Made by a program: the position numbers and the translations under genes. This document shows, piece after piece, positions 1 through 44,099 of a stretch of DNA of 44,099 nucleotides; the first letter of the stretch is position 1, and every line of letters starts with the position of its first letter. Origin of the DNA: an uncultured Erysipelotrichaceae bacterium (GTDB lineage: Bacteria; Bacillota_I; Bacilli_A; RF39; UBA660); the NCBI GenBank assembly GCA_902780395.1, contig CACZFH010000012.1, forward strand, positions 1 through 44,099. The letters run 5' to 3'. Below the pieces are notes generated by a model, which was given only the letters and a program-made list of their open reading frames with translations, was not told the DNA's origin and made no database searches.

Positions 1-23
1 AAAAATCAAAAATAAACTAAAAA

Positions 24-48
24 CTACACCGATAAATTATCGATGTAG
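24..48 (-). terminator. intrinsic terminator of the first minus-strand gene
   Basis: CTACACCGATAA and TTATCGATGTAG form a long stem with one mismatch (C29/A43). On the minus strand it is followed by a T-rich run (the A-rich bases 1-23 on plus). It lies about 60 bases behind the zinc-ribbon gene that ends at 108. Positions 49-107 hold nothing else I can recognise. Confidence 0.7.
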
Positions 49-107
49 TCATGTTTAGAACTTTTTATTTAATGTAGAAATTTATCAAACCAGTTCTTAT
101 GTGATTT

Positions 108-854
108 TTATTTTTCTGTAATTTTATAATCTTCAGCATATATTGCAACATTTTCTTGATAAGCCTCATCAAAAGATTCATAACCATAAGTAAAGCAAGC
201 ATGATCACTAGATAGATAATAAATATGATCTGTAACCTTAGAGTTACCAAGACTTGATATTACATCTTTTTCTATATTTTCATATATAACAGGAATATAT
301 AAGGTATGACGATCTTCTTGATGAAAGAAATCTTCATATGTAGCTTTATAAATTATAACTAATTTATTATAGTTTTCCTTAGATATAATATAAAGTTTTT
401 CTCTTGTAATATCACCATCAATACTAAAACTATGATTTCCATCATTAACCCCATCTGCAGACCTATTAATTTGCATAGAAGCTTGACTATCAATAATATC
501 AAAATCACGATTTTTAATTTCATTAACATCAGTTAGAAGATTCTCTTTATCAACAATTAGATCTTTATATTCTTCAAATATACTAGTATCATTAGTTTCT
601 TGTTTTCTCATAGAACCAATAATCATTACTACAACAAATATAAAAACAATACAAAAAATGGCAAGCGGTATAATAAAAAACATCTTCATTGGTTTATGAA
701 TCTTATCATAAACAAGATTAAATTTTTCAATATCACTTAAATCCCTTTCAATTTCAAAACTTCTCTTACAATACTGACATTTACATGTTTTATCAGTTTC
801 TGAGAACTCTAAATCAGCCCCGCAATTAGGACATTTTTTCTCTTTAAATTTCAC
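108..854 (-). CDS. zinc-ribbon membrane protein, function unknown
   Basis: 248 residues. The N-terminus carries a rubredoxin-like zinc ribbon (CPNCGADL near residue 8, then CQYC near residue 26). A cytoplasmic linker follows, then one strong transmembrane segment at about residues 58-82, then a polar domain of about 160 residues predicted outside the membrane. I do not recognise the outer domain. The start is GTG at 852-854 because an AGGGTG Shine-Dalgarno lies about 8 bases upstream and the nearby ATG is out of frame. The gene is divergent from rpsF. A second zinc-ribbon membrane protein occurs at 10370-11779, but the two are alike only in plan. Function cannot be assigned. Confidence 0.75.
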   Translation of the reverse strand: MKFKEKKCPNCGADLEFSETDKTCKCQYCKRSFEIERDLSDIEKFNLVYDKIHKPMKMFFIIPLAIFCIVFIFVVVMIIGSMRKQETNDTSIFEEYKDLIVDKENLLTDVNEIKNRDFDIIDSQASMQINRSADGVNDGNHSFSIDGDITREKLYIISKENYNKLVIIYKATYEDFFHQEDRHTLYIPVIYENIEKDVISSLGNSKVTDHIYYLSSDHACFTYGYESFDEAYQENVAIYAEDYKITEK

Positions 855-911
855 AAAGCATCACCCTAATAAAAATATAACACAAAAAAAATAAAAAGAA
901 AAGAAATAAAC

Positions 912-940
912 TAGACATTTTAATATTTATTTGTTATAAT
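912..940 (+). promoter_or_regulatory. sigma-A promoter of rpsF-ssb-rpsR
   Basis: -35 TAGACA (912-917), a 17-base spacer and a perfect -10 TATAAT (935-940). The same TAGACA-17-TATAAT arrangement recurs before the DHH gene at 2465-2493. Confidence 0.85.
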
Positions 941-1009
941 ACCTTCGAGTATTTTGAATACTCCTTGCTATCAAAGAGATAGCCATAAGTCCAAAAGGAG
1001 GTGTAGAAC
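941..1009 (+). promoter_or_regulatory. rpsF leader with two hairpins
   Basis: The leader holds two hairpins: GAGTATT/AATACTC (947-953 with 957-963) and GCTATC/GATAGC (967-972 with 978-983). The AAGGAGGTG ribosome-binding site (996-1004) follows. Known Firmicutes rpsF leaders bind the S6:S18 pair for feedback control. I do not see the CCG bulge described for that motif, so autoregulation here is only inferred from position. Confidence 0.45.
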
Positions 1010-1297
1010 GTGAATAAATACGAAATGATGTTCATTGTTAGACCAGATATGGAAGAAGCTGAAATTAAAAATACAGCTGAAAATATGAAAAAGGTTCTAA
1101 CTGACGCAAAAGCTAAGATCATTGAAGAAAAATCAATGGGACAAAAAGAATTAGCTTATGAAATTAAAAAATTCAACACAGGATATTATTATTTATTCGT
1201 AGTAGAAGCTAGCAAAGAAGCAGAACAAGAATTCAATCGTGTTGCTAGAATTAATGAAAATTTACTTCGTCATTTAATTGTTAAAGTTGAAGAATAA
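1010..1297 (+). CDS. rpsF: 30S ribosomal protein S6
   Basis: 95 residues, the usual length. It opens MNKYEMMFIVRPDMEEAEIK and contains the GYYYLFVVEA strand typical of the S6 ferredoxin-like fold. S6 pairs with S18 in the platform of the 30S subunit. It starts at GTG (1010) six bases after a near-perfect AAGGAGGTG. It is the first gene of the conserved rpsF-ssb-rpsR operon; the gap to ssb is 17 bases. Confidence 0.97.
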   Translation: MNKYEMMFIVRPDMEEAEIKNTAENMKKVLTDAKAKIIEEKSMGQKELAYEIKKFNTGYYYLFVVEASKEAEQEFNRVARINENLLRHLIVKVEE

Positions 1298-1314
1298 AAA
1301 ATAAGAGGTATTAT

Positions 1315-1794
1315 ATGAATAAAGTTTTTTTAATAGGAAGATTAACAAGAGATCCAGAATTAAGATATACCGGAAGTAATATTCCCGTAGCAACATTTTC
1401 AATAGCTGTTAATAGAAACTATTCAAATCAACAAGGTGAAAGAGAAGCAGATTTTATTAATATTGTAGTTTGGAGAAAACAAGCTGAAAATGTAAAAAAT
1501 TATCTTACCCAAGGAAGTCAAGTAGCAATAGATGGTAGAATTCAAACAAGAAGTTATGATGATAATAATGGACAAAAGAGATATGTAACGGAAGTAGTAG
1601 CCGATAATGTTGAATTTCTAGGATCAAAAAATTCCTCAAATAATTCAAATAATGGAAATGCATCTAACAATGCAGGACCAAGTCCATATGATTTTGGTGA
1701 AGCACCAGAACCAAAAGGAACAGATGTTGACAGTAATCCATATGCTGATTTTGGAGCAAGTATCGAAATTAGTGATGATGAATTACCATTCTAA
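1315..1794 (+). CDS. ssb: single-stranded DNA-binding protein
   Basis: 159 residues. The OB fold covers about residues 1-105 ([40 protein letters not shown]). It is followed by a flexible Asn/Ser/Gly/Pro-rich linker and the acidic tip DDELPF, which docks SSB-interacting replication and repair proteins. It sits between rpsF and rpsR, as in most Firmicutes, so it is the essential housekeeping SSB and not the accessory competence paralogue. ATG at 1315 has AGAGG eight bases upstream. Confidence 0.97.
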
Positions 1795-1814
1795 TTAATA
1801 AAGGAGGATACAGT

Positions 1815-2030
1815 ATGGCAGAATTTGCTCGTAAAAAGAAAAAAGTATGTATGATGTGTACTGGAAAAACAGTAGATTATAAAGATCCAGAAACATTAAA
1901 AAGATATACAAATGAAAAAGGTAAAATAGTTCCAAGAAGAGTTACAGGAAACTGTGCTCTACATCAAAGAGTAATTGCTAGAGAAATCAAAAGAGCTCGC
2001 GCAATAGCATTAATGCCTTATTCAAGATAA
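1815..2030 (+). CDS. rpsR: 30S ribosomal protein S18
   Basis: 71 residues. It contains CMMC near the N-terminus and a later GNCALHQR, so it looks like a zinc-binding (C+) form of S18. The C-terminal half ([20 protein letters not shown]) is diagnostic. AAGGAGG precedes the ATG. Last gene of the rpsF operon; a terminator stem begins inside its stop codon. Confidence 0.97.
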
Positions 2031-2053
2031 GAGAAAAACTCTTATCTTTTTTT
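2026..2053 (+). terminator. terminator of rpsF-ssb-rpsR
   Basis: Perfect 8-bp stem GATAAGAG/CTCTTATC (2026-2033 with 2039-2046), an A5 loop and seven T. The stop codon of rpsR lies inside the 5' arm. Confidence 0.92.
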
Positions 2054-2111
2054 CTTAACGTAAAGTAAAAAGAAAATAAGTTCAAAATATGCACAAAATA
2101 AAAAAGTGTGC

Positions 2112-2117
2112 TACAAT
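2112..2117 (+). promoter_or_regulatory. -10 element of the small RNA gene
   Basis: TACAAT at 2112-2117. The best -35 candidate (TGCACA, 2090-2095) is weak. The element places transcription start at about 2123, exactly where the terminal helix of the downstream RNA begins. Confidence 0.5.
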
Positions 2118-2122
2118 AGAAT

Positions 2123-2293
2123 TGTCTAAAAGATATTGAGCTTTTGTTAAAACCGACTAAGTAACAATACGGGAATTCGGAACAAGTCAACTGGTGTTGA
2201 AAGCCTATCATCGAATAGGAATCCTAAAAGTTGAGTATGAATACCCACCTATAATAAGCGGGTTTTGCCGCTTCAATCTTTAGACATTTTTTT
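2123..2293 (+). ncRNA. ssrS: structured small RNA, probable 6S RNA
   Basis: About 165-170 bases with no coding frame. The 5' end TGTCTAAAAGATATTGAGC pairs with the 3' end GCTTCAATCTTTAGACA, closing the molecule as a long rod, and a T-run (2287-2293) follows at once. Inside is a hairpin GCGG-GTTTTG-CCGC (2258-2271) preceded by ACCCACCT. A closed rod with a central open part, this length, its own -10 and a terminator built from the terminal helix fit 6S RNA, which binds sigma-A polymerase. The call rests on architecture and vague sequence resemblance; a covariance-model scan (Rfam 6S) would decide. Confidence 0.55.
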
Positions 2294-2302
2294 ATTATTA
2301 TG

Positions 2303-2330
2303 AAATGTAGAAAAAATCTACATTTTTTTT
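2303..2330 (+). terminator. second terminator behind the small RNA
   Basis: AAATGTAG/CTACATTT perfect stem (2303-2310 with 2318-2325), loop of seven bases, then a T-run. Confidence 0.8.
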
Positions 2331-2416
2331 ATTAAAAATCTTTAATTGTTTAACAAATTATATTATATAAAGCCAATTAAGGAGAAGTGTAACGACAAAT
2401 CAAAAAGAAAAAAAAT

Positions 2417-2449
2417 AGAGAATTGATTTCAAAATCAAATCTCTTTTAT
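2417..2449 (+). terminator. orphan terminator-like hairpin
   Basis: AGAGAATTGATTT pairs with AAATCAAATCTCT (one mismatch), two-base loop, followed by TTTTATT. No gene ends just before it. Between 2331 and 2416 I see only AT-rich sequence with AAGGAG followed by GTG TAA (about 2378-2392), so no coding sequence. It may insulate the DHH promoter. Confidence 0.55.
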
Positions 2450-2464
2450 TATGCTCTGTTATAT

Positions 2465-2493
2465 TAGACAAAAAAAGCGAAGTATTATATAAT
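2465..2493 (+). promoter_or_regulatory. promoter of the DHH gene - rplI - dnaB operon
   Basis: TAGACA (2465-2470), 17-base spacer, TATAAT (2488-2493). GGAGGG (2511-2516) follows as ribosome-binding site for ATG 2520. Confidence 0.88.
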
Positions 2494-2519
2494 AGAATAG
2501 GAACTTTATAGGAGGGACT

Positions 2520-3506
2520 ATGAGTATAATCAAAGAAAGAAAAAAATTAAATAGAGCTGTTAGAAAAGCCAAAACAATATTTTTAATGGCTCACAGAGAT
2601 CTTGATTTAGATGCTTTAGGTAGTTCAATTGGAATGAATATGATTTTAAAGCGTCGAAAAAAGAAATGCTTTATTATCATAGATGATAAGACTCACGAAC
2701 CAGGTGTAGAAAAAGTTCTAAGAGAATTAGAGGGATGTATTGACATTATAAAAAGCGAGGATGTGGAGCAAAATAAGCATCCTAAAGAAAGCAAGAACTT
2801 ATTAATGATACTAGATACCAATAAAACAGAATTGGTTCAAAATAAAGATGTTTTAAAACAATTTAACCATAAAATAGTGATTGACCATCATGATTTAGGA
2901 AAAACATCAATAAAAGATGCCATCATGATAAATGATAACAAAGTATCAAGTACTTGTGAAATGATAGCAAGTTTAATAGAATACTATGATGTTGAGATAG
3001 ATTCATACTATGCCACTATTCTATTATCCGGAATAGTCTTAGATACTAATAACTATACTCTAAACACAACATCAGAGACATTCTATATGTCTTACTACCT
3101 AACTTCATTAGGAGCAAGTGCTAAAAAGGTACAATATCTATTAAAACAAGATTTACAAGAATATACTGAAAGACAGAAATTATTATCAGCTATAGAAACA
3201 ATTAATAATAATATAGCCTTTACTAAAGCAACTCCTTATACTCAATATAGGAGAGAAGATTTAGCAAAAGTAGCAGATACCTTATTATTTTTCAACAATA
3301 TAGAAGCATCCTTTGTTATTGGAAAAATAGGAAAAGACACTATAGGATTAAGTGCTAGAAGCTTAGGAAATTATGATATTGGAAAAGTACTGGAAAAACT
3401 TGGCGGCGGAGGAGATACCTTCAATGGAGCTGCTAAATTTGAAAAAACAACAATTAGTAAAGTTGAACAAGAATTGAAGAAAATAATTAAAGAAGAAGGC
3501 GAATAA
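2520..3506 (+). CDS. stand-alone DHH/DHHA1 phosphodiesterase at the gdpP locus
   Basis: 328 residues. The DHH domain holds H25 and D29/D31 (AHRDLDLDALG), the DHH signature (IVIDHHDLG, about residue 121) and a later LDTNNYT. The C-terminal DHHA1 domain has a glycine motif GGGGDTFNGAA near residue 295. The gene lies directly before rplI and dnaB, the place of gdpP (c-di-AMP phosphodiesterase). GdpP proteins are about 660 residues with two membrane helices, a PAS and a degenerate GGDEF domain; all of that is absent, so this matches only the catalytic C-terminal half. Cleavage of c-di-AMP or pApA is inferred from family and position. Note that GGGH of the usual DHHA1 motif reads GGGGD here. Confidence 0.85.
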   Translation: MSIIKERKKLNRAVRKAKTIFLMAHRDLDLDALGSSIGMNMILKRRKKKCFIIIDDKTHEPGVEKVLRELEGCIDIIKSEDVEQNKHPKESKNLLMILDTNKTELVQNKDVLKQFNHKIVIDHHDLGKTSIKDAIMINDNKVSSTCEMIASLIEYYDVEIDSYYATILLSGIVLDTNNYTLNTTSETFYMSYYLTSLGASAKKVQYLLKQDLQEYTERQKLLSAIETINNNIAFTKATPYTQYRREDLAKVADTLLFFNNIEASFVIGKIGKDTIGLSARSLGNYDIGKVLEKLGGGGDTFNGAAKFEKTTISKVEQELKKIIKEEGE

Positions 3507-3507
3507 T

Positions 3508-3948
3508 ATGGAAGTAATTTTTATCAAAGATTTAAAAAATCAAGGTAAAAAGGGGCAAATTAAAGAAGTAAAGGACGGTTATGCTGAAAATTTCTTAATT
3601 AAAAATGGTTACGCTGTAAAAAAGACCAAAGAAAATGTAGCTAAGCTTAACCATGAATTAGCCAAAAAAGAACAAGAAAATGAAAAAAATAAATTAGAAG
3701 CCTTAAAACTAAAAGAAGAATTATCTAAAGTAGTACTAGAATTTAAAGTAAAAACAGGAGAAGGGGACAAAGTCTTTGGAAGTGTAACACCAAAGCAAAT
3801 CAAAGAAGAATTGGAGAAAAAAGGGTATAAAATAGAAAAAAATAAGATTGATAAAACAATGCCGATTGCCTCTTTAGGTTTTCATAATGTTGAAATCAAT
3901 CTCTATAATGATATTTCAACAACTATAAAAGTTCACGTAATAAAATAG
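3508..3948 (+). CDS. rplI: 50S ribosomal protein L9
   Basis: 146 residues. The N-terminal RNA-binding domain is clear (MEVIFIKDLKNQGKKGQIKE, then DGYAENFLIKNGYA). A long charged helix links it to the C-terminal domain. One base separates its ATG from the stop of the DHH gene, so the two are probably translationally coupled. L9 binds 23S rRNA near the L1 stalk. Confidence 0.97.
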   Translation: MEVIFIKDLKNQGKKGQIKEVKDGYAENFLIKNGYAVKKTKENVAKLNHELAKKEQENEKNKLEALKLKEELSKVVLEFKVKTGEGDKVFGSVTPKQIKEELEKKGYKIEKNKIDKTMPIASLGFHNVEINLYNDISTTIKVHVIK

Positions 3949-3958
3949 AGGTGATTAG

Positions 3959-5320
3959 ATGCCAACTAGAGTTTTACCAAATAACTTAGAAGCAGAAGAA
4001 TCTGTTTTAGGGGCATGCTTCTTATCAAAATATGCCTTACAAAAAGCAGCAGAAAACTTAAGTGAAAATTCATTCTACAGCAGTAAAAATGGCAAAATAT
4101 TCTCTACAATGCTAGCTTTATTTGAAGAAAAAACACCCATTGATATAACAACAGTTACAAGTTATTTAAAGAAAAAAAATGAATTATCAGAAGTAGGAGG
4201 AGTAGAATACCTAACAGAAGTATTAAACTATGTTCCTACAGCTAGTAATATAGATTACTATATCAAAAATGTAGAAGAATCCTATATCTTAAGAAATCTA
4301 ATTACCACCGCGGAAGAAATTGCTCAAGAAGGATATAACCCAGATGAAACTGTAAATGAAATATTAGATAATTCCGAAAAAAAAATATTAGGAATTGTTA
4401 AAAATAGAAAATCAAGTGAATTTAGAACGATAAAAGACATTCTTGCAAAGACTCAGTCAGATTTAGAAAAGTTATCTGAAAATAAAGGAGAAATCACAGG
4501 GTTAGAAACTGGCTGGTATGACTTTGACCGATTAACAACGGGATTACATCCTAATGAATTTATAATCATTGCTGCCAGACCAGCTATGGGAAAAACAGCC
4601 TTTGCTCTTAATTTAGCCACACATGTGGCTATGAAACAAGAAAAATCAGTAGCTTTATTTAACTTAGAAATGAGTGCTGAGCAATTAGCCATGCGTATTT
4701 TATCGTCATTGGGTCAAATCGAAGGGTTCAAATTAAGAACTGGAAACTTAATCAATCAAGATTGGAAAAGAATTAATGAAGCAGTATCACAATTATCTAA
4801 TACTAATTTAGTAATGGATGATACTCCAGGTATCACGATAGGAGAAATAAGAGCTAAATGTCGTAGAATAGCCAGTAGTGAAAAAGGCTTAGCATTAGTT
4901 GTTATTGACTACTTACAATTAATTTCAGGTGGCAAGAACTATGGTGCCAATCGTCAACAAGAAGTATCTGATATTTCAAGAAGTTTAAAAACATTAGCAA
5001 TGGAACTTGGAGTACCAGTAATTGCCCTTTCTCAATTATCCAGAGGAGTAGAAGCACGTGAAGATAAAAGACCATTGATGAGTGACTTAAGAGAGTCAGG
5101 TTCTATTGAGCAAGATGCTGATATTGTAGCTTTCTTATATCGTGATGACTACTATAATAAGGAAGCTAGAACTGAAGATAATACAAGTATTAGTGAACTA
5201 ATAATTGGAAAGCATCGTAATGGACCAACCGCTACCATAGAATTATTATTCAAAAAGAACACATCAACCTTTTTAAATATAAGAAAAGAAAAGAAACAGG
5301 AGGGATTGCCTAGTGAATAA
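3959..5320 (+). CDS. dnaB: replicative DNA helicase
   Basis: 453 residues, the normal length. The N-terminal domain (about 5-110) starts NNLEAEESVLGACF. The RecA-like C-terminal domain has Walker A ARPAMGKT at about residue 205, Walker B VVIDYLQL near 320, the QEVSDISRSLK motif and the arginine-finger region. It is the ring helicase that unwinds DNA at the replication fork (DnaC in Bacillus nomenclature). No intein is present. RBS AGAGGTG precedes ATG 3959. Its last eight bases overlap the next gene. Confidence 0.97.
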   Translation: MPTRVLPNNLEAEESVLGACFLSKYALQKAAENLSENSFYSSKNGKIFSTMLALFEEKTPIDITTVTSYLKKKNELSEVGGVEYLTEVLNYVPTASNIDYYIKNVEESYILRNLITTAEEIAQEGYNPDETVNEILDNSEKKILGIVKNRKSSEFRTIKDILAKTQSDLEKLSENKGEITGLETGWYDFDRLTTGLHPNEFIIIAARPAMGKTAFALNLATHVAMKQEKSVALFNLEMSAEQLAMRILSSLGQIEGFKLRTGNLINQDWKRINEAVSQLSNTNLVMDDTPGITIGEIRAKCRRIASSEKGLALVVIDYLQLISGGKNYGANRQQEVSDISRSLKTLAMELGVPVIALSQLSRGVEAREDKRPLMSDLRESGSIEQDADIVAFLYRDDYYNKEARTEDNTSISELIIGKHRNGPTATIELLFKKNTSTFLNIRKEKKQEGLPSE

Positions 5321-6809
5321 AAAAATTAATGGAATACTTCTTTTTGTCATAAGCTTATCATTACCATTTCTAACAGGCTTTACCAATATTTCATCAACTC
5401 CTAAAACTGTATATAGGGTATACTTAAAAGGAGAAGCTATAGGAGCTATAAAATCAAAAAAATCATTTGAAAATTATATTGACAAAAAGCAAGAAGAAAT
5501 CAAAAAGAAATATAATGTAAAAAAAGTATATGCTCCAGTAGATTTAGATATTGTTAAAGAGATTACTTTTGAAAGTACCATCAAGACAAATAAAGAAATA
5601 TATGATGAAATAAAGGATATATCACCATTTACTATTAATGGATACATCATAAAGATAAAAGGATTAGATACAAAAGATAGTGAAGGAAACGTAATAAAAG
5701 GACAAACTCAAAAAATATATGTTCTAGATAAATCTGTATTTACTAGTGCTATTGAAAAGACAGCCAAATCTTTTATTACCTCAGAAGCTTATGAAGCATA
5801 TGCCAATGATACACAAAAAGAGATTAAAGACACAGGAAAAATAATTGAAAACATCTACATTAAGAACAAAATAACCATCAAAAAAGATAAGATTCCCGTA
5901 GATAAAACAATCTATACAACTGAAGAAGAATTAAGTAAATATCTTTTATTTGGAACAACAGAACCACAAGCTACTTATATTATCCAAGATGGAGATACCA
6001 TTAGCGATGTGGCATTCAACAACAAAATATCAGTAGAAGAATTCTTAATTGCCAATCCAAATCTCCAAGGAGAAAATAGTTTATTATCTCCAGGTCAAGT
6101 AGTTACTTTAGGAATCTTAAAACCACAAGTAAGTGTAGTAGAAGAAGACCATATTGTAAAAGATGAAGAACAAAACTTTGCAACGAAGACAGAAGAAGAT
6201 CCTAATCAATATACAAATTATACAGTTATAAAGCAAGAAGGAATTAAAGGGCTAAATAGAGTTACTCAGAAAGTTCAAAAAGTTAATGGTGAAACAGTAT
6301 CTCTTGTAGGTCTTTCTCAAGAAGTATTAAAAGAGCCGGTAGAAGAAATAATTGTCAAAGGAACCAAACAACGTTCTTATAGTTGGTCTGGAGGATATGG
6401 AAACTTAATTATTACTAAGGGAATGTTTGGTTGGCCAGCAACCTGTTCAACCGTATCAAGTGGCTTCGGTTGGAGATGGGGAGTTCTTCATGATGGAACA
6501 GACATTGCTGGTTGTGGATACGGTTCAAATATATTTGCCGCAGAATCTGGAGAAGTTGTAACAGTAGGATATAAATATGATAATGGTCAATATATAACAA
6601 TAAGACATGATAATGGATATTATACAATGTATGCTCACCTATGTAGTGGCTGTACATATGTAAAACAAGGAGATAGGGTACAAAGAGGACAACCAATAGG
6701 AGGAATGGGACAAACTGGTTTTGCAACAGGAGTTCACTTACATTATGCTATTTGGACAGGTCCACCATATGCCGGAGGAACAGCGTTAAACGCTATGAAT
6801 TTTTATTAA
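5313..6809 (+). CDS. secreted LysM-G5-M23 peptidoglycan endopeptidase
   Basis: 498 residues. N-terminal signal or anchor segment (about residues 5-22). A unique region runs to about 215, then comes a LysM domain (TYIIQDGDTISDVAF, about 222-270), a G5 domain (about 300-350, EEIIVKGTK end) and a C-terminal M23 domain. The M23 zinc and catalytic residues are all present: HDGTD, YAHL and HLHYAI. It should cut cross-bridges of peptidoglycan outside the membrane, with LysM and G5 for wall binding. Start GTG 5313 overlaps dnaB by eight bases; AGGAGG lies just upstream (about 5299-5304). Confidence 0.9.
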   Translation: MNKKINGILLFVISLSLPFLTGFTNISSTPKTVYRVYLKGEAIGAIKSKKSFENYIDKKQEEIKKKYNVKKVYAPVDLDIVKEITFESTIKTNKEIYDEIKDISPFTINGYIIKIKGLDTKDSEGNVIKGQTQKIYVLDKSVFTSAIEKTAKSFITSEAYEAYANDTQKEIKDTGKIIENIYIKNKITIKKDKIPVDKTIYTTEEELSKYLLFGTTEPQATYIIQDGDTISDVAFNNKISVEEFLIANPNLQGENSLLSPGQVVTLGILKPQVSVVEEDHIVKDEEQNFATKTEEDPNQYTNYTVIKQEGIKGLNRVTQKVQKVNGETVSLVGLSQEVLKEPVEEIIVKGTKQRSYSWSGGYGNLIITKGMFGWPATCSTVSSGFGWRWGVLHDGTDIAGCGYGSNIFAAESGEVVTVGYKYDNGQYITIRHDNGYYTMYAHLCSGCTYVKQGDRVQRGQPIGGMGQTGFATGVHLHYAIWTGPPYAGGTALNAMNFY

Positions 6810-6810
6810 T

Positions 6811-7566
6811 ATGAAAATCAAAACACTAGCAAGTGGTTCTAAAGGTAATTGTACAATTGTGTTATGTGAAGATACAAAAATAATAATAGATATGGGAATT
6901 TCCTACTTGACTTTAAAAAGAAGTTTAGAAGAAAATTCCCTTTCTTTAGATGATTTTTCAGGAATTCTCATAACCCATTGTCATAATGACCACATAAAAG
7001 GACTTGCTTCTTTAGTAAAGCATTCACAATTAAATGTCTACATACCAGAAGCAATGTATGACAGTATAAAAGAATATGTACCTTATCCAAAATGTATATT
7101 TGTAGAAGATGAGTTTTTTATAAATGATGTAAAGATAGAATTAATTCATACTTCTCATGATGCCCCATATTCAGTTGGCTTTATCATCGAAAAAGAAAAT
7201 AAAAGTATTGTCTATGTAACAGATACTGGCTACATCAATCGTAAATATCTTGCAAAGATGGTAGGAAAAAATGCCTATTTAATAGAGAGCAATCACGATG
7301 AAAAAATGTTAATGGATGGACCATATCCAAGATATTTAAAAGAAAGAGTAATAAGTGATAGAGGACACCTATCAAACAGGACAACAGCTAAATATCTAAA
7401 AAAAATAGTTAATTCAAATACAAATAATATAATACTAGCTCATTTAAGTGAAATAAATAATACCGAAGAAAAAGCTCTAGAAGCCATGCACGAGGAAGAA
7501 TTAGATAGAACAATCACCATTACAATTGCTAGACAACATGAAGAAGGACCATTGATAGAAGTATAA
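6811..7566 (+). CDS. walJ: WalJ/YycJ metallo-beta-lactamase-fold hydrolase
   Basis: 251 residues. The MBL metal motif THCHNDH is at about residue 56, with later HTSHDAPYSVGF, TDTG and a C-terminal LAHLSE. This family is YycJ/WalJ, linked in Bacilli to the WalRK cell-wall regulon and reported as a nuclease. It follows the cell-wall peptidase with one base between stop and ATG and precedes rlmH, which in Bacillus also lies close to the yyc cluster. walRK itself is not in the window. The exact substrate is not established. Confidence 0.85.
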   Translation: MKIKTLASGSKGNCTIVLCEDTKIIIDMGISYLTLKRSLEENSLSLDDFSGILITHCHNDHIKGLASLVKHSQLNVYIPEAMYDSIKEYVPYPKCIFVEDEFFINDVKIELIHTSHDAPYSVGFIIEKENKSIVYVTDTGYINRKYLAKMVGKNAYLIESNHDEKMLMDGPYPRYLKERVISDRGHLSNRTTAKYLKKIVNSNTNNIILAHLSEINNTEEKALEAMHEEELDRTITITIARQHEEGPLIEV

Positions 7567-7581
7567 GGGGATGAGACAAAC

Positions 7582-8037
7582 ATGATAAAAATAATAACAG
7601 TAGGATACTTAAAAGAACAATATCTAAAAGACGCAATAAATGAATACTTAAAAAGACTTAGAAAGTATACAAATATCGAAATAATAGAAGTAAAAGATGA
7701 AGGATTAGTAGAAAAAGAAAAAACACTAAAATTAGAAGAAGAAAAAATACTAAAATATATTCAAGATAAAGATTATATAATTACCCTAGAAATAGAAGGA
7801 AAAGAGTTAGATTCAATAGAATTTGCCAATAAAATTGATAAAATTCATCAAGAATATAGTAATATAACCTTTATCATTGGAGGAAGTTATGGTCTTTCAA
7901 ATACCATAAAACAAAAATCTAACTATCATTTATCATTTTCTAAACTAACATTTCCCCATCAATTATTTAGAGTATTATTGCTAGAGCAACTATATCGGTC
8001 TTATAAAATTAATAACCACGAAAGTTATCATAAGTAG
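7582..8037 (+). CDS. rlmH: 23S rRNA (pseudouridine1915-N3)-methyltransferase
   Basis: 151 residues, a SPOUT knot methyltransferase. Diagnostic motifs are FIIGGSYGLS (SAM-binding knot) and the C-terminal block LTFPHQLFRVLLLEQLYRSY ending NNHESYHK. It modifies helix 69 of 23S rRNA on the assembled ribosome. AGGGGATGAG upstream gives the ribosome-binding site; gap to walJ is 15 bases. Confidence 0.95.
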   Translation: MIKIITVGYLKEQYLKDAINEYLKRLRKYTNIEIIEVKDEGLVEKEKTLKLEEEKILKYIQDKDYIITLEIEGKELDSIEFANKIDKIHQEYSNITFIIGGSYGLSNTIKQKSNYHLSFSKLTFPHQLFRVLLLEQLYRSYKINNHESYHK

Positions 8038-8045
8038 GTGAAAAT

Positions 8046-8708
8046 ATGATAGGAAATCAATGGGATCATTATTTAGAAAATGAATATAAAAAAGAGTATT
8101 TTCAAAAACTCTTAGATTTTATCAAAGAAGAATATAAAAATAAAACTATTTATCCAAAACAAAATGAAGTATTTAATGCTTTTAGATATACAGATTATCA
8201 AGATATAAAAGTAGTAATTTTAGGACAAGATCCATATCATGGAATAAATCAGGCTGAAGGACTTTCCTTCTCTGTAAAAGATGAAGTACTAAAGCCACCG
8301 TCTTTAAAAAACATTTTTAAGGAACTAGAAAGTGATTTAGGAATACCTTTTCCAGAACATAACTCATTAAAGCCTTGGGCCAAGCAAGGTGTAATGCTAC
8401 TTAATGCAGTACTAACAGTTGAAGAGCATAAGCCAACTTCTCACAAAGATCATGGTTGGGAAATCTTTACTGATGCAGTAATAAAAAAACTAAATGAAAG
8501 AGATAAACCAATTGTATTTATATTATGGGGAGCTTATGCTAGAAGTAAAAAAAAATATATCACTAATCCAATTCATTTAGTTATTGAGTCAGCCCATCCA
8601 TCACCTTTTTCTGCTCGAAATGGTTTCTTTGGAAGCAAACCTTTTTCAAAAACCAATGAGTTTTTAAAAAAGAATGGAATAAAAGAGATAGATTGGAGAA
8701 TAGAATGA
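8046..8708 (+). CDS. ung: uracil-DNA glycosylase, family 1
   Basis: 220 residues. Catalytic motif GQDPYHG at about residue 61, LLNAVLTVEEHKPTSHKDHGWE, and the leucine-loop block HPSPFSARNGFFGSKPFS. It removes uracil from DNA in base-excision repair. Eight bases after rlmH, with AGGTGAAAAT before the ATG. Its TGA stop overlaps the ATG of the next gene and shows that TGA is used as a stop in this genome. Confidence 0.96.
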   Translation: MIGNQWDHYLENEYKKEYFQKLLDFIKEEYKNKTIYPKQNEVFNAFRYTDYQDIKVVILGQDPYHGINQAEGLSFSVKDEVLKPPSLKNIFKELESDLGIPFPEHNSLKPWAKQGVMLLNAVLTVEEHKPTSHKDHGWEIFTDAVIKKLNERDKPIVFILWGAYARSKKKYITNPIHLVIESAHPSPFSARNGFFGSKPFSKTNEFLKKNGIKEIDWRIE

Positions 8709-9448
8709 AAAAAATTTTTTTCAATAATTATTTAACATTTTGTATATATGCCTTAATAGGATGGCTATATGAAGTACTATGGTTATGGTTTGTAGTACCA
8801 CCTAAACAATTTGTAAATAGAGGAGTTCTAATAGGTCCATTCTTACCAATATATGGCTTTGGAATGTTAATTTTATTAGTTTGCTTAAAAAAATATCAAG
8901 CCAAGAGACATGAAATTAAAGAAATAAAATATATGGTTTTAGCAACTTCTATTATAACTACATTTATATATACTACAATTATAGAATATACAACTCTTAA
9001 AATATATAGTGTATTAGATTATCTAAAACAATATGGCTTAGGATTAATCATAACTAATGTAATAGTATTTGTAATAACATATTTACTAGTAAAGAAAACA
9101 AAGAATAAAAGCTTAAAAAAACTAGATACAACAATAGTACTAGTCTTTTTATGGATATGGTTAATAACAACCGGTATAGAATATATATCTCATTTTGTAA
9201 TAGATACTTTTTTTCATATATCTTTATGGGATTATACCAAAGATTTCTTAAACATAAATGCTAGAGTAAACTGGGATGCCTCAAGAAACTTTGCTATTGG
9301 AGGCACCTTTCTACTATATACTATCCAACCTTTGATTAATAAGTTATTAATAAAATTAAAAGAAAGAGAAAAATTATTGATAACAACCATCATTGGAATT
9401 CCTATGTTATTAGATTTTATTTTTCACGTGGTATTAAAAATTATTTAA
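8705..9448 (+). CDS. multi-pass membrane protein, CmpB/DUF1113-like
   Basis: 247 residues from ATG 8705. I prefer this start to the in-frame TTG at 8693 because GGAG (8695-8698) is correctly spaced before it and the ATGA overlap with ung is typical. Six or so hydrophobic segments are visible. The opening YLTFCIYALIGWLYEVLW and GPFLPIYGFG match the family annotated as putative ABC transporter permease CmpB (DUF1113), found widely in gut Firmicutes. No ATPase partner is adjacent, so transport is unproven. Confidence 0.75.
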   Translation: MKKIFFNNYLTFCIYALIGWLYEVLWLWFVVPPKQFVNRGVLIGPFLPIYGFGMLILLVCLKKYQAKRHEIKEIKYMVLATSIITTFIYTTIIEYTTLKIYSVLDYLKQYGLGLIITNVIVFVITYLLVKKTKNKSLKKLDTTIVLVFLWIWLITTGIEYISHFVIDTFFHISLWDYTKDFLNINARVNWDASRNFAIGGTFLLYTIQPLINKLLIKLKEREKLLITTIIGIPMLLDFIFHVVLKII

Positions 9449-9483
9449 TCCCCAAAAGTTGTGAATAAAAAAATCAAATAATA

Positions 9484-9510
9484 AAATATCCACAAAAATT
9501 GTGGATATTT
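9484..9510. terminator. bidirectional terminator between convergent genes
   Basis: Perfect 12-bp stem AAATATCCACAA/TTGTGGATATTT (9484-9495 with 9499-9510) with a three-base loop. T-rich on the plus side and A-rich upstream, so it can stop both the ung operon and the TPM operon. Confidence 0.9.
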
Positions 9511-9516
9511 TTATTT

Positions 9517-10377
9517 TTAAAAGCTGTGACCTCCGCCCCCACCAGAGCTTCCGCCACCACCTCCTCCGCCTCCAGAGGAAGAACTATCAGATTGAGGACT
9601 ATATACTCTATGAGTACCCATTTTTTCAGTAGTAACTTTACCAAGGTTAAATACAATATCACAGTTCTTAACAATATCATGTAAACTAGCTTTCCTAGTT
9701 TTTGATTTAAAAAAGATATAAAAGAATGTAATCATAAAAGAAAGAACTAAGGCAATAAATACATTACTAGTATATCTCATTGGCTCTAAAATCTTGCCAC
9801 CTTCTAATAAAGTTCTAATTTGATGAAAAGCCGTATCTGCACAATCATAATAATCACCATTGGTTGCTTTCTTATATACATTATCCGTAATAGAATATGC
9901 TTTAGAACTAGTAATAACCCGATAATTTGCTCCATCAGAGAAAATATAAATTTCTCGATTATCCATATCAATTACAAAAATAGTACCACTTTCAGTAGAA
10001 AAATGATTATGATAATAATTTGAAGCAAACAATTCAGTAGAAGAATAATTAGTTTTAGTTGAAACAAACGCAACGTTACCATAAATAGTCAAGGATTGCA
10101 TAGAATCTAATAACTTAGTTTTTTCACCATCAGATAATAAATTAGCTTTATCGTCAATAATTGCTTGATAATGTGTACTTTCATTAATATAACTATTATA
10201 ATTATTAGATAAATCACTTTCATCGAGACTATCATCAGTTAAATCTGTTGATTCATCTCCATTTAACAAATTCTGTTCAGTATTTGGTATATTATCATTA
10301 ATAGCGTCTTCTGCCTTAACTGGAATTACTATTAATATTAGCAAAGTACTTAATAATACAAAAATTTTTTTATTCAT
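9517..10377 (-). CDS. secreted TPM-domain membrane protein (YgcG-like)
   Basis: 286 residues from ATG 10377. GGAGGTG sits six bases upstream of this ATG, while the longer GTG start at 10392 has no ribosome-binding site. Signal peptide (about residues 3-22, KIFVLLSTLLILIVIPVKA), an acidic spacer, then a TPM domain (about 65-190; IIDDKANLLSDGEKTKL, GTIFVIDMDNREIYIFSDG). Then one transmembrane helix and a C-terminal tail of glycine and serine ending GHSF, the hallmark of YgcG-type proteins. TPM domains are common outer-face modules of unclear enzymatic role. The start overlaps the previous gene by eight bases. Confidence 0.85.
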   Translation of the reverse strand: MNKKIFVLLSTLLILIVIPVKAEDAINDNIPNTEQNLLNGDESTDLTDDSLDESDLSNNYNSYINESTHYQAIIDDKANLLSDGEKTKLLDSMQSLTIYGNVAFVSTKTNYSSTELFASNYYHNHFSTESGTIFVIDMDNREIYIFSDGANYRVITSSKAYSITDNVYKKATNGDYYDCADTAFHQIRTLLEGGKILEPMRYTSNVFIALVLSFMITFFYIFFKSKTRKASLHDIVKNCDIVFNLGKVTTEKMGTHRVYSPQSDSSSSGGGGGGGGSSGGGGGHSF

Positions 10378-11779
10378 GCTCATCACCTCCACGTTTTTCT
10401 AATTGTGGAATAGGATTAGAAACCAGCCTATTATGTAGTTGAACTAAGTCTAAGAAGGTCCACAATACCAATAATAAACTTATCATTGCCGCAATGTAAT
10501 AAAAAACATCACTTACCATATGAGTTAGAATAGGAATAAGAGATATAACAACAGCTCCTACATACTTTAATACATTCTCTTTCTTCATTCGAAAAATTTT
10601 TTTACCTTTTTTCTTCTTTTTAGAGGTATCTGTAATTATTTCTGTATCATCCTTATGAACAGCTCTAAAACCTTTATCGTTAGTATGTTCATCTTTATCG
10701 TAGCAAGCATTTGTTTCTATATTACATAAGATAAACGAAATTATAGTCACAACAATAGCAAAACCATCAATAGTAGAAGGAAGAATTACAGGAAGTCCTA
10801 ATAAAAGAATATAAATAGGAATAGCTATAATAATTGAAACAATAATATACTTAACAAAAGAAATAGGCATATCAGCTGCTACTTTACCAGTTTGCCCATT
10901 GATAACAGCATAATGTATAGTATCATTTTTAGGATTTTTAGTTGCTAAAAAATAAACTGGAAACAAAGCCACTTTTTTATCTTCAACTTGAAAAGGTACT
11001 TTAGGATTATTACAACTATACTTTCTAAAAGTTTTATTTTTAAGTAAAAACCTAGAAGAATCTTCAGCAGCCAGTTGAATAGCATCTCCACAATAAGTAT
11101 CAATTTCAACATCTCGACTATCAGCGTAGAAGCCAGGTAAATAACTAGAGTTAAAAGGAACAGCTTGTTTAAAATTAAAAGGAATAGCATGACTATAATG
11201 GTCATAATACTTAGATATTAAGTCAAACGATATACCTTCATAAGTAGCATCAACATCAGCATGAATAGCATAGTCATCATAATAAACATAATCTCCAGAA
11301 CGATGATTATATTTTTCACCACTGTTTACAGCATCTCCATGAAAATTAAGTTTATAAACACCATAAGGCATATAAATTCCTCTAAACTTCTTAACAATGA
11401 CATCATCCTTCATGTAAGAAGGTGAAAAGAAAAAGCTAAATAATTTTCTTTTATAATTCTTAATACACTCTTCTTGCGATTTAGCAAAAGGAATAATATA
11501 ATCAGGAGCCATTTGTTTTGTAATTTTATCTTCAATCATATTTTGAGATCCACAATAATTACAAAAAGTAACAGCAGTTTCGTCAAAAGTCATTAAAGAC
11601 GCACCACATTGTGTACAATTATAGACAACTCCTTCTAAAGCATTTTCTTCTTTTTTTGAAACTTTTTCTTCACTATTTAAATTTCTAGGATCAAAATCAG
11701 ATCCACAATAATCACAATGAACTAATTGCTTTTTTACATCAAAAGCAAACTCAGCTCCACAGTGAGGACACTTTGCCAT
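10370..11779 (-). CDS. double zinc-ribbon membrane protein, partner of the TPM protein
   Basis: 469 residues. Two N-terminal zinc ribbons: CPHCGAEF with CDYCGSDF (residues 4-30) and CTQCGAS with CNYCGSQ (about 54-80). A soluble middle region of about 200 residues follows. The C-terminal part has two hydrophobic pairs (about 305-355 and 405-445). Such proteins are often automatically labelled TFIIB-like or PriA-like, but there is no helicase or cyclin fold here. It overlaps the TPM gene by eight bases, so the two products are probably made in a fixed ratio. Function unknown. Confidence 0.78.
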   Translation of the reverse strand: MAKCPHCGAEFAFDVKKQLVHCDYCGSDFDPRNLNSEEKVSKKEENALEGVVYNCTQCGASLMTFDETAVTFCNYCGSQNMIEDKITKQMAPDYIIPFAKSQEECIKNYKRKLFSFFFSPSYMKDDVIVKKFRGIYMPYGVYKLNFHGDAVNSGEKYNHRSGDYVYYDDYAIHADVDATYEGISFDLISKYYDHYSHAIPFNFKQAVPFNSSYLPGFYADSRDVEIDTYCGDAIQLAAEDSSRFLLKNKTFRKYSCNNPKVPFQVEDKKVALFPVYFLATKNPKNDTIHYAVINGQTGKVAADMPISFVKYIIVSIIIAIPIYILLLGLPVILPSTIDGFAIVVTIISFILCNIETNACYDKDEHTNDKGFRAVHKDDTEIITDTSKKKKKGKKIFRMKKENVLKYVGAVVISLIPILTHMVSDVFYYIAAMISLLLVLWTFLDLVQLHNRLVSNPIPQLEKRGGDEHE

Positions 11780-11797
11780 AATACCTCTCCTTACATC

Positions 11798-12787
11798 CTA
11801 TTTTTTTTGTGCTTGAACAGCTGTAATAGCAACAACTCCTACAATATCATCACTAGAACATCCTCGAGATAAATCATTAACAGGAGCAGCTATTCCTTGT
11901 GTAATTGGACCATAAGCTTCAGCTTTAGCTAATCTTTGAACTAGTTTATATCCAATATTACCAGCATCTAAATCAGGGAAAATTAATACATTAGCATGCC
12001 CTGCTACATTACTATTTGGAGCTTTACTCTTTGCAACCTCTGGAACAATGGCTGCATCTAATTGAAATTCTCCATCAATTTGAATATCTGGATATTGTTC
12101 TTTTGCAATTCTAGTAGCTTCAACTACTTTATCAACATCTGCGTGTTTAGCACTACCAACCGTAGAATGAGAAAGCATCGCAACAATTGGTTCTTTACCA
12201 ACTAGTAATTGAAAACTTTTAGCACTACTACCAGCAATCGCAGCTAATTTCTCACTATCAGGATTTTGTTCCAATCCACTATCAGCAAAGATAAATGTAC
12301 CATGTTCACCATATTCACATTCAGGCACTACCATTAAAAAGAATGCAGATACAAGAGCTACATTAGGAGCAGTTTTAATAATTTGTAAAGCTGGTCTTAA
12401 TGTATTTGAAGTTGAATGACAAGCACCAGATACAACTCCATCAGCTCGATTTGTTTTAACAAGCATACAAGCAAAATACATATAATCATTTACTAATAAA
12501 TCATGGGCTTCCTCTTTTGTCATACCTTTTTCTTTTCTTAATTCATATAAAGTATTAGTAAACTCTTCAGTAAGCATAGAAGTATGAGGATCAATAATAG
12601 TTGCTTCAGCTAAGTCATATTTAGCTAAATCCATTTCTTCCTTATTACCTATCAAAATAATATTGGCAATTTTCTCTTTTAAAACAACATGAGCAGCTGT
12701 TAAAACCCTTTCATCCATTGTTTCCGGCAAAACAATAGTCTTTAAATCCTTTTTTGCTCTTTCTTTAATAGACTCAATAAAATTCAT
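11798..12787 (-). CDS. pta: phosphate acetyltransferase
   Basis: 329 residues, the short Pta form of Gram-positive bacteria. Recognisable blocks are IVLPETMDERVLTAA near the start, SGACHSTSNTLRPALQIIKT (about 141) and the C-terminal AYGPITQGIAAPVNDLSRGC. It converts acetyl-CoA and phosphate to acetyl phosphate, which acetate kinase uses to make ATP in fermentation; ackA is not in the window. It sits inside an operon with lemA (13-base gap) and the zinc-ribbon gene (18-base gap), an unusual setting. Confidence 0.95.
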   Translation of the reverse strand: MNFIESIKERAKKDLKTIVLPETMDERVLTAAHVVLKEKIANIILIGNKEEMDLAKYDLAEATIIDPHTSMLTEEFTNTLYELRKEKGMTKEEAHDLLVNDYMYFACMLVKTNRADGVVSGACHSTSNTLRPALQIIKTAPNVALVSAFFLMVVPECEYGEHGTFIFADSGLEQNPDSEKLAAIAGSSAKSFQLLVGKEPIVAMLSHSTVGSAKHADVDKVVEATRIAKEQYPDIQIDGEFQLDAAIVPEVAKSKAPNSNVAGHANVLIFPDLDAGNIGYKLVQRLAKAEAYGPITQGIAAPVNDLSRGCSSDDIVGVVAITAVQAQKK

Positions 12788-12800
12788 AATATCCTTCTTT

Positions 12801-13331
12801 CTATTTTTGATTTAATATTTCAAACATTTCTCTTTTTTCATTATTATAAAACTCTTTTTTATGATATCTTCTAATAAAAGCTACTATTTTAGATGGAAAA
12901 GCAGCAACTAATTGATTAAATTCTACAACAGTATCATTATAAAACTTAATAGCTCCAATAATATCTTCTTCATTATCATTAAACTCTTCTAATATCTTAG
13001 TCAAAGATTTACTTTTTAATAATTTTTCATTTTCATCTAAAGTTTTATATAACTCATTAGAAACTTTTTTTAACAAAGCATGAATTTCAAAATTATTAGC
13101 ATCTACAGGAATAATATCTAATTCAGGAAATAAATCTTCTTTTTTTAATTCTTTTGTAATAATTGGCTTTGTCCGATTTAACAATTCTTCCTTTTTTTGC
13201 AAATATATAGAAATATCCTCTTCAGCTTTATCTATTTTTATAATAGTCAATTGAAATTTATTGTTAATAATAACAAAAATAAAAGATAACAATGAAATAG
13301 CAACAATAACACTTAAAATGACTTCTAACAT
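12801..13331 (-). CDS. LemA-family membrane protein
   Basis: 176 residues. An N-terminal membrane helix (about 3-24) is followed by a long helical domain: KIDKAEEDISIYLQKKEEL, and near the end the typical LemA block FYNDTVVEFNQLVAAFPSKIVA. It is first in the operon lemA-pta-zinc ribbon-TPM. LemA and TPM/YgcG proteins are frequent neighbours in bacteria, which supports both calls. The role of LemA is unsettled. ATG 13331 has GGTGA eight bases upstream. Confidence 0.8.
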   Translation of the reverse strand: MLEVILSVIVAISLLSFIFVIINNKFQLTIIKIDKAEEDISIYLQKKEELLNRTKPIITKELKKEDLFPELDIIPVDANNFEIHALLKKVSNELYKTLDENEKLLKSKSLTKILEEFNDNEEDIIGAIKFYNDTVVEFNQLVAAFPSKIVAFIRRYHKKEFYNNEKREMFEILNQK

Positions 13332-13354
13332 ATAACGTTCACCATCCTATATAA

Positions 13355-13383
13355 ATTATAACAAATTAGCTAGTTGAATACAA
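13355..13383 (-). promoter_or_regulatory. promoter of the lemA-pta-zinc ribbon-TPM operon
   Basis: On the minus strand: -35 TTGTAT (13383-13378), 17-base spacer, -10 TATAAT (13360-13355), then GGTGA and the lemA ATG. Confidence 0.82.
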
Positions 13384-13390
13384 CAAAAGC

Positions 13391-13416
13391 TAAAAAAAGA
13401 AAGAATTATTCTTTCT
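13391..13416 (-). terminator. terminator of the penicillin-binding protein gene
   Basis: AGAAAGAA/TTCTTTCT 8-bp stem (13398-13405 with 13409-13416) with a very short loop, followed on the minus strand by a seven-base T-run. The stop codon of the gene lies between and within the arms. Confidence 0.8.
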
Positions 13417-15373
13417 CTTCCATGGCAATTTCATCAAAAGTAGGATCTGCATCTCTTGGCTCTGTTCCTTTTAGATAGTACATCAACTTCGTATTTTTAC
13501 TTGGATCAGGATCAATTTTACCAGAAATAGGATTTACTAAAAGAGCAACAACATTCTTAGGTTTTGAATACCATCCTTCATCAGCCGGAACATCTTTTTC
13601 AATTTTTTCAACAGTTTGATACCAAATGTTTTGAGCATATTTATAATCATGAGTAGTTAACTCTCTATTTTGATCATTTCCAACCCATACCGCACATACA
13701 ATATTAGAATTAAAACCAATATTCCAATTATCACTACTAGTAGTACCACTTTTTAATCCATAAGTATGAGTTAATTTAGCATTTAAACTAATAGCAGTTG
13801 GATAATTATAATCAATATATAATGGGTCATAAGTAGCAGTTAATAATTGATTTAATATAAAAACTAAACTAGGATTTAATACAAGTTCTTTATCATCTTT
13901 TTCTTGATATAAGACATTTCCTTCACCATCTTCCACTTTAATGATAAAGTGAGGAGTAACCTTATAACCTAAATTAGCAAAAGCAGAATAGCTAGCAGCC
14001 ATATGTATTAAACTAATTTCATTTGTACCTAGAGGTAAAGATGGAATACTTTCCAATTTTTCAGTAATTCCAATTCTTCTAGCAATTTGAATTAAAGCAT
14101 CATACCCTAAAAACATATGAGTCTTAACAGCATAAACATTTTCACTATAAGCAATGGCAGTACCCATAGAAATAGGTTTATTACCATAAGTATCATGATA
14201 ATTATTTGGTGTATATAATTCCCCATTTTCTAAAGGAAAAGAAGTTTTTTCACTTAAAAAAGCTGAACTAGCTGTAAAGCCATTTTCTAAAGCTGCATAA
14301 TATAAAAATGGTTTCATAGTAGAACCGACTTGTCTTTGAGCAAAAATTGCTCGATTATAAGATGATTGATTGTAGTCTCTTCCACCAACTAAAGCTAATA
14401 CTCTACCAGTATTAGGATCCATCACAACACTAGCTGTTTCTAAATCAGAATCATTAGGAAATGCATTCTTAATATTATCTTCCAAAATACTTTGAGCCTC
14501 ATAGTGAAGAGAAGTATAAATCTTTAAACCATGAACTTCCCCATAATTCTTAGGAATTGTTTCAATAGAGTCTAATTCATCCATCACAGCATCTTGAAAA
14601 TAATGGATACTAGATAAATAATTATTATCATCTTTTCCAATAAAATGAAGTTCCTCTTGATAAGCTTTTTCCTTATCTAAAGAAGAAATTACACCATTCT
14701 TTTCCATCATATTAAGAACTAATAATTGTCTTTTTTTAGCTTCGTTATAATGAAGAAGCGGCGAATAATTACTAGGAGCTTTAGGAATACCTGTTAATAT
14801 AGCAGCCTCTGCCAAAGATAAATCACTAGCCGATTTTCCAAAATAGAATTTACTAGCATTTTCAATTCCATATTTTCCATGACCATAATTAATAGTGTTT
14901 AAATATCCTTCTAATATTTCATCTTTACTATATTGCATTTCCATTTTTAAAGTATACCAAGCTTCCTCCCATTTTCTTTTCCAAGTTTTATCAAAATTTA
15001 AAAATAAATTTTTAGCATATTGCTGAGTTATAGTAGAAGCCCCTTGTTCCATACTCCCGTTTTTAATATTATGAATAAAAGCTTTTCCAATTCTTAAAAA
15101 ATCAAATCCAAAATGATGATAATAATTCTTATCTTCTGTGTATATAGTAGCTTGAATTAAATATTGGCTAATATCAGCAAGATTAACCCATTCCTTAGCT
15201 TCACTACCCTTAAAAAAAGCTATATTTTGATCATCATAAATCATAATTTGATTAGCTCCATTAATAGTAACTTTAGGGGATAGTTTTAAGTATAGGAAAA
15301 CTCCACCTACTACTACTAGAAAAAGTAGAAAAGAACAAACAAAAAATTTCTTTAGTATTCGTATTATTATCAT
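13406..15373 (-). CDS. class A penicillin-binding protein (glycosyltransferase + transpeptidase)
   Basis: 655 residues from ATG 15373, where a GGTGA site and the signal-anchor MIIIRILKKFF begin; the upstream extension is probably not translated. One transmembrane anchor, then a GT51 domain with EDKNYYHHFGFD, QGASTITQQYAKNLFL and the KDEILEGYLNTINYG block. The transpeptidase domain has the catalytic SxxK (GSTMKPFLYY), SEN and KSGTTSSDNW motifs. It polymerises lipid II and cross-links peptidoglycan on the outer face. A PBP1A/PonA-like enzyme. Monocistronic and divergent from the ywiB-argS unit. Confidence 0.93.
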   Translation of the reverse strand: MIIIRILKKFFVCSFLLFLVVVGGVFLYLKLSPKVTINGANQIMIYDDQNIAFFKGSEAKEWVNLADISQYLIQATIYTEDKNYYHHFGFDFLRIGKAFIHNIKNGSMEQGASTITQQYAKNLFLNFDKTWKRKWEEAWYTLKMEMQYSKDEILEGYLNTINYGHGKYGIENASKFYFGKSASDLSLAEAAILTGIPKAPSNYSPLLHYNEAKKRQLLVLNMMEKNGVISSLDKEKAYQEELHFIGKDDNNYLSSIHYFQDAVMDELDSIETIPKNYGEVHGLKIYTSLHYEAQSILEDNIKNAFPNDSDLETASVVMDPNTGRVLALVGGRDYNQSSYNRAIFAQRQVGSTMKPFLYYAALENGFTASSAFLSEKTSFPLENGELYTPNNYHDTYGNKPISMGTAIAYSENVYAVKTHMFLGYDALIQIARRIGITEKLESIPSLPLGTNEISLIHMAASYSAFANLGYKVTPHFIIKVEDGEGNVLYQEKDDKELVLNPSLVFILNQLLTATYDPLYIDYNYPTAISLNAKLTHTYGLKSGTTSSDNWNIGFNSNIVCAVWVGNDQNRELTTHDYKYAQNIWYQTVEKIEKDVPADEGWYSKPKNVVALLVNPISGKIDPDPSKNTKLMYYLKGTEPRDADPTFDEIAMEEKE

Positions 15374-15439
15374 AGAAAGATTCACCAATAGTAGTATGAA
15401 ATATCTTTTAAAAATTATGTATAAAAAAAAAGAATAGTA

Positions 15440-15448
15440 TGATATAAT
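15440..15448 (+). promoter_or_regulatory. extended -10 promoter of the DUF1934 gene and argS
   Basis: TGATATAAT: a perfect -10 at 15443-15448 with the extended TG one base upstream. No good -35 is seen. The same TGNTATAAT form recurs before prfA, tagO, hpf and the gene at 40243. Confidence 0.75.
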
Positions 15449-15477
15449 CAATGCATGAATTTTAAGTAGGTGAGATT

Positions 15478-15816
15478 ATGCCTAAAATTAAGATAAATGT
15501 AAAACTTTGCAACAAAGAAGAAAAAAGAGAGTGGAATGTAGTAGGTATCATCCAAGAAAAAAAATTAAAATATAAAGAAGATGATACTATAGTAACACTT
15601 GACTATGAAAAACATATCTTAAAAAGAGATAATAAAGAATTAAAAATGGTCTACAATTTTAAAAAGAAGCAAGGTAAAATTACAATTAAAGAGAACAATC
15701 AAATTATAGAAATACCTATTGAAACAAAGAATATTAAAAGAAAGGGCAATGATATAAGAATAGAATACCAAATAGAAGATGAAGTATTTATATATCAAGT
15801 AAAGGAAGAAAAATGA
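15478..15816 (+). CDS. DUF1934 beta-barrel protein (YwiB-like)
   Basis: 112 residues, all-beta appearance with alternating charged and hydrophobic stretches (KIKINVKLCNKEEKREW at the start; NDIRIEYQIEDE near the end). A small DUF1934 protein precedes argS in Bacillus (ywiB-argS), and the ATGA-type overlap with argS (15813-15816) repeats that arrangement. Function unknown; identification relies on length, fold appearance and position. RBS AGGTGAG before ATG 15478. Confidence 0.75.
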   Translation: MPKIKINVKLCNKEEKREWNVVGIIQEKKLKYKEDDTIVTLDYEKHILKRDNKELKMVYNFKKKQGKITIKENNQIIEIPIETKNIKRKGNDIRIEYQIEDEVFIYQVKEEK

Positions 15817-17558
15817 GTATATTAAAAGAACTAGAATTAGAAATCAAAAATATTGTAAAAAAAGCAGGATATGAAGTAGATATCCTAGCAATGGAAGAAT
15901 CTAATCGTAAAGACCTAGGAGAATATCAGCTTAACGATGCCATGCAGCTTGCTAAAACATATCATGAAAATCCAAGAAGTATTGCTGAAAAAATAAAAAC
16001 AGAATTAGAAAAGAACCCTCATTTTGAAAATATTAATATTGCGGGACCAGGTTTTATCAACATAAGTTTATCAGATGAATATATAGTAGAAATACTAAAT
16101 AGAATGAATCAAGACATTTTTTCAAATATTGATAAGAAAGAACCTAAAAAAGTAATTATTGATTATGGTGGAGCAAATGTCGCTAAAGCCTTACATGTTG
16201 GTCATTTAAGAAGTGCTAACATTGGTGAAGCTCTTAAAAGATTAGCAAATTTATTGGGATATAAAGCTATAGGTGATGCCCATTTAGGAGATTATGGAAG
16301 ACCTCTTGGATTAGTAATCAAAGAAATAAAAGATATGTATCCTGATTTACCATTTTTCAATGATAACTATCAAGGAGACTATAAAGAAGTAGAATTACCA
16401 ATTACTAATGCTGATCTAGAAAGAATATATCCATTAGCATCAATCAAAGCTAAAGAAGATGAAACGTATTTAGAAGAAGCTCGTGAAATAACATTAAAAT
16501 TTCAACAAAAAGAGCGAGGATACTATGATATTTTTAAAAGAATTGTCGAAATATCTAAAGAAGATATTAAAAAGACATATGATGAATTAAACGTATACTT
16601 TGAAATATGGAATGGTGAAAGTGATGAAATGGAATATTTCGAAGAATTACAAAAGAAATGTGAAGAATTAAATGTATTAGTAGATAGTGAAGGAGCCAAA
16701 ATAATAGAAGTAGCAACAGAAGAAGATAAAGCCCCAATGCCACCACTAATGTTCCTTAAATCAAATGGATCTATATCATATGATACAACAGACTTAGTTA
16801 CAATATTAGAAAGAGAAAAAACCAGAAAACCAGATGAAATATGGTATGTAGTAGATGACAGACAATCTCTTCATTTTGATCAAGTCTTTAGAGCTTCTAG
16901 AAAATCAAAAATAGTAAGAGATTCAACCATCCTAGAACATGTAGGGTTTGGAACAATGAATGGAAAAGATGGCAAACCATTTAAGACTAGAGATGGTGGG
17001 GTCATGAAATTAAAAGACCTAATTAATCTAGTTTATGAAGAAACCTATAAAAAGATAACTAATGAATCTATTACTGAAGCAGAAAAACCAAAAATTGCTA
17101 AACAAGTTGCTATCGCTGCTTTAAAATATGCCGATTTATTACCATATAGATTAACTGACTATATATTTGAAGTAGAAAAATTTTCTGATTTAGAAGGTAA
17201 AACAGGACCATACTTATTATATTCAACTATTCGTATGAAATCCCTTCTCAAAAAATCAAATGAAACCGAAAGAAAAGTATCTAAATTAAAAGGATCAATT
17301 GAAAAAGAAATAGCTTTAACTTTATTAAACTTACCAGTTATTCTAAATAAATCAATAGATACAAAATCATTAAATGAAATAGCTGAATACTTATACAAAT
17401 TAACATCACTATACAATAAATTCTATGCCGATAACAAAATCATAACTGAAGAAGATGAAGAATTAAAACTATCATGGATTACCCTTACAGATATAGTTTG
17501 TAAAGTAAATCTATTACTATTAGATGCTTTAGGTATCGTGGTTCCTGATAAAATGTAA
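15813..17558 (+). CDS. argS: arginyl-tRNA synthetase
   Basis: 581 residues. The N-terminal Add-1 domain is followed by the class I signature HVGHLRSANIGEAL (about residue 127). The KMSKS-equivalent loop is degenerate, as usual in ArgRS (GKPFKTRDGGVMKL, about 387). The C-terminal anticodon-binding domain has PYRLTDYIFEVEKFSDLEGKTGPYLLYSTIR. It charges tRNA-Arg. No T-box leader is seen. Confidence 0.96.
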   Translation: MSILKELELEIKNIVKKAGYEVDILAMEESNRKDLGEYQLNDAMQLAKTYHENPRSIAEKIKTELEKNPHFENINIAGPGFINISLSDEYIVEILNRMNQDIFSNIDKKEPKKVIIDYGGANVAKALHVGHLRSANIGEALKRLANLLGYKAIGDAHLGDYGRPLGLVIKEIKDMYPDLPFFNDNYQGDYKEVELPITNADLERIYPLASIKAKEDETYLEEAREITLKFQQKERGYYDIFKRIVEISKEDIKKTYDELNVYFEIWNGESDEMEYFEELQKKCEELNVLVDSEGAKIIEVATEEDKAPMPPLMFLKSNGSISYDTTDLVTILEREKTRKPDEIWYVVDDRQSLHFDQVFRASRKSKIVRDSTILEHVGFGTMNGKDGKPFKTRDGGVMKLKDLINLVYEETYKKITNESITEAEKPKIAKQVAIAALKYADLLPYRLTDYIFEVEKFSDLEGKTGPYLLYSTIRMKSLLKKSNETERKVSKLKGSIEKEIALTLLNLPVILNKSIDTKSLNEIAEYLYKLTSLYNKFYADNKIITEEDEELKLSWITLTDIVCKVNLLLLDALGIVVPDKM

Positions 17559-17566
17559 AAAAAGTG

Positions 17567-17595
17567 TTGCTAATATAAAAGATATATGTTATAAA
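17567..17595 (+). promoter_or_regulatory. promoter of rpoE
   Basis: TTGCTA (17567-17572), 17-base spacer, TATAAA (17590-17595). The predicted start is close to the GGG at 17602. Confidence 0.75.
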
Positions 17596-17603
17596 TTTAT
17601 TGG

Positions 17604-17638
17604 GTTTTTTTATAATCCTTTGATTATCCAAAAAAAAC
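17604..17638 (+). promoter_or_regulatory. 5'-terminal hairpin in the rpoE leader
   Basis: G plus seven T then ATAATC (17604-17617) pairs with GATTAT, a CC bulge, eight A and C (17622-17638) around a CTTT loop. With the predicted start at about 17602 the rpoE mRNA would open with this hairpin. It could protect the 5' end or affect start-site slippage on the T-run. Confidence 0.5.
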
Positions 17639-17670
17639 AACGAATATTTAAATAAACAGGAGGATGCTTC

Positions 17671-18117
17671 ATGAGTCTAAAAACAATGAAAAAAGAAGAG
17701 TTAGAATTATTATCTAATAAAGATATTGCTTTCATGATTCTAACAGAAGGAAAAAGAAAGTTAAATACCGCTGACTTATATCGAAAAATCATGAAATTAT
17801 TAGATTTACCTGAAAGCTATTTTGAAAAGAAAATAGCTGATTTCTATACAGCTTTAGCAACTGATAAAAGATTTATACTACTAGATAATGGAAAATGGGA
17901 TTTAAGAAGTAATCATACTTCAGATAAAATCATTAAAGTATCAGATGAAGATGATGAAGATGAAGAACAATCAGAAGATGAAGAAGAAAAACAGGAAGAA
18001 GAAATAGAAGAAGATAGTTTTGATGATAAAGAAGATGAAGAATATGATGAAGATACCAATGAAGAGCTAAAAGACTTAGTAGTAATAGACGAAGATGAAA
18101 TGGAATTAGAAGAATAA
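17671..18117 (+). CDS. rpoE: RNA polymerase delta subunit
   Basis: 148 residues. N-terminal HARE-HTH domain (about 5-85: ELLSNKDIAFMILTEGKRKL, DLYRKIMKLLDL, FILLDNGKWDLR). The C-terminal tail of some 60 residues is almost entirely Asp/Glu. This two-part plan is specific to delta of Firmicutes, which loosens polymerase from non-specific nucleic acid and speeds recycling. pyrG, the usual next gene in Bacillus, is absent. AGGAGG precedes ATG 17671. Confidence 0.95.
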   Translation: MSLKTMKKEELELLSNKDIAFMILTEGKRKLNTADLYRKIMKLLDLPESYFEKKIADFYTALATDKRFILLDNGKWDLRSNHTSDKIIKVSDEDDEDEEQSEDEEEKQEEEIEEDSFDDKEDEEYDEDTNEELKDLVVIDEDEMELEE

Positions 18118-18146
18118 AAACAATATTGCAAAGTATTGTTTTTTTA
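18117..18146 (+). terminator. terminator of rpoE
   Basis: AAAACAATA (18117-18125) pairs with TATTGTTTT (18134-18142), then more T. Confidence 0.88.
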
Positions 18147-18253
18147 CATAGTATTTACAGATAAAACCAGCACAAAAGATTGTAGTAAGCAAAATTATAT
18201 AGCATTTTAAAAGTAGGAAAGAATGTGTAAATATGAAAAATAATAAAAACTAA

Positions 18254-18282
18254 AAATAGATAGAATCTCTATCTATTTTCTA
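18254..18282 (+). terminator. orphan terminator-like hairpin before prfA
   Basis: AAATAGATAG pairs with CTATCTATTT around a short loop, with T on the 3' side. The stretch 18150-18250 before it has only a six-codon frame (ATG 18222, after AGTAGGAAAG), too short to call. The hairpin may insulate the prfA promoter or end a small untranslated RNA. Confidence 0.5.
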
Positions 18283-18301
18283 TGTAAAAAATACATAAAT
18301 A

Positions 18302-18310
18302 TGATATAAT
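18302..18310 (+). promoter_or_regulatory. extended -10 promoter of prfA-prmC
   Basis: TGATATAAT with a perfect -10 at 18305-18310. No clear -35. Confidence 0.72.
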
Positions 18311-18341
18311 AGGACTGAATTACGAAAGAATAGGTGATAAT

Positions 18342-19409
18342 ATGATAGAAAGATTAGAAGCAACTTTAGAAAAATATAATCAATTACAAGAAGAATTAAC
18401 CAAACCAGAAGTACTTTCAGATATAAAAAAGACTAGATCATATTCTAAAGAAATTTCTGAATTAGAAGATGTTGTAAATTGTTACAAAAGATACAAAAAA
18501 GTATTAGAAGATATTAATAATACAAGAGAAATGATAAAAGATCCGGAATTAGGAGAAATGGCTAAAGAGGAATTAAAAACTTTAGAAGCAGAAAAGGAAA
18601 AATTAGATTCTGAATTAGAAGTCTTATTAATACCAAAAGATCCTAATGATAGTAAAAACGTTATTATGGAGATTAGAGGAGCTGCTGGTGGAGATGAAGC
18701 AAATATTTTTGCCGGAGATTTATTTAGAATGTATACCAGATATGCTGAAAAACAAGGCTTTACATATCAAGTATATAACTCAGTTGATGGAACAGCTGGA
18801 GGTTTTAGCCAAATAGAATTAATCATTAAAGGAACAGGTGCTTATTCATTATTAAAATATGAAAGTGGATCTCATAGAGTACAAAGAGTACCAGTTACAG
18901 AATCTAATGGAAGATTACAAACCTCAACAGCAACTGTCTTAGTTATGCCAGAAGCCGATGAAGATGTTGAATTAGAAATAAATCCAAATGACTTAAGAAT
19001 TGATATTTATCGTTCAAGTGGTTGTGGAGGACAAGGTGTTAATACAACCGATTCAGCTGTTAGAATTACCCATCTTCCAACAGGCGTAGTAGTAACTTGT
19101 CAAAATGAAAGAAGCCAAATTCAAAATAAAGAACAAGCTATGAAAGTATTAAAATCACGTCTTTATGAACTTCAAGAACAAGAAAAGGCCGAAAAAGAAG
19201 GAAATGAAAGACGTAGTAAAATAGGAACAGGAGATAGAGCTGAGAAAATAAGAACATATAACTATCCTCAAAATAGAGTAACAGATCATAGAATTGGTTT
19301 TACTACAAATAGTTTAGATCGAGTAATGGATGGAGCTTTAGATGATATTATTAATGCCCTAATACAAGAAGACCAAAAAAGAAAACTACAAGGAGAAGAC
19401 AGTGAATAA
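18342..19409 (+). CDS. prfA: peptide chain release factor 1
   Basis: 355 residues. The stop-codon tripeptide position reads PVT (HRVQRVPVTES), the RF1-type PxT motif for UAA/UAG. The catalytic GGQ is in SSGCGGQGVNTTDSAVR (about residue 230); the residue before GGQ is Cys where Ala is usual. The C-terminal block TYNYPQNRVTDHRI is typical. As TGA is also a stop here, an RF2 gene (prfB) must exist elsewhere. It overlaps prmC by eight bases. Confidence 0.97.
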   Translation: MIERLEATLEKYNQLQEELTKPEVLSDIKKTRSYSKEISELEDVVNCYKRYKKVLEDINNTREMIKDPELGEMAKEELKTLEAEKEKLDSELEVLLIPKDPNDSKNVIMEIRGAAGGDEANIFAGDLFRMYTRYAEKQGFTYQVYNSVDGTAGGFSQIELIIKGTGAYSLLKYESGSHRVQRVPVTESNGRLQTSTATVLVMPEADEDVELEINPNDLRIDIYRSSGCGGQGVNTTDSAVRITHLPTGVVVTCQNERSQIQNKEQAMKVLKSRLYELQEQEKAEKEGNERRSKIGTGDRAEKIRTYNYPQNRVTDHRIGFTTNSLDRVMDGALDDIINALIQEDQKRKLQGEDSE

Positions 19410-20232
19410 TACCATAGAAGATCTACTAATATATGGAAAAAGTCATTGTCATAAAGATCATGCCAAAATCTTGTTAGCAGAACTTCTTCATAAAAATCCA
19501 TTAGAATTACTAAATTGCTTAAATGAAAAAGTAGATAATGAAAAAAAAGAGCTATATATAAAAGAGATAAAAGCCTTAGAAGAAGGAAAACCATTACAAT
19601 ATGTAATAGGAAATGTAAATTTCTATGGCAATAAATTTTATATTGATGAAAGAGTATTAATACCAAGATTTGAAACAGAAGAATTAGTAGAAAATACCAT
19701 TCAATATATAAATCAGTATTTTAAAGAACCAGTGGATATAATTGATTTAGGTTGTGGTAGTGGAGTTATAGGTATATCTTTAGAAAAAAAAGTTTCCACA
19801 AGAACTGTGGATTTAATTGATATTTCAAAAGATGCTCTAGCAGTTGCCAATATTAATAAAGAGCAATTACAAAGTAACGTAAATCTAATAGAAAGTGACT
19901 TTTTTCAAAATATAGATAAAAAATATGATGTCATTATATCTAATCCACCATATATATCAACAAAAGAAGAAATAGAAGAAATTGTTAAAAAAAATGAACC
20001 AGAATTAGCACTATATGCTGGAGAACAAGGCTTAGACTGCTATGAAAAAATAATAAAAGAGTTAAATAATCATATGAAATATAGATGCTTAATAGCCTTT
20101 GAAATAGGAATGAATCAAAAAAATGACATTATAGATTTAATTAATAAATCTTTAGAAAATGTCAAAATAATTGTAAAAAAGGATTTATCAGATAGAGAAA
20201 GAATGTTATTTATATTAAAAAATCTTGAATAA
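19402..20232 (+). CDS. prmC: release-factor glutamine methyltransferase
   Basis: 276 residues. N-terminal helical domain, then a Rossmann methyltransferase with DLGCGSGVIGISL (about 115) and the catalytic NPPYIS (about 180). It methylates the Gln of the GGQ motif of RF1/RF2. The GTG start at 19402 overlaps prfA; AAGGAG lies in the end of prfA. The prfA-prmC pair followed by spoIIR copies the Bacillus order. Confidence 0.95.
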   Translation: MNNTIEDLLIYGKSHCHKDHAKILLAELLHKNPLELLNCLNEKVDNEKKELYIKEIKALEEGKPLQYVIGNVNFYGNKFYIDERVLIPRFETEELVENTIQYINQYFKEPVDIIDLGCGSGVIGISLEKKVSTRTVDLIDISKDALAVANINKEQLQSNVNLIESDFFQNIDKKYDVIISNPPYISTKEEIEEIVKKNEPELALYAGEQGLDCYEKIIKELNNHMKYRCLIAFEIGMNQKNDIIDLINKSLENVKIIVKKDLSDRERMLFILKNLE

Positions 20233-20245
20233 AAAAGAAAAAAAC

Positions 20246-20274
20246 AACTCACTATGAAAATGGGTGAGTTTTTT
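20246..20274 (+). terminator. terminator of prfA-prmC that overlaps the spoIIR start region
   Basis: AACTCAC (20246-20252) pairs with GTGAGTT (20264-20270), followed by four more T. The 3' arm includes the GGGTGA that is the Shine-Dalgarno of spoIIR, and the T-run ends two bases before the spoIIR ATG. Confidence 0.8.
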
Positions 20275-20275
20275 A

Positions 20276-20779
20276 ATGAAAAAAATATTTTGGATAATAA
20301 TTATATTAGTATTAGGATATAGTCTTATACAAACAGAAAAAATAATCATTCCTAAAGAATCTATTCGTCTTAGAGTAATTGCTAACAGTAATAGTACAAA
20401 AGACCAAGCTATCAAAAAAGAAGTATCAAAAAGATTAGTAAACAAACTAAGAAAAAATCAAAAAGAGACAATGGAAGAAACCAGAGATTATATAAAAAAA
20501 GAGCTTCCTACCTTTGAAAGAATTATCAGTAAAACATTACAAGAAAATCAAATAGATAAAGATTTTAAAATACAATACGGTAATAATTATTTTCCTAAGA
20601 AAGAATATGATAATATCATATATGAAGAAGGTGAATATGAATCATTAGTAGTTTCACTAGGAAAAGGGACAGGTAAGAATTATTGGTGCGTATTATTCCC
20701 ACCTCTATGTTTTATAGATGAAACCAAAAATATTCAATATAAATCATGGATAAAGGAAATAATAGAGAAGTATTTTTAA
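20276..20779 (+). CDS. spoIIR: stage II sporulation protein R
   Basis: 167 residues from ATG 20276. GGGTGA (20262-20267) is at the right distance, whereas the in-frame GTG at 20264 lies inside the terminator arm and has no site of its own. N-terminal signal or anchor (KKIFWIIIILVLGYSLIQ), then RLRVIANSNSTKDQAIKKEV and the diagnostic block GKNYWCVLFPPLCFID. SpoIIR is secreted from the forespore and triggers SpoIIGA to process pro-sigma-E. Position behind prmC is as in Bacillus. It indicates a sporulation pathway in the organism or its recent ancestry. Confidence 0.93.
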   Translation: MKKIFWIIIILVLGYSLIQTEKIIIPKESIRLRVIANSNSTKDQAIKKEVSKRLVNKLRKNQKETMEETRDYIKKELPTFERIISKTLQENQIDKDFKIQYGNNYFPKKEYDNIIYEEGEYESLVVSLGKGTGKNYWCVLFPPLCFIDETKNIQYKSWIKEIIEKYF

Positions 20780-20812
20780 GAAAAGAAAGAATAAAATATA
20801 TAAGGTGATAGA

Positions 20813-21349
20813 ATGTTATCCTTCCTTATATATTTTTTTATAGGAATCAGTCTAAGTATGGATGCTTTTTCCCTAGCATTTTCCCTATCAATAAATCATT
20901 TAGAAAAGAGTCAAACAACTAAAATGTCTCTTTTAGTTGGCTTTTTTCACTTAATAATGCCTCTTCTTGGGAGTAAAATAGGATTTATAGTACAGAAAAA
21001 AGAATTTATAAATCCAAATTTAATAGTAGAATTTATATTTATTCTATTAATAATTGAAATGATACGAGAAAGAAAAAAAGATACCAAAATTCTTTCATTA
21101 TCTGATCTAACCATATTATTATTAGCTTTTACAGTTAGCATTGATAGTTTTAGCGTAGGACTAGCTCTTAGTATGCAACAAGAAAATGTTTTATTAGCAA
21201 GCATAATCTTTTCAGTAATAAGTAGTACTATCACCCAATTAGGTATTATTCTAGGGCAAACTATTTCTAAACAAAACCAAGAAAAAATGGAAATAATAGG
21301 AATTATCATTCTTGTTATTATTACCATATATTATTATTTTAAGAGATAA
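20813..21349 (+). CDS. mntP: MntP-like manganese efflux pump
   Basis: 178 residues, six hydrophobic segments. Two halves each carry the family signature: SMDAFSLAFS (about 15) and SIDSFSVGLALS (about 110), the repeated Asp-containing motif of MntP (DUF204), which exports Mn2+. mntP also lies near spoIIR in Bacillus subtilis. Some clostridial members of this fold are called sporulation membrane proteins, so the substrate is inferred. AAGGTGATAGA precedes ATG. Confidence 0.78.
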   Translation: MLSFLIYFFIGISLSMDAFSLAFSLSINHLEKSQTTKMSLLVGFFHLIMPLLGSKIGFIVQKKEFINPNLIVEFIFILLIIEMIRERKKDTKILSLSDLTILLLAFTVSIDSFSVGLALSMQQENVLLASIIFSVISSTITQLGIILGQTISKQNQEKMEIIGIIILVIITIYYYFKR

Positions 21350-21384
21350 TTGACGACAAATAATACTGTTTTATAGCCAAAAAA

Positions 21385-21413
21385 TTGACAAAAAGCCAGG
21401 AATTACTTATGAT
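21385..21413 (+). promoter_or_regulatory. promoter of fba-murA
   Basis: Perfect -35 TTGACA (21385-21390), 17-base spacer, -10 TATGAT (21408-21413). Transcription would begin at about 21420, which excludes any protein start before 21420. Confidence 0.85.
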
Positions 21414-21429
21414 TAAGTTGGGTGATAAG

Positions 21430-22275
21430 ATGTTAGTAAATTTTAATGAAATGTTACAAAATGCAAAGAAAGGAAAATATGCTGTACCTCATTTCAATAT
21501 AAATGATTTAGAGTGGACAAAGTATATCTTAGAAGAATGTCAAAATGAGAATACTCCAGTAATATTAGGAGTTAGTGAAGGAGCCGCTAAATACATGGGT
21601 GGATTTAACACCATAGCAGGAATGGTAAAGGGATTAATCCAAGACTTAGGTATAACTATACCAGTATGTCTACATGTAGACCACGGAACTTCATTTGAAA
21701 CATGTAAAAAAGCCATAGATGCCGGCTTTACCTCAGTAATGATTGATGCTTCTAAATTACCATTAGAAGAAAATGTTAAAACAACCAAAGAAGTAGTAGA
21801 ATATGCTCATAGCAGAGGAGTATCCGTAGAAGCTGAAGTAGGACATATCGGAGGTACAGAAGATAATATTACTAGTACAGAAACAAATGCTACCTTAGAA
21901 GAATGTGAAGTAATTTATCAACAAACAGGTATTGATGCCTTAGCTCCTGCCTTAGGAAGTGTTCATGGATTCTATAAAGGAGAACCAAATCTAGATTTTG
22001 ATAGAATGAAAAAAATAAATGAAATGTTACCAATTCCACTAGTACTTCATGGAGGAAGTGGAATTCCAGACGATAAAATTGCTATGGCTATTCAATGTGG
22101 TACATCAAAAATAAATGTAAATACCGAAATTCAAGATGCTTGGTCAAAAGCTGTAAGAGAATTTTTACAAAATGATGATAAAGCAATCGATCCACGAAAA
22201 ATAATTGGTAGTGGAGAAAAAGCCATAAAAGAGAAAGTGAGAGAAAAAATAGAACTTTTTCAAAAAACAAAATAA
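21430..22275 (+). CDS. fba: class II fructose-bisphosphate aldolase
   Basis: 281 residues from ATG 21430 (GGTGAT just upstream). The frame is open further back, but that extension contains the promoter, and family members begin at this MLVNFNEML. Motifs: HVDHGTSFE (zinc ligand), [18 protein letters not shown] and KINVNTEIQ. It cleaves fructose-1,6-bisphosphate in glycolysis. Followed by murA after 15 bases, as in the Bacillus fba-murA region. Confidence 0.95.
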
Positions 22276-22290
22276 TCCAGGAGGGAAACA

Positions 22291-23547
22291 ATGAAAATAA
22301 TTGAAATAGAAGGTGGAAGACAACTTTCTGGAACAATTAGAATAAGTGGAGCCAAAAATGCCACTGTTGCTTTAATACCAGCAGCAATATTAACCGATGA
22401 AGAAGCAACTATCTGCAATGTTCCAGAAATAACCGATACGGATGCTTTATGTGATATCCTAAAAATTTTGAATGTAAAAGTAAATCGTTCCACTGAAAGT
22501 CTAGTGATTAACACCAAAGACATGAAAAATGTTAGTATAGAAGAAGAATATTCCAAAAAATTAAGAGCTTCATACTATTTTATGGGTGCATTACTAGGAA
22601 AATACAAAAAAGTAGAAATGTATTTTCCAGGAGGTTGTTCGATTGGAGCAAGACCAATTGACCTACATTTAAAAGGATTTGAAGCATTAGGAGCAACCAT
22701 TACCAATGAGAAGAATAAATATATTGTTGAAGCTAAAGAATTAAAAGGAGCAAATATTTATTTAGACTTTGCCTCAGTAGGAGCAACTATTAATATCATG
22801 TTAGCAGCTGTTCGTGCTAAAGGAAAAACAATTATTGATAATGCTGCCAAAGAACCAGAAATTGTAAATGTCGCAACATTCTTGAATAATATGGGAGCAA
22901 AAATACAAGGAGCAGGAACTTCAACAATCAAAATAGAAGGAGTAGATCACTTACATAAATGTTTCCATGAAGTTATACCTGATAGAATAGAAGCTGGAAC
23001 TTATATAATTATTGGAGCCTTATGTGGAAATCCATTGAAAATAGACAATGTAATTCCAGAACACGTAGATGCTTTAATATCAAAATTAGAAGAATTAGGA
23101 ATTAATATGGAAGTAGGACTAGATTATGTAACAGTTTTAAATAGCCCAGAAAAATTAAAAGCAACTAATATAAAAACAGCCGTATTTCCAGGTTTTGCCA
23201 CAGATCTACAACAACCATTTACTGTACTATTAACACAAGCAGAGGGTAGATCCAAAGTTACCGAAACTATTTTTGAAAATCGTTTCATGCATATACCATA
23301 CTTGAAAGCTTTAGGAGCTGATATAACAATAAAAAATCAAACAGCAACAATTGATGGCCCTACAAAGCTAAAAGGAACAGAAGTAGTAGCCACCGACTTA
23401 AGAGCCGGAGCCGCTATGGTAGCAGCAGGCCTAAAAGCCGAAGGAACAACAACCATTACTAATGCTGAACACATCTTAAGAGGCTATGAACAAATTATCG
23501 AAAAACTTACTGCTGTAGGTGCTAAAATAAGAATAAAAGAAATATAA
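22291..23547 (+). CDS. murA: UDP-N-acetylglucosamine 1-carboxyvinyltransferase
   Basis: 418 residues, full length. The active-site loop is intact: PGGCSIGARPIDLH (the Cys attacked by fosfomycin, about residue 114). The N-terminal GGRQLSGTIRISGAKN and C-terminal DLRAGAAMVAAGL are typical. It makes the first committed precursor of peptidoglycan. By its fba-linked position it corresponds to the Bacillus murAB/murZ copy. AGGAGGG precedes the ATG. Confidence 0.96.
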   Translation: MKIIEIEGGRQLSGTIRISGAKNATVALIPAAILTDEEATICNVPEITDTDALCDILKILNVKVNRSTESLVINTKDMKNVSIEEEYSKKLRASYYFMGALLGKYKKVEMYFPGGCSIGARPIDLHLKGFEALGATITNEKNKYIVEAKELKGANIYLDFASVGATINIMLAAVRAKGKTIIDNAAKEPEIVNVATFLNNMGAKIQGAGTSTIKIEGVDHLHKCFHEVIPDRIEAGTYIIIGALCGNPLKIDNVIPEHVDALISKLEELGINMEVGLDYVTVLNSPEKLKATNIKTAVFPGFATDLQQPFTVLLTQAEGRSKVTETIFENRFMHIPYLKALGADITIKNQTATIDGPTKLKGTEVVATDLRAGAAMVAAGLKAEGTTTITNAEHILRGYEQIIEKLTAVGAKIRIKEI

Positions 23548-23571
23548 TGAAATAAGTATATTTCTTTTTTT
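23539..23571 (+). terminator. terminator of fba-murA
   Basis: GAAATATA/TATATTTC perfect 8-bp stem (23539-23546 with 23557-23564) and a T7 run. GGAGGA, the ribosome-binding site of the next gene, starts right behind it. Confidence 0.85.
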
Positions 23572-23580
23572 GGAGGAAAA

Positions 23581-24279
23581 ATGAAAAGAGTAATAAAATT
23601 ATCTATATTAATATTAATAAGCTTATCAGTTTACTTTATATATCAAGAAACCAATCATAAAAATATAAAAATATTAGTATTAGGAGATAGTTTATCCCTA
23701 GGAATAAATTCATATGGTATTAAAGAATATGGGTATGTAGATTACTATAAAGACTATCTAGTAAAAAAAAATAAAAAAATATCAATAAATAAAGATTATT
23801 CTAAAAAAGAATTAACCATAGAAGAATTAAAAGAAAAGATAAAAACTACACCAAGTTTAAAAAAAGAACTAAGTGAATCTCATCAAATAATATTAAATGT
23901 AGGATATAATGATTTACTATATAAACTAAGTCTAGAACAAAATAATAAAAACTTAAATTTAAATAAAAATATAAAAGAAATAGAAAGCTCTTATCAAGAA
24001 CTAATAAAAGAAATTGATAAATACTACAATAATTCCATCATTTTAATAGGATATCCCCCCTCTAATCAAGATGATTATTATAAAAATATAGGAATAAAAA
24101 AAATTAATAAGATTCTAAAAAACACCCCAAAGAGTAGTTACATTGATACTTATCAATTACTTAATCATAAAGAATTATTTTTTTCTAATCCCCATAGTTA
24201 TTATCCGAATCGTTATGGATATCAAGCTATTGCTAAGAAAATAATTGAAAAAACACTTGAAAAACAAGAAATAATTTGA
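23581..24279 (+). CDS. SGNH/GDSL-like hydrolase with a changed block V
   Basis: 232 residues. N-terminal signal or anchor (KLSILILISLSVYFIYQE), block I LGDSLSLG (about residue 38, nucleophile Ser), block III-like NVGYND (about 106). The C-terminal block V, normally DxxHPNxxGY, reads HSYYPNRYGY, so the usual catalytic Asp and His positions are His and Tyr. It should sit outside the membrane. Substrate unknown; either a variant active site or loss of activity. The gap to murA contains only the murA terminator and a GGAGGA site. Confidence 0.75.
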   Translation: MKRVIKLSILILISLSVYFIYQETNHKNIKILVLGDSLSLGINSYGIKEYGYVDYYKDYLVKKNKKISINKDYSKKELTIEELKEKIKTTPSLKKELSESHQIILNVGYNDLLYKLSLEQNNKNLNLNKNIKEIESSYQELIKEIDKYYNNSIILIGYPPSNQDDYYKNIGIKKINKILKNTPKSSYIDTYQLLNHKELFFSNPHSYYPNRYGYQAIAKKIIEKTLEKQEII

Positions 24280-24285
24280 TATATT
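24257..24285 (+). promoter_or_regulatory. promoter of rpmE
   Basis: TTGAAA (24257-24262), 17-base spacer, TATATT (24280-24285), located at the end of the SGNH gene. Start expected near 24292. Confidence 0.72.
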
Positions 24286-24304
24286 AAGTACGCATTGAAT
24301 TACT

Positions 24305-24323
24305 ATGACAAATAGTTTGTCAT
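24305..24323 (+). promoter_or_regulatory. rpmE leader hairpin
   Basis: ATGACAAA and TTTGTCAT form a perfect 8-bp stem with loop TAG directly before GGCGGAAGGAG. Firmicutes rpmE genes have a described L31 leader motif; this could be its local form, but I cannot confirm the match. Confidence 0.5.
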
Positions 24324-24341
24324 GGCGGAAGGAGAGATAAT

Positions 24342-24557
24342 ATGAAAAAGGATATACATCCAGAAAGTAAAGAATGCAAAGTAACATGTGCTTGTGGAAA
24401 TACTTTTACTTGTAAATCAACAAAGTCAGAAATAAACGTTGAAATTTGTTCAGAATGTCATCCATTCTATACAGGAAAACAAAGTAGAGCATCTCGTGCA
24501 GGAAGAGTTGACAAATTTAATAAAAAATATGGATTTACAAACAAAGAAGCAGAATAA
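24342..24557 (+). CDS. rpmE: 50S ribosomal protein L31, zinc-binding type
   Basis: 71 residues. It has CACGNTF and later [12 protein letters not shown], so four Cys for zinc (C+ form). The DIHPE start and HPFYTGKQ block are diagnostic. Zinc-binding L31 is usually exchanged for a zinc-free form under zinc limitation. AAGGAGAG precedes ATG 24342. Confidence 0.96.
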
Positions 24558-24579
24558 AGTAGATTTTTCTACTTTTTTT
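24556..24579 (+). terminator. terminator of rpmE
   Basis: AAAGTAGA/TCTACTTT perfect 8-bp stem (24556-24563 with 24568-24575), T4 loop and T-run. Confidence 0.9.
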
Positions 24580-24606
24580 GTTATAATAATTTTGGGGGTA
24601 AGACAT

Positions 24607-24807
24607 ATGGAAAATCAAGATGAATCTTATGATGCATTTTTAACACTACCTACTGACAATGACTCTCTTTACGATAAAGAAGATGATTTTAGTTTTTACT
24701 ATGAAATGAATCTATCTGAAATTGAATCACTAAAAGAAGATAGACTTATTACTTGGTATAATAAAGAGATAGAAGCTTTGAAAATAGATGCACTTGCTAA
24801 CAAGTAA
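24607..24807 (+). pseudogene. hypothetical protein, N-terminal part, frameshifted
   Basis: 66 codons (MENQDESYDAFLTLPTDNDS...). GGGGGT at 24594 gives a good ribosome-binding site, and a TATAAT lies at 24582-24587. The frame closes at TAA 24805, but a second open frame that has no ribosome-binding site of its own takes over at 24801 (frame shifted by one base backwards) and runs to 25199. The two together read as one acidic-then-basic protein of about 198 residues. I do not recognise the family. Confidence 0.6.
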
Positions 24808-25199
24808 TTGACAATAACTATGGTAAGTCATTACTAGATATTTATAACATGATAGAGCAAGAAGCCAAGAATCATAAAAGTAAATATTGGTTTCCCAATC
24901 ATTATGTAACCCTTCATTATAAAAATATAGAAAGTAAAGCAAAAAAATCATGTTCATGTGATTTTTGTGCCTGTAAAATCAATCTAGGAAAAACAAAAAT
25001 AAGATATAGGCCCTTAATAATAGATAATGATACTAATAGAAAATATGTTTTGAATTATACAATACATTTAAGTAGTTTTGATACAATTGGTACTACAGAT
25101 ATATATTATGACCATTTAACACAAAAAAAAGGGAGAAAATTCTATCCCAAAGAACTAAAAAGAAAGGTGAAAAAAAATGAGATTAGGATTAGCAAGTGA
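24801..25199 (+). pseudogene. hypothetical protein, C-terminal part, frameshifted
   Basis: Open from CAA 24801; the first ATG is 24849 but nothing like a Shine-Dalgarno precedes it, and the reading before it (VIDNNYGKSLLDIYN) looks like real protein. A cysteine cluster CSCDFCAC near the middle could bind metal. The C-terminus is basic and overlaps rpiB by 23 bases. Either a true frameshift mutation, a programmed shift, or a sequencing error in the TAACAAG stretch (24798-24804). Confidence 0.6.
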
Positions 25200-25635
25200 T
25201 CATAGAGGATTTACTCTAAAAGAACAAATAAAAGAAACATTAAAAGATGAGCATGAAGAAATAGAAATTATAGACTATGGTACTGATAATGATGAATCAA
25301 CAGATTACCCAGACTATGCTTTCAAATTAGGAGAAGCAGTCGCTAACAATAAAGTGGATTTTGGAGTTGCTATTTGTGGGACAGGTATTGGAATAAGTAT
25401 AGCTTGCAATAAAGTAAAAGGAGTACGCTGTGCTAAAGTAGATAGCAAAGAAGACGCCCTAGCAACAAGAATAGATAATGATTCTAATATTATTGCTTTT
25501 GGAGAAAAAACACCAATTGAAAAAGCAATGGGAATGATTAATATTTTTATAAATACTCCGTGCTCTACGGCCGATAAACATGTTAGAAGAAGAAATAAAA
25601 TAAAACAATATGAGGAGAACAACTATGACAGGTAA
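25177..25635 (+). CDS. rpiB: ribose-5-phosphate isomerase B
   Basis: 152 residues of the RpiB/LacAB fold. MRLGLASDHRGFTLKE, DYGTDNDESTDYPDYA, the catalytic-loop CGTGIGISIACNKVKGVRCA and a late Arg pair (HVRRRNK). It interconverts ribulose-5-phosphate and ribose-5-phosphate. LacAB specificity is less likely because no lac genes are near and a Bacillus rpiB homologue (ywlF) lies in the corresponding spoIIR region. AAAGGTG precedes ATG 25177. Confidence 0.92.
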   Translation: MRLGLASDHRGFTLKEQIKETLKDEHEEIEIIDYGTDNDESTDYPDYAFKLGEAVANNKVDFGVAICGTGIGISIACNKVKGVRCAKVDSKEDALATRIDNDSNIIAFGEKTPIEKAMGMINIFINTPCSTADKHVRRRNKIKQYEENNYDR

Positions 25636-25822
25636 ATTTTTTCTCTATTGTGCAATAACATTTTTAGTAATATGGGCAATGGATTCTATTAATATTAATG
25701 GAATATTTAAAAAGAATAGAATATTACAAGCAAGAGTATTATATTTTCTATTAGGAATAAGTATGATCTATTTAGTAACAAACTTTATATGGGATTTATT
25801 TCTTTCTATAAAAATAGTTTAA
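25625..25822 (+). CDS. DUF1146 small membrane protein (YwzB-like)
   Basis: 65 residues from ATG 25625, with GAGGAGAAC upstream inside rpiB; the longer in-frame start at 25610 would lie on the ribosome-binding site itself. Two membrane helices separated by a basic loop (KKNRILQARVLYFLLG). In Bacillus ywzB stands near spoIIQ and mbl; here it is followed by exactly those genes. Function unknown. Overlaps rpiB by 11 bases. Confidence 0.75.
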   Translation: MTGKFFLYCAITFLVIWAMDSININGIFKKNRILQARVLYFLLGISMIYLVTNFIWDLFLSIKIV

Positions 25823-25850
25823 AAAAGAAGTATAATTCTTTTTTTTTAGT
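25823..25850 (+). terminator. terminator behind the YwzB-like gene
   Basis: AAAGAA/TTCTTT short stem around GTATAA, followed by about nine T. Confidence 0.7.
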
Positions 25851-25874
25851 CAATACTCTTATTGAGGTGACAAT

Positions 25875-26507
25875 ATGATAAAAAGAAGATTACGAATAGA
25901 GTATTTATTAATAATGGTAGGAGCATTCGTACTAATACCATTACTATTAATAGCTCTAGCAACAAAAACGAATCTAAAAGAAGAAGCCGTAGAAGAAGTA
26001 GATTATATTTCAAATGATGTAGTAGAAACAGAGCCAGTAATGAATACTACCAAAAAAATTATTAATCCTTATACAGATCCATCTGTAGAAGTAGCTAAAA
26101 AGTATTATGACTACCAAGGAGAAGAAAAAGATCAAATAGATTCAATTGTTGTTCATGATAACACTTATTATCAAAATAATGGAATAGATTATGTAAGTGA
26201 AAACCCATTTGATGTAGTTTCCATATTAGAAGGAACAGTAATTACTATAAAAGAAGATGAAACAGTAGGAAAGACAATAGAAATAAAACATGAAGATGGG
26301 ACTATTTCAATCTATCAAAGTCTTGGAGAAATAAATGTAAAAAAAGGTGATATTGTCTCTCAAGGACAAGTAATTGGCAAGAGTGGTCAAAATCAATTAG
26401 AAAAAGAGTTAGGAAATCACTTACACTTTGAAATCTATGATAATGGGAGTTCAAAAAATCCAGATAATTATCTAAACAAAGAAATAAAAATTGAAAAAGG
26501 AAACTAA
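25875..26507 (+). CDS. spoIIQ: stage II sporulation protein Q, LytM-like
   Basis: 210 residues. One N-terminal membrane helix (about 9-32), linker, then a LytM/M23-type domain (about 95-205). Features shared with SpoIIQ: VAKKYYDYQGEEKDQI, NPFDVVSILEGTV, VYQSL-type IYQSLGEINVKKGD and GNHLHFEIYD. The first zinc position, His in active M23 enzymes, is Asn in QNNGIDY, while HLH is kept. This matches Bacilli-type SpoIIQ, where the domain binds SpoIIIAH in the channel between mother cell and forespore and does not cut peptidoglycan. Followed by mbl as in Bacillus (spoIIQ-spoIIID-mbl, here without spoIIID). Confidence 0.88.
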   Translation: MIKRRLRIEYLLIMVGAFVLIPLLLIALATKTNLKEEAVEEVDYISNDVVETEPVMNTTKKIINPYTDPSVEVAKKYYDYQGEEKDQIDSIVVHDNTYYQNNGIDYVSENPFDVVSILEGTVITIKEDETVGKTIEIKHEDGTISIYQSLGEINVKKGDIVSQGQVIGKSGQNQLEKELGNHLHFEIYDNGSSKNPDNYLNKEIKIEKGN

Positions 26508-26524
26508 TTCCTTTCTTTTTTTTT
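26496..26524 (+). terminator. terminator of spoIIQ
   Basis: AAAGGAA/TTCCTTT perfect stem (26496-26502 with 26508-26514) and a long T-run; the stop codon lies in the stem. Confidence 0.88.
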
Positions 26525-26593
26525 AAAAAATAGCATATTTTATTATAAATAAAAAAAAATATGATAAAATAATGAATGGGAGGAATGAAGAAT

Positions 26594-27589
26594 ATGCTAG
26601 CAAAAGACATTGGAATTGATTTAGGAACGGCAAATGTTTTAATTTTTATTAAAGGAAGAGGAATTGTCTTAAATGAGCCTAGTATAGTCGTCGTAGATAC
26701 CGAAACTAAAAGGGTTATTGCTGTCGGAGAAGAAGCCAAAGAAATGCTTGGAAGAACACCAGGAAAAGTAAAAGCAATAAAACCAATGAAAGATGGAGTA
26801 ATTGCAGACTTTGAATTAACAGAAATAATGTTAAATAAATTTATCAAGAAAGCCAAAGCCAGAAAAGTAATTACCAAACCAAGAATCTTAATATGCTGTC
26901 CTACTAATATTACACCAGTAGAAAAAAATGCTATAAAAGAAGCAGCTGAAAGAACTGGTGCTAGAAAAGTCTATATAGAAGAAGAACCAAAAGTTGCTGC
27001 TATAGGAGCAGGAATGGATATATCAAAGCCATCAGCCAATATGGTATTAGATATTGGAGGAGGAACAACTGATATAGCTATACTATCAATGAATGGTATT
27101 GTTTCCTCTGAATCCATTAAAATAGCAGGAAATCAATTAGATCAAGATATAATAAAATATATTAGAGATAAATATAAATTACTAATTGGTGAGCAAACAG
27201 CAGAAGATATAAAAATAAATTTTGCTAATGTCTATAAACCAAAAAAAAGTGAAAAAATCGAAATAAAAGGAAGAGATTTAATCACAGGATTACCAAAAGC
27301 TTTAGAAATAAGTCAAGAAGAAACCAAAGAAGCATTGGATGATAGTATTAATCGTATAATTAAATCATGCAAAAATGTCTTAGAACAAACACCACCAGAG
27401 TTATCCGCAGATATTGTGGAAAAAGGTGTAATTCTAACGGGAGGAGGATCACTATTAACAGGGCTTCTCGAACGATTAGAAGAAGAGTTAACCATACCTG
27501 TATTAATAGCTGAAACACCATTAACCTGTGTCGCAGAGGGTTGTGGAATTCTCTTGGAAAATAGAAAACAATTAGAACAAGACCAATAA
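26594..27589 (+). CDS. mbl: MreB/Mbl actin-like shape protein
   Basis: 331 residues from ATG 26594. GGGAGG (26578-26583) is ten bases upstream; the two earlier in-frame ATGs are on or next to it, and family members begin MxAKDIGIDLGTANVL. Actin-fold phosphate loops: DLGTAN and DIGGGTTDIAIL (about 160), late GVILTGGGSLL. It forms membrane filaments that guide wall synthesis in rod-shaped cells. Called Mbl, not MreB, because of the spoIIQ neighbour; mreCD are not here. Confidence 0.9.
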   Translation: MLAKDIGIDLGTANVLIFIKGRGIVLNEPSIVVVDTETKRVIAVGEEAKEMLGRTPGKVKAIKPMKDGVIADFELTEIMLNKFIKKAKARKVITKPRILICCPTNITPVEKNAIKEAAERTGARKVYIEEEPKVAAIGAGMDISKPSANMVLDIGGGTTDIAILSMNGIVSSESIKIAGNQLDQDIIKYIRDKYKLLIGEQTAEDIKINFANVYKPKKSEKIEIKGRDLITGLPKALEISQEETKEALDDSINRIIKSCKNVLEQTPPELSADIVEKGVILTGGGSLLTGLLERLEEELTIPVLIAETPLTCVAEGCGILLENRKQLEQDQ

Positions 27590-27604
27590 TATTGGTTTTT
27601 TTCT
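27582..27604 (+). terminator. terminator of mbl
   Basis: ACCAAT-AAT-ATTGGT stem (27582-27596) including the stop codon, followed by T6. Confidence 0.85.
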
Positions 27605-27632
27605 TTGTATTTAAAAATAGATTTGATATAAT
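27604..27632 (+). promoter_or_regulatory. promoter of the tagO-like gene
   Basis: -35 TTTGTA (27604-27609), 17-base spacer and an extended -10 TGATATAAT (-10 at 27627-27632). Confidence 0.72.
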
Positions 27633-27655
27633 TTGATTAGAAAGAAGTGAAATCA

Positions 27656-28756
27656 ATGAAATATCAATTATTATCAGCTTCTAGAATTGTACTTGTAACA
27701 TTTGTTTTTTCAACTATTGTTATGTTTCTTATGCGAAAAGTTGCTATACACATAAATGCAATCGATAGACCAACTAGTGCTGAAGGAAATAGACACATCC
27801 ATAAAAAAGAAACACCTAAACTGGGAGGTTTAGGAATATTCTTAGCATTCCTCTTTGGTTATATATTATTTGGTGAACAAAGTATACGAATGAATTCCGT
27901 ATTAATTGGAAGCTTTATAATAATACTAATTGGAATGGTAGATGACTTAAATCCTGTAAAAGCTAAATATCGTTTCCTAGTCCATATTATTGCAGCCATG
28001 GTAATCGTTTTTTATGGAGGAATACTACTAGATAATATAAGTGCCTTTGGCTTATCTGTTAATTTTGGAATATTATCATATCCAATAACGATCCTATTTT
28101 TAGTAGCATGTACTGATATAATAGATTTAATAGATGGTTTAGACGGACTGAGTGGTGGAATCTGTAGTATCTTCTATCTTACAATTGCTATAATCGGATT
28201 CTACCAAGGAAGATATGGAACCTTAGTCATGACATTAACTTTAATTATGTTAGGTTCAACATTAGGCTTCCTAGTTCACAACTTTCATCCAGCCAAAATA
28301 TTTGCAGGAGATTGTGTAACATTTATGGGGTTCATCATAGGAGTAATAACCTTACTTGAATTTAAAGGTCCAGCTCTAATTTCTTTTTTCGTACCAATAA
28401 CTATATTAGGAATACCAATATTAGACACTTTATTTGCAATTATTAGGAGACTCTTAAAGGGCCAACCACCATTCCATGCCGATAAAGAGCATCTCCATCA
28501 TCAATTGCTAGGAATGAATTTTTCCCAAACAGTAACAGTATTAATTATTTATGGAATAAACCTATTATTTGCTGCAGCATCAATCTGTTTCACAATTATA
28601 GATCCAATTATAGGAGAAATAATCTACATAATTATTTTTATTATAGTAATATGGTTCGTTTTACATACAACGATTATTTCTGAAAAGAATCCTAAAATAA
28701 CAGAAAAAATAAAAAATAAATTAACCAGAAAAATGAAAAAAAACACTGTCAAATAG
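27656..28756 (+). CDS. undecaprenyl-phosphate sugar-1-phosphate transferase (TagO/WecA family)
   Basis: 366 residues from ATG 27656 (GTG 27647 is the alternative; neither has a strong site). About ten or eleven membrane helices. Conserved cytoplasmic motifs: KLGGLGIFLA, GMVDDL, DLIDGLDGLSGG, NFHPAKIFAGD and the polar loop HADKEHLHHQLLG (HADxxHLHH is specific to WecA/TagO and not MraY). It loads a sugar phosphate on the lipid carrier for teichoic acid or polysaccharide synthesis. The segment after FAGD reads CVTFMGF where TGSLFLGF is usual, a mild deviation. Confidence 0.88.
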   Translation: MKYQLLSASRIVLVTFVFSTIVMFLMRKVAIHINAIDRPTSAEGNRHIHKKETPKLGGLGIFLAFLFGYILFGEQSIRMNSVLIGSFIIILIGMVDDLNPVKAKYRFLVHIIAAMVIVFYGGILLDNISAFGLSVNFGILSYPITILFLVACTDIIDLIDGLDGLSGGICSIFYLTIAIIGFYQGRYGTLVMTLTLIMLGSTLGFLVHNFHPAKIFAGDCVTFMGFIIGVITLLEFKGPALISFFVPITILGIPILDTLFAIIRRLLKGQPPFHADKEHLHHQLLGMNFSQTVTVLIIYGINLLFAAASICFTIIDPIIGEIIYIIIFIIVIWFVLHTTIISEKNPKITEKIKNKLTRKMKKNTVK

Positions 28757-28767
28757 TGTTTTTTTAA
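28738..28767 (+). terminator. terminator of the tagO-like gene
   Basis: AAACACT/AGTGTTT stem (28741-28747 with 28755-28761) and T-run, with the stop codon inside. Confidence 0.85.
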
Positions 28768-28819
28768 TATCCAGAAAAAGAAACAATGATAGAATAAAAT
28801 AGAATAGGTGCGTGATAAA

Positions 28820-29533
28820 ATGATAGATTATATTATATTAGAAGAAGACTTAAGATATTTAAAAAAATATTCAAAAGTGATAGAACAAGTAATGATGAAT
28901 TATGATTTAGAGTATCAAACAACTGTAATAAGTGATTTTAATAGTATTAATAAAAGATTCTTTCATACAGACTTTTTTAAAATCTATATAATAGATACTA
29001 AAAGTAAAACTAATTCTCAATTGATGATTGAATATATAAGAGAAGAATTAGATGACTGGCAATCGTTAATAATAATGATTCAAAGTAACAAAAATGATAA
29101 CATAAGTCACAGAAATTTTTTTATTCTAGACACTATAATAAAAAACTCTCATCTAGAATGTCAATTAAAAAGAGATATTCAAATCTGTTTAAAAAACTAT
29201 GATCAAAGACCTAATTCTTTAAAATACACTTATAAAAAAATAAATTATATTTTAGAATACAGAAATATCATATATATCGAAAAAGAACAAGATAATAAAA
29301 GATGTATTATTAAAACCAGTAACAATAAATATTATATTCAAGGAAATCTAAAAACAGTAAAAAGATTACTTGATAATAGATTCTTTCAAAGTAGTAGAAG
29401 TTTTATTATAAATCTCGAACAAGTAGAAAAATATGATGCAAAAAATAATATGATTTATTTTAAAAATAATCTAAAGAAAGATGTCTTATCAAGAAATAAT
29501 AAAAAAGATTTCCTAAGAATGATGAGAGTATAA
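28820..29533 (+). CDS. LytTR-type DNA-binding response regulator
   Basis: 237 residues from ATG 28820 (AGGTG ten bases upstream). N-terminal receiver-like domain (about 1-118) with acidic start IILEED and IIDT at the phosphoacceptor position (about 56). The C-terminal LytTR domain (about 132-237) has ILEYRNIIYIEKEQ, LKTVKRLLDNRFFQSSRSFIINLEQVEKYD. AgrA/LytR relatives control cell-surface genes and peptide signalling. No histidine kinase is beside it, so the partner and targets are unknown; the position behind tagO suggests envelope control but proves nothing. Confidence 0.8.
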   Translation: MIDYIILEEDLRYLKKYSKVIEQVMMNYDLEYQTTVISDFNSINKRFFHTDFFKIYIIDTKSKTNSQLMIEYIREELDDWQSLIIMIQSNKNDNISHRNFFILDTIIKNSHLECQLKRDIQICLKNYDQRPNSLKYTYKKINYILEYRNIIYIEKEQDNKRCIIKTSNNKYYIQGNLKTVKRLLDNRFFQSSRSFIINLEQVEKYDAKNNMIYFKNNLKKDVLSRNNKKDFLRMMRV

Positions 29534-29682
29534 ATATAGAGTAATTTGTCGAAAAAAAAGAGAAAATAACCAAAAAAGTAATAAAAATAAACCATTTCAA
29601 GAAAAATAAGTAATAAAAGAACCCTTTTGTTAGAATAGTAATTACCATACGAAAGAGAATGGTAGAAAGAGGTGTAGAGGTA
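29534..29682 (+). promoter_or_regulatory. A-rich leader of the cold-shock gene
   Basis: 149 bases without a gene, very A-rich. A hairpin TACCAT/ATGGTA (29643-29648 with 29659-29664) stands just before the tandem AAGAGGTG and TAGAGG sites. Long structured leaders are typical of csp mRNAs. I cannot place a promoter with confidence. Confidence 0.4.
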
Positions 29683-29901
29683 ATGATGACTGGACGCGTG
29701 AAATGGTTTAATAATGATAAAGGATATGGCTTTATAGGATTTAAAGAAAATGAAGATATTTTTGTGCACTATACTTCAATTGAATTAGATGGCTATAAAA
29801 CATTATCTGAAAATCAACTAGTAGAATTTAAACTAATAGAAACTAGTAAAGGATATCAAGCCACAAATGTAAGACTATTAAAAGAAAAAGCCACTGTATA
29901 A
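29683..29901 (+). CDS. cold-shock domain protein
   Basis: 72 residues from ATG 29683 (29686 equally possible). RNA-binding motifs RNP1 KGYGFIGF and RNP2 DIFVHYTSI of the CspA family, opening MTGRVKWFNNDKGYGFI. It binds single-stranded RNA and acts as an RNA chaperone. Slightly longer at the C-terminus (LLKEKATV) than the usual 66-67 residues. Confidence 0.93.
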   Translation: MMTGRVKWFNNDKGYGFIGFKENEDIFVHYTSIELDGYKTLSENQLVEFKLIETSKGYQATNVRLLKEKATV

Positions 29902-29917
29902 AAAAGTGGTTTTTTTG
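29891..29917 (+). terminator. terminator of the cold-shock gene
   Basis: CCACT/AGTGG stem (29891-29895 with 29905-29909) followed by T8. Confidence 0.85.
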
Positions 29918-29926
29918 CCGTGATTA

Positions 29927-29935
29927 TGATATACT
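29927..29935 (+). promoter_or_regulatory. extended -10 promoter of hpf
   Basis: TGATATACT with -10 TATACT at 29930-29935; AAGGAGG follows at 29943. Confidence 0.65.
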
Positions 29936-29957
29936 AAAATTACAAGGAGGCGATAGT

Positions 29958-30491
29958 ATGGAAATTATTATTCATGGAGACAAAATTAAAGTTACGAAAG
30001 CTATGCGTGAGTATATTGAAGAAAAGCTAGAAAAATTGAATAAATATCTAGAAAACAGCGATAATGTTCGCGCCAACGTCATAGTAAAAGTAAAAGGACA
30101 TGAACAAACAGTGGAAATAACCATACCATTAAAATCATTTATATTAAGATCGGAGGAAACAAAAGAAGACTTCTATGCAGCAGTTGATAAGACAATTGAT
30201 ATCTTAGAAAGACAAATACGTAAGAATAAAACAAAAATCTTATCAAAGCAATCCAAACCAAGTTATGATTTCAACTTTGATAATATAGAAGTAGATGAAG
30301 AAGAAAAAGAAGAAAGAAAAATATTAAAAAGAAAAACAATCGAAGTAAAACCAATGACTGAAGAAGAAGCAATTCTTCAAATGGATTTACTAGGACATGA
30401 ATTTTATATGTATAAAGATGCAGATACTGATAAATCCGCAGTCGTTTATAGACGAAAAGATGGAAACTACGGAATAATAGAATCAGAGTAG
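29958..30491 (+). CDS. hpf: ribosome hibernation promoting factor, long form
   Basis: 177 residues. N-terminal ribosome-binding domain (IIIHGDKIKVTKAMREYIEEKL) and a C-terminal dimerisation domain (KRKTIEVKPMTEEEAILQMDLLGHEFYMYKDADT) joined by a charged linker. Long HPF joins 70S ribosomes into inactive 100S dimers in stationary phase. The hpf-secA order is that of Bacillus. Confidence 0.95.
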   Translation: MEIIIHGDKIKVTKAMREYIEEKLEKLNKYLENSDNVRANVIVKVKGHEQTVEITIPLKSFILRSEETKEDFYAAVDKTIDILERQIRKNKTKILSKQSKPSYDFNFDNIEVDEEEKEERKILKRKTIEVKPMTEEEAILQMDLLGHEFYMYKDADTDKSAVVYRRKDGNYGIIESE

Positions 30492-30498
30492 TGTATCA

Positions 30499-30534
30499 AA
30501 AAACGAGAAATACTTTAAATTCTCGTTTTTTTTT
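30499..30534 (+). terminator. terminator of hpf
   Basis: AAACGAGA/TCTCGTTT perfect stem (30501-30508 with 30521-30528) and T-run. Confidence 0.88.
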
Positions 30535-30565
30535 GTTAAAATAAATACTTGAAGGAGAAATGTAT

Positions 30566-33058
30566 ATGAATATATTAAAACAGATATTTGACCATGAGTA
30601 TAAAGAATTAAGAAGATTTAGAACTATTGCGGACAAAGTAATGAGTTTAGAAGAAGAATATGCCAATTTAACAGATACCGAACTACAAGACAAAACTGAG
30701 CAATTTAAAGATAGATTAAGTAAAGGAGAATCCTTAGAAGATATTTTAGTAGAAGCCTTTGCTACCGCTAGAGAAGCATCTTTTCGTGTAATTGGTGAAA
30801 GACATTTCTATGTACAAATCTTAGGTGGTTTAGCTATTCATTATGGAAATATAGCTGAGATGAAAACAGGTGAAGGAAAAACTTTAACATCAGTATTACC
30901 AGCCTACTTGAATGCCTTAACTGGTGAAGGAGTACATATAATAACAGTTAATGAATATCTTGCCCGTCGTGATGCTGAATGGATGGGTGGAATTCATAGA
31001 TTTTTAGGTTTGACTGTAGGAGTTAACACTAGAGATTTATCATCAAAGGACAAACAAGAAGCATATAATTGTGATATTATGTATTCTACCAATAATGAAA
31101 TTGGCTTTGATTATCTTAGAGATAACATGGTAGTAAAAAAAGAAGACAGAGTACAAAGAAAACTAAATTTTGCTATTATCGATGAGGTTGACTCAATTTT
31201 AATCGATGAAGCAAGAACACCATTAATAATATCAGGTGGAGAAATGGCTAATGCCAATTTATATATCCAAGCTGATCAATATGCCAAAAGCTTAAAAATA
31301 GAAAAAGATTATATCTATGATGAGAAGACAAAAAGTGTTAATTTAACAGAAGATGGAGCCGATAAAGCTGAAAAAATGTTCCATATAGACAATTTATACG
31401 ATATAAATAATGCTACCTTGCTACATTTTATCAATCAAGCCCTACGAGCAAATTATGCTATGAAACGTGATGTTGACTACGTAGTGCAAGATAATGAGAT
31501 AGTAATTGTTGATCAGTTTACAGGACGTTTAATGAAGGGAAGAGCTTATTCAGATGGTCTTCATCAAGCTATAGAAGCCAAAGAAGGAGTAAATATCAAC
31601 CAAGAAACAAAAACTCTCGCAACAATTACCTTCCAAAATTTATTCCGTATGTATAAGAAACTATCAGGAATGACTGGTACAGCAAAAACAGAAGAAGAAG
31701 AATTTAGAAATATCTATAACATGTATGTAATTGAAATACCAACAAATAAAGAAGTAATAAGAATAGATGCCCCAGACTTAGTATATGCTACCAAAGAAGC
31801 AAAATATAAAGCAATTATTGAATTTGTTAAAGAAAAATATCAAGAAGGACAACCAGTACTAATTGGTACAATAGCTATTGAAACAAGTGAATTGATTAGT
31901 AATCTATTAAAACAAGCTCATATACCACATGAAGTATTAAACGCTAAGAATCATGAAAGAGAAGCCGAAATAATCTCTAAAATAGGATTAAACAAGTCAG
32001 TAACAATTGCCACCAACATGGCTGGTCGTGGAACCGATATTAAACTATCAGATGAAATAAAAGCTCTTGGAGGATTATGCGTAGTTGGTACAGAAAGACA
32101 TGAATCACGTCGTATTGATAATCAGCTACGTGGACGATCAGGACGTCAAGGAGATCCAGGATATACCCAATTCTTTGTATCAATGAAAGATGACCTAATG
32201 GTCAGATTTGGATCTGACAGAATCGGTGCTATGATGGAAAACATGGGATTAGGAGACCAAGCAATAAGAAGTAAAGCCTTTACAAAATCAATTGGTACAG
32301 CTCAAAAAAGAGTAGAAGGAAATAACTTTGATATTCGTAAAAATTTACTACAATATGATGATGTTATGAATAGTCAAAGAGAAATAATCTATGAAAAAAG
32401 AAATAGAATACTAGATAATGAATCCATTCATGAAATGGTACTAACTACCTTTAGACATCATATAGAAGATTTAGTAAAATCTCACATTGCTCCAGAGGGA
32501 TATTTGACAGAAGATGATTATAAAGATATCATGGAATTTGCCAATGAAAACTTACTAAAGAAAGACTTAAAAATAAAAGATATAGAGGGACAAAAAGAAG
32601 AGGAATTAATAGATTATTTATCAAAACTAGTAATTAAAGAATATGAAGATAAAATAAAAGATATACCAGAAGAAGTGACACAAGAATTTGAAAAAGTTAT
32701 AACTCTACAGGTATTAGATAATTATTGGATGGAACATATCAACACCATGTCTCACTTAAGAGAAGGTATTCACTTAAGAGGATATGCCCAAGAAGACCCA
32801 TTAAGAGCTTATACTATGGAAGGATTTGATTTGTTTGACTCCATGCTTCAAAAAATTGATAAAGACGTATCAATCTTCTTATTAAAAGCCGAAATAAGAC
32901 AAAATATAGAAAGAAAAGAACCAGCAAAGAAATTACTAATTAACGATTCAGAAGACAAAGTATCTAAAAAACAACCAGTAAAAAAACAAAAGATAGGAAG
33001 AAATGACCCATGCCCATGTGGCTCAGGGAAAAAATACAAACAATGCCATGGTAAGTAG
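30566..33058 (+). CDS. secA: preprotein translocase ATPase SecA
   Basis: 830 residues from ATG 30566; AAGGAG (30552-30557) is eight bases upstream, while the earlier ATG 30560 is only two bases from it. Walker A MKTGEGKT (about 100), IIDEVDSILIDEARTPLIIS, ATNMAGRGTDIKL and the C-terminal zinc SEC-C motif GRNDPCPCGSGKKYKQCHG are all present. It drives secreted proteins through SecYEG. In Bacillus prfB follows; here an integrase island follows. Confidence 0.97.
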   Translation: MNILKQIFDHEYKELRRFRTIADKVMSLEEEYANLTDTELQDKTEQFKDRLSKGESLEDILVEAFATAREASFRVIGERHFYVQILGGLAIHYGNIAEMKTGEGKTLTSVLPAYLNALTGEGVHIITVNEYLARRDAEWMGGIHRFLGLTVGVNTRDLSSKDKQEAYNCDIMYSTNNEIGFDYLRDNMVVKKEDRVQRKLNFAIIDEVDSILIDEARTPLIISGGEMANANLYIQADQYAKSLKIEKDYIYDEKTKSVNLTEDGADKAEKMFHIDNLYDINNATLLHFINQALRANYAMKRDVDYVVQDNEIVIVDQFTGRLMKGRAYSDGLHQAIEAKEGVNINQETKTLATITFQNLFRMYKKLSGMTGTAKTEEEEFRNIYNMYVIEIPTNKEVIRIDAPDLVYATKEAKYKAIIEFVKEKYQEGQPVLIGTIAIETSELISNLLKQAHIPHEVLNAKNHEREAEIISKIGLNKSVTIATNMAGRGTDIKLSDEIKALGGLCVVGTERHESRRIDNQLRGRSGRQGDPGYTQFFVSMKDDLMVRFGSDRIGAMMENMGLGDQAIRSKAFTKSIGTAQKRVEGNNFDIRKNLLQYDDVMNSQREIIYEKRNRILDNESIHEMVLTTFRHHIEDLVKSHIAPEGYLTEDDYKDIMEFANENLLKKDLKIKDIEGQKEEELIDYLSKLVIKEYEDKIKDIPEEVTQEFEKVITLQVLDNYWMEHINTMSHLREGIHLRGYAQEDPLRAYTMEGFDLFDSMLQKIDKDVSIFLLKAEIRQNIERKEPAKKLLINDSEDKVSKKQPVKKQKIGRNDPCPCGSGKKYKQCHGK

Positions 33059-33083
33059 TTGATTTTATGGGGTTTTGCGAGGA

Positions 33084-33158
33084 TTTTGTCCACGTAAAAA
33101 ATCTTTAAAATTAGCTGTTTGTCCACATTTTGTCCACATATTTTGAGTAATGTGGACA
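33084..33158 (+). repeat. TGTCCAC repeats between secA and the integrase
   Basis: Three direct copies of TTTGTCCAC (33085-33093, 33118-33126 and 33129-33137), the last two tandem, and one inverted TGTGGACA (33151-33158). The last direct and inverted copies form TGTCCACA...TGTGGACA. These fit integrase or excisionase arm sites or a repressor operator at an element end. Confidence 0.6.
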
Positions 33159-33215
33159 GAAGACAAAAAAGTGTTGTGATATTTTTCCTCAATATTTGTG
33201 GATAAAAATAAAGAT

Positions 33216-33243
33216 AAATGTCATCTAAATGATGGCATTTTTT
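33216..33243 (+). terminator. terminator between secA and the integrase gene
   Basis: AAATGTCATC/GATGGCATTT 10-bp stem with one T-G pair (33216-33225 with 33231-33240) and T-run to 33243. Confidence 0.85.
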
Positions 33244-33276
33244 GTTTACCAATTTTAGAAAGAGGAGAGTATAAAA

Positions 33277-34584
33277 ATGGTAAACGTAAGAAAAAGAGGA
33301 AAAGTATATGAATACAGATTTGAAACTGCTTCAGTAGATGGTACGAGAAAATGGATTACTAAATCAGGATTTCGTACAAAACAAGAGGCACTTAATCAAG
33401 GTGCACTAGATTACAATGATTATTATAGGATTGGAAGAGTAAAAAGAAACAAAGAAATGTCATATGCAGACTATTTAGATTTTTGGATAGACACTTATTG
33501 CAACTTTAATCTAAAATATTCAACTATAGTTACTTATTTAAACATAATGAAAAACTATCTTAAGCCAATGTTAGGTGGGTATTCATTATCACAAATTGAT
33601 ACCCAAATGCTACAGGAATTCATAAATAAGATATATGTAGAAAAGAATTTATCTAAATGGTATTTAAAAGGAATAATGAAAGTTATTAAAGGATCTCTTA
33701 AATATGCATGTTACACAGTAAATTATATTAATGAGAATCCAGCAGAAAGGGTTCATATACCAAGATATGAAATTGTTGCAGGAGATCCGGCACATATCTT
33801 TACTCAAGAAGAAATAGAAAGGATTTTAGATAGATTCAAAAACACACCACATATTTACTATGCATTTTTAACTGCATATTATACAGGAATGAGAACATCA
33901 GAAGTGTTTGGTTTAACATGGGATTGTGTTGATTTTGATAATAAGACAATTACAATTAATAAAAACATTATAAGAAAGAACAAATTTGGATTACCTAAAC
34001 GATATAAATCAACTAAAGGACATTCTATTGAAGTATGGAGCTATGGAACATGTAAGAATCCTCAAAGCCAAAGAACAATATCCATTGGAGACACACTTGT
34101 AGAATCATTAAAAGAGTTTAAAAGATTACAAGAAGAAAATAGAAGATATTATGGAGATAATTACCTAAAACATTATGAAAAAAGAGTAATAAGTGAGTAT
34201 ACACAAAGACCTGAAATAAAAATAGTGGATGCCAAGGCTGAATTAAATGTAGATTTACCTGAAGCACAATTAGTATTTGTTAGTCCTAATGGATTCTTTA
34301 GAGGAACTGAATCCACTAGATATGCATTTAAAGTAATAAATTATGAATTAGGAATACCTTGTAGATTTCATGACTTTAGAGATACACATGCAACAAGGTT
34401 AATAGAACAAGGAGCAGATATAAAAGCAGTATCAAAGAGATTAGGACATTCAACTATAATGACTACATATAACATTTATGTAAGAGTGACTGATAAAATG
34501 GAAACTGAAACTGTAAAAACTTTTGAAGGATATGCCAATACATTAGATATCCCCAAAACTGTGGATAAACCATATTTAGACTAA
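33277..34584 (+). CDS. tyrosine integrase 1
   Basis: 435 residues. N-terminal AP2-like arm-binding domain (VRKRGKVYEYRFETASVDG), SAM-like core-binding domain (about 65-165), catalytic domain with TGMRTSEVFGLTW (Arg I), HDFRDTHATRL (His-x-x-Arg), LGHSTIMTTYNIY (Tyr). It is the first island gene behind secA and the likely recombinase for this end. Its N-terminal half is clearly paralogous to integrase 2 at 37458. An insertion of about 40 residues separates Arg I from the HxxR box. AGAGGAGAG precedes the ATG. Confidence 0.93.
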   Translation: MVNVRKRGKVYEYRFETASVDGTRKWITKSGFRTKQEALNQGALDYNDYYRIGRVKRNKEMSYADYLDFWIDTYCNFNLKYSTIVTYLNIMKNYLKPMLGGYSLSQIDTQMLQEFINKIYVEKNLSKWYLKGIMKVIKGSLKYACYTVNYINENPAERVHIPRYEIVAGDPAHIFTQEEIERILDRFKNTPHIYYAFLTAYYTGMRTSEVFGLTWDCVDFDNKTITINKNIIRKNKFGLPKRYKSTKGHSIEVWSYGTCKNPQSQRTISIGDTLVESLKEFKRLQEENRRYYGDNYLKHYEKRVISEYTQRPEIKIVDAKAELNVDLPEAQLVFVSPNGFFRGTESTRYAFKVINYELGIPCRFHDFRDTHATRLIEQGADIKAVSKRLGHSTIMTTYNIYVRVTDKMETETVKTFEGYANTLDIPKTVDKPYLD

Positions 34585-34654
34585 AAAAATATAAAAAGGT
34601 GGAAAGCTTTATAATAAGATGTTAAAATAATAAATTATCAAGGAGGATAATAAA

Positions 34655-35626
34655 ATGAATAACGAATTAATTAATAATTTTTTAGATAAAAGTGAAGAAG
34701 CGTTTTTAATGGCAATAGAAATATATAATAAACCTACCATTAAATATAGATTAGAAGGTTTTGCTTTTTTTATATGTAATGCGTGGGAATTACTACTAAA
34801 AGCAAAGATGCTACAAAATGGGGAAAGTATATATTATCCAGATAAGCCTAACAGAACTATTTCATTATCAAATTGCGTTGCCCACATTTTTACAAACGAT
34901 AAAGATCCAGTTAGAAAAAATTTAGAAATAATAATAAGTTTAAGAAATACATCAACACATTTTGTAATTAAAGAAATGGATTCAATTTATCTTCCTTTTA
35001 TGCAAGCAAATGTTTTAAATTATTCTCAAAAATTGTTTGATTTTTTTGGAAGAGATATAACAGAAAAAATTAATAGTTCATTTATGACATTAGTAATTAA
35101 TAATGAATCAATATCAGATGAAGAAATTCTTAGTAGATATGGAGACAATATTTTAACTAGATATAATAAAGTAAAAAATGAAACAGAACAAATAATTACA
35201 GAAAATTCAAATGAAAAGCTTGCAATTCAAATAGACTTAAATGTAAAAATAGTAAAAGACAAAGATGAAGCAAAAACAACATTTAGAATTGCAAAAGATG
35301 GAGAAGATCCGGTAAGAATAATAAAAGAAATAAAGGATACAAATTTAACACATTGTTATAAACAAAAAAGAATAAGAGAAATAGTAGAAGATAATTTAAA
35401 AAGAAAAGGAATTACTATAAAAATAACCCAATATGATTTAGGTTTATTGTGTGATAAGTTTGATTTAAAAGGAAATGAAAAGTATTATTATAAACATGCC
35501 TTAACAAATAGTTGGGGATGCAGTCAGCAATTAGTAGACTTTCTAACAGAATTATTTATAAAAAATCCAAATATAATTAATGAATTAAAAGAAGAAAAAA
35601 GTGAAAAGAAAGAAATTCAAGCATAA
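34655..35626 (+). CDS. DUF3644 protein with a HEPN-like motif, possible defence or toxin gene
   Basis: 323 residues. The N-terminal half (about 1-150) matches what I know of DUF3644: EAFLMAIEIYNKPTIKYRLE, FFICNAWELLLKAKML, then FTNDKDPVRKNLEIIISLRNTSTHF. RNTSTH fits the Rx4-6H signature of HEPN ribonucleases. The C-terminal part (about 240-323) has a compact basic domain. DUF3644 genes are often in restriction-modification or other defence settings. Here the gene is cargo between two integrases, with AAGGAGG upstream, no partner protein in its operon, and a convergent structured RNA overlapping its stop codon. RNase or defence function is inferred. Confidence 0.72.
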   Translation: MNNELINNFLDKSEEAFLMAIEIYNKPTIKYRLEGFAFFICNAWELLLKAKMLQNGESIYYPDKPNRTISLSNCVAHIFTNDKDPVRKNLEIIISLRNTSTHFVIKEMDSIYLPFMQANVLNYSQKLFDFFGRDITEKINSSFMTLVINNESISDEEILSRYGDNILTRYNKVKNETEQIITENSNEKLAIQIDLNVKIVKDKDEAKTTFRIAKDGEDPVRIIKEIKDTNLTHCYKQKRIREIVEDNLKRKGITIKITQYDLGLLCDKFDLKGNEKYYYKHALTNSWGCSQQLVDFLTELFIKNPNIINELKEEKSEKKEIQA

Positions 35627-35723
35627 AAAAACTTGCCCCAGGAGCAAAGGAATTCTAAATATACAAGTGTATATCTACTCTCATTCGAGAACCCAGCTTT
35701 AATCCTTCACAGGCAAGTAATAC
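35624..35723 (-). ncRNA. structured small RNA convergent with the DUF3644 gene
   Basis: About 100 bases on the minus strand, from a strong promoter (35730-35758) to a T7 run (35631-35625). Terminal helix P1 pairs ACTTGCC with GGCAAGT (plus positions 35712-35718 and 35631-35637). P2 pairs GAAGGA with TCCTTT. P3 is TCTC-GAAT-GAGA, P4 is ATATAC-ACTT-GTATAT. This gives a branched fold. A competing local stem TTGCTC/GGGCAA near the 3' end could replace P1. Its end overlaps the stop codon of the DUF3644 gene by three bases. No known family recognised. Confidence 0.68.
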
Positions 35724-35729
35724 ATTTAT

Positions 35730-35758
35730 AATATAACAAAAGTTATATTTGATGTCAA
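35730..35758 (-). promoter_or_regulatory. promoter of the minus-strand small RNA
   Basis: On the minus strand: perfect -35 TTGACA (35758-35753), exactly 17 bases, -10 TATATT (35735-35730). One of the best promoters in the window. Confidence 0.85.
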
Positions 35759-35799
35759 TTTTATTATATGACATATTATTGTAAATATGTAAAATAATA

Positions 35800-35827
35800 T
35801 TGCAAAAATAATAAAAAGTGATATTAT
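35800..35827 (+). promoter_or_regulatory. candidate promoter of the leader peptide cassette
   Basis: TTGCAA (35800-35805), 16-base spacer, TATTAT (35822-35827); an alternative -10 is TATAAA at 35825. Divergent from the small RNA promoter, with about 40 bases between the two -35 boxes. Confidence 0.5.
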
Positions 35828-35860
35828 AAAAGGCAATTAATTAATTGGAGCTGATGTCTA

Positions 35861-35938
35861 ATGAGAAATAAAGCACTTTTAATTTATACACCAAAACAAT
35901 TTAGTTTATTAATTAATGTAATCAATGAGGGAAATTGA
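35861..35938 (+). CDS. 25-residue leader peptide
   Basis: ATG 35861 with GGAG (35847-35850) ten bases upstream. The peptide runs MRNKALLIYTPKQFSLLINV then INEGN. The last four codons and the TGA stop lie in the 5' arm of the following attenuator hairpin, so a ribosome finishing the peptide would cover that arm. I recognise no family; a leader role is inferred from size and geometry. Confidence 0.6.
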   Translation: MRNKALLIYTPKQFSLLINVINEGN

Positions 35939-35965
35939 CTATAAAAGTCTTTTTCCCTCTTTTTT
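35927..35965 (+). terminator. attenuator-type terminator overlapping the leader peptide
   Basis: GAGGGAAA/TTTCCCTC (35927-35934 with 35952-35959) continued by GACT/AGTC (35937-35940 with 35946-35949), then a T-run to 35965. GGGAGGG for the next gene begins four bases later. Strong intrinsic terminator between promoter and gene. Confidence 0.85.
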
Positions 35966-35980
35966 GTTGGGAGGGTTTGG

Positions 35981-36592
35981 ATGATAAAATATGATGAATA
36001 CGGAAAGTTAGAAGCAAAATTATTAAATGAAGATGGTGTGTTGTCTAAGAAAAGAATCAAACAAGAAAATTTTAAGATGTATAAAAAGGATTTTCACGAC
36101 TTGATTGAACTAATGACAATGAATAAAATGTTTCATAGTCTATATGCAGAGCAATTAGATTTCTATATAGATAAAAATCTAGAGTTTAAAGTAATATCTG
36201 AATCTAAATTGCACTCATATTCTTACGCAGAAGGATTAAATGACTTAACAGAAGAAGATACAACAGTAATTACTATGGATAAACATGCTTATGAGCAATT
36301 TCATGAATTATGTATTCAATTAATCATTAAAGTTAAGAAATCTTGGAGACAATTAAACGAAGTAGAAAGATTTATCTTAAAATGCCTAGAGTTTGATAAC
36401 CCACCAAATGTAGATGACGATGTAGCATTTGAACTATCATATGATCCAAAAAAATACTATCAATTTAAAAAGAGTGGATATATTAAAATGGGAGTTCAAT
36501 TAAAAGTACATGAAGCAACTAAATGTAATTCAGTCCTACCAAATGCATATAATAAACTAAAAGAAGAAAATAAAAAGGAAAAAAATTCCTAG
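35981..36592 (+). CDS. element-borne hypothetical protein behind an attenuator
   Basis: 203 residues, soluble, mostly helical, acidic N-terminal half and a Lys/Glu-rich end. Phrases such as WRQLNEVERFILKCLEFDNPP resemble the helical middle of phage-type regulators, but I recognise no family. It is preceded by a perfect GGGAGGG site and controlled by the leader/attenuator at 35861-35965. It may be an element regulator or replication accessory protein. Confidence 0.6.
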   Translation: MIKYDEYGKLEAKLLNEDGVLSKKRIKQENFKMYKKDFHDLIELMTMNKMFHSLYAEQLDFYIDKNLEFKVISESKLHSYSYAEGLNDLTEEDTTVITMDKHAYEQFHELCIQLIIKVKKSWRQLNEVERFILKCLEFDNPPNVDDDVAFELSYDPKKYYQFKKSGYIKMGVQLKVHEATKCNSVLPNAYNKLKEENKKEKNS

Positions 36593-36628
36593 TTTTTAGT
36601 ACAGTAAAAATAACAATAATAAAACTAA

Positions 36629-36657
36629 AAAAATCTCTCTATTATGGGAGATTTTTT
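36629..36657 (+). terminator. terminator behind the 35981 gene
   Basis: AAAAATCTC pairs with GAGATTTTT around TCTATTATGG (about 36629-36656) with T6 on the 3' side. Confidence 0.85.
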
Positions 36658-36707
36658 CCAATGGTTTAAATAAGCAATCTTATAGATAATGGTAGTGAAC
36701 AAAGGCC

Positions 36708-36741
36708 TTAGTTCAAATCTAGAGAAAAGGAAGTGAACTAA
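36708..36741 (+). promoter_or_regulatory. inverted repeat around the ribosome-binding site of the winged-helix gene
   Basis: TTAGTTCA (36708-36715) and TGAACTAA (36734-36741) are perfect 8-base inverted repeats. AAGGAAG, the Shine-Dalgarno, lies in the loop and abuts the 3' arm. Could be an operator for the winged-helix protein itself or an RNA hairpin affecting translation. Confidence 0.5.
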
Positions 36742-36743
36742 AA

Positions 36744-37235
36744 ATGAATGATGAATATATAAGAATATTCGCAATCATGCCTAGTGAGATCTATAAGACA
36801 AAAGATTTAACTAGCGAAGAAAAATTAATCGCAGAGAGAATTACTGCTCTTTGCAAAAAGGAGGGATATGCTTGGATAAGCAATAAAGCATTAGCTGATA
36901 TGTATGGAATAAGAGTTGATACAGTTTCAAAACATATAAAACATTTAATTGAATATGGATACATTAAATGTATATATGGGAAGAATGGTAATGGTAATAA
37001 AAAAAGAACCATATATTTATCCAATAACATATGGGACAATGAGGCAATAGTTAATAGTTTAGATAATCAATCTAATATAGGTTATTCTTCCAAATATAAT
37101 AATAAATATAATAATAAAAAAGAATATGAAGATAATACTCCTGATTGGATTAAACATCCTGAAATGTGTAAGTCAGAGCCTATGACTCCAGAAGAAATTA
37201 AAGAATTTGAAGAACTACTTGCGGAGTTTAAATAA
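36744..37235 (+). CDS. winged helix-turn-helix protein of the mobile element
   Basis: 163 residues. N-terminal wHTH (about 20-85: LTSEEKLIAERITALCKKEGYAWISNKALADMYGIRVDTVSKHIKHLIEYGYI), similar to the helix-turn-helix domain of replication initiators and regulators on Firmicutes mobile elements. A low-complexity Asn/Lys/Tyr linker (YNNKYNNKK) and an acidic tail follow. It is first of a tight series: its stop TAA overlaps the ATG of the xis-like gene by one base. Replication or regulation cannot be told apart from sequence. Confidence 0.72.
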   Translation: MNDEYIRIFAIMPSEIYKTKDLTSEEKLIAERITALCKKEGYAWISNKALADMYGIRVDTVSKHIKHLIEYGYIKCIYGKNGNGNKKRTIYLSNNIWDNEAIVNSLDNQSNIGYSSKYNNKYNNKKEYEDNTPDWIKHPEMCKSEPMTPEEIKEFEELLAEFK

Positions 37236-37465
37236 TGGAAGATAGATTAATATACACAGTACAGGAAGTAGCTAGTATTCTTCATTCTAGCCCAAATTAT
37301 ATTTATGAATTAATTAGAAAAGGATATTTACCTGCAATTAAATTAGGAAGTTTAAAAGTCTTAAAATCTACACTAGAAAGATTCTTAATTCAAAACGAAG
37401 GAAAAGATTTATCTGATTTAAACAATATTAAAAAGATCATTATTGTAGAGGTAGATAATGAGTAA
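37235..37465 (+). CDS. excisionase-like HTH protein
   Basis: 76 residues with a MerR-type HTH_17 fold: YTVQEVASILHSSPNYIYELIRKGYLPAIKLGSLKVLKS. Such small proteins beside a tyrosine integrase act as recombination directionality factors (Xis). It overlaps integrase 2 by eight bases, which supports that role. Confidence 0.82.
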   Translation: MEDRLIYTVQEVASILHSSPNYIYELIRKGYLPAIKLGSLKVLKSTLERFLIQNEGKDLSDLNNIKKIIIVEVDNE

Positions 37466-38741
37466 GATTAATATTAGAAAAAGAGGAAATTATTATGAAT
37501 ATAGAATTGAAATAGCAAGAGTAGATAATAAAAGACAATGGTTAAGCAAATCAGGTTTTAGAACAAAGCCAGAAGCTCAAGAAGCAGGAGTACAAGCTTA
37601 CAATGAATATATCAATGCAGGGATACCTTTTAAACAATGTGATTTATCTTATTCAGATTATCTTGACTATTGGTTAGAAAATTATTGTAAAAACAATCTA
37701 AAATATAACACAATTCAAACCTATCAAATCATAATTAATAAATATTTAAAGAAAGGTATAGGAAAATATAAACTATCAACTATAACAGGAGTTGCATTAA
37801 ATTCCTATATCACTGAATTAGTAAATAATTATAATCATTCAAGAACTTATTATAAAAACATATTAAAAGTTATTAAAGGATCATTTAGAGACGCATGTAA
37901 TTTATATGGATTTATTAAATATAATCCAGCATTAACATTAAGATTACCTAAAATTGATGAAATAGAAGAAGAAAGAAGACATGTTTATACAAAAGAAGAA
38001 ATAGACTTAATTCTAGAAAAATTTAAGGATAATGCAACATTTATAGCCTCATTCTTAACATCATGTTTTACTGGTATGAGAACTGGAGAAGTATTTGCTC
38101 TTACATGGGAAGATATTGATTTAGAAAATGGAATAATAGATGTTCAACATAGTGTTTATGATAAACCAAAAGACAAAGATGGTAGATGGTTTTTAGGAAC
38201 AACTAAAACTATATCAGGAAAAAGAAAAATCTATATAGGAGAAACATTAGTAAAAGCATTAAAGAACTTCAAAGAAAGACAAGAAGAGTTAAAGAAATTA
38301 TTTGGTAAAGATTATAAATATTACCATTTAGAAGAAATTAAAACTGAATCGGGTAAAATAACAGATAAAAGAATAGTTCTTAATGACGATTATTCAAAAG
38401 AAATACTTAATCTAGTATTTACAAAAGATGATGGAACTTATGTAGGAACTGATATACCTAAGTATCCATTTAAGATAATACATAATGTATTAGGAATTAA
38501 AAAATGTAGATTCTATGATTTAAGAGGAACATATGCAACGAAAGTATTAAATAGTGGAACAGAGATTAAAGATGTAGCCAACTTATTAGGACATAGAAAT
38601 GTAGAAACAACTGAAAATTATTACATTAGAAGTATAGAAGACAACAAAAGAAATGCAGTTAATGAATTTGATAGTAAAAATACTACTGAGGTTATAAAAA
38701 GTGTTATAGGATTTCAAATTAAAGAAGGTGAAACTGTATGA
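37458..38741 (+). CDS. tyrosine integrase 2
   Basis: 427 residues, same plan as integrase 1: INIRKRGNYYEYRIEIARVD arm-binding domain, core-binding domain, catalytic TGMRTGEVFALTW, box II FYDLRGTYATKV (Tyr in place of His at HxxR, a change also seen in other members), LGHRNVETTENYYIR. It overlaps xis upstream and mobV downstream by a few bases, so xis-int-mobV form one unit. Being internal to the island, it may belong to a second element nested or joined to the first. Confidence 0.92.
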   Translation: MSKINIRKRGNYYEYRIEIARVDNKRQWLSKSGFRTKPEAQEAGVQAYNEYINAGIPFKQCDLSYSDYLDYWLENYCKNNLKYNTIQTYQIIINKYLKKGIGKYKLSTITGVALNSYITELVNNYNHSRTYYKNILKVIKGSFRDACNLYGFIKYNPALTLRLPKIDEIEEERRHVYTKEEIDLILEKFKDNATFIASFLTSCFTGMRTGEVFALTWEDIDLENGIIDVQHSVYDKPKDKDGRWFLGTTKTISGKRKIYIGETLVKALKNFKERQEELKKLFGKDYKYYHLEEIKTESGKITDKRIVLNDDYSKEILNLVFTKDDGTYVGTDIPKYPFKIIHNVLGIKKCRFYDLRGTYATKVLNSGTEIKDVANLLGHRNVETTENYYIRSIEDNKRNAVNEFDSKNTTEVIKSVIGFQIKEGETV

Positions 38742-39919
38742 ATTATGCAATATTCAGAAGTGAACCTATTTATACCTTAAATGATCTTGCTCAAATTGGT
38801 TCTCACAATAAAAGAGAGAAGAAAGCATATAAATCGAATCCAGATATAGACTTATCAAAAACTAAAGATAATGTAGAACTTGTTCCATTAAATATGAAAT
38901 ATGTTAAAGGTTTTTATGAAATAACAAAAGAATATAAAAAAGAACATGAAGAAAGAATGAAAAATGAAAGAGAAGATAGAAGAAGAACATTCAGACAAAT
39001 GGTAGATAAATCCAAAAGCGTTGTAGCAGATGAAATGATATTTACTGCTTCTCATAACTTCTTTAATGATATGCCTAAAGAAAAAGTACTAGAATGGTCA
39101 GAGTATTGTATGGCATTTGTAAAAGAATATTTAGGTTATAAAGATGAGCAAATATTACATGCAACATTACATATGGATGAAAAGACACCTCATATACATT
39201 GTGTAGTAGTTCCTTTGATAAAAAAAATTGATAAGAGAACAAATACAGAACGATATACCATCTCTAAAAAGCAATATATCCACGATAAAGAACATTTAAG
39301 TGAATTACAAGATAAATATTGTGAATTATTAAATCTAGGTGGATTTGCTTTAGAAAGAGGTCAAAAACATAGTGCAGTAGAACACTTAAATATGAAAGAA
39401 TTTAAAAGAGCAACACAAGAAGTAAATAAAGAATTAACTAGTAGAAGTAACAAATTAGATCAAGCAATTACCGATTTAGAAATAAAAATGGAATCTAATA
39501 AACCTGTATTGTTTGAAAAAGAATCAATTAAGATAAAAAAAGATACATTTGATAGTATGAATAAAGTAATAGAAGAATCTAAAAAGATAAGTGAAATGAA
39601 GCCTAAATTAGATAATACATACAAAGCAATGAAAGAACAAATAAGTACATATTCAAAAGTACAACAAGAAAACTATGATTTAAAGGATGAAAATGAAACA
39701 TTAAAATTTCAAAACACAAAGTTATCAAATAGAGTATCAATACTTGAAAATACAATAACTGTTTTAAAAAGGACAATAGAGAGAGTATCAAATTTCTTCT
39801 ATCATTTAGTAGCAGATGGATTAATACCAAAGAAAAAGGAAGAAGAAATAAATAATATATTAGGTAATGATTATAAACCATATAAAGAAAAGAGTAGAGA
39901 TGATGGTCTTTCTTTATAA
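38738..39919 (+). CDS. MobV-family relaxase (Mob/Pre)
   Basis: 393 residues. N-terminal MNYAIFRSEPIYTLNDLAQI, a central catalytic motif LHMDEKTPHIHCVVVPL (the His-rich motif of MobV), then FALERGQKH, and a long coiled-coil C-terminal half. MobV proteins nick oriT and pilot single-stranded DNA into a conjugation pore supplied by another element. No coupling protein or type IV secretion genes are present, so this is a mobilizable, not self-transmissible, element. Starts with a four-base overlap with integrase 2. The cognate oriT is just downstream. Confidence 0.93.
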   Translation: MNYAIFRSEPIYTLNDLAQIGSHNKREKKAYKSNPDIDLSKTKDNVELVPLNMKYVKGFYEITKEYKKEHEERMKNEREDRRRTFRQMVDKSKSVVADEMIFTASHNFFNDMPKEKVLEWSEYCMAFVKEYLGYKDEQILHATLHMDEKTPHIHCVVVPLIKKIDKRTNTERYTISKKQYIHDKEHLSELQDKYCELLNLGGFALERGQKHSAVEHLNMKEFKRATQEVNKELTSRSNKLDQAITDLEIKMESNKPVLFEKESIKIKKDTFDSMNKVIEESKKISEMKPKLDNTYKAMKEQISTYSKVQQENYDLKDENETLKFQNTKLSNRVSILENTITVLKRTIERVSNFFYHLVADGLIPKKKEEEINNILGNDYKPYKEKSRDDGLSL

Positions 39920-39920
39920 G

Positions 39921-40003
39921 ACTATCTTTATGACAAGATAGTAACACACTATGATATTGGCAGAGCCAATAACAATGTGTGCCAAGGATAAACCCTTTGG
40001 AAT
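39921..40003 (-). other. oriT: origin of transfer (oriT), MobV/pMV158 type
   Basis: The minus strand contains TAGTGTGTTA (plus 39942-39951), which fits the pMV158-family nic consensus TAGTGNG/TTA; the nick would fall between plus positions 39944 and 39945. It is flanked by hairpins: ACTATCTT/AAGATAGT (39921-39928 with 39935-39942) and TATTGGC-AGA-GCCAATA (39955-39971), the latter enclosed by CACAC/GTGTG. ATAG/CTAT pairing would put nic in a loop. A third stem, CCAAGG with CCTTTGG, lies at about 39983-40001. The site is behind mobV and on the opposite strand. Confidence 0.75.
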
Positions 40004-40143
40004 CCCATTAAGCACCAATACTACAAACTTTTCATCATCGAGATTCATAAAAAAGAAAAATACTATCGCCACTTTCATCAGTAAACTGACAAAACGTGCC
40101 ACGTATTTTCATTCTAAATCAAGTAATAATAATACTTGATTTA
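40004..40143. repeat. non-coding segment next to oriT with palindromes
   Basis: No convincing gene: open frames on both strands (about 62 codons each) lack ribosome-binding sites. It contains TCAGT/ACTGA, the palindrome ACGTGCCACGT and an 11-bp stem TAAATCAAGTA/TACTTGATTTA (40115-40125 with 40133-40143). Noticeably richer in G+C than its surroundings up to about 40110. May be the rest of a transfer or single-strand origin. Confidence 0.45.
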
Positions 40144-40167
40144 TATCGGAAAATAGTAATATTGTGA

Positions 40168-40197
40168 TTAGATTAAAATAAAAAAATATGTTATAAT
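40168..40197 (+). promoter_or_regulatory. promoter of the membrane protein pair
   Basis: TTAGAT (40168-40173), 18-base spacer and an extended -10 TGTTATAAT (-10 at 40192-40197). Confidence 0.6.
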
Positions 40198-40242
40198 TAT
40201 ATATGTAAGATAAATAGCAATCTGAAAGTGAGTTGAGTTTAT

Positions 40243-40812
40243 GTGGATGGACAATTAAGTGAAATAATTAAACCATTTAAAGTATTGTTTATATTTTTAA
40301 TAATTGAGTTTTTATTTGTTTTAATTTTTTTTACAGCTTTATATAGTGGTTATGATAAAAATCTTTTTGAAATAAAATTAAATAATACTCTTATGAATTG
40401 TTATTACTCAGAGGAATATACTAATGGATTACTTATTAATGCAGGAACTAGTGGTTATAATTCAGTAGAAAATAGAATAAATGAAATTCAATTAAATAAT
40501 CCTATTAAATTAGACGTTAATGAATATGAAGTTTATTATAAAAATGGTTATCGTAAAGCAGATACTAATGGTTGGTTAAGAGAAGATAATTTAAAATATT
40601 CCTTAGTCAAAAATTCAAAATTAAAATTAATAATTAAGAGAAAAAATAAATTATTATATGATGGTGATTATATTAGTGATTTGAGCAACATTATTAATGA
40701 AAAAGGAAGATATTATATACATATTTATTCTGTTAGAAAAGATGGTTTATTAACCTCTGTTAAAACGCATATTAGTTTTAATGTAATTGTTGGAGGTGGT
40801 AATCATGAATAA
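40243..40812 (+). CDS. hypothetical single-pass membrane protein 1
   Basis: 189 residues from GTG 40243 (the ATG at 40241 is out of frame and stops after five codons). One N-terminal transmembrane helix (about 12-34, KVLFIFLIIEFLFVLIFFTA), then an extracytoplasmic beta-rich domain of about 150 residues with one Cys. No family recognised. It overlaps the next gene by eight bases, so the two probably form a complex. The Shine-Dalgarno is weak. Confidence 0.65.
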   Translation: MDGQLSEIIKPFKVLFIFLIIEFLFVLIFFTALYSGYDKNLFEIKLNNTLMNCYYSEEYTNGLLINAGTSGYNSVENRINEIQLNNPIKLDVNEYEVYYKNGYRKADTNGWLREDNLKYSLVKNSKLKLIIKRKNKLLYDGDYISDLSNIINEKGRYYIHIYSVRKDGLLTSVKTHISFNVIVGGGNHE

Positions 40813-41197
40813 TTTTAAGTTACATTTACATAAATATTTTTTCTATGATTTATTGGCTATCTTTTTATTTTTCTTAATAACTTTTATAGGTATTAAATTA
40901 TATAATGCATATCAAATTAATAAAAAAACAGAATATGATTTTTCTAGTTATGATAATTTTATGAATGAAGTATATGTTATTAATCCAAATTTATTTAAAT
41001 TTGATAGTAACGGAATTGCTAAAGTAGAAATGAATGATTTACTAAAACCTATAACTAATGGAAAAGATACAATTTATTTTGGAGTTGTTCCTTTAACAAA
41101 AGATCAAGATCAATGTGTTGGCTATATTATTGTTGAAAAAAATAATGAGATTTTAGAGTTTGATTATAGTCATTTGTGTGATATGGTGGATTATTAA
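40805..41197 (+). CDS. hypothetical single-pass membrane protein 2
   Basis: 130 residues from ATG 40805, which has GGAGGTGG eight bases before it. N-terminal transmembrane helix (about 14-36, YDLLAIFLFFLITFIGIKLY) and a small outer domain with two Cys (DQCVGY and HLCDMV) that could form a disulfide. Same topology as the preceding protein. Function unknown. Confidence 0.65.
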   Translation: MNNFKLHLHKYFFYDLLAIFLFFLITFIGIKLYNAYQINKKTEYDFSSYDNFMNEVYVINPNLFKFDSNGIAKVEMNDLLKPITNGKDTIYFGVVPLTKDQDQCVGYIIVEKNNEILEFDYSHLCDMVDY

Positions 41198-41267
41198 ATT
41201 TTAGTTAACAATAATTGTAAGATTAAGATATTACGATTTTCCATATGTCCAGGTAACTCTTATTAAT

Positions 41268-41285
41268 AATAGTAATATTACTATT
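41268..41285. repeat. perfect 18-base palindrome
   Basis: AATAGTAAT followed by ATTACTATT. The first 12 bases, AATAGTAATATT, also occur at 40152-40163, so the two copies bracket the membrane protein pair and its promoter. Confidence 0.55.
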
Positions 41286-41309
41286 TGCAACACTATATAA
41301 ATGATATAA

Positions 41310-41345
41310 AAAAGACAGAATTATATTAAATTTTGTCTTTTTATA
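41310..41345 (+). terminator. terminator behind the membrane protein pair
   Basis: AAAAAGACAGAATT pairs with AATTTTGTCTTTTT with one mismatch around a short loop. T-rich 3' side. Confidence 0.75.
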
Positions 41346-41384
41346 GTATAATTATATTGATTTATTAAAAAGGAGTTGATCCAA

Positions 41385-41489
41385 ATGAATGAAAATAATA
41401 CAAATATAAACTGGTTGATATTGTTTTATAGTAACTTTTATAGAATTCCTTTATTTACAAGGCTTTGCGATGGTTTGAATCTTGCATAA
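41385..41489 (+). CDS. 34-codon orphan frame, possibly a truncated gene
   Basis: ATG 41385 has a perfect AAGGAG (41370-41375) and a TATAAT at 41347-41352. The peptide (NENNTNINWLILFYSNFYR...) stops at 41489. A strong initiation region with so short a product suggests the remains of a gene cut at an element end. Its last part contains GGCTTTGCGATGGTTT (41461-41476), similar to GGTTTTGCGAGGATTT behind secA. Confidence 0.4.
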   Translation: MNENNTNINWLILFYSNFYRIPLFTRLCDGLNLA

Positions 41490-41513
41490 TTTACTAAAAA
41501 AATATTATAAATG

Positions 41514-41533
41514 GTCAAAAATAGTCAAAAATA
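41514..41533 (+). repeat. tandem 10-base direct repeat
   Basis: GTCAAAAATA occurs twice head to tail (41514-41523 and 41524-41533). Possible integrase arm sites or iterons at the right end of the island. Confidence 0.5.
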
Positions 41534-41555
41534 CCTAAAAACAGGTGTTTTTTTA
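41533..41555 (+). terminator. weak terminator
   Basis: ACCT/AGGT stem (41533-41536 with 41543-41546) and a long T-run. From 41556 to 41680 I see nothing recognisable. Confidence 0.5.
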
Positions 41556-41680
41556 TTAAGAATTAGTTAACTGATATTGTCGTTGACACCACTTATATAA
41601 TTGCTCGTAAAATAGATAATTTGTATATCAGATTAGATGAAAATTGATTTTTATAATTTATTTAGAAGTTATGAAGTTAT

Positions 41681-41717
41681 ATAAGCACATATTAGATTAT
41701 TTCTAATATGTGCTTAT
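41681..41717. repeat. perfect 15-bp inverted repeat
   Basis: ATAAGCACATATTAG (41681-41695) and CTAATATGTGCTTAT (41703-41717) with a seven-base loop. No T-run longer than three follows, so it is not a classic terminator. It lies just before the metal-resistance promoter. Confidence 0.7.
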
Positions 41718-41739
41718 ATTTAAAAATCTTTAAAATATA

Positions 41740-41780
41740 GTGACAAATATAAATAATGTTCATATAATATATATGAACAT
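41740..41780 (+). promoter_or_regulatory. metal-responsive promoter and operator
   Basis: -35 GTGACA (41740-41745), 17-base spacer, -10 TATAAT (41763-41768). Over the -10 lies a perfect dyad ATGTTCATAT-N5-ATATGAACAT (41756-41765 with 41771-41780). TGTTCA/TGAACA half-sites are typical of ArsR/SmtB repressors such as CadC and CzrA, and such a repressor gene ends this operon. Confidence 0.75.
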
Positions 41781-41808
41781 ATAAACATATATAAATAAGG
41801 AGAAATTT

Positions 41809-41943
41809 ATGAAATATATTTTAAAGGGATTAGGGTGCGCAAATTGTGCAGGTAAAATGGAGGAAAAAATAAATAGACTAGATGAAATTAAAACTGCGAG
41901 CATAAACTTTACTACAAAAACATTAATGTTTGAAGTAAAATGA
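41809..41943 (+). pseudogene. truncated heavy-metal-associated (HMA) domain of cadA
   Basis: 44 codons from ATG 41809 (AAGGAG at 41797). MKYILKGLGCANCAGKMEEK is the metal-binding GxxCxxC loop of an HMA domain, but the frame ends at TGA 41941, after about 44 of the usual 68-70 residues. The ATPase frame continues one base over (+1) directly at 41942 with an acidic run. The second helix and last strand of HMA are missing. Could make a tiny soluble protein or be a dead N-terminus. Confidence 0.75.
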
Positions 41944-42124
41944 AGAAGATGATGATGACGATGATGAAGATGAAGGAAAAATAGCACTAGCTAAAATTGC
42001 TATTAGTGGAATACTATGCCTGTTAGGAATTTTCTTAAATATAAATGAGAAGTTTAAGTTTGTAATATTCTTAATATCATATATAATAATTGGATATGAT
42101 ATTGTTTTTAAAGCAATTAAAAAT

Positions 42125-43816
42125 ATGTTTAAAGGAAAGGTGTTTGATGAAACCTTTTTAATGAGTATAGCAACAATAGGTGCTATGCTAATTGGAGAAT
42201 TTAAAGAAGCAGTAGCTGTAATGTTATTTTATAAAATCGGAGAATTTTTCCAAGATAAAGCCGTTGACCATTCAAGAAAGTCTATTGCTGAATTAATGGA
42301 TATAAGACCAGATTATGCTAATTTAAAAATAAAAGATAAAATCGAAAAAGTATCTCCTGATGAAGTAAATATTGGAGATATTATAGTTGTAAAGACAGGA
42401 GAAAAAATACCACTAGATGGTGTAATTATTGAGGGCAGTTCATTTGTAGATACAGTAGCACTTACTGGAGAGTCTGTTCCGAGAGAAGTAAAAGTAAATG
42501 ATGAAGTATTAAGTGGAATGATTAATACAAGAAGTTTATTAACTATACGAGTAACAAAAGCATTTGAAAATTCTACTGTATCAAAAATATTAAAATTAGT
42601 AGAAAATACTTCAAACAGAAAAGCAAAAACAGAAAAATTTATAACGAAATTTGCTAAGATATATACACCAATAGTTGTAGCATTAGCTGTGCTAATTGCA
42701 ATACTTCCACCGCTCATAGTTCCTAATGCGACTTTTTCAGAATGGATTTATAGAGCATTAGTATGTTTAGTTATATCTTGCCCTTGTGCTCTTGTTATAT
42801 CTATTCCTTTAAGTTACTTCGGTGGAATAGGTTGTGCTTCAAAAAAAGGAATATTATTAAAAGGCTCAAATTATTTAGAGGCATTAAATAATGTAGATAC
42901 AATAGTATTTGATAAGACAGGAACATTAACAAAAGGAGTGTTCAAAGTAACTGAAATTGTACCAATATTAAACCATACAAAGGAAGAAATACTTGAATAT
43001 TGTGCTTATGCAGAGTCATTTTCTAATCACCCAATAGCTACTTCAATATTAAATGAGTATAATAAAATGGTAGATAAAGAAAAAGTAAAAGATTATGAAG
43101 AAATATCAGGATATGGTATAAAAGCCAATATCTTTGGTAAAGAAGTTTTAGTTGGAAGTCACAAATTATTTAATGATGAAAAGATAGAATATAGTAAAAA
43201 GAAAATCAATGGAACTACCGTACATTTAGCAATAAATAAAGAATATTGTGGATATATTGTAATTTCTGACATAATAAAAGAGGATTCTAAAGATGCAATA
43301 AGAAAATTAAAAGAACTAGGAATAAGAAAAACAGTAATGCTAACAGGAGATAATAAAACAGTTGCAGAAGAAATCGCTAAAGAACTAAAAGTAGATGATT
43401 ACAAAGCAGAATTGTTACCAGTTCAAAAAGTAGAAGAAGTTGAAAAACTATTACAAGATAAAAAATCAAATCAAAATTTAGTATTTGTTGGAGATGGAAT
43501 TAATGATGCTCCAGTAATTACAAGAGCAGATATTGGTATCAGTATGGGAGGAATAGGATCAGATTCAGCAATAGAGGCATCAGATGTTGTAATAATGACA
43601 GATGAAACATCAAAAATAGCAACTGCAATAAAAATAGCGAAAAAAACAAGAAAAATAGTAGTATTAAATATTACTTTAGCAATGTTAATAAAAATAATTG
43701 CAATATCATTAGGAATTGTAGGAATAACATCTATATGGCAAGCAGTTATTGCAGATGTTGGGGTAACCATTGTAGCAGTAATAAATTCTTTGAGGTGTTT
43801 AAATATAAAAGATTAA
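42125..43816 (+). pseudogene. cadA: P1B-type Zn/Cd-transporting ATPase, N-terminus disrupted
   Basis: 563 residues from the first ATG, but the open frame reaches back to 41942 and encodes the acidic run and the first two membrane helices (ISGILCLLGIFLNI...). No ATG, GTG or TTG lies before 42125, so they need a frameshift from the HMA frame. The core is intact: TGES, SCPCALVISIPL, DKTGTLTKG, a HP motif (SNHPIATS), MLTGDN, GDGINDAP and a last helix with ADVGVTIVAVINS. These point to the ZntA/CadA (Zn, Cd, Pb) group. Called disrupted; an active shortened or frameshifted pump is possible. Confidence 0.8.
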
Positions 43817-43827
43817 GGAGAAAGAAA

Positions 43828-44099
43828 ATGAATGGAGAAAATGAAATACTAGATAGATGTGAAGAAACAATTATACATCCAGATATTGTTGAAAAACTAA
43901 AAAAAGAACTGCTTACGGAACAAAAATCATATAATTTATCAGAGTTTTTTAAGATTTTTGGCGACTTGACAAGAATAAGAATAATGCAAGTATTGTCTTT
44001 GCAAGAATTATGCGTGTGTGATATTTCTACGATTTTGAATATTAGTCAATCAGCTACTTCACACCAATTAAAGATATTAAGGCAGTTTGGTGTTGCCAA
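43828..44099 (+). CDS. ArsR/SmtB-family metal repressor (CadC-like), partial
   Basis: 90 codons and two bases, cut by the window end. AAGGAG seven bases before ATG. N-terminal CEETIIHPDIV resembles the metal-ligand arm of CadC-type proteins, then winged helix with LGDLTR-like FGDLTRIRIMQVL, the alpha3 motif ELCVCDIS (Cys pair that binds soft metals) and recognition helix SQSATSHQLKIL. It should release the operator at 41756-41780 when Cd, Zn or Pb is bound. It lies 11 bases behind the ATPase frame. Confidence 0.9.
   Translation, partial: MNGENEILDRCEETIIHPDIVEKLKKELLTEQKSYNLSEFFKIFGDLTRIRIMQVLSLQELCVCDISTILNISQSATSHQLKILRQFGVA

Follow-up and report, generated by a model that had tools for sequence, protein, structure and literature searches.

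Between the 3′ end of secA and the end of the contig, the window (the whole 44,099-nucleotide stretch of DNA that was analysed) carries two tyrosine integrase genes (int1 and int2), genes for a replication-initiator-like and an excisionase-like protein, a MobV relaxase gene (mob) and, behind mob on the opposite strand, an inverted-repeat region with the sequence of an origin of transfer (oriT). The coordinates are collected in Table 1. In the complete relative L021, the secA-end direct repeat stands at 2787 and at 13627, where one integrase gene adjoins secA, another precedes mob, and cargo lies past oriT. The element thus has integrases of its own, and attachment repeats are present at both ends in L021; the attR of the window copy would lie past the contig end. 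No T4SS gene was found among the ORFs read from secA to the contig end, where the window copy is incomplete at the right, or in the complete L021. Other parts of the genome contain VirD4-like and VirB4-like genes, so a helper could act in trans. The element has the appearance of an integrative and mobilizable element (IME) inserted at secA, which would be mobilized by such a helper. Two further observations concern integration: int1 and int2 are related tyrosine integrases within one element, a pair that recurs in several relatives, and in L049 secA-end repeats lie in series at 6607 and 8809, a pattern suggestive of elements accreting in tandem at that site.

Table 1. Features of the putative IME at secA and of its oriT region, in window coordinates
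Feature	Position	Strand	Basis and remarks
secA 3′ end, probable attL	about 33014–33058	plus	secA-end repeat also at the far end of L021, L036 and L049
Tyrosine integrase int1, adjoining the secA attachment site	33277–34584	plus	PF00589, 2.1e-25; same place in L020, L021, L031, L032, L036 and L051
HTH_36 / replication-initiator-like protein	36744–37235	plus	domain match
Excisionase-like HTH_17 protein	37235–37465	plus	domain match
Tyrosine integrase int2	37458–38741	plus	PF00589, 1.3e-16; 4-bp overlap with mob
MobV (MOBV) relaxase, 393 aa	38738–39919	plus	PF01076, 3e-27; PDB 4LVI (MobM), 1.1e-13; alignment
Post-nick hairpin, ACTATCTT-GTCATA-AAGATAGT	39921–39942	minus	repeat listing, fold, relatives' stems; leading side of the T-strand
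nic decamer, TAGTGTG/TTA	39942–39951	minus	predicted nick between 39945 (G) and 39944 (T); 0 mismatches to TAGTGTGTTA
IR1/IR3-like inverted repeat of oriT, GCACAC...TAGTGTG, apical stem ATTGGC-TCT-GCCAAT	39945–39982	minus	repeat listing, single-strand fold, relatives' stems
CCAAAGG/CCTTGG hairpin	about 39982–40000	minus	5′ of the main repeat on the T-strand; counterpart in other MobV clades, CTAAGG...CCTTAG
Left arm of terminator-like hairpin, GCACC...GGTGC-TTTTTT	40012–40029	plus	alignment of relatives; right arm and T run absent in the window copy
Hairpin H, CGCCACTTTCAT-(covarying stem)-ACAAAACGTG	40060–40109	plus	outer portion of the oriT region, conserved across three MobV clades

The product of mob scored 96.2 bits against Mob_Pre, compared with a curated cut-off of 25.5, and its His23 and HxDExxPHxH motif (H145-D147-E148-P151-H152-H154) are invariant in an alignment with pMV158-like and staphylococcal MobV relaxases. 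The closest plasmid relaxase found was that of Priestia megaterium plasmid pELP1.24a_6 (L128), whose MobV N-terminal domain is 45% identical. This plasmid also has an inverted repeat of the form CACAC...GAGTGTG/TT but, unlike the window, carries its oriT 72 nt upstream of mob and on the mob strand.

Within 39915–40010 the minus strand contains CCAAAGGGTTTATCCTTGGCACACATTGTTATTGGCTCTGCCAATATCATAGTGTG/TTACTATCTTGTCATAAAGATAGT, where the slash marks the predicted nick. The nic is an exact match to the pMV158-family nick GTGTG/TT as it appears in passages of PMC5863519 and PMC5090054. The bare 10-mer TAGTGTGTTA has six copies in the genome when no partner arm is required, and on its own is weak evidence for an oriT. 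The full pattern, GCACAC-N14-40-TAGTGTGTTA, occurred at one site in the 1.8-Mb assembly, while reversed-pattern controls gave zero; the only other near-match to nic in the window, at 9007, has one mismatch. The main inverted repeat terminates at the nick (arms 39945–39961 and 39965–39981, 82% complementary), and the post-nick hairpin is a perfect 8-bp stem (arms 39921–39928 and 39935–39942). The single strand of the oriT was predicted to fold at −18.2 kcal/mol, compared with −6.1 ± 2.1 kcal/mol for shuffled sequences (z = −5.65; 0/200 shuffles as good). The relatives showed 13 different main stems and 6 different post-nick stems; the arms of a locus paired 100% with each other in both cases, against 58% and 44%, respectively, after swapping arms between loci, indicating that the stems are kept by compensatory changes. 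The nic core stayed invariant while the stems varied. A chance origin of the match was ruled out by the fold z-score, the uniqueness in the genome and this covariation. An earlier note on this DNA had proposed that the minus-strand segment fits the pMV158-family nic consensus, and the exact decamer, its uniqueness with the partner arm in the assembly and the fold bear this out. Judged by its sequence, the 39921–40003 region is a real MobV-type oriT, at which nicking would occur between 39945 and 39944.

The same note had likened three stems around nic to IR1–IR3 of pMV158, which holds in part. Three hairpins are present, and the inverted repeat that precedes and reaches the GTGTG/TT nick corresponds closely to IR1/IR3. 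According to passages of PMC5863519, however, IR1/IR3 and IR2 of pMV158 overlap and the arms of IR2 flank the nick, whereas the 39921–39942 hairpin lies wholly 3′ of the nick, separate from the first, and has no arm in common with the main repeat. A mutually exclusive, overlapping pair like IR1/IR3 and IR2 was thus not found, and the IR1/IR2/IR3 switch is not reproduced in the window.

Because the site lies directly behind the last gene, the hairpins might instead belong to the int-mob operon as its terminator or as an RNA structure, the match to nic being incidental. A terminator-like hairpin (GCACC...GGTGC-TTTTTT) does come next in relatives, so their oriT would sit towards the 3′ end of the operon, ahead of the terminator; both operon and terminator are putative assignments. 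The nic hairpins themselves are not followed by a T run, however, and their nic core is invariant while the stems vary. The whole segment also stays intact 0.8–4.7 kb from mob in the five loci where genes intervene (L022, L024, L091, L196 and L197). An Rfam scan of 39880–40260 gave nothing near a gathering threshold, and a terminator scan of the window with a short-loop rule called none, the GCACC...GGTGC-type hairpin not being listed by it. We consider this reading highly improbable.

The segment could also be a site for integrase and excisionase or for replication (attP, dso or sso), given that int2 and an xis-like gene are adjacent, that att and replication sites have inverted repeats too, and that hairpin H could be a single-strand origin. 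This is very unlikely in view of three results. The nic heptamer together with the CACAC arm is a MOBV signature, and a site of the same kind lies upstream of mobV in seven plasmids; the element has its att repeat at secA and not at oriT; and the layout is retained where no int2 match precedes mob (clade members L024, L091, L097, L196 and L197). The int2-mob overlap itself is kept in many clade members but not all, and since the coupling is missing from some of them, the reversed layout is not simply forced by an int-mob operon.

The position of the oriT with respect to its gene differs from that in pMV158. Passages of PMC5863519 place the pMV158 oriT upstream of mobM, in a region that contains the promoter Pmob1 and adjoins Pmob2. 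In the window, as the earlier note had recognized, the oriT is behind the MobV gene and on the opposite strand: the predicted nick falls 25 nt past the mob stop (gene end 39919), and the oriT is neither upstream of mob, nor on its coding strand, nor overlapping a mob promoter. No better oriT was found upstream of mob, the start of which is overlapped by int2. The layout was then found in 30 distinct related loci with relaxases 50–97% identical, mostly from gut Bacilli MAGs and some of them near-identical to one another, and none of the 30 had an upstream oriT. The segment is thus present beside homologous mobV genes, so that neither of the two outcomes named in the note as refuting its reading was observed. 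The mob-to-oriT distance is 24–50 nt in most loci, the exceptions being the five with intervening genes. In L098 the oriT is in place but its nic has diverged, and in L101 there was no oriT within 3.4 kb behind mob; several clade contigs stop short of the expected oriT position.

In contrast, all 7 of the 7 MobV plasmids with a detectable oriT (L128, L130–L133, L135 and the pMV158-like L136, our stand-in for pMV158 in sequence comparison) carry it 56–81 nt upstream on the mob strand, which agrees with the note's statement that pMV158 and most of its relatives have oriT upstream in the mob direction. In a relaxase tree the 25 behind-oriT loci included all group together and plasmid L128, with its upstream oriT, branches next, although the deep branches are long, which leaves the root uncertain and some joins possibly spurious. 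The reversed layout is a lineage-wide form of the MobV arrangement and the opposite of the one seen in the plasmids examined; the clade that has it is known so far from the host family alone. No description of a MobV oriT behind its own gene was found in titles, abstracts and passages of the open-licence literature. A search for MobV oriTs restricted to the upstream region and the same strand would miss or misread this whole gut Bacilli clade.

A further conserved structure, hairpin H, lies outside the three hairpins. Its flanks are invariant (on the T-strand, CACGTTTTGT...ATGAAAGTG), and its apical stem is paired in 99.6% of cells, with 32 two-sided changes compared with 10.2 in shuffles. It occurred 14 times in 392 genomes of the phylum sample, always in the host family, and these copies adjoin a MobV gene or oriT except for one at a contig end. 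MobV elements carry one or two copies, in fixed orientation to nic (the window; L020–L058, L110–L125 and L213). No Rfam family passed its gathering threshold for the hairpin H region. One viral contig with hairpin H was found, where it adjoins a MobV gene; no relative of the relaxase was found in viral contigs. Hairpin H is part of the oriT region, and no description of it was found in the parts of the literature searched.

The genome's two remaining MobV loci, on contigs C8 and C9 (L120 and L124 clades), carry hairpin H as well, and it links their oriT regions to that of the window. All three clades share one order along the T-strand within a region of ~250 nt: H, a hairpin of CCTTAG-, CCTTGG- or CCCTTAA-type, the main repeat, and nic. 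The C8 and C9 loci are alike in this module but have their mob on the T-strand with oriT upstream, and their nic variants are TAGGGGG/TTA and TAGTGAG/ATAGG, with nick positions assigned by analogy. After the module, mob comes next on the T-strand itself in 16/16 occurrences of the two other clades, whereas in the window clade it comes next on the complementary strand in 20/20, two loci with two H copies being counted twice. Since the module order is identical in three clades and the direction of mob is opposite, mob is flipped relative to an intact oriT module.

The consequence of this layout for transfer depends on the strand. In conjugation, the relaxase-bound 5′ end leads into the recipient. 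According to PMC5090054 the relaxase remains on the 5′ end made by the nick, and PMC5863519 gives the mobM coding strand as the transferred strand of pMV158, with oriT upstream; mob is therefore 3′ of the nick and enters first in pMV158. In the window the T-strand would have its 5′ end at 39944 and head to lower coordinates through mob (39919 down to 38738), as the template strand of mob rather than its coding strand as in pMV158. The earlier note had argued that the reversed order would place mob on the side of nic opposite to that in pMV158, changing whether it enters first or last. Entry on the trailing side, with mob last into the recipient, would have its basis in the reversal relative to pMV158, but position and strand are both reversed and the two cancel out, so that along the transferred strand mob is still found 3′ of the nick and would still be the first gene in; a change in entry order would need one reversal alone. 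The polarity of repeat 5′, then nick, then mob is identical in the window, pMV158 and two other MobV clades. Trailing entry is accordingly extremely unlikely, and this part of the note does not stand unless the relaxase cuts the plus strand. Such a single reversal does occur in L187 and L192, where an oriT (CACACGACTTTGC..GCAAAGTGTAGTGTG/TTA) precedes the MobV gene but lies on the other strand, so that mob would enter last. In L188, L189 and L190 an oriT of the form CACACGACTTTGC...TAGTGTGTTA stands with no MobV match in the fetched stretch; these are possibly relaxase-less mobilizable segments or have distant relaxases.

On our preferred reading, which we hold to be very probable, the site is the transfer origin of a MOBV IME, nicked at 39945/39944, from which mob would enter first as template strand, in a clade whose mob has been flipped against the module. 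The relaxase would bind the IR1/IR3-like hairpin of the minus strand and cut TAGTGTG/TTA between 39945 and 39944. Held covalently on the 5′ end at 39944, it would pilot the strand through a helper conjugation pore, with mob entering first, followed by int2, xis, the rep-like gene and the secA-proximal integrase, and the cargo beyond oriT last. Expression of mob would come from an operon with int2, and MobM-type autoregulation at an oriT-overlapping promoter would not be possible for the window mob. The layout may have arisen once, or a few times early, by inversion of mob against the otherwise unchanged ~250-nt module.

Compared with pMV158 and MobM (MOBV1), the window thus keeps the nic GTGTG/TTA, a CACAC arm forming an IR1/IR3-like hairpin 5′ of the nick, an HUH-motif MOBV relaxase and, as predicted, a leading mob. 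The clade offers a natural experiment on what is indispensable in the pMV158 design: the leading position of mob would be kept, while the overlap of oriT and promoter, the proposed basis of MobM self-regulation, is lost. Among integrative elements, IMESag-rpsI of Streptococcus agalactiae, as described in passages of PMC5090054, is similar in being integrative and in having a MobV relaxase and a small oriT that contains inverted repeats. IMESag-rpsI lacks T4SS genes, and none was found among the ORFs read in the window copy, whose right end is outside the contig. In IMESag-rpsI oriT precedes mob, which is followed by ssoA, and integration is at rpsI, unlike the window with oriT behind mob and secA as attachment site.

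The most open lead is hairpin H, which is a part of the oriT region that can be tested experimentally. We regard it as unlikely that the flip, by which the incoming single strand would be the template for the mob-int2 operon, is accompanied by a signalling role of hairpin H on that strand, whether as single-strand origin, as single-strand promoter or by docking a relaxosome protein. If so, integrase and relaxase could be expressed early in the recipient.

Two other genes of the window were noted. At 34655–35626 there is a gene with DUF3644 and EC042_2821-like restriction-endonuclease domains, in a stretch that is missing from the close relative L051 (34585 joined to 35813). At 41810–43816 there is a metal P-type ATPase, from whose frame a short N-terminal metal-binding-like ORF is cut off by a stop at ~41941.
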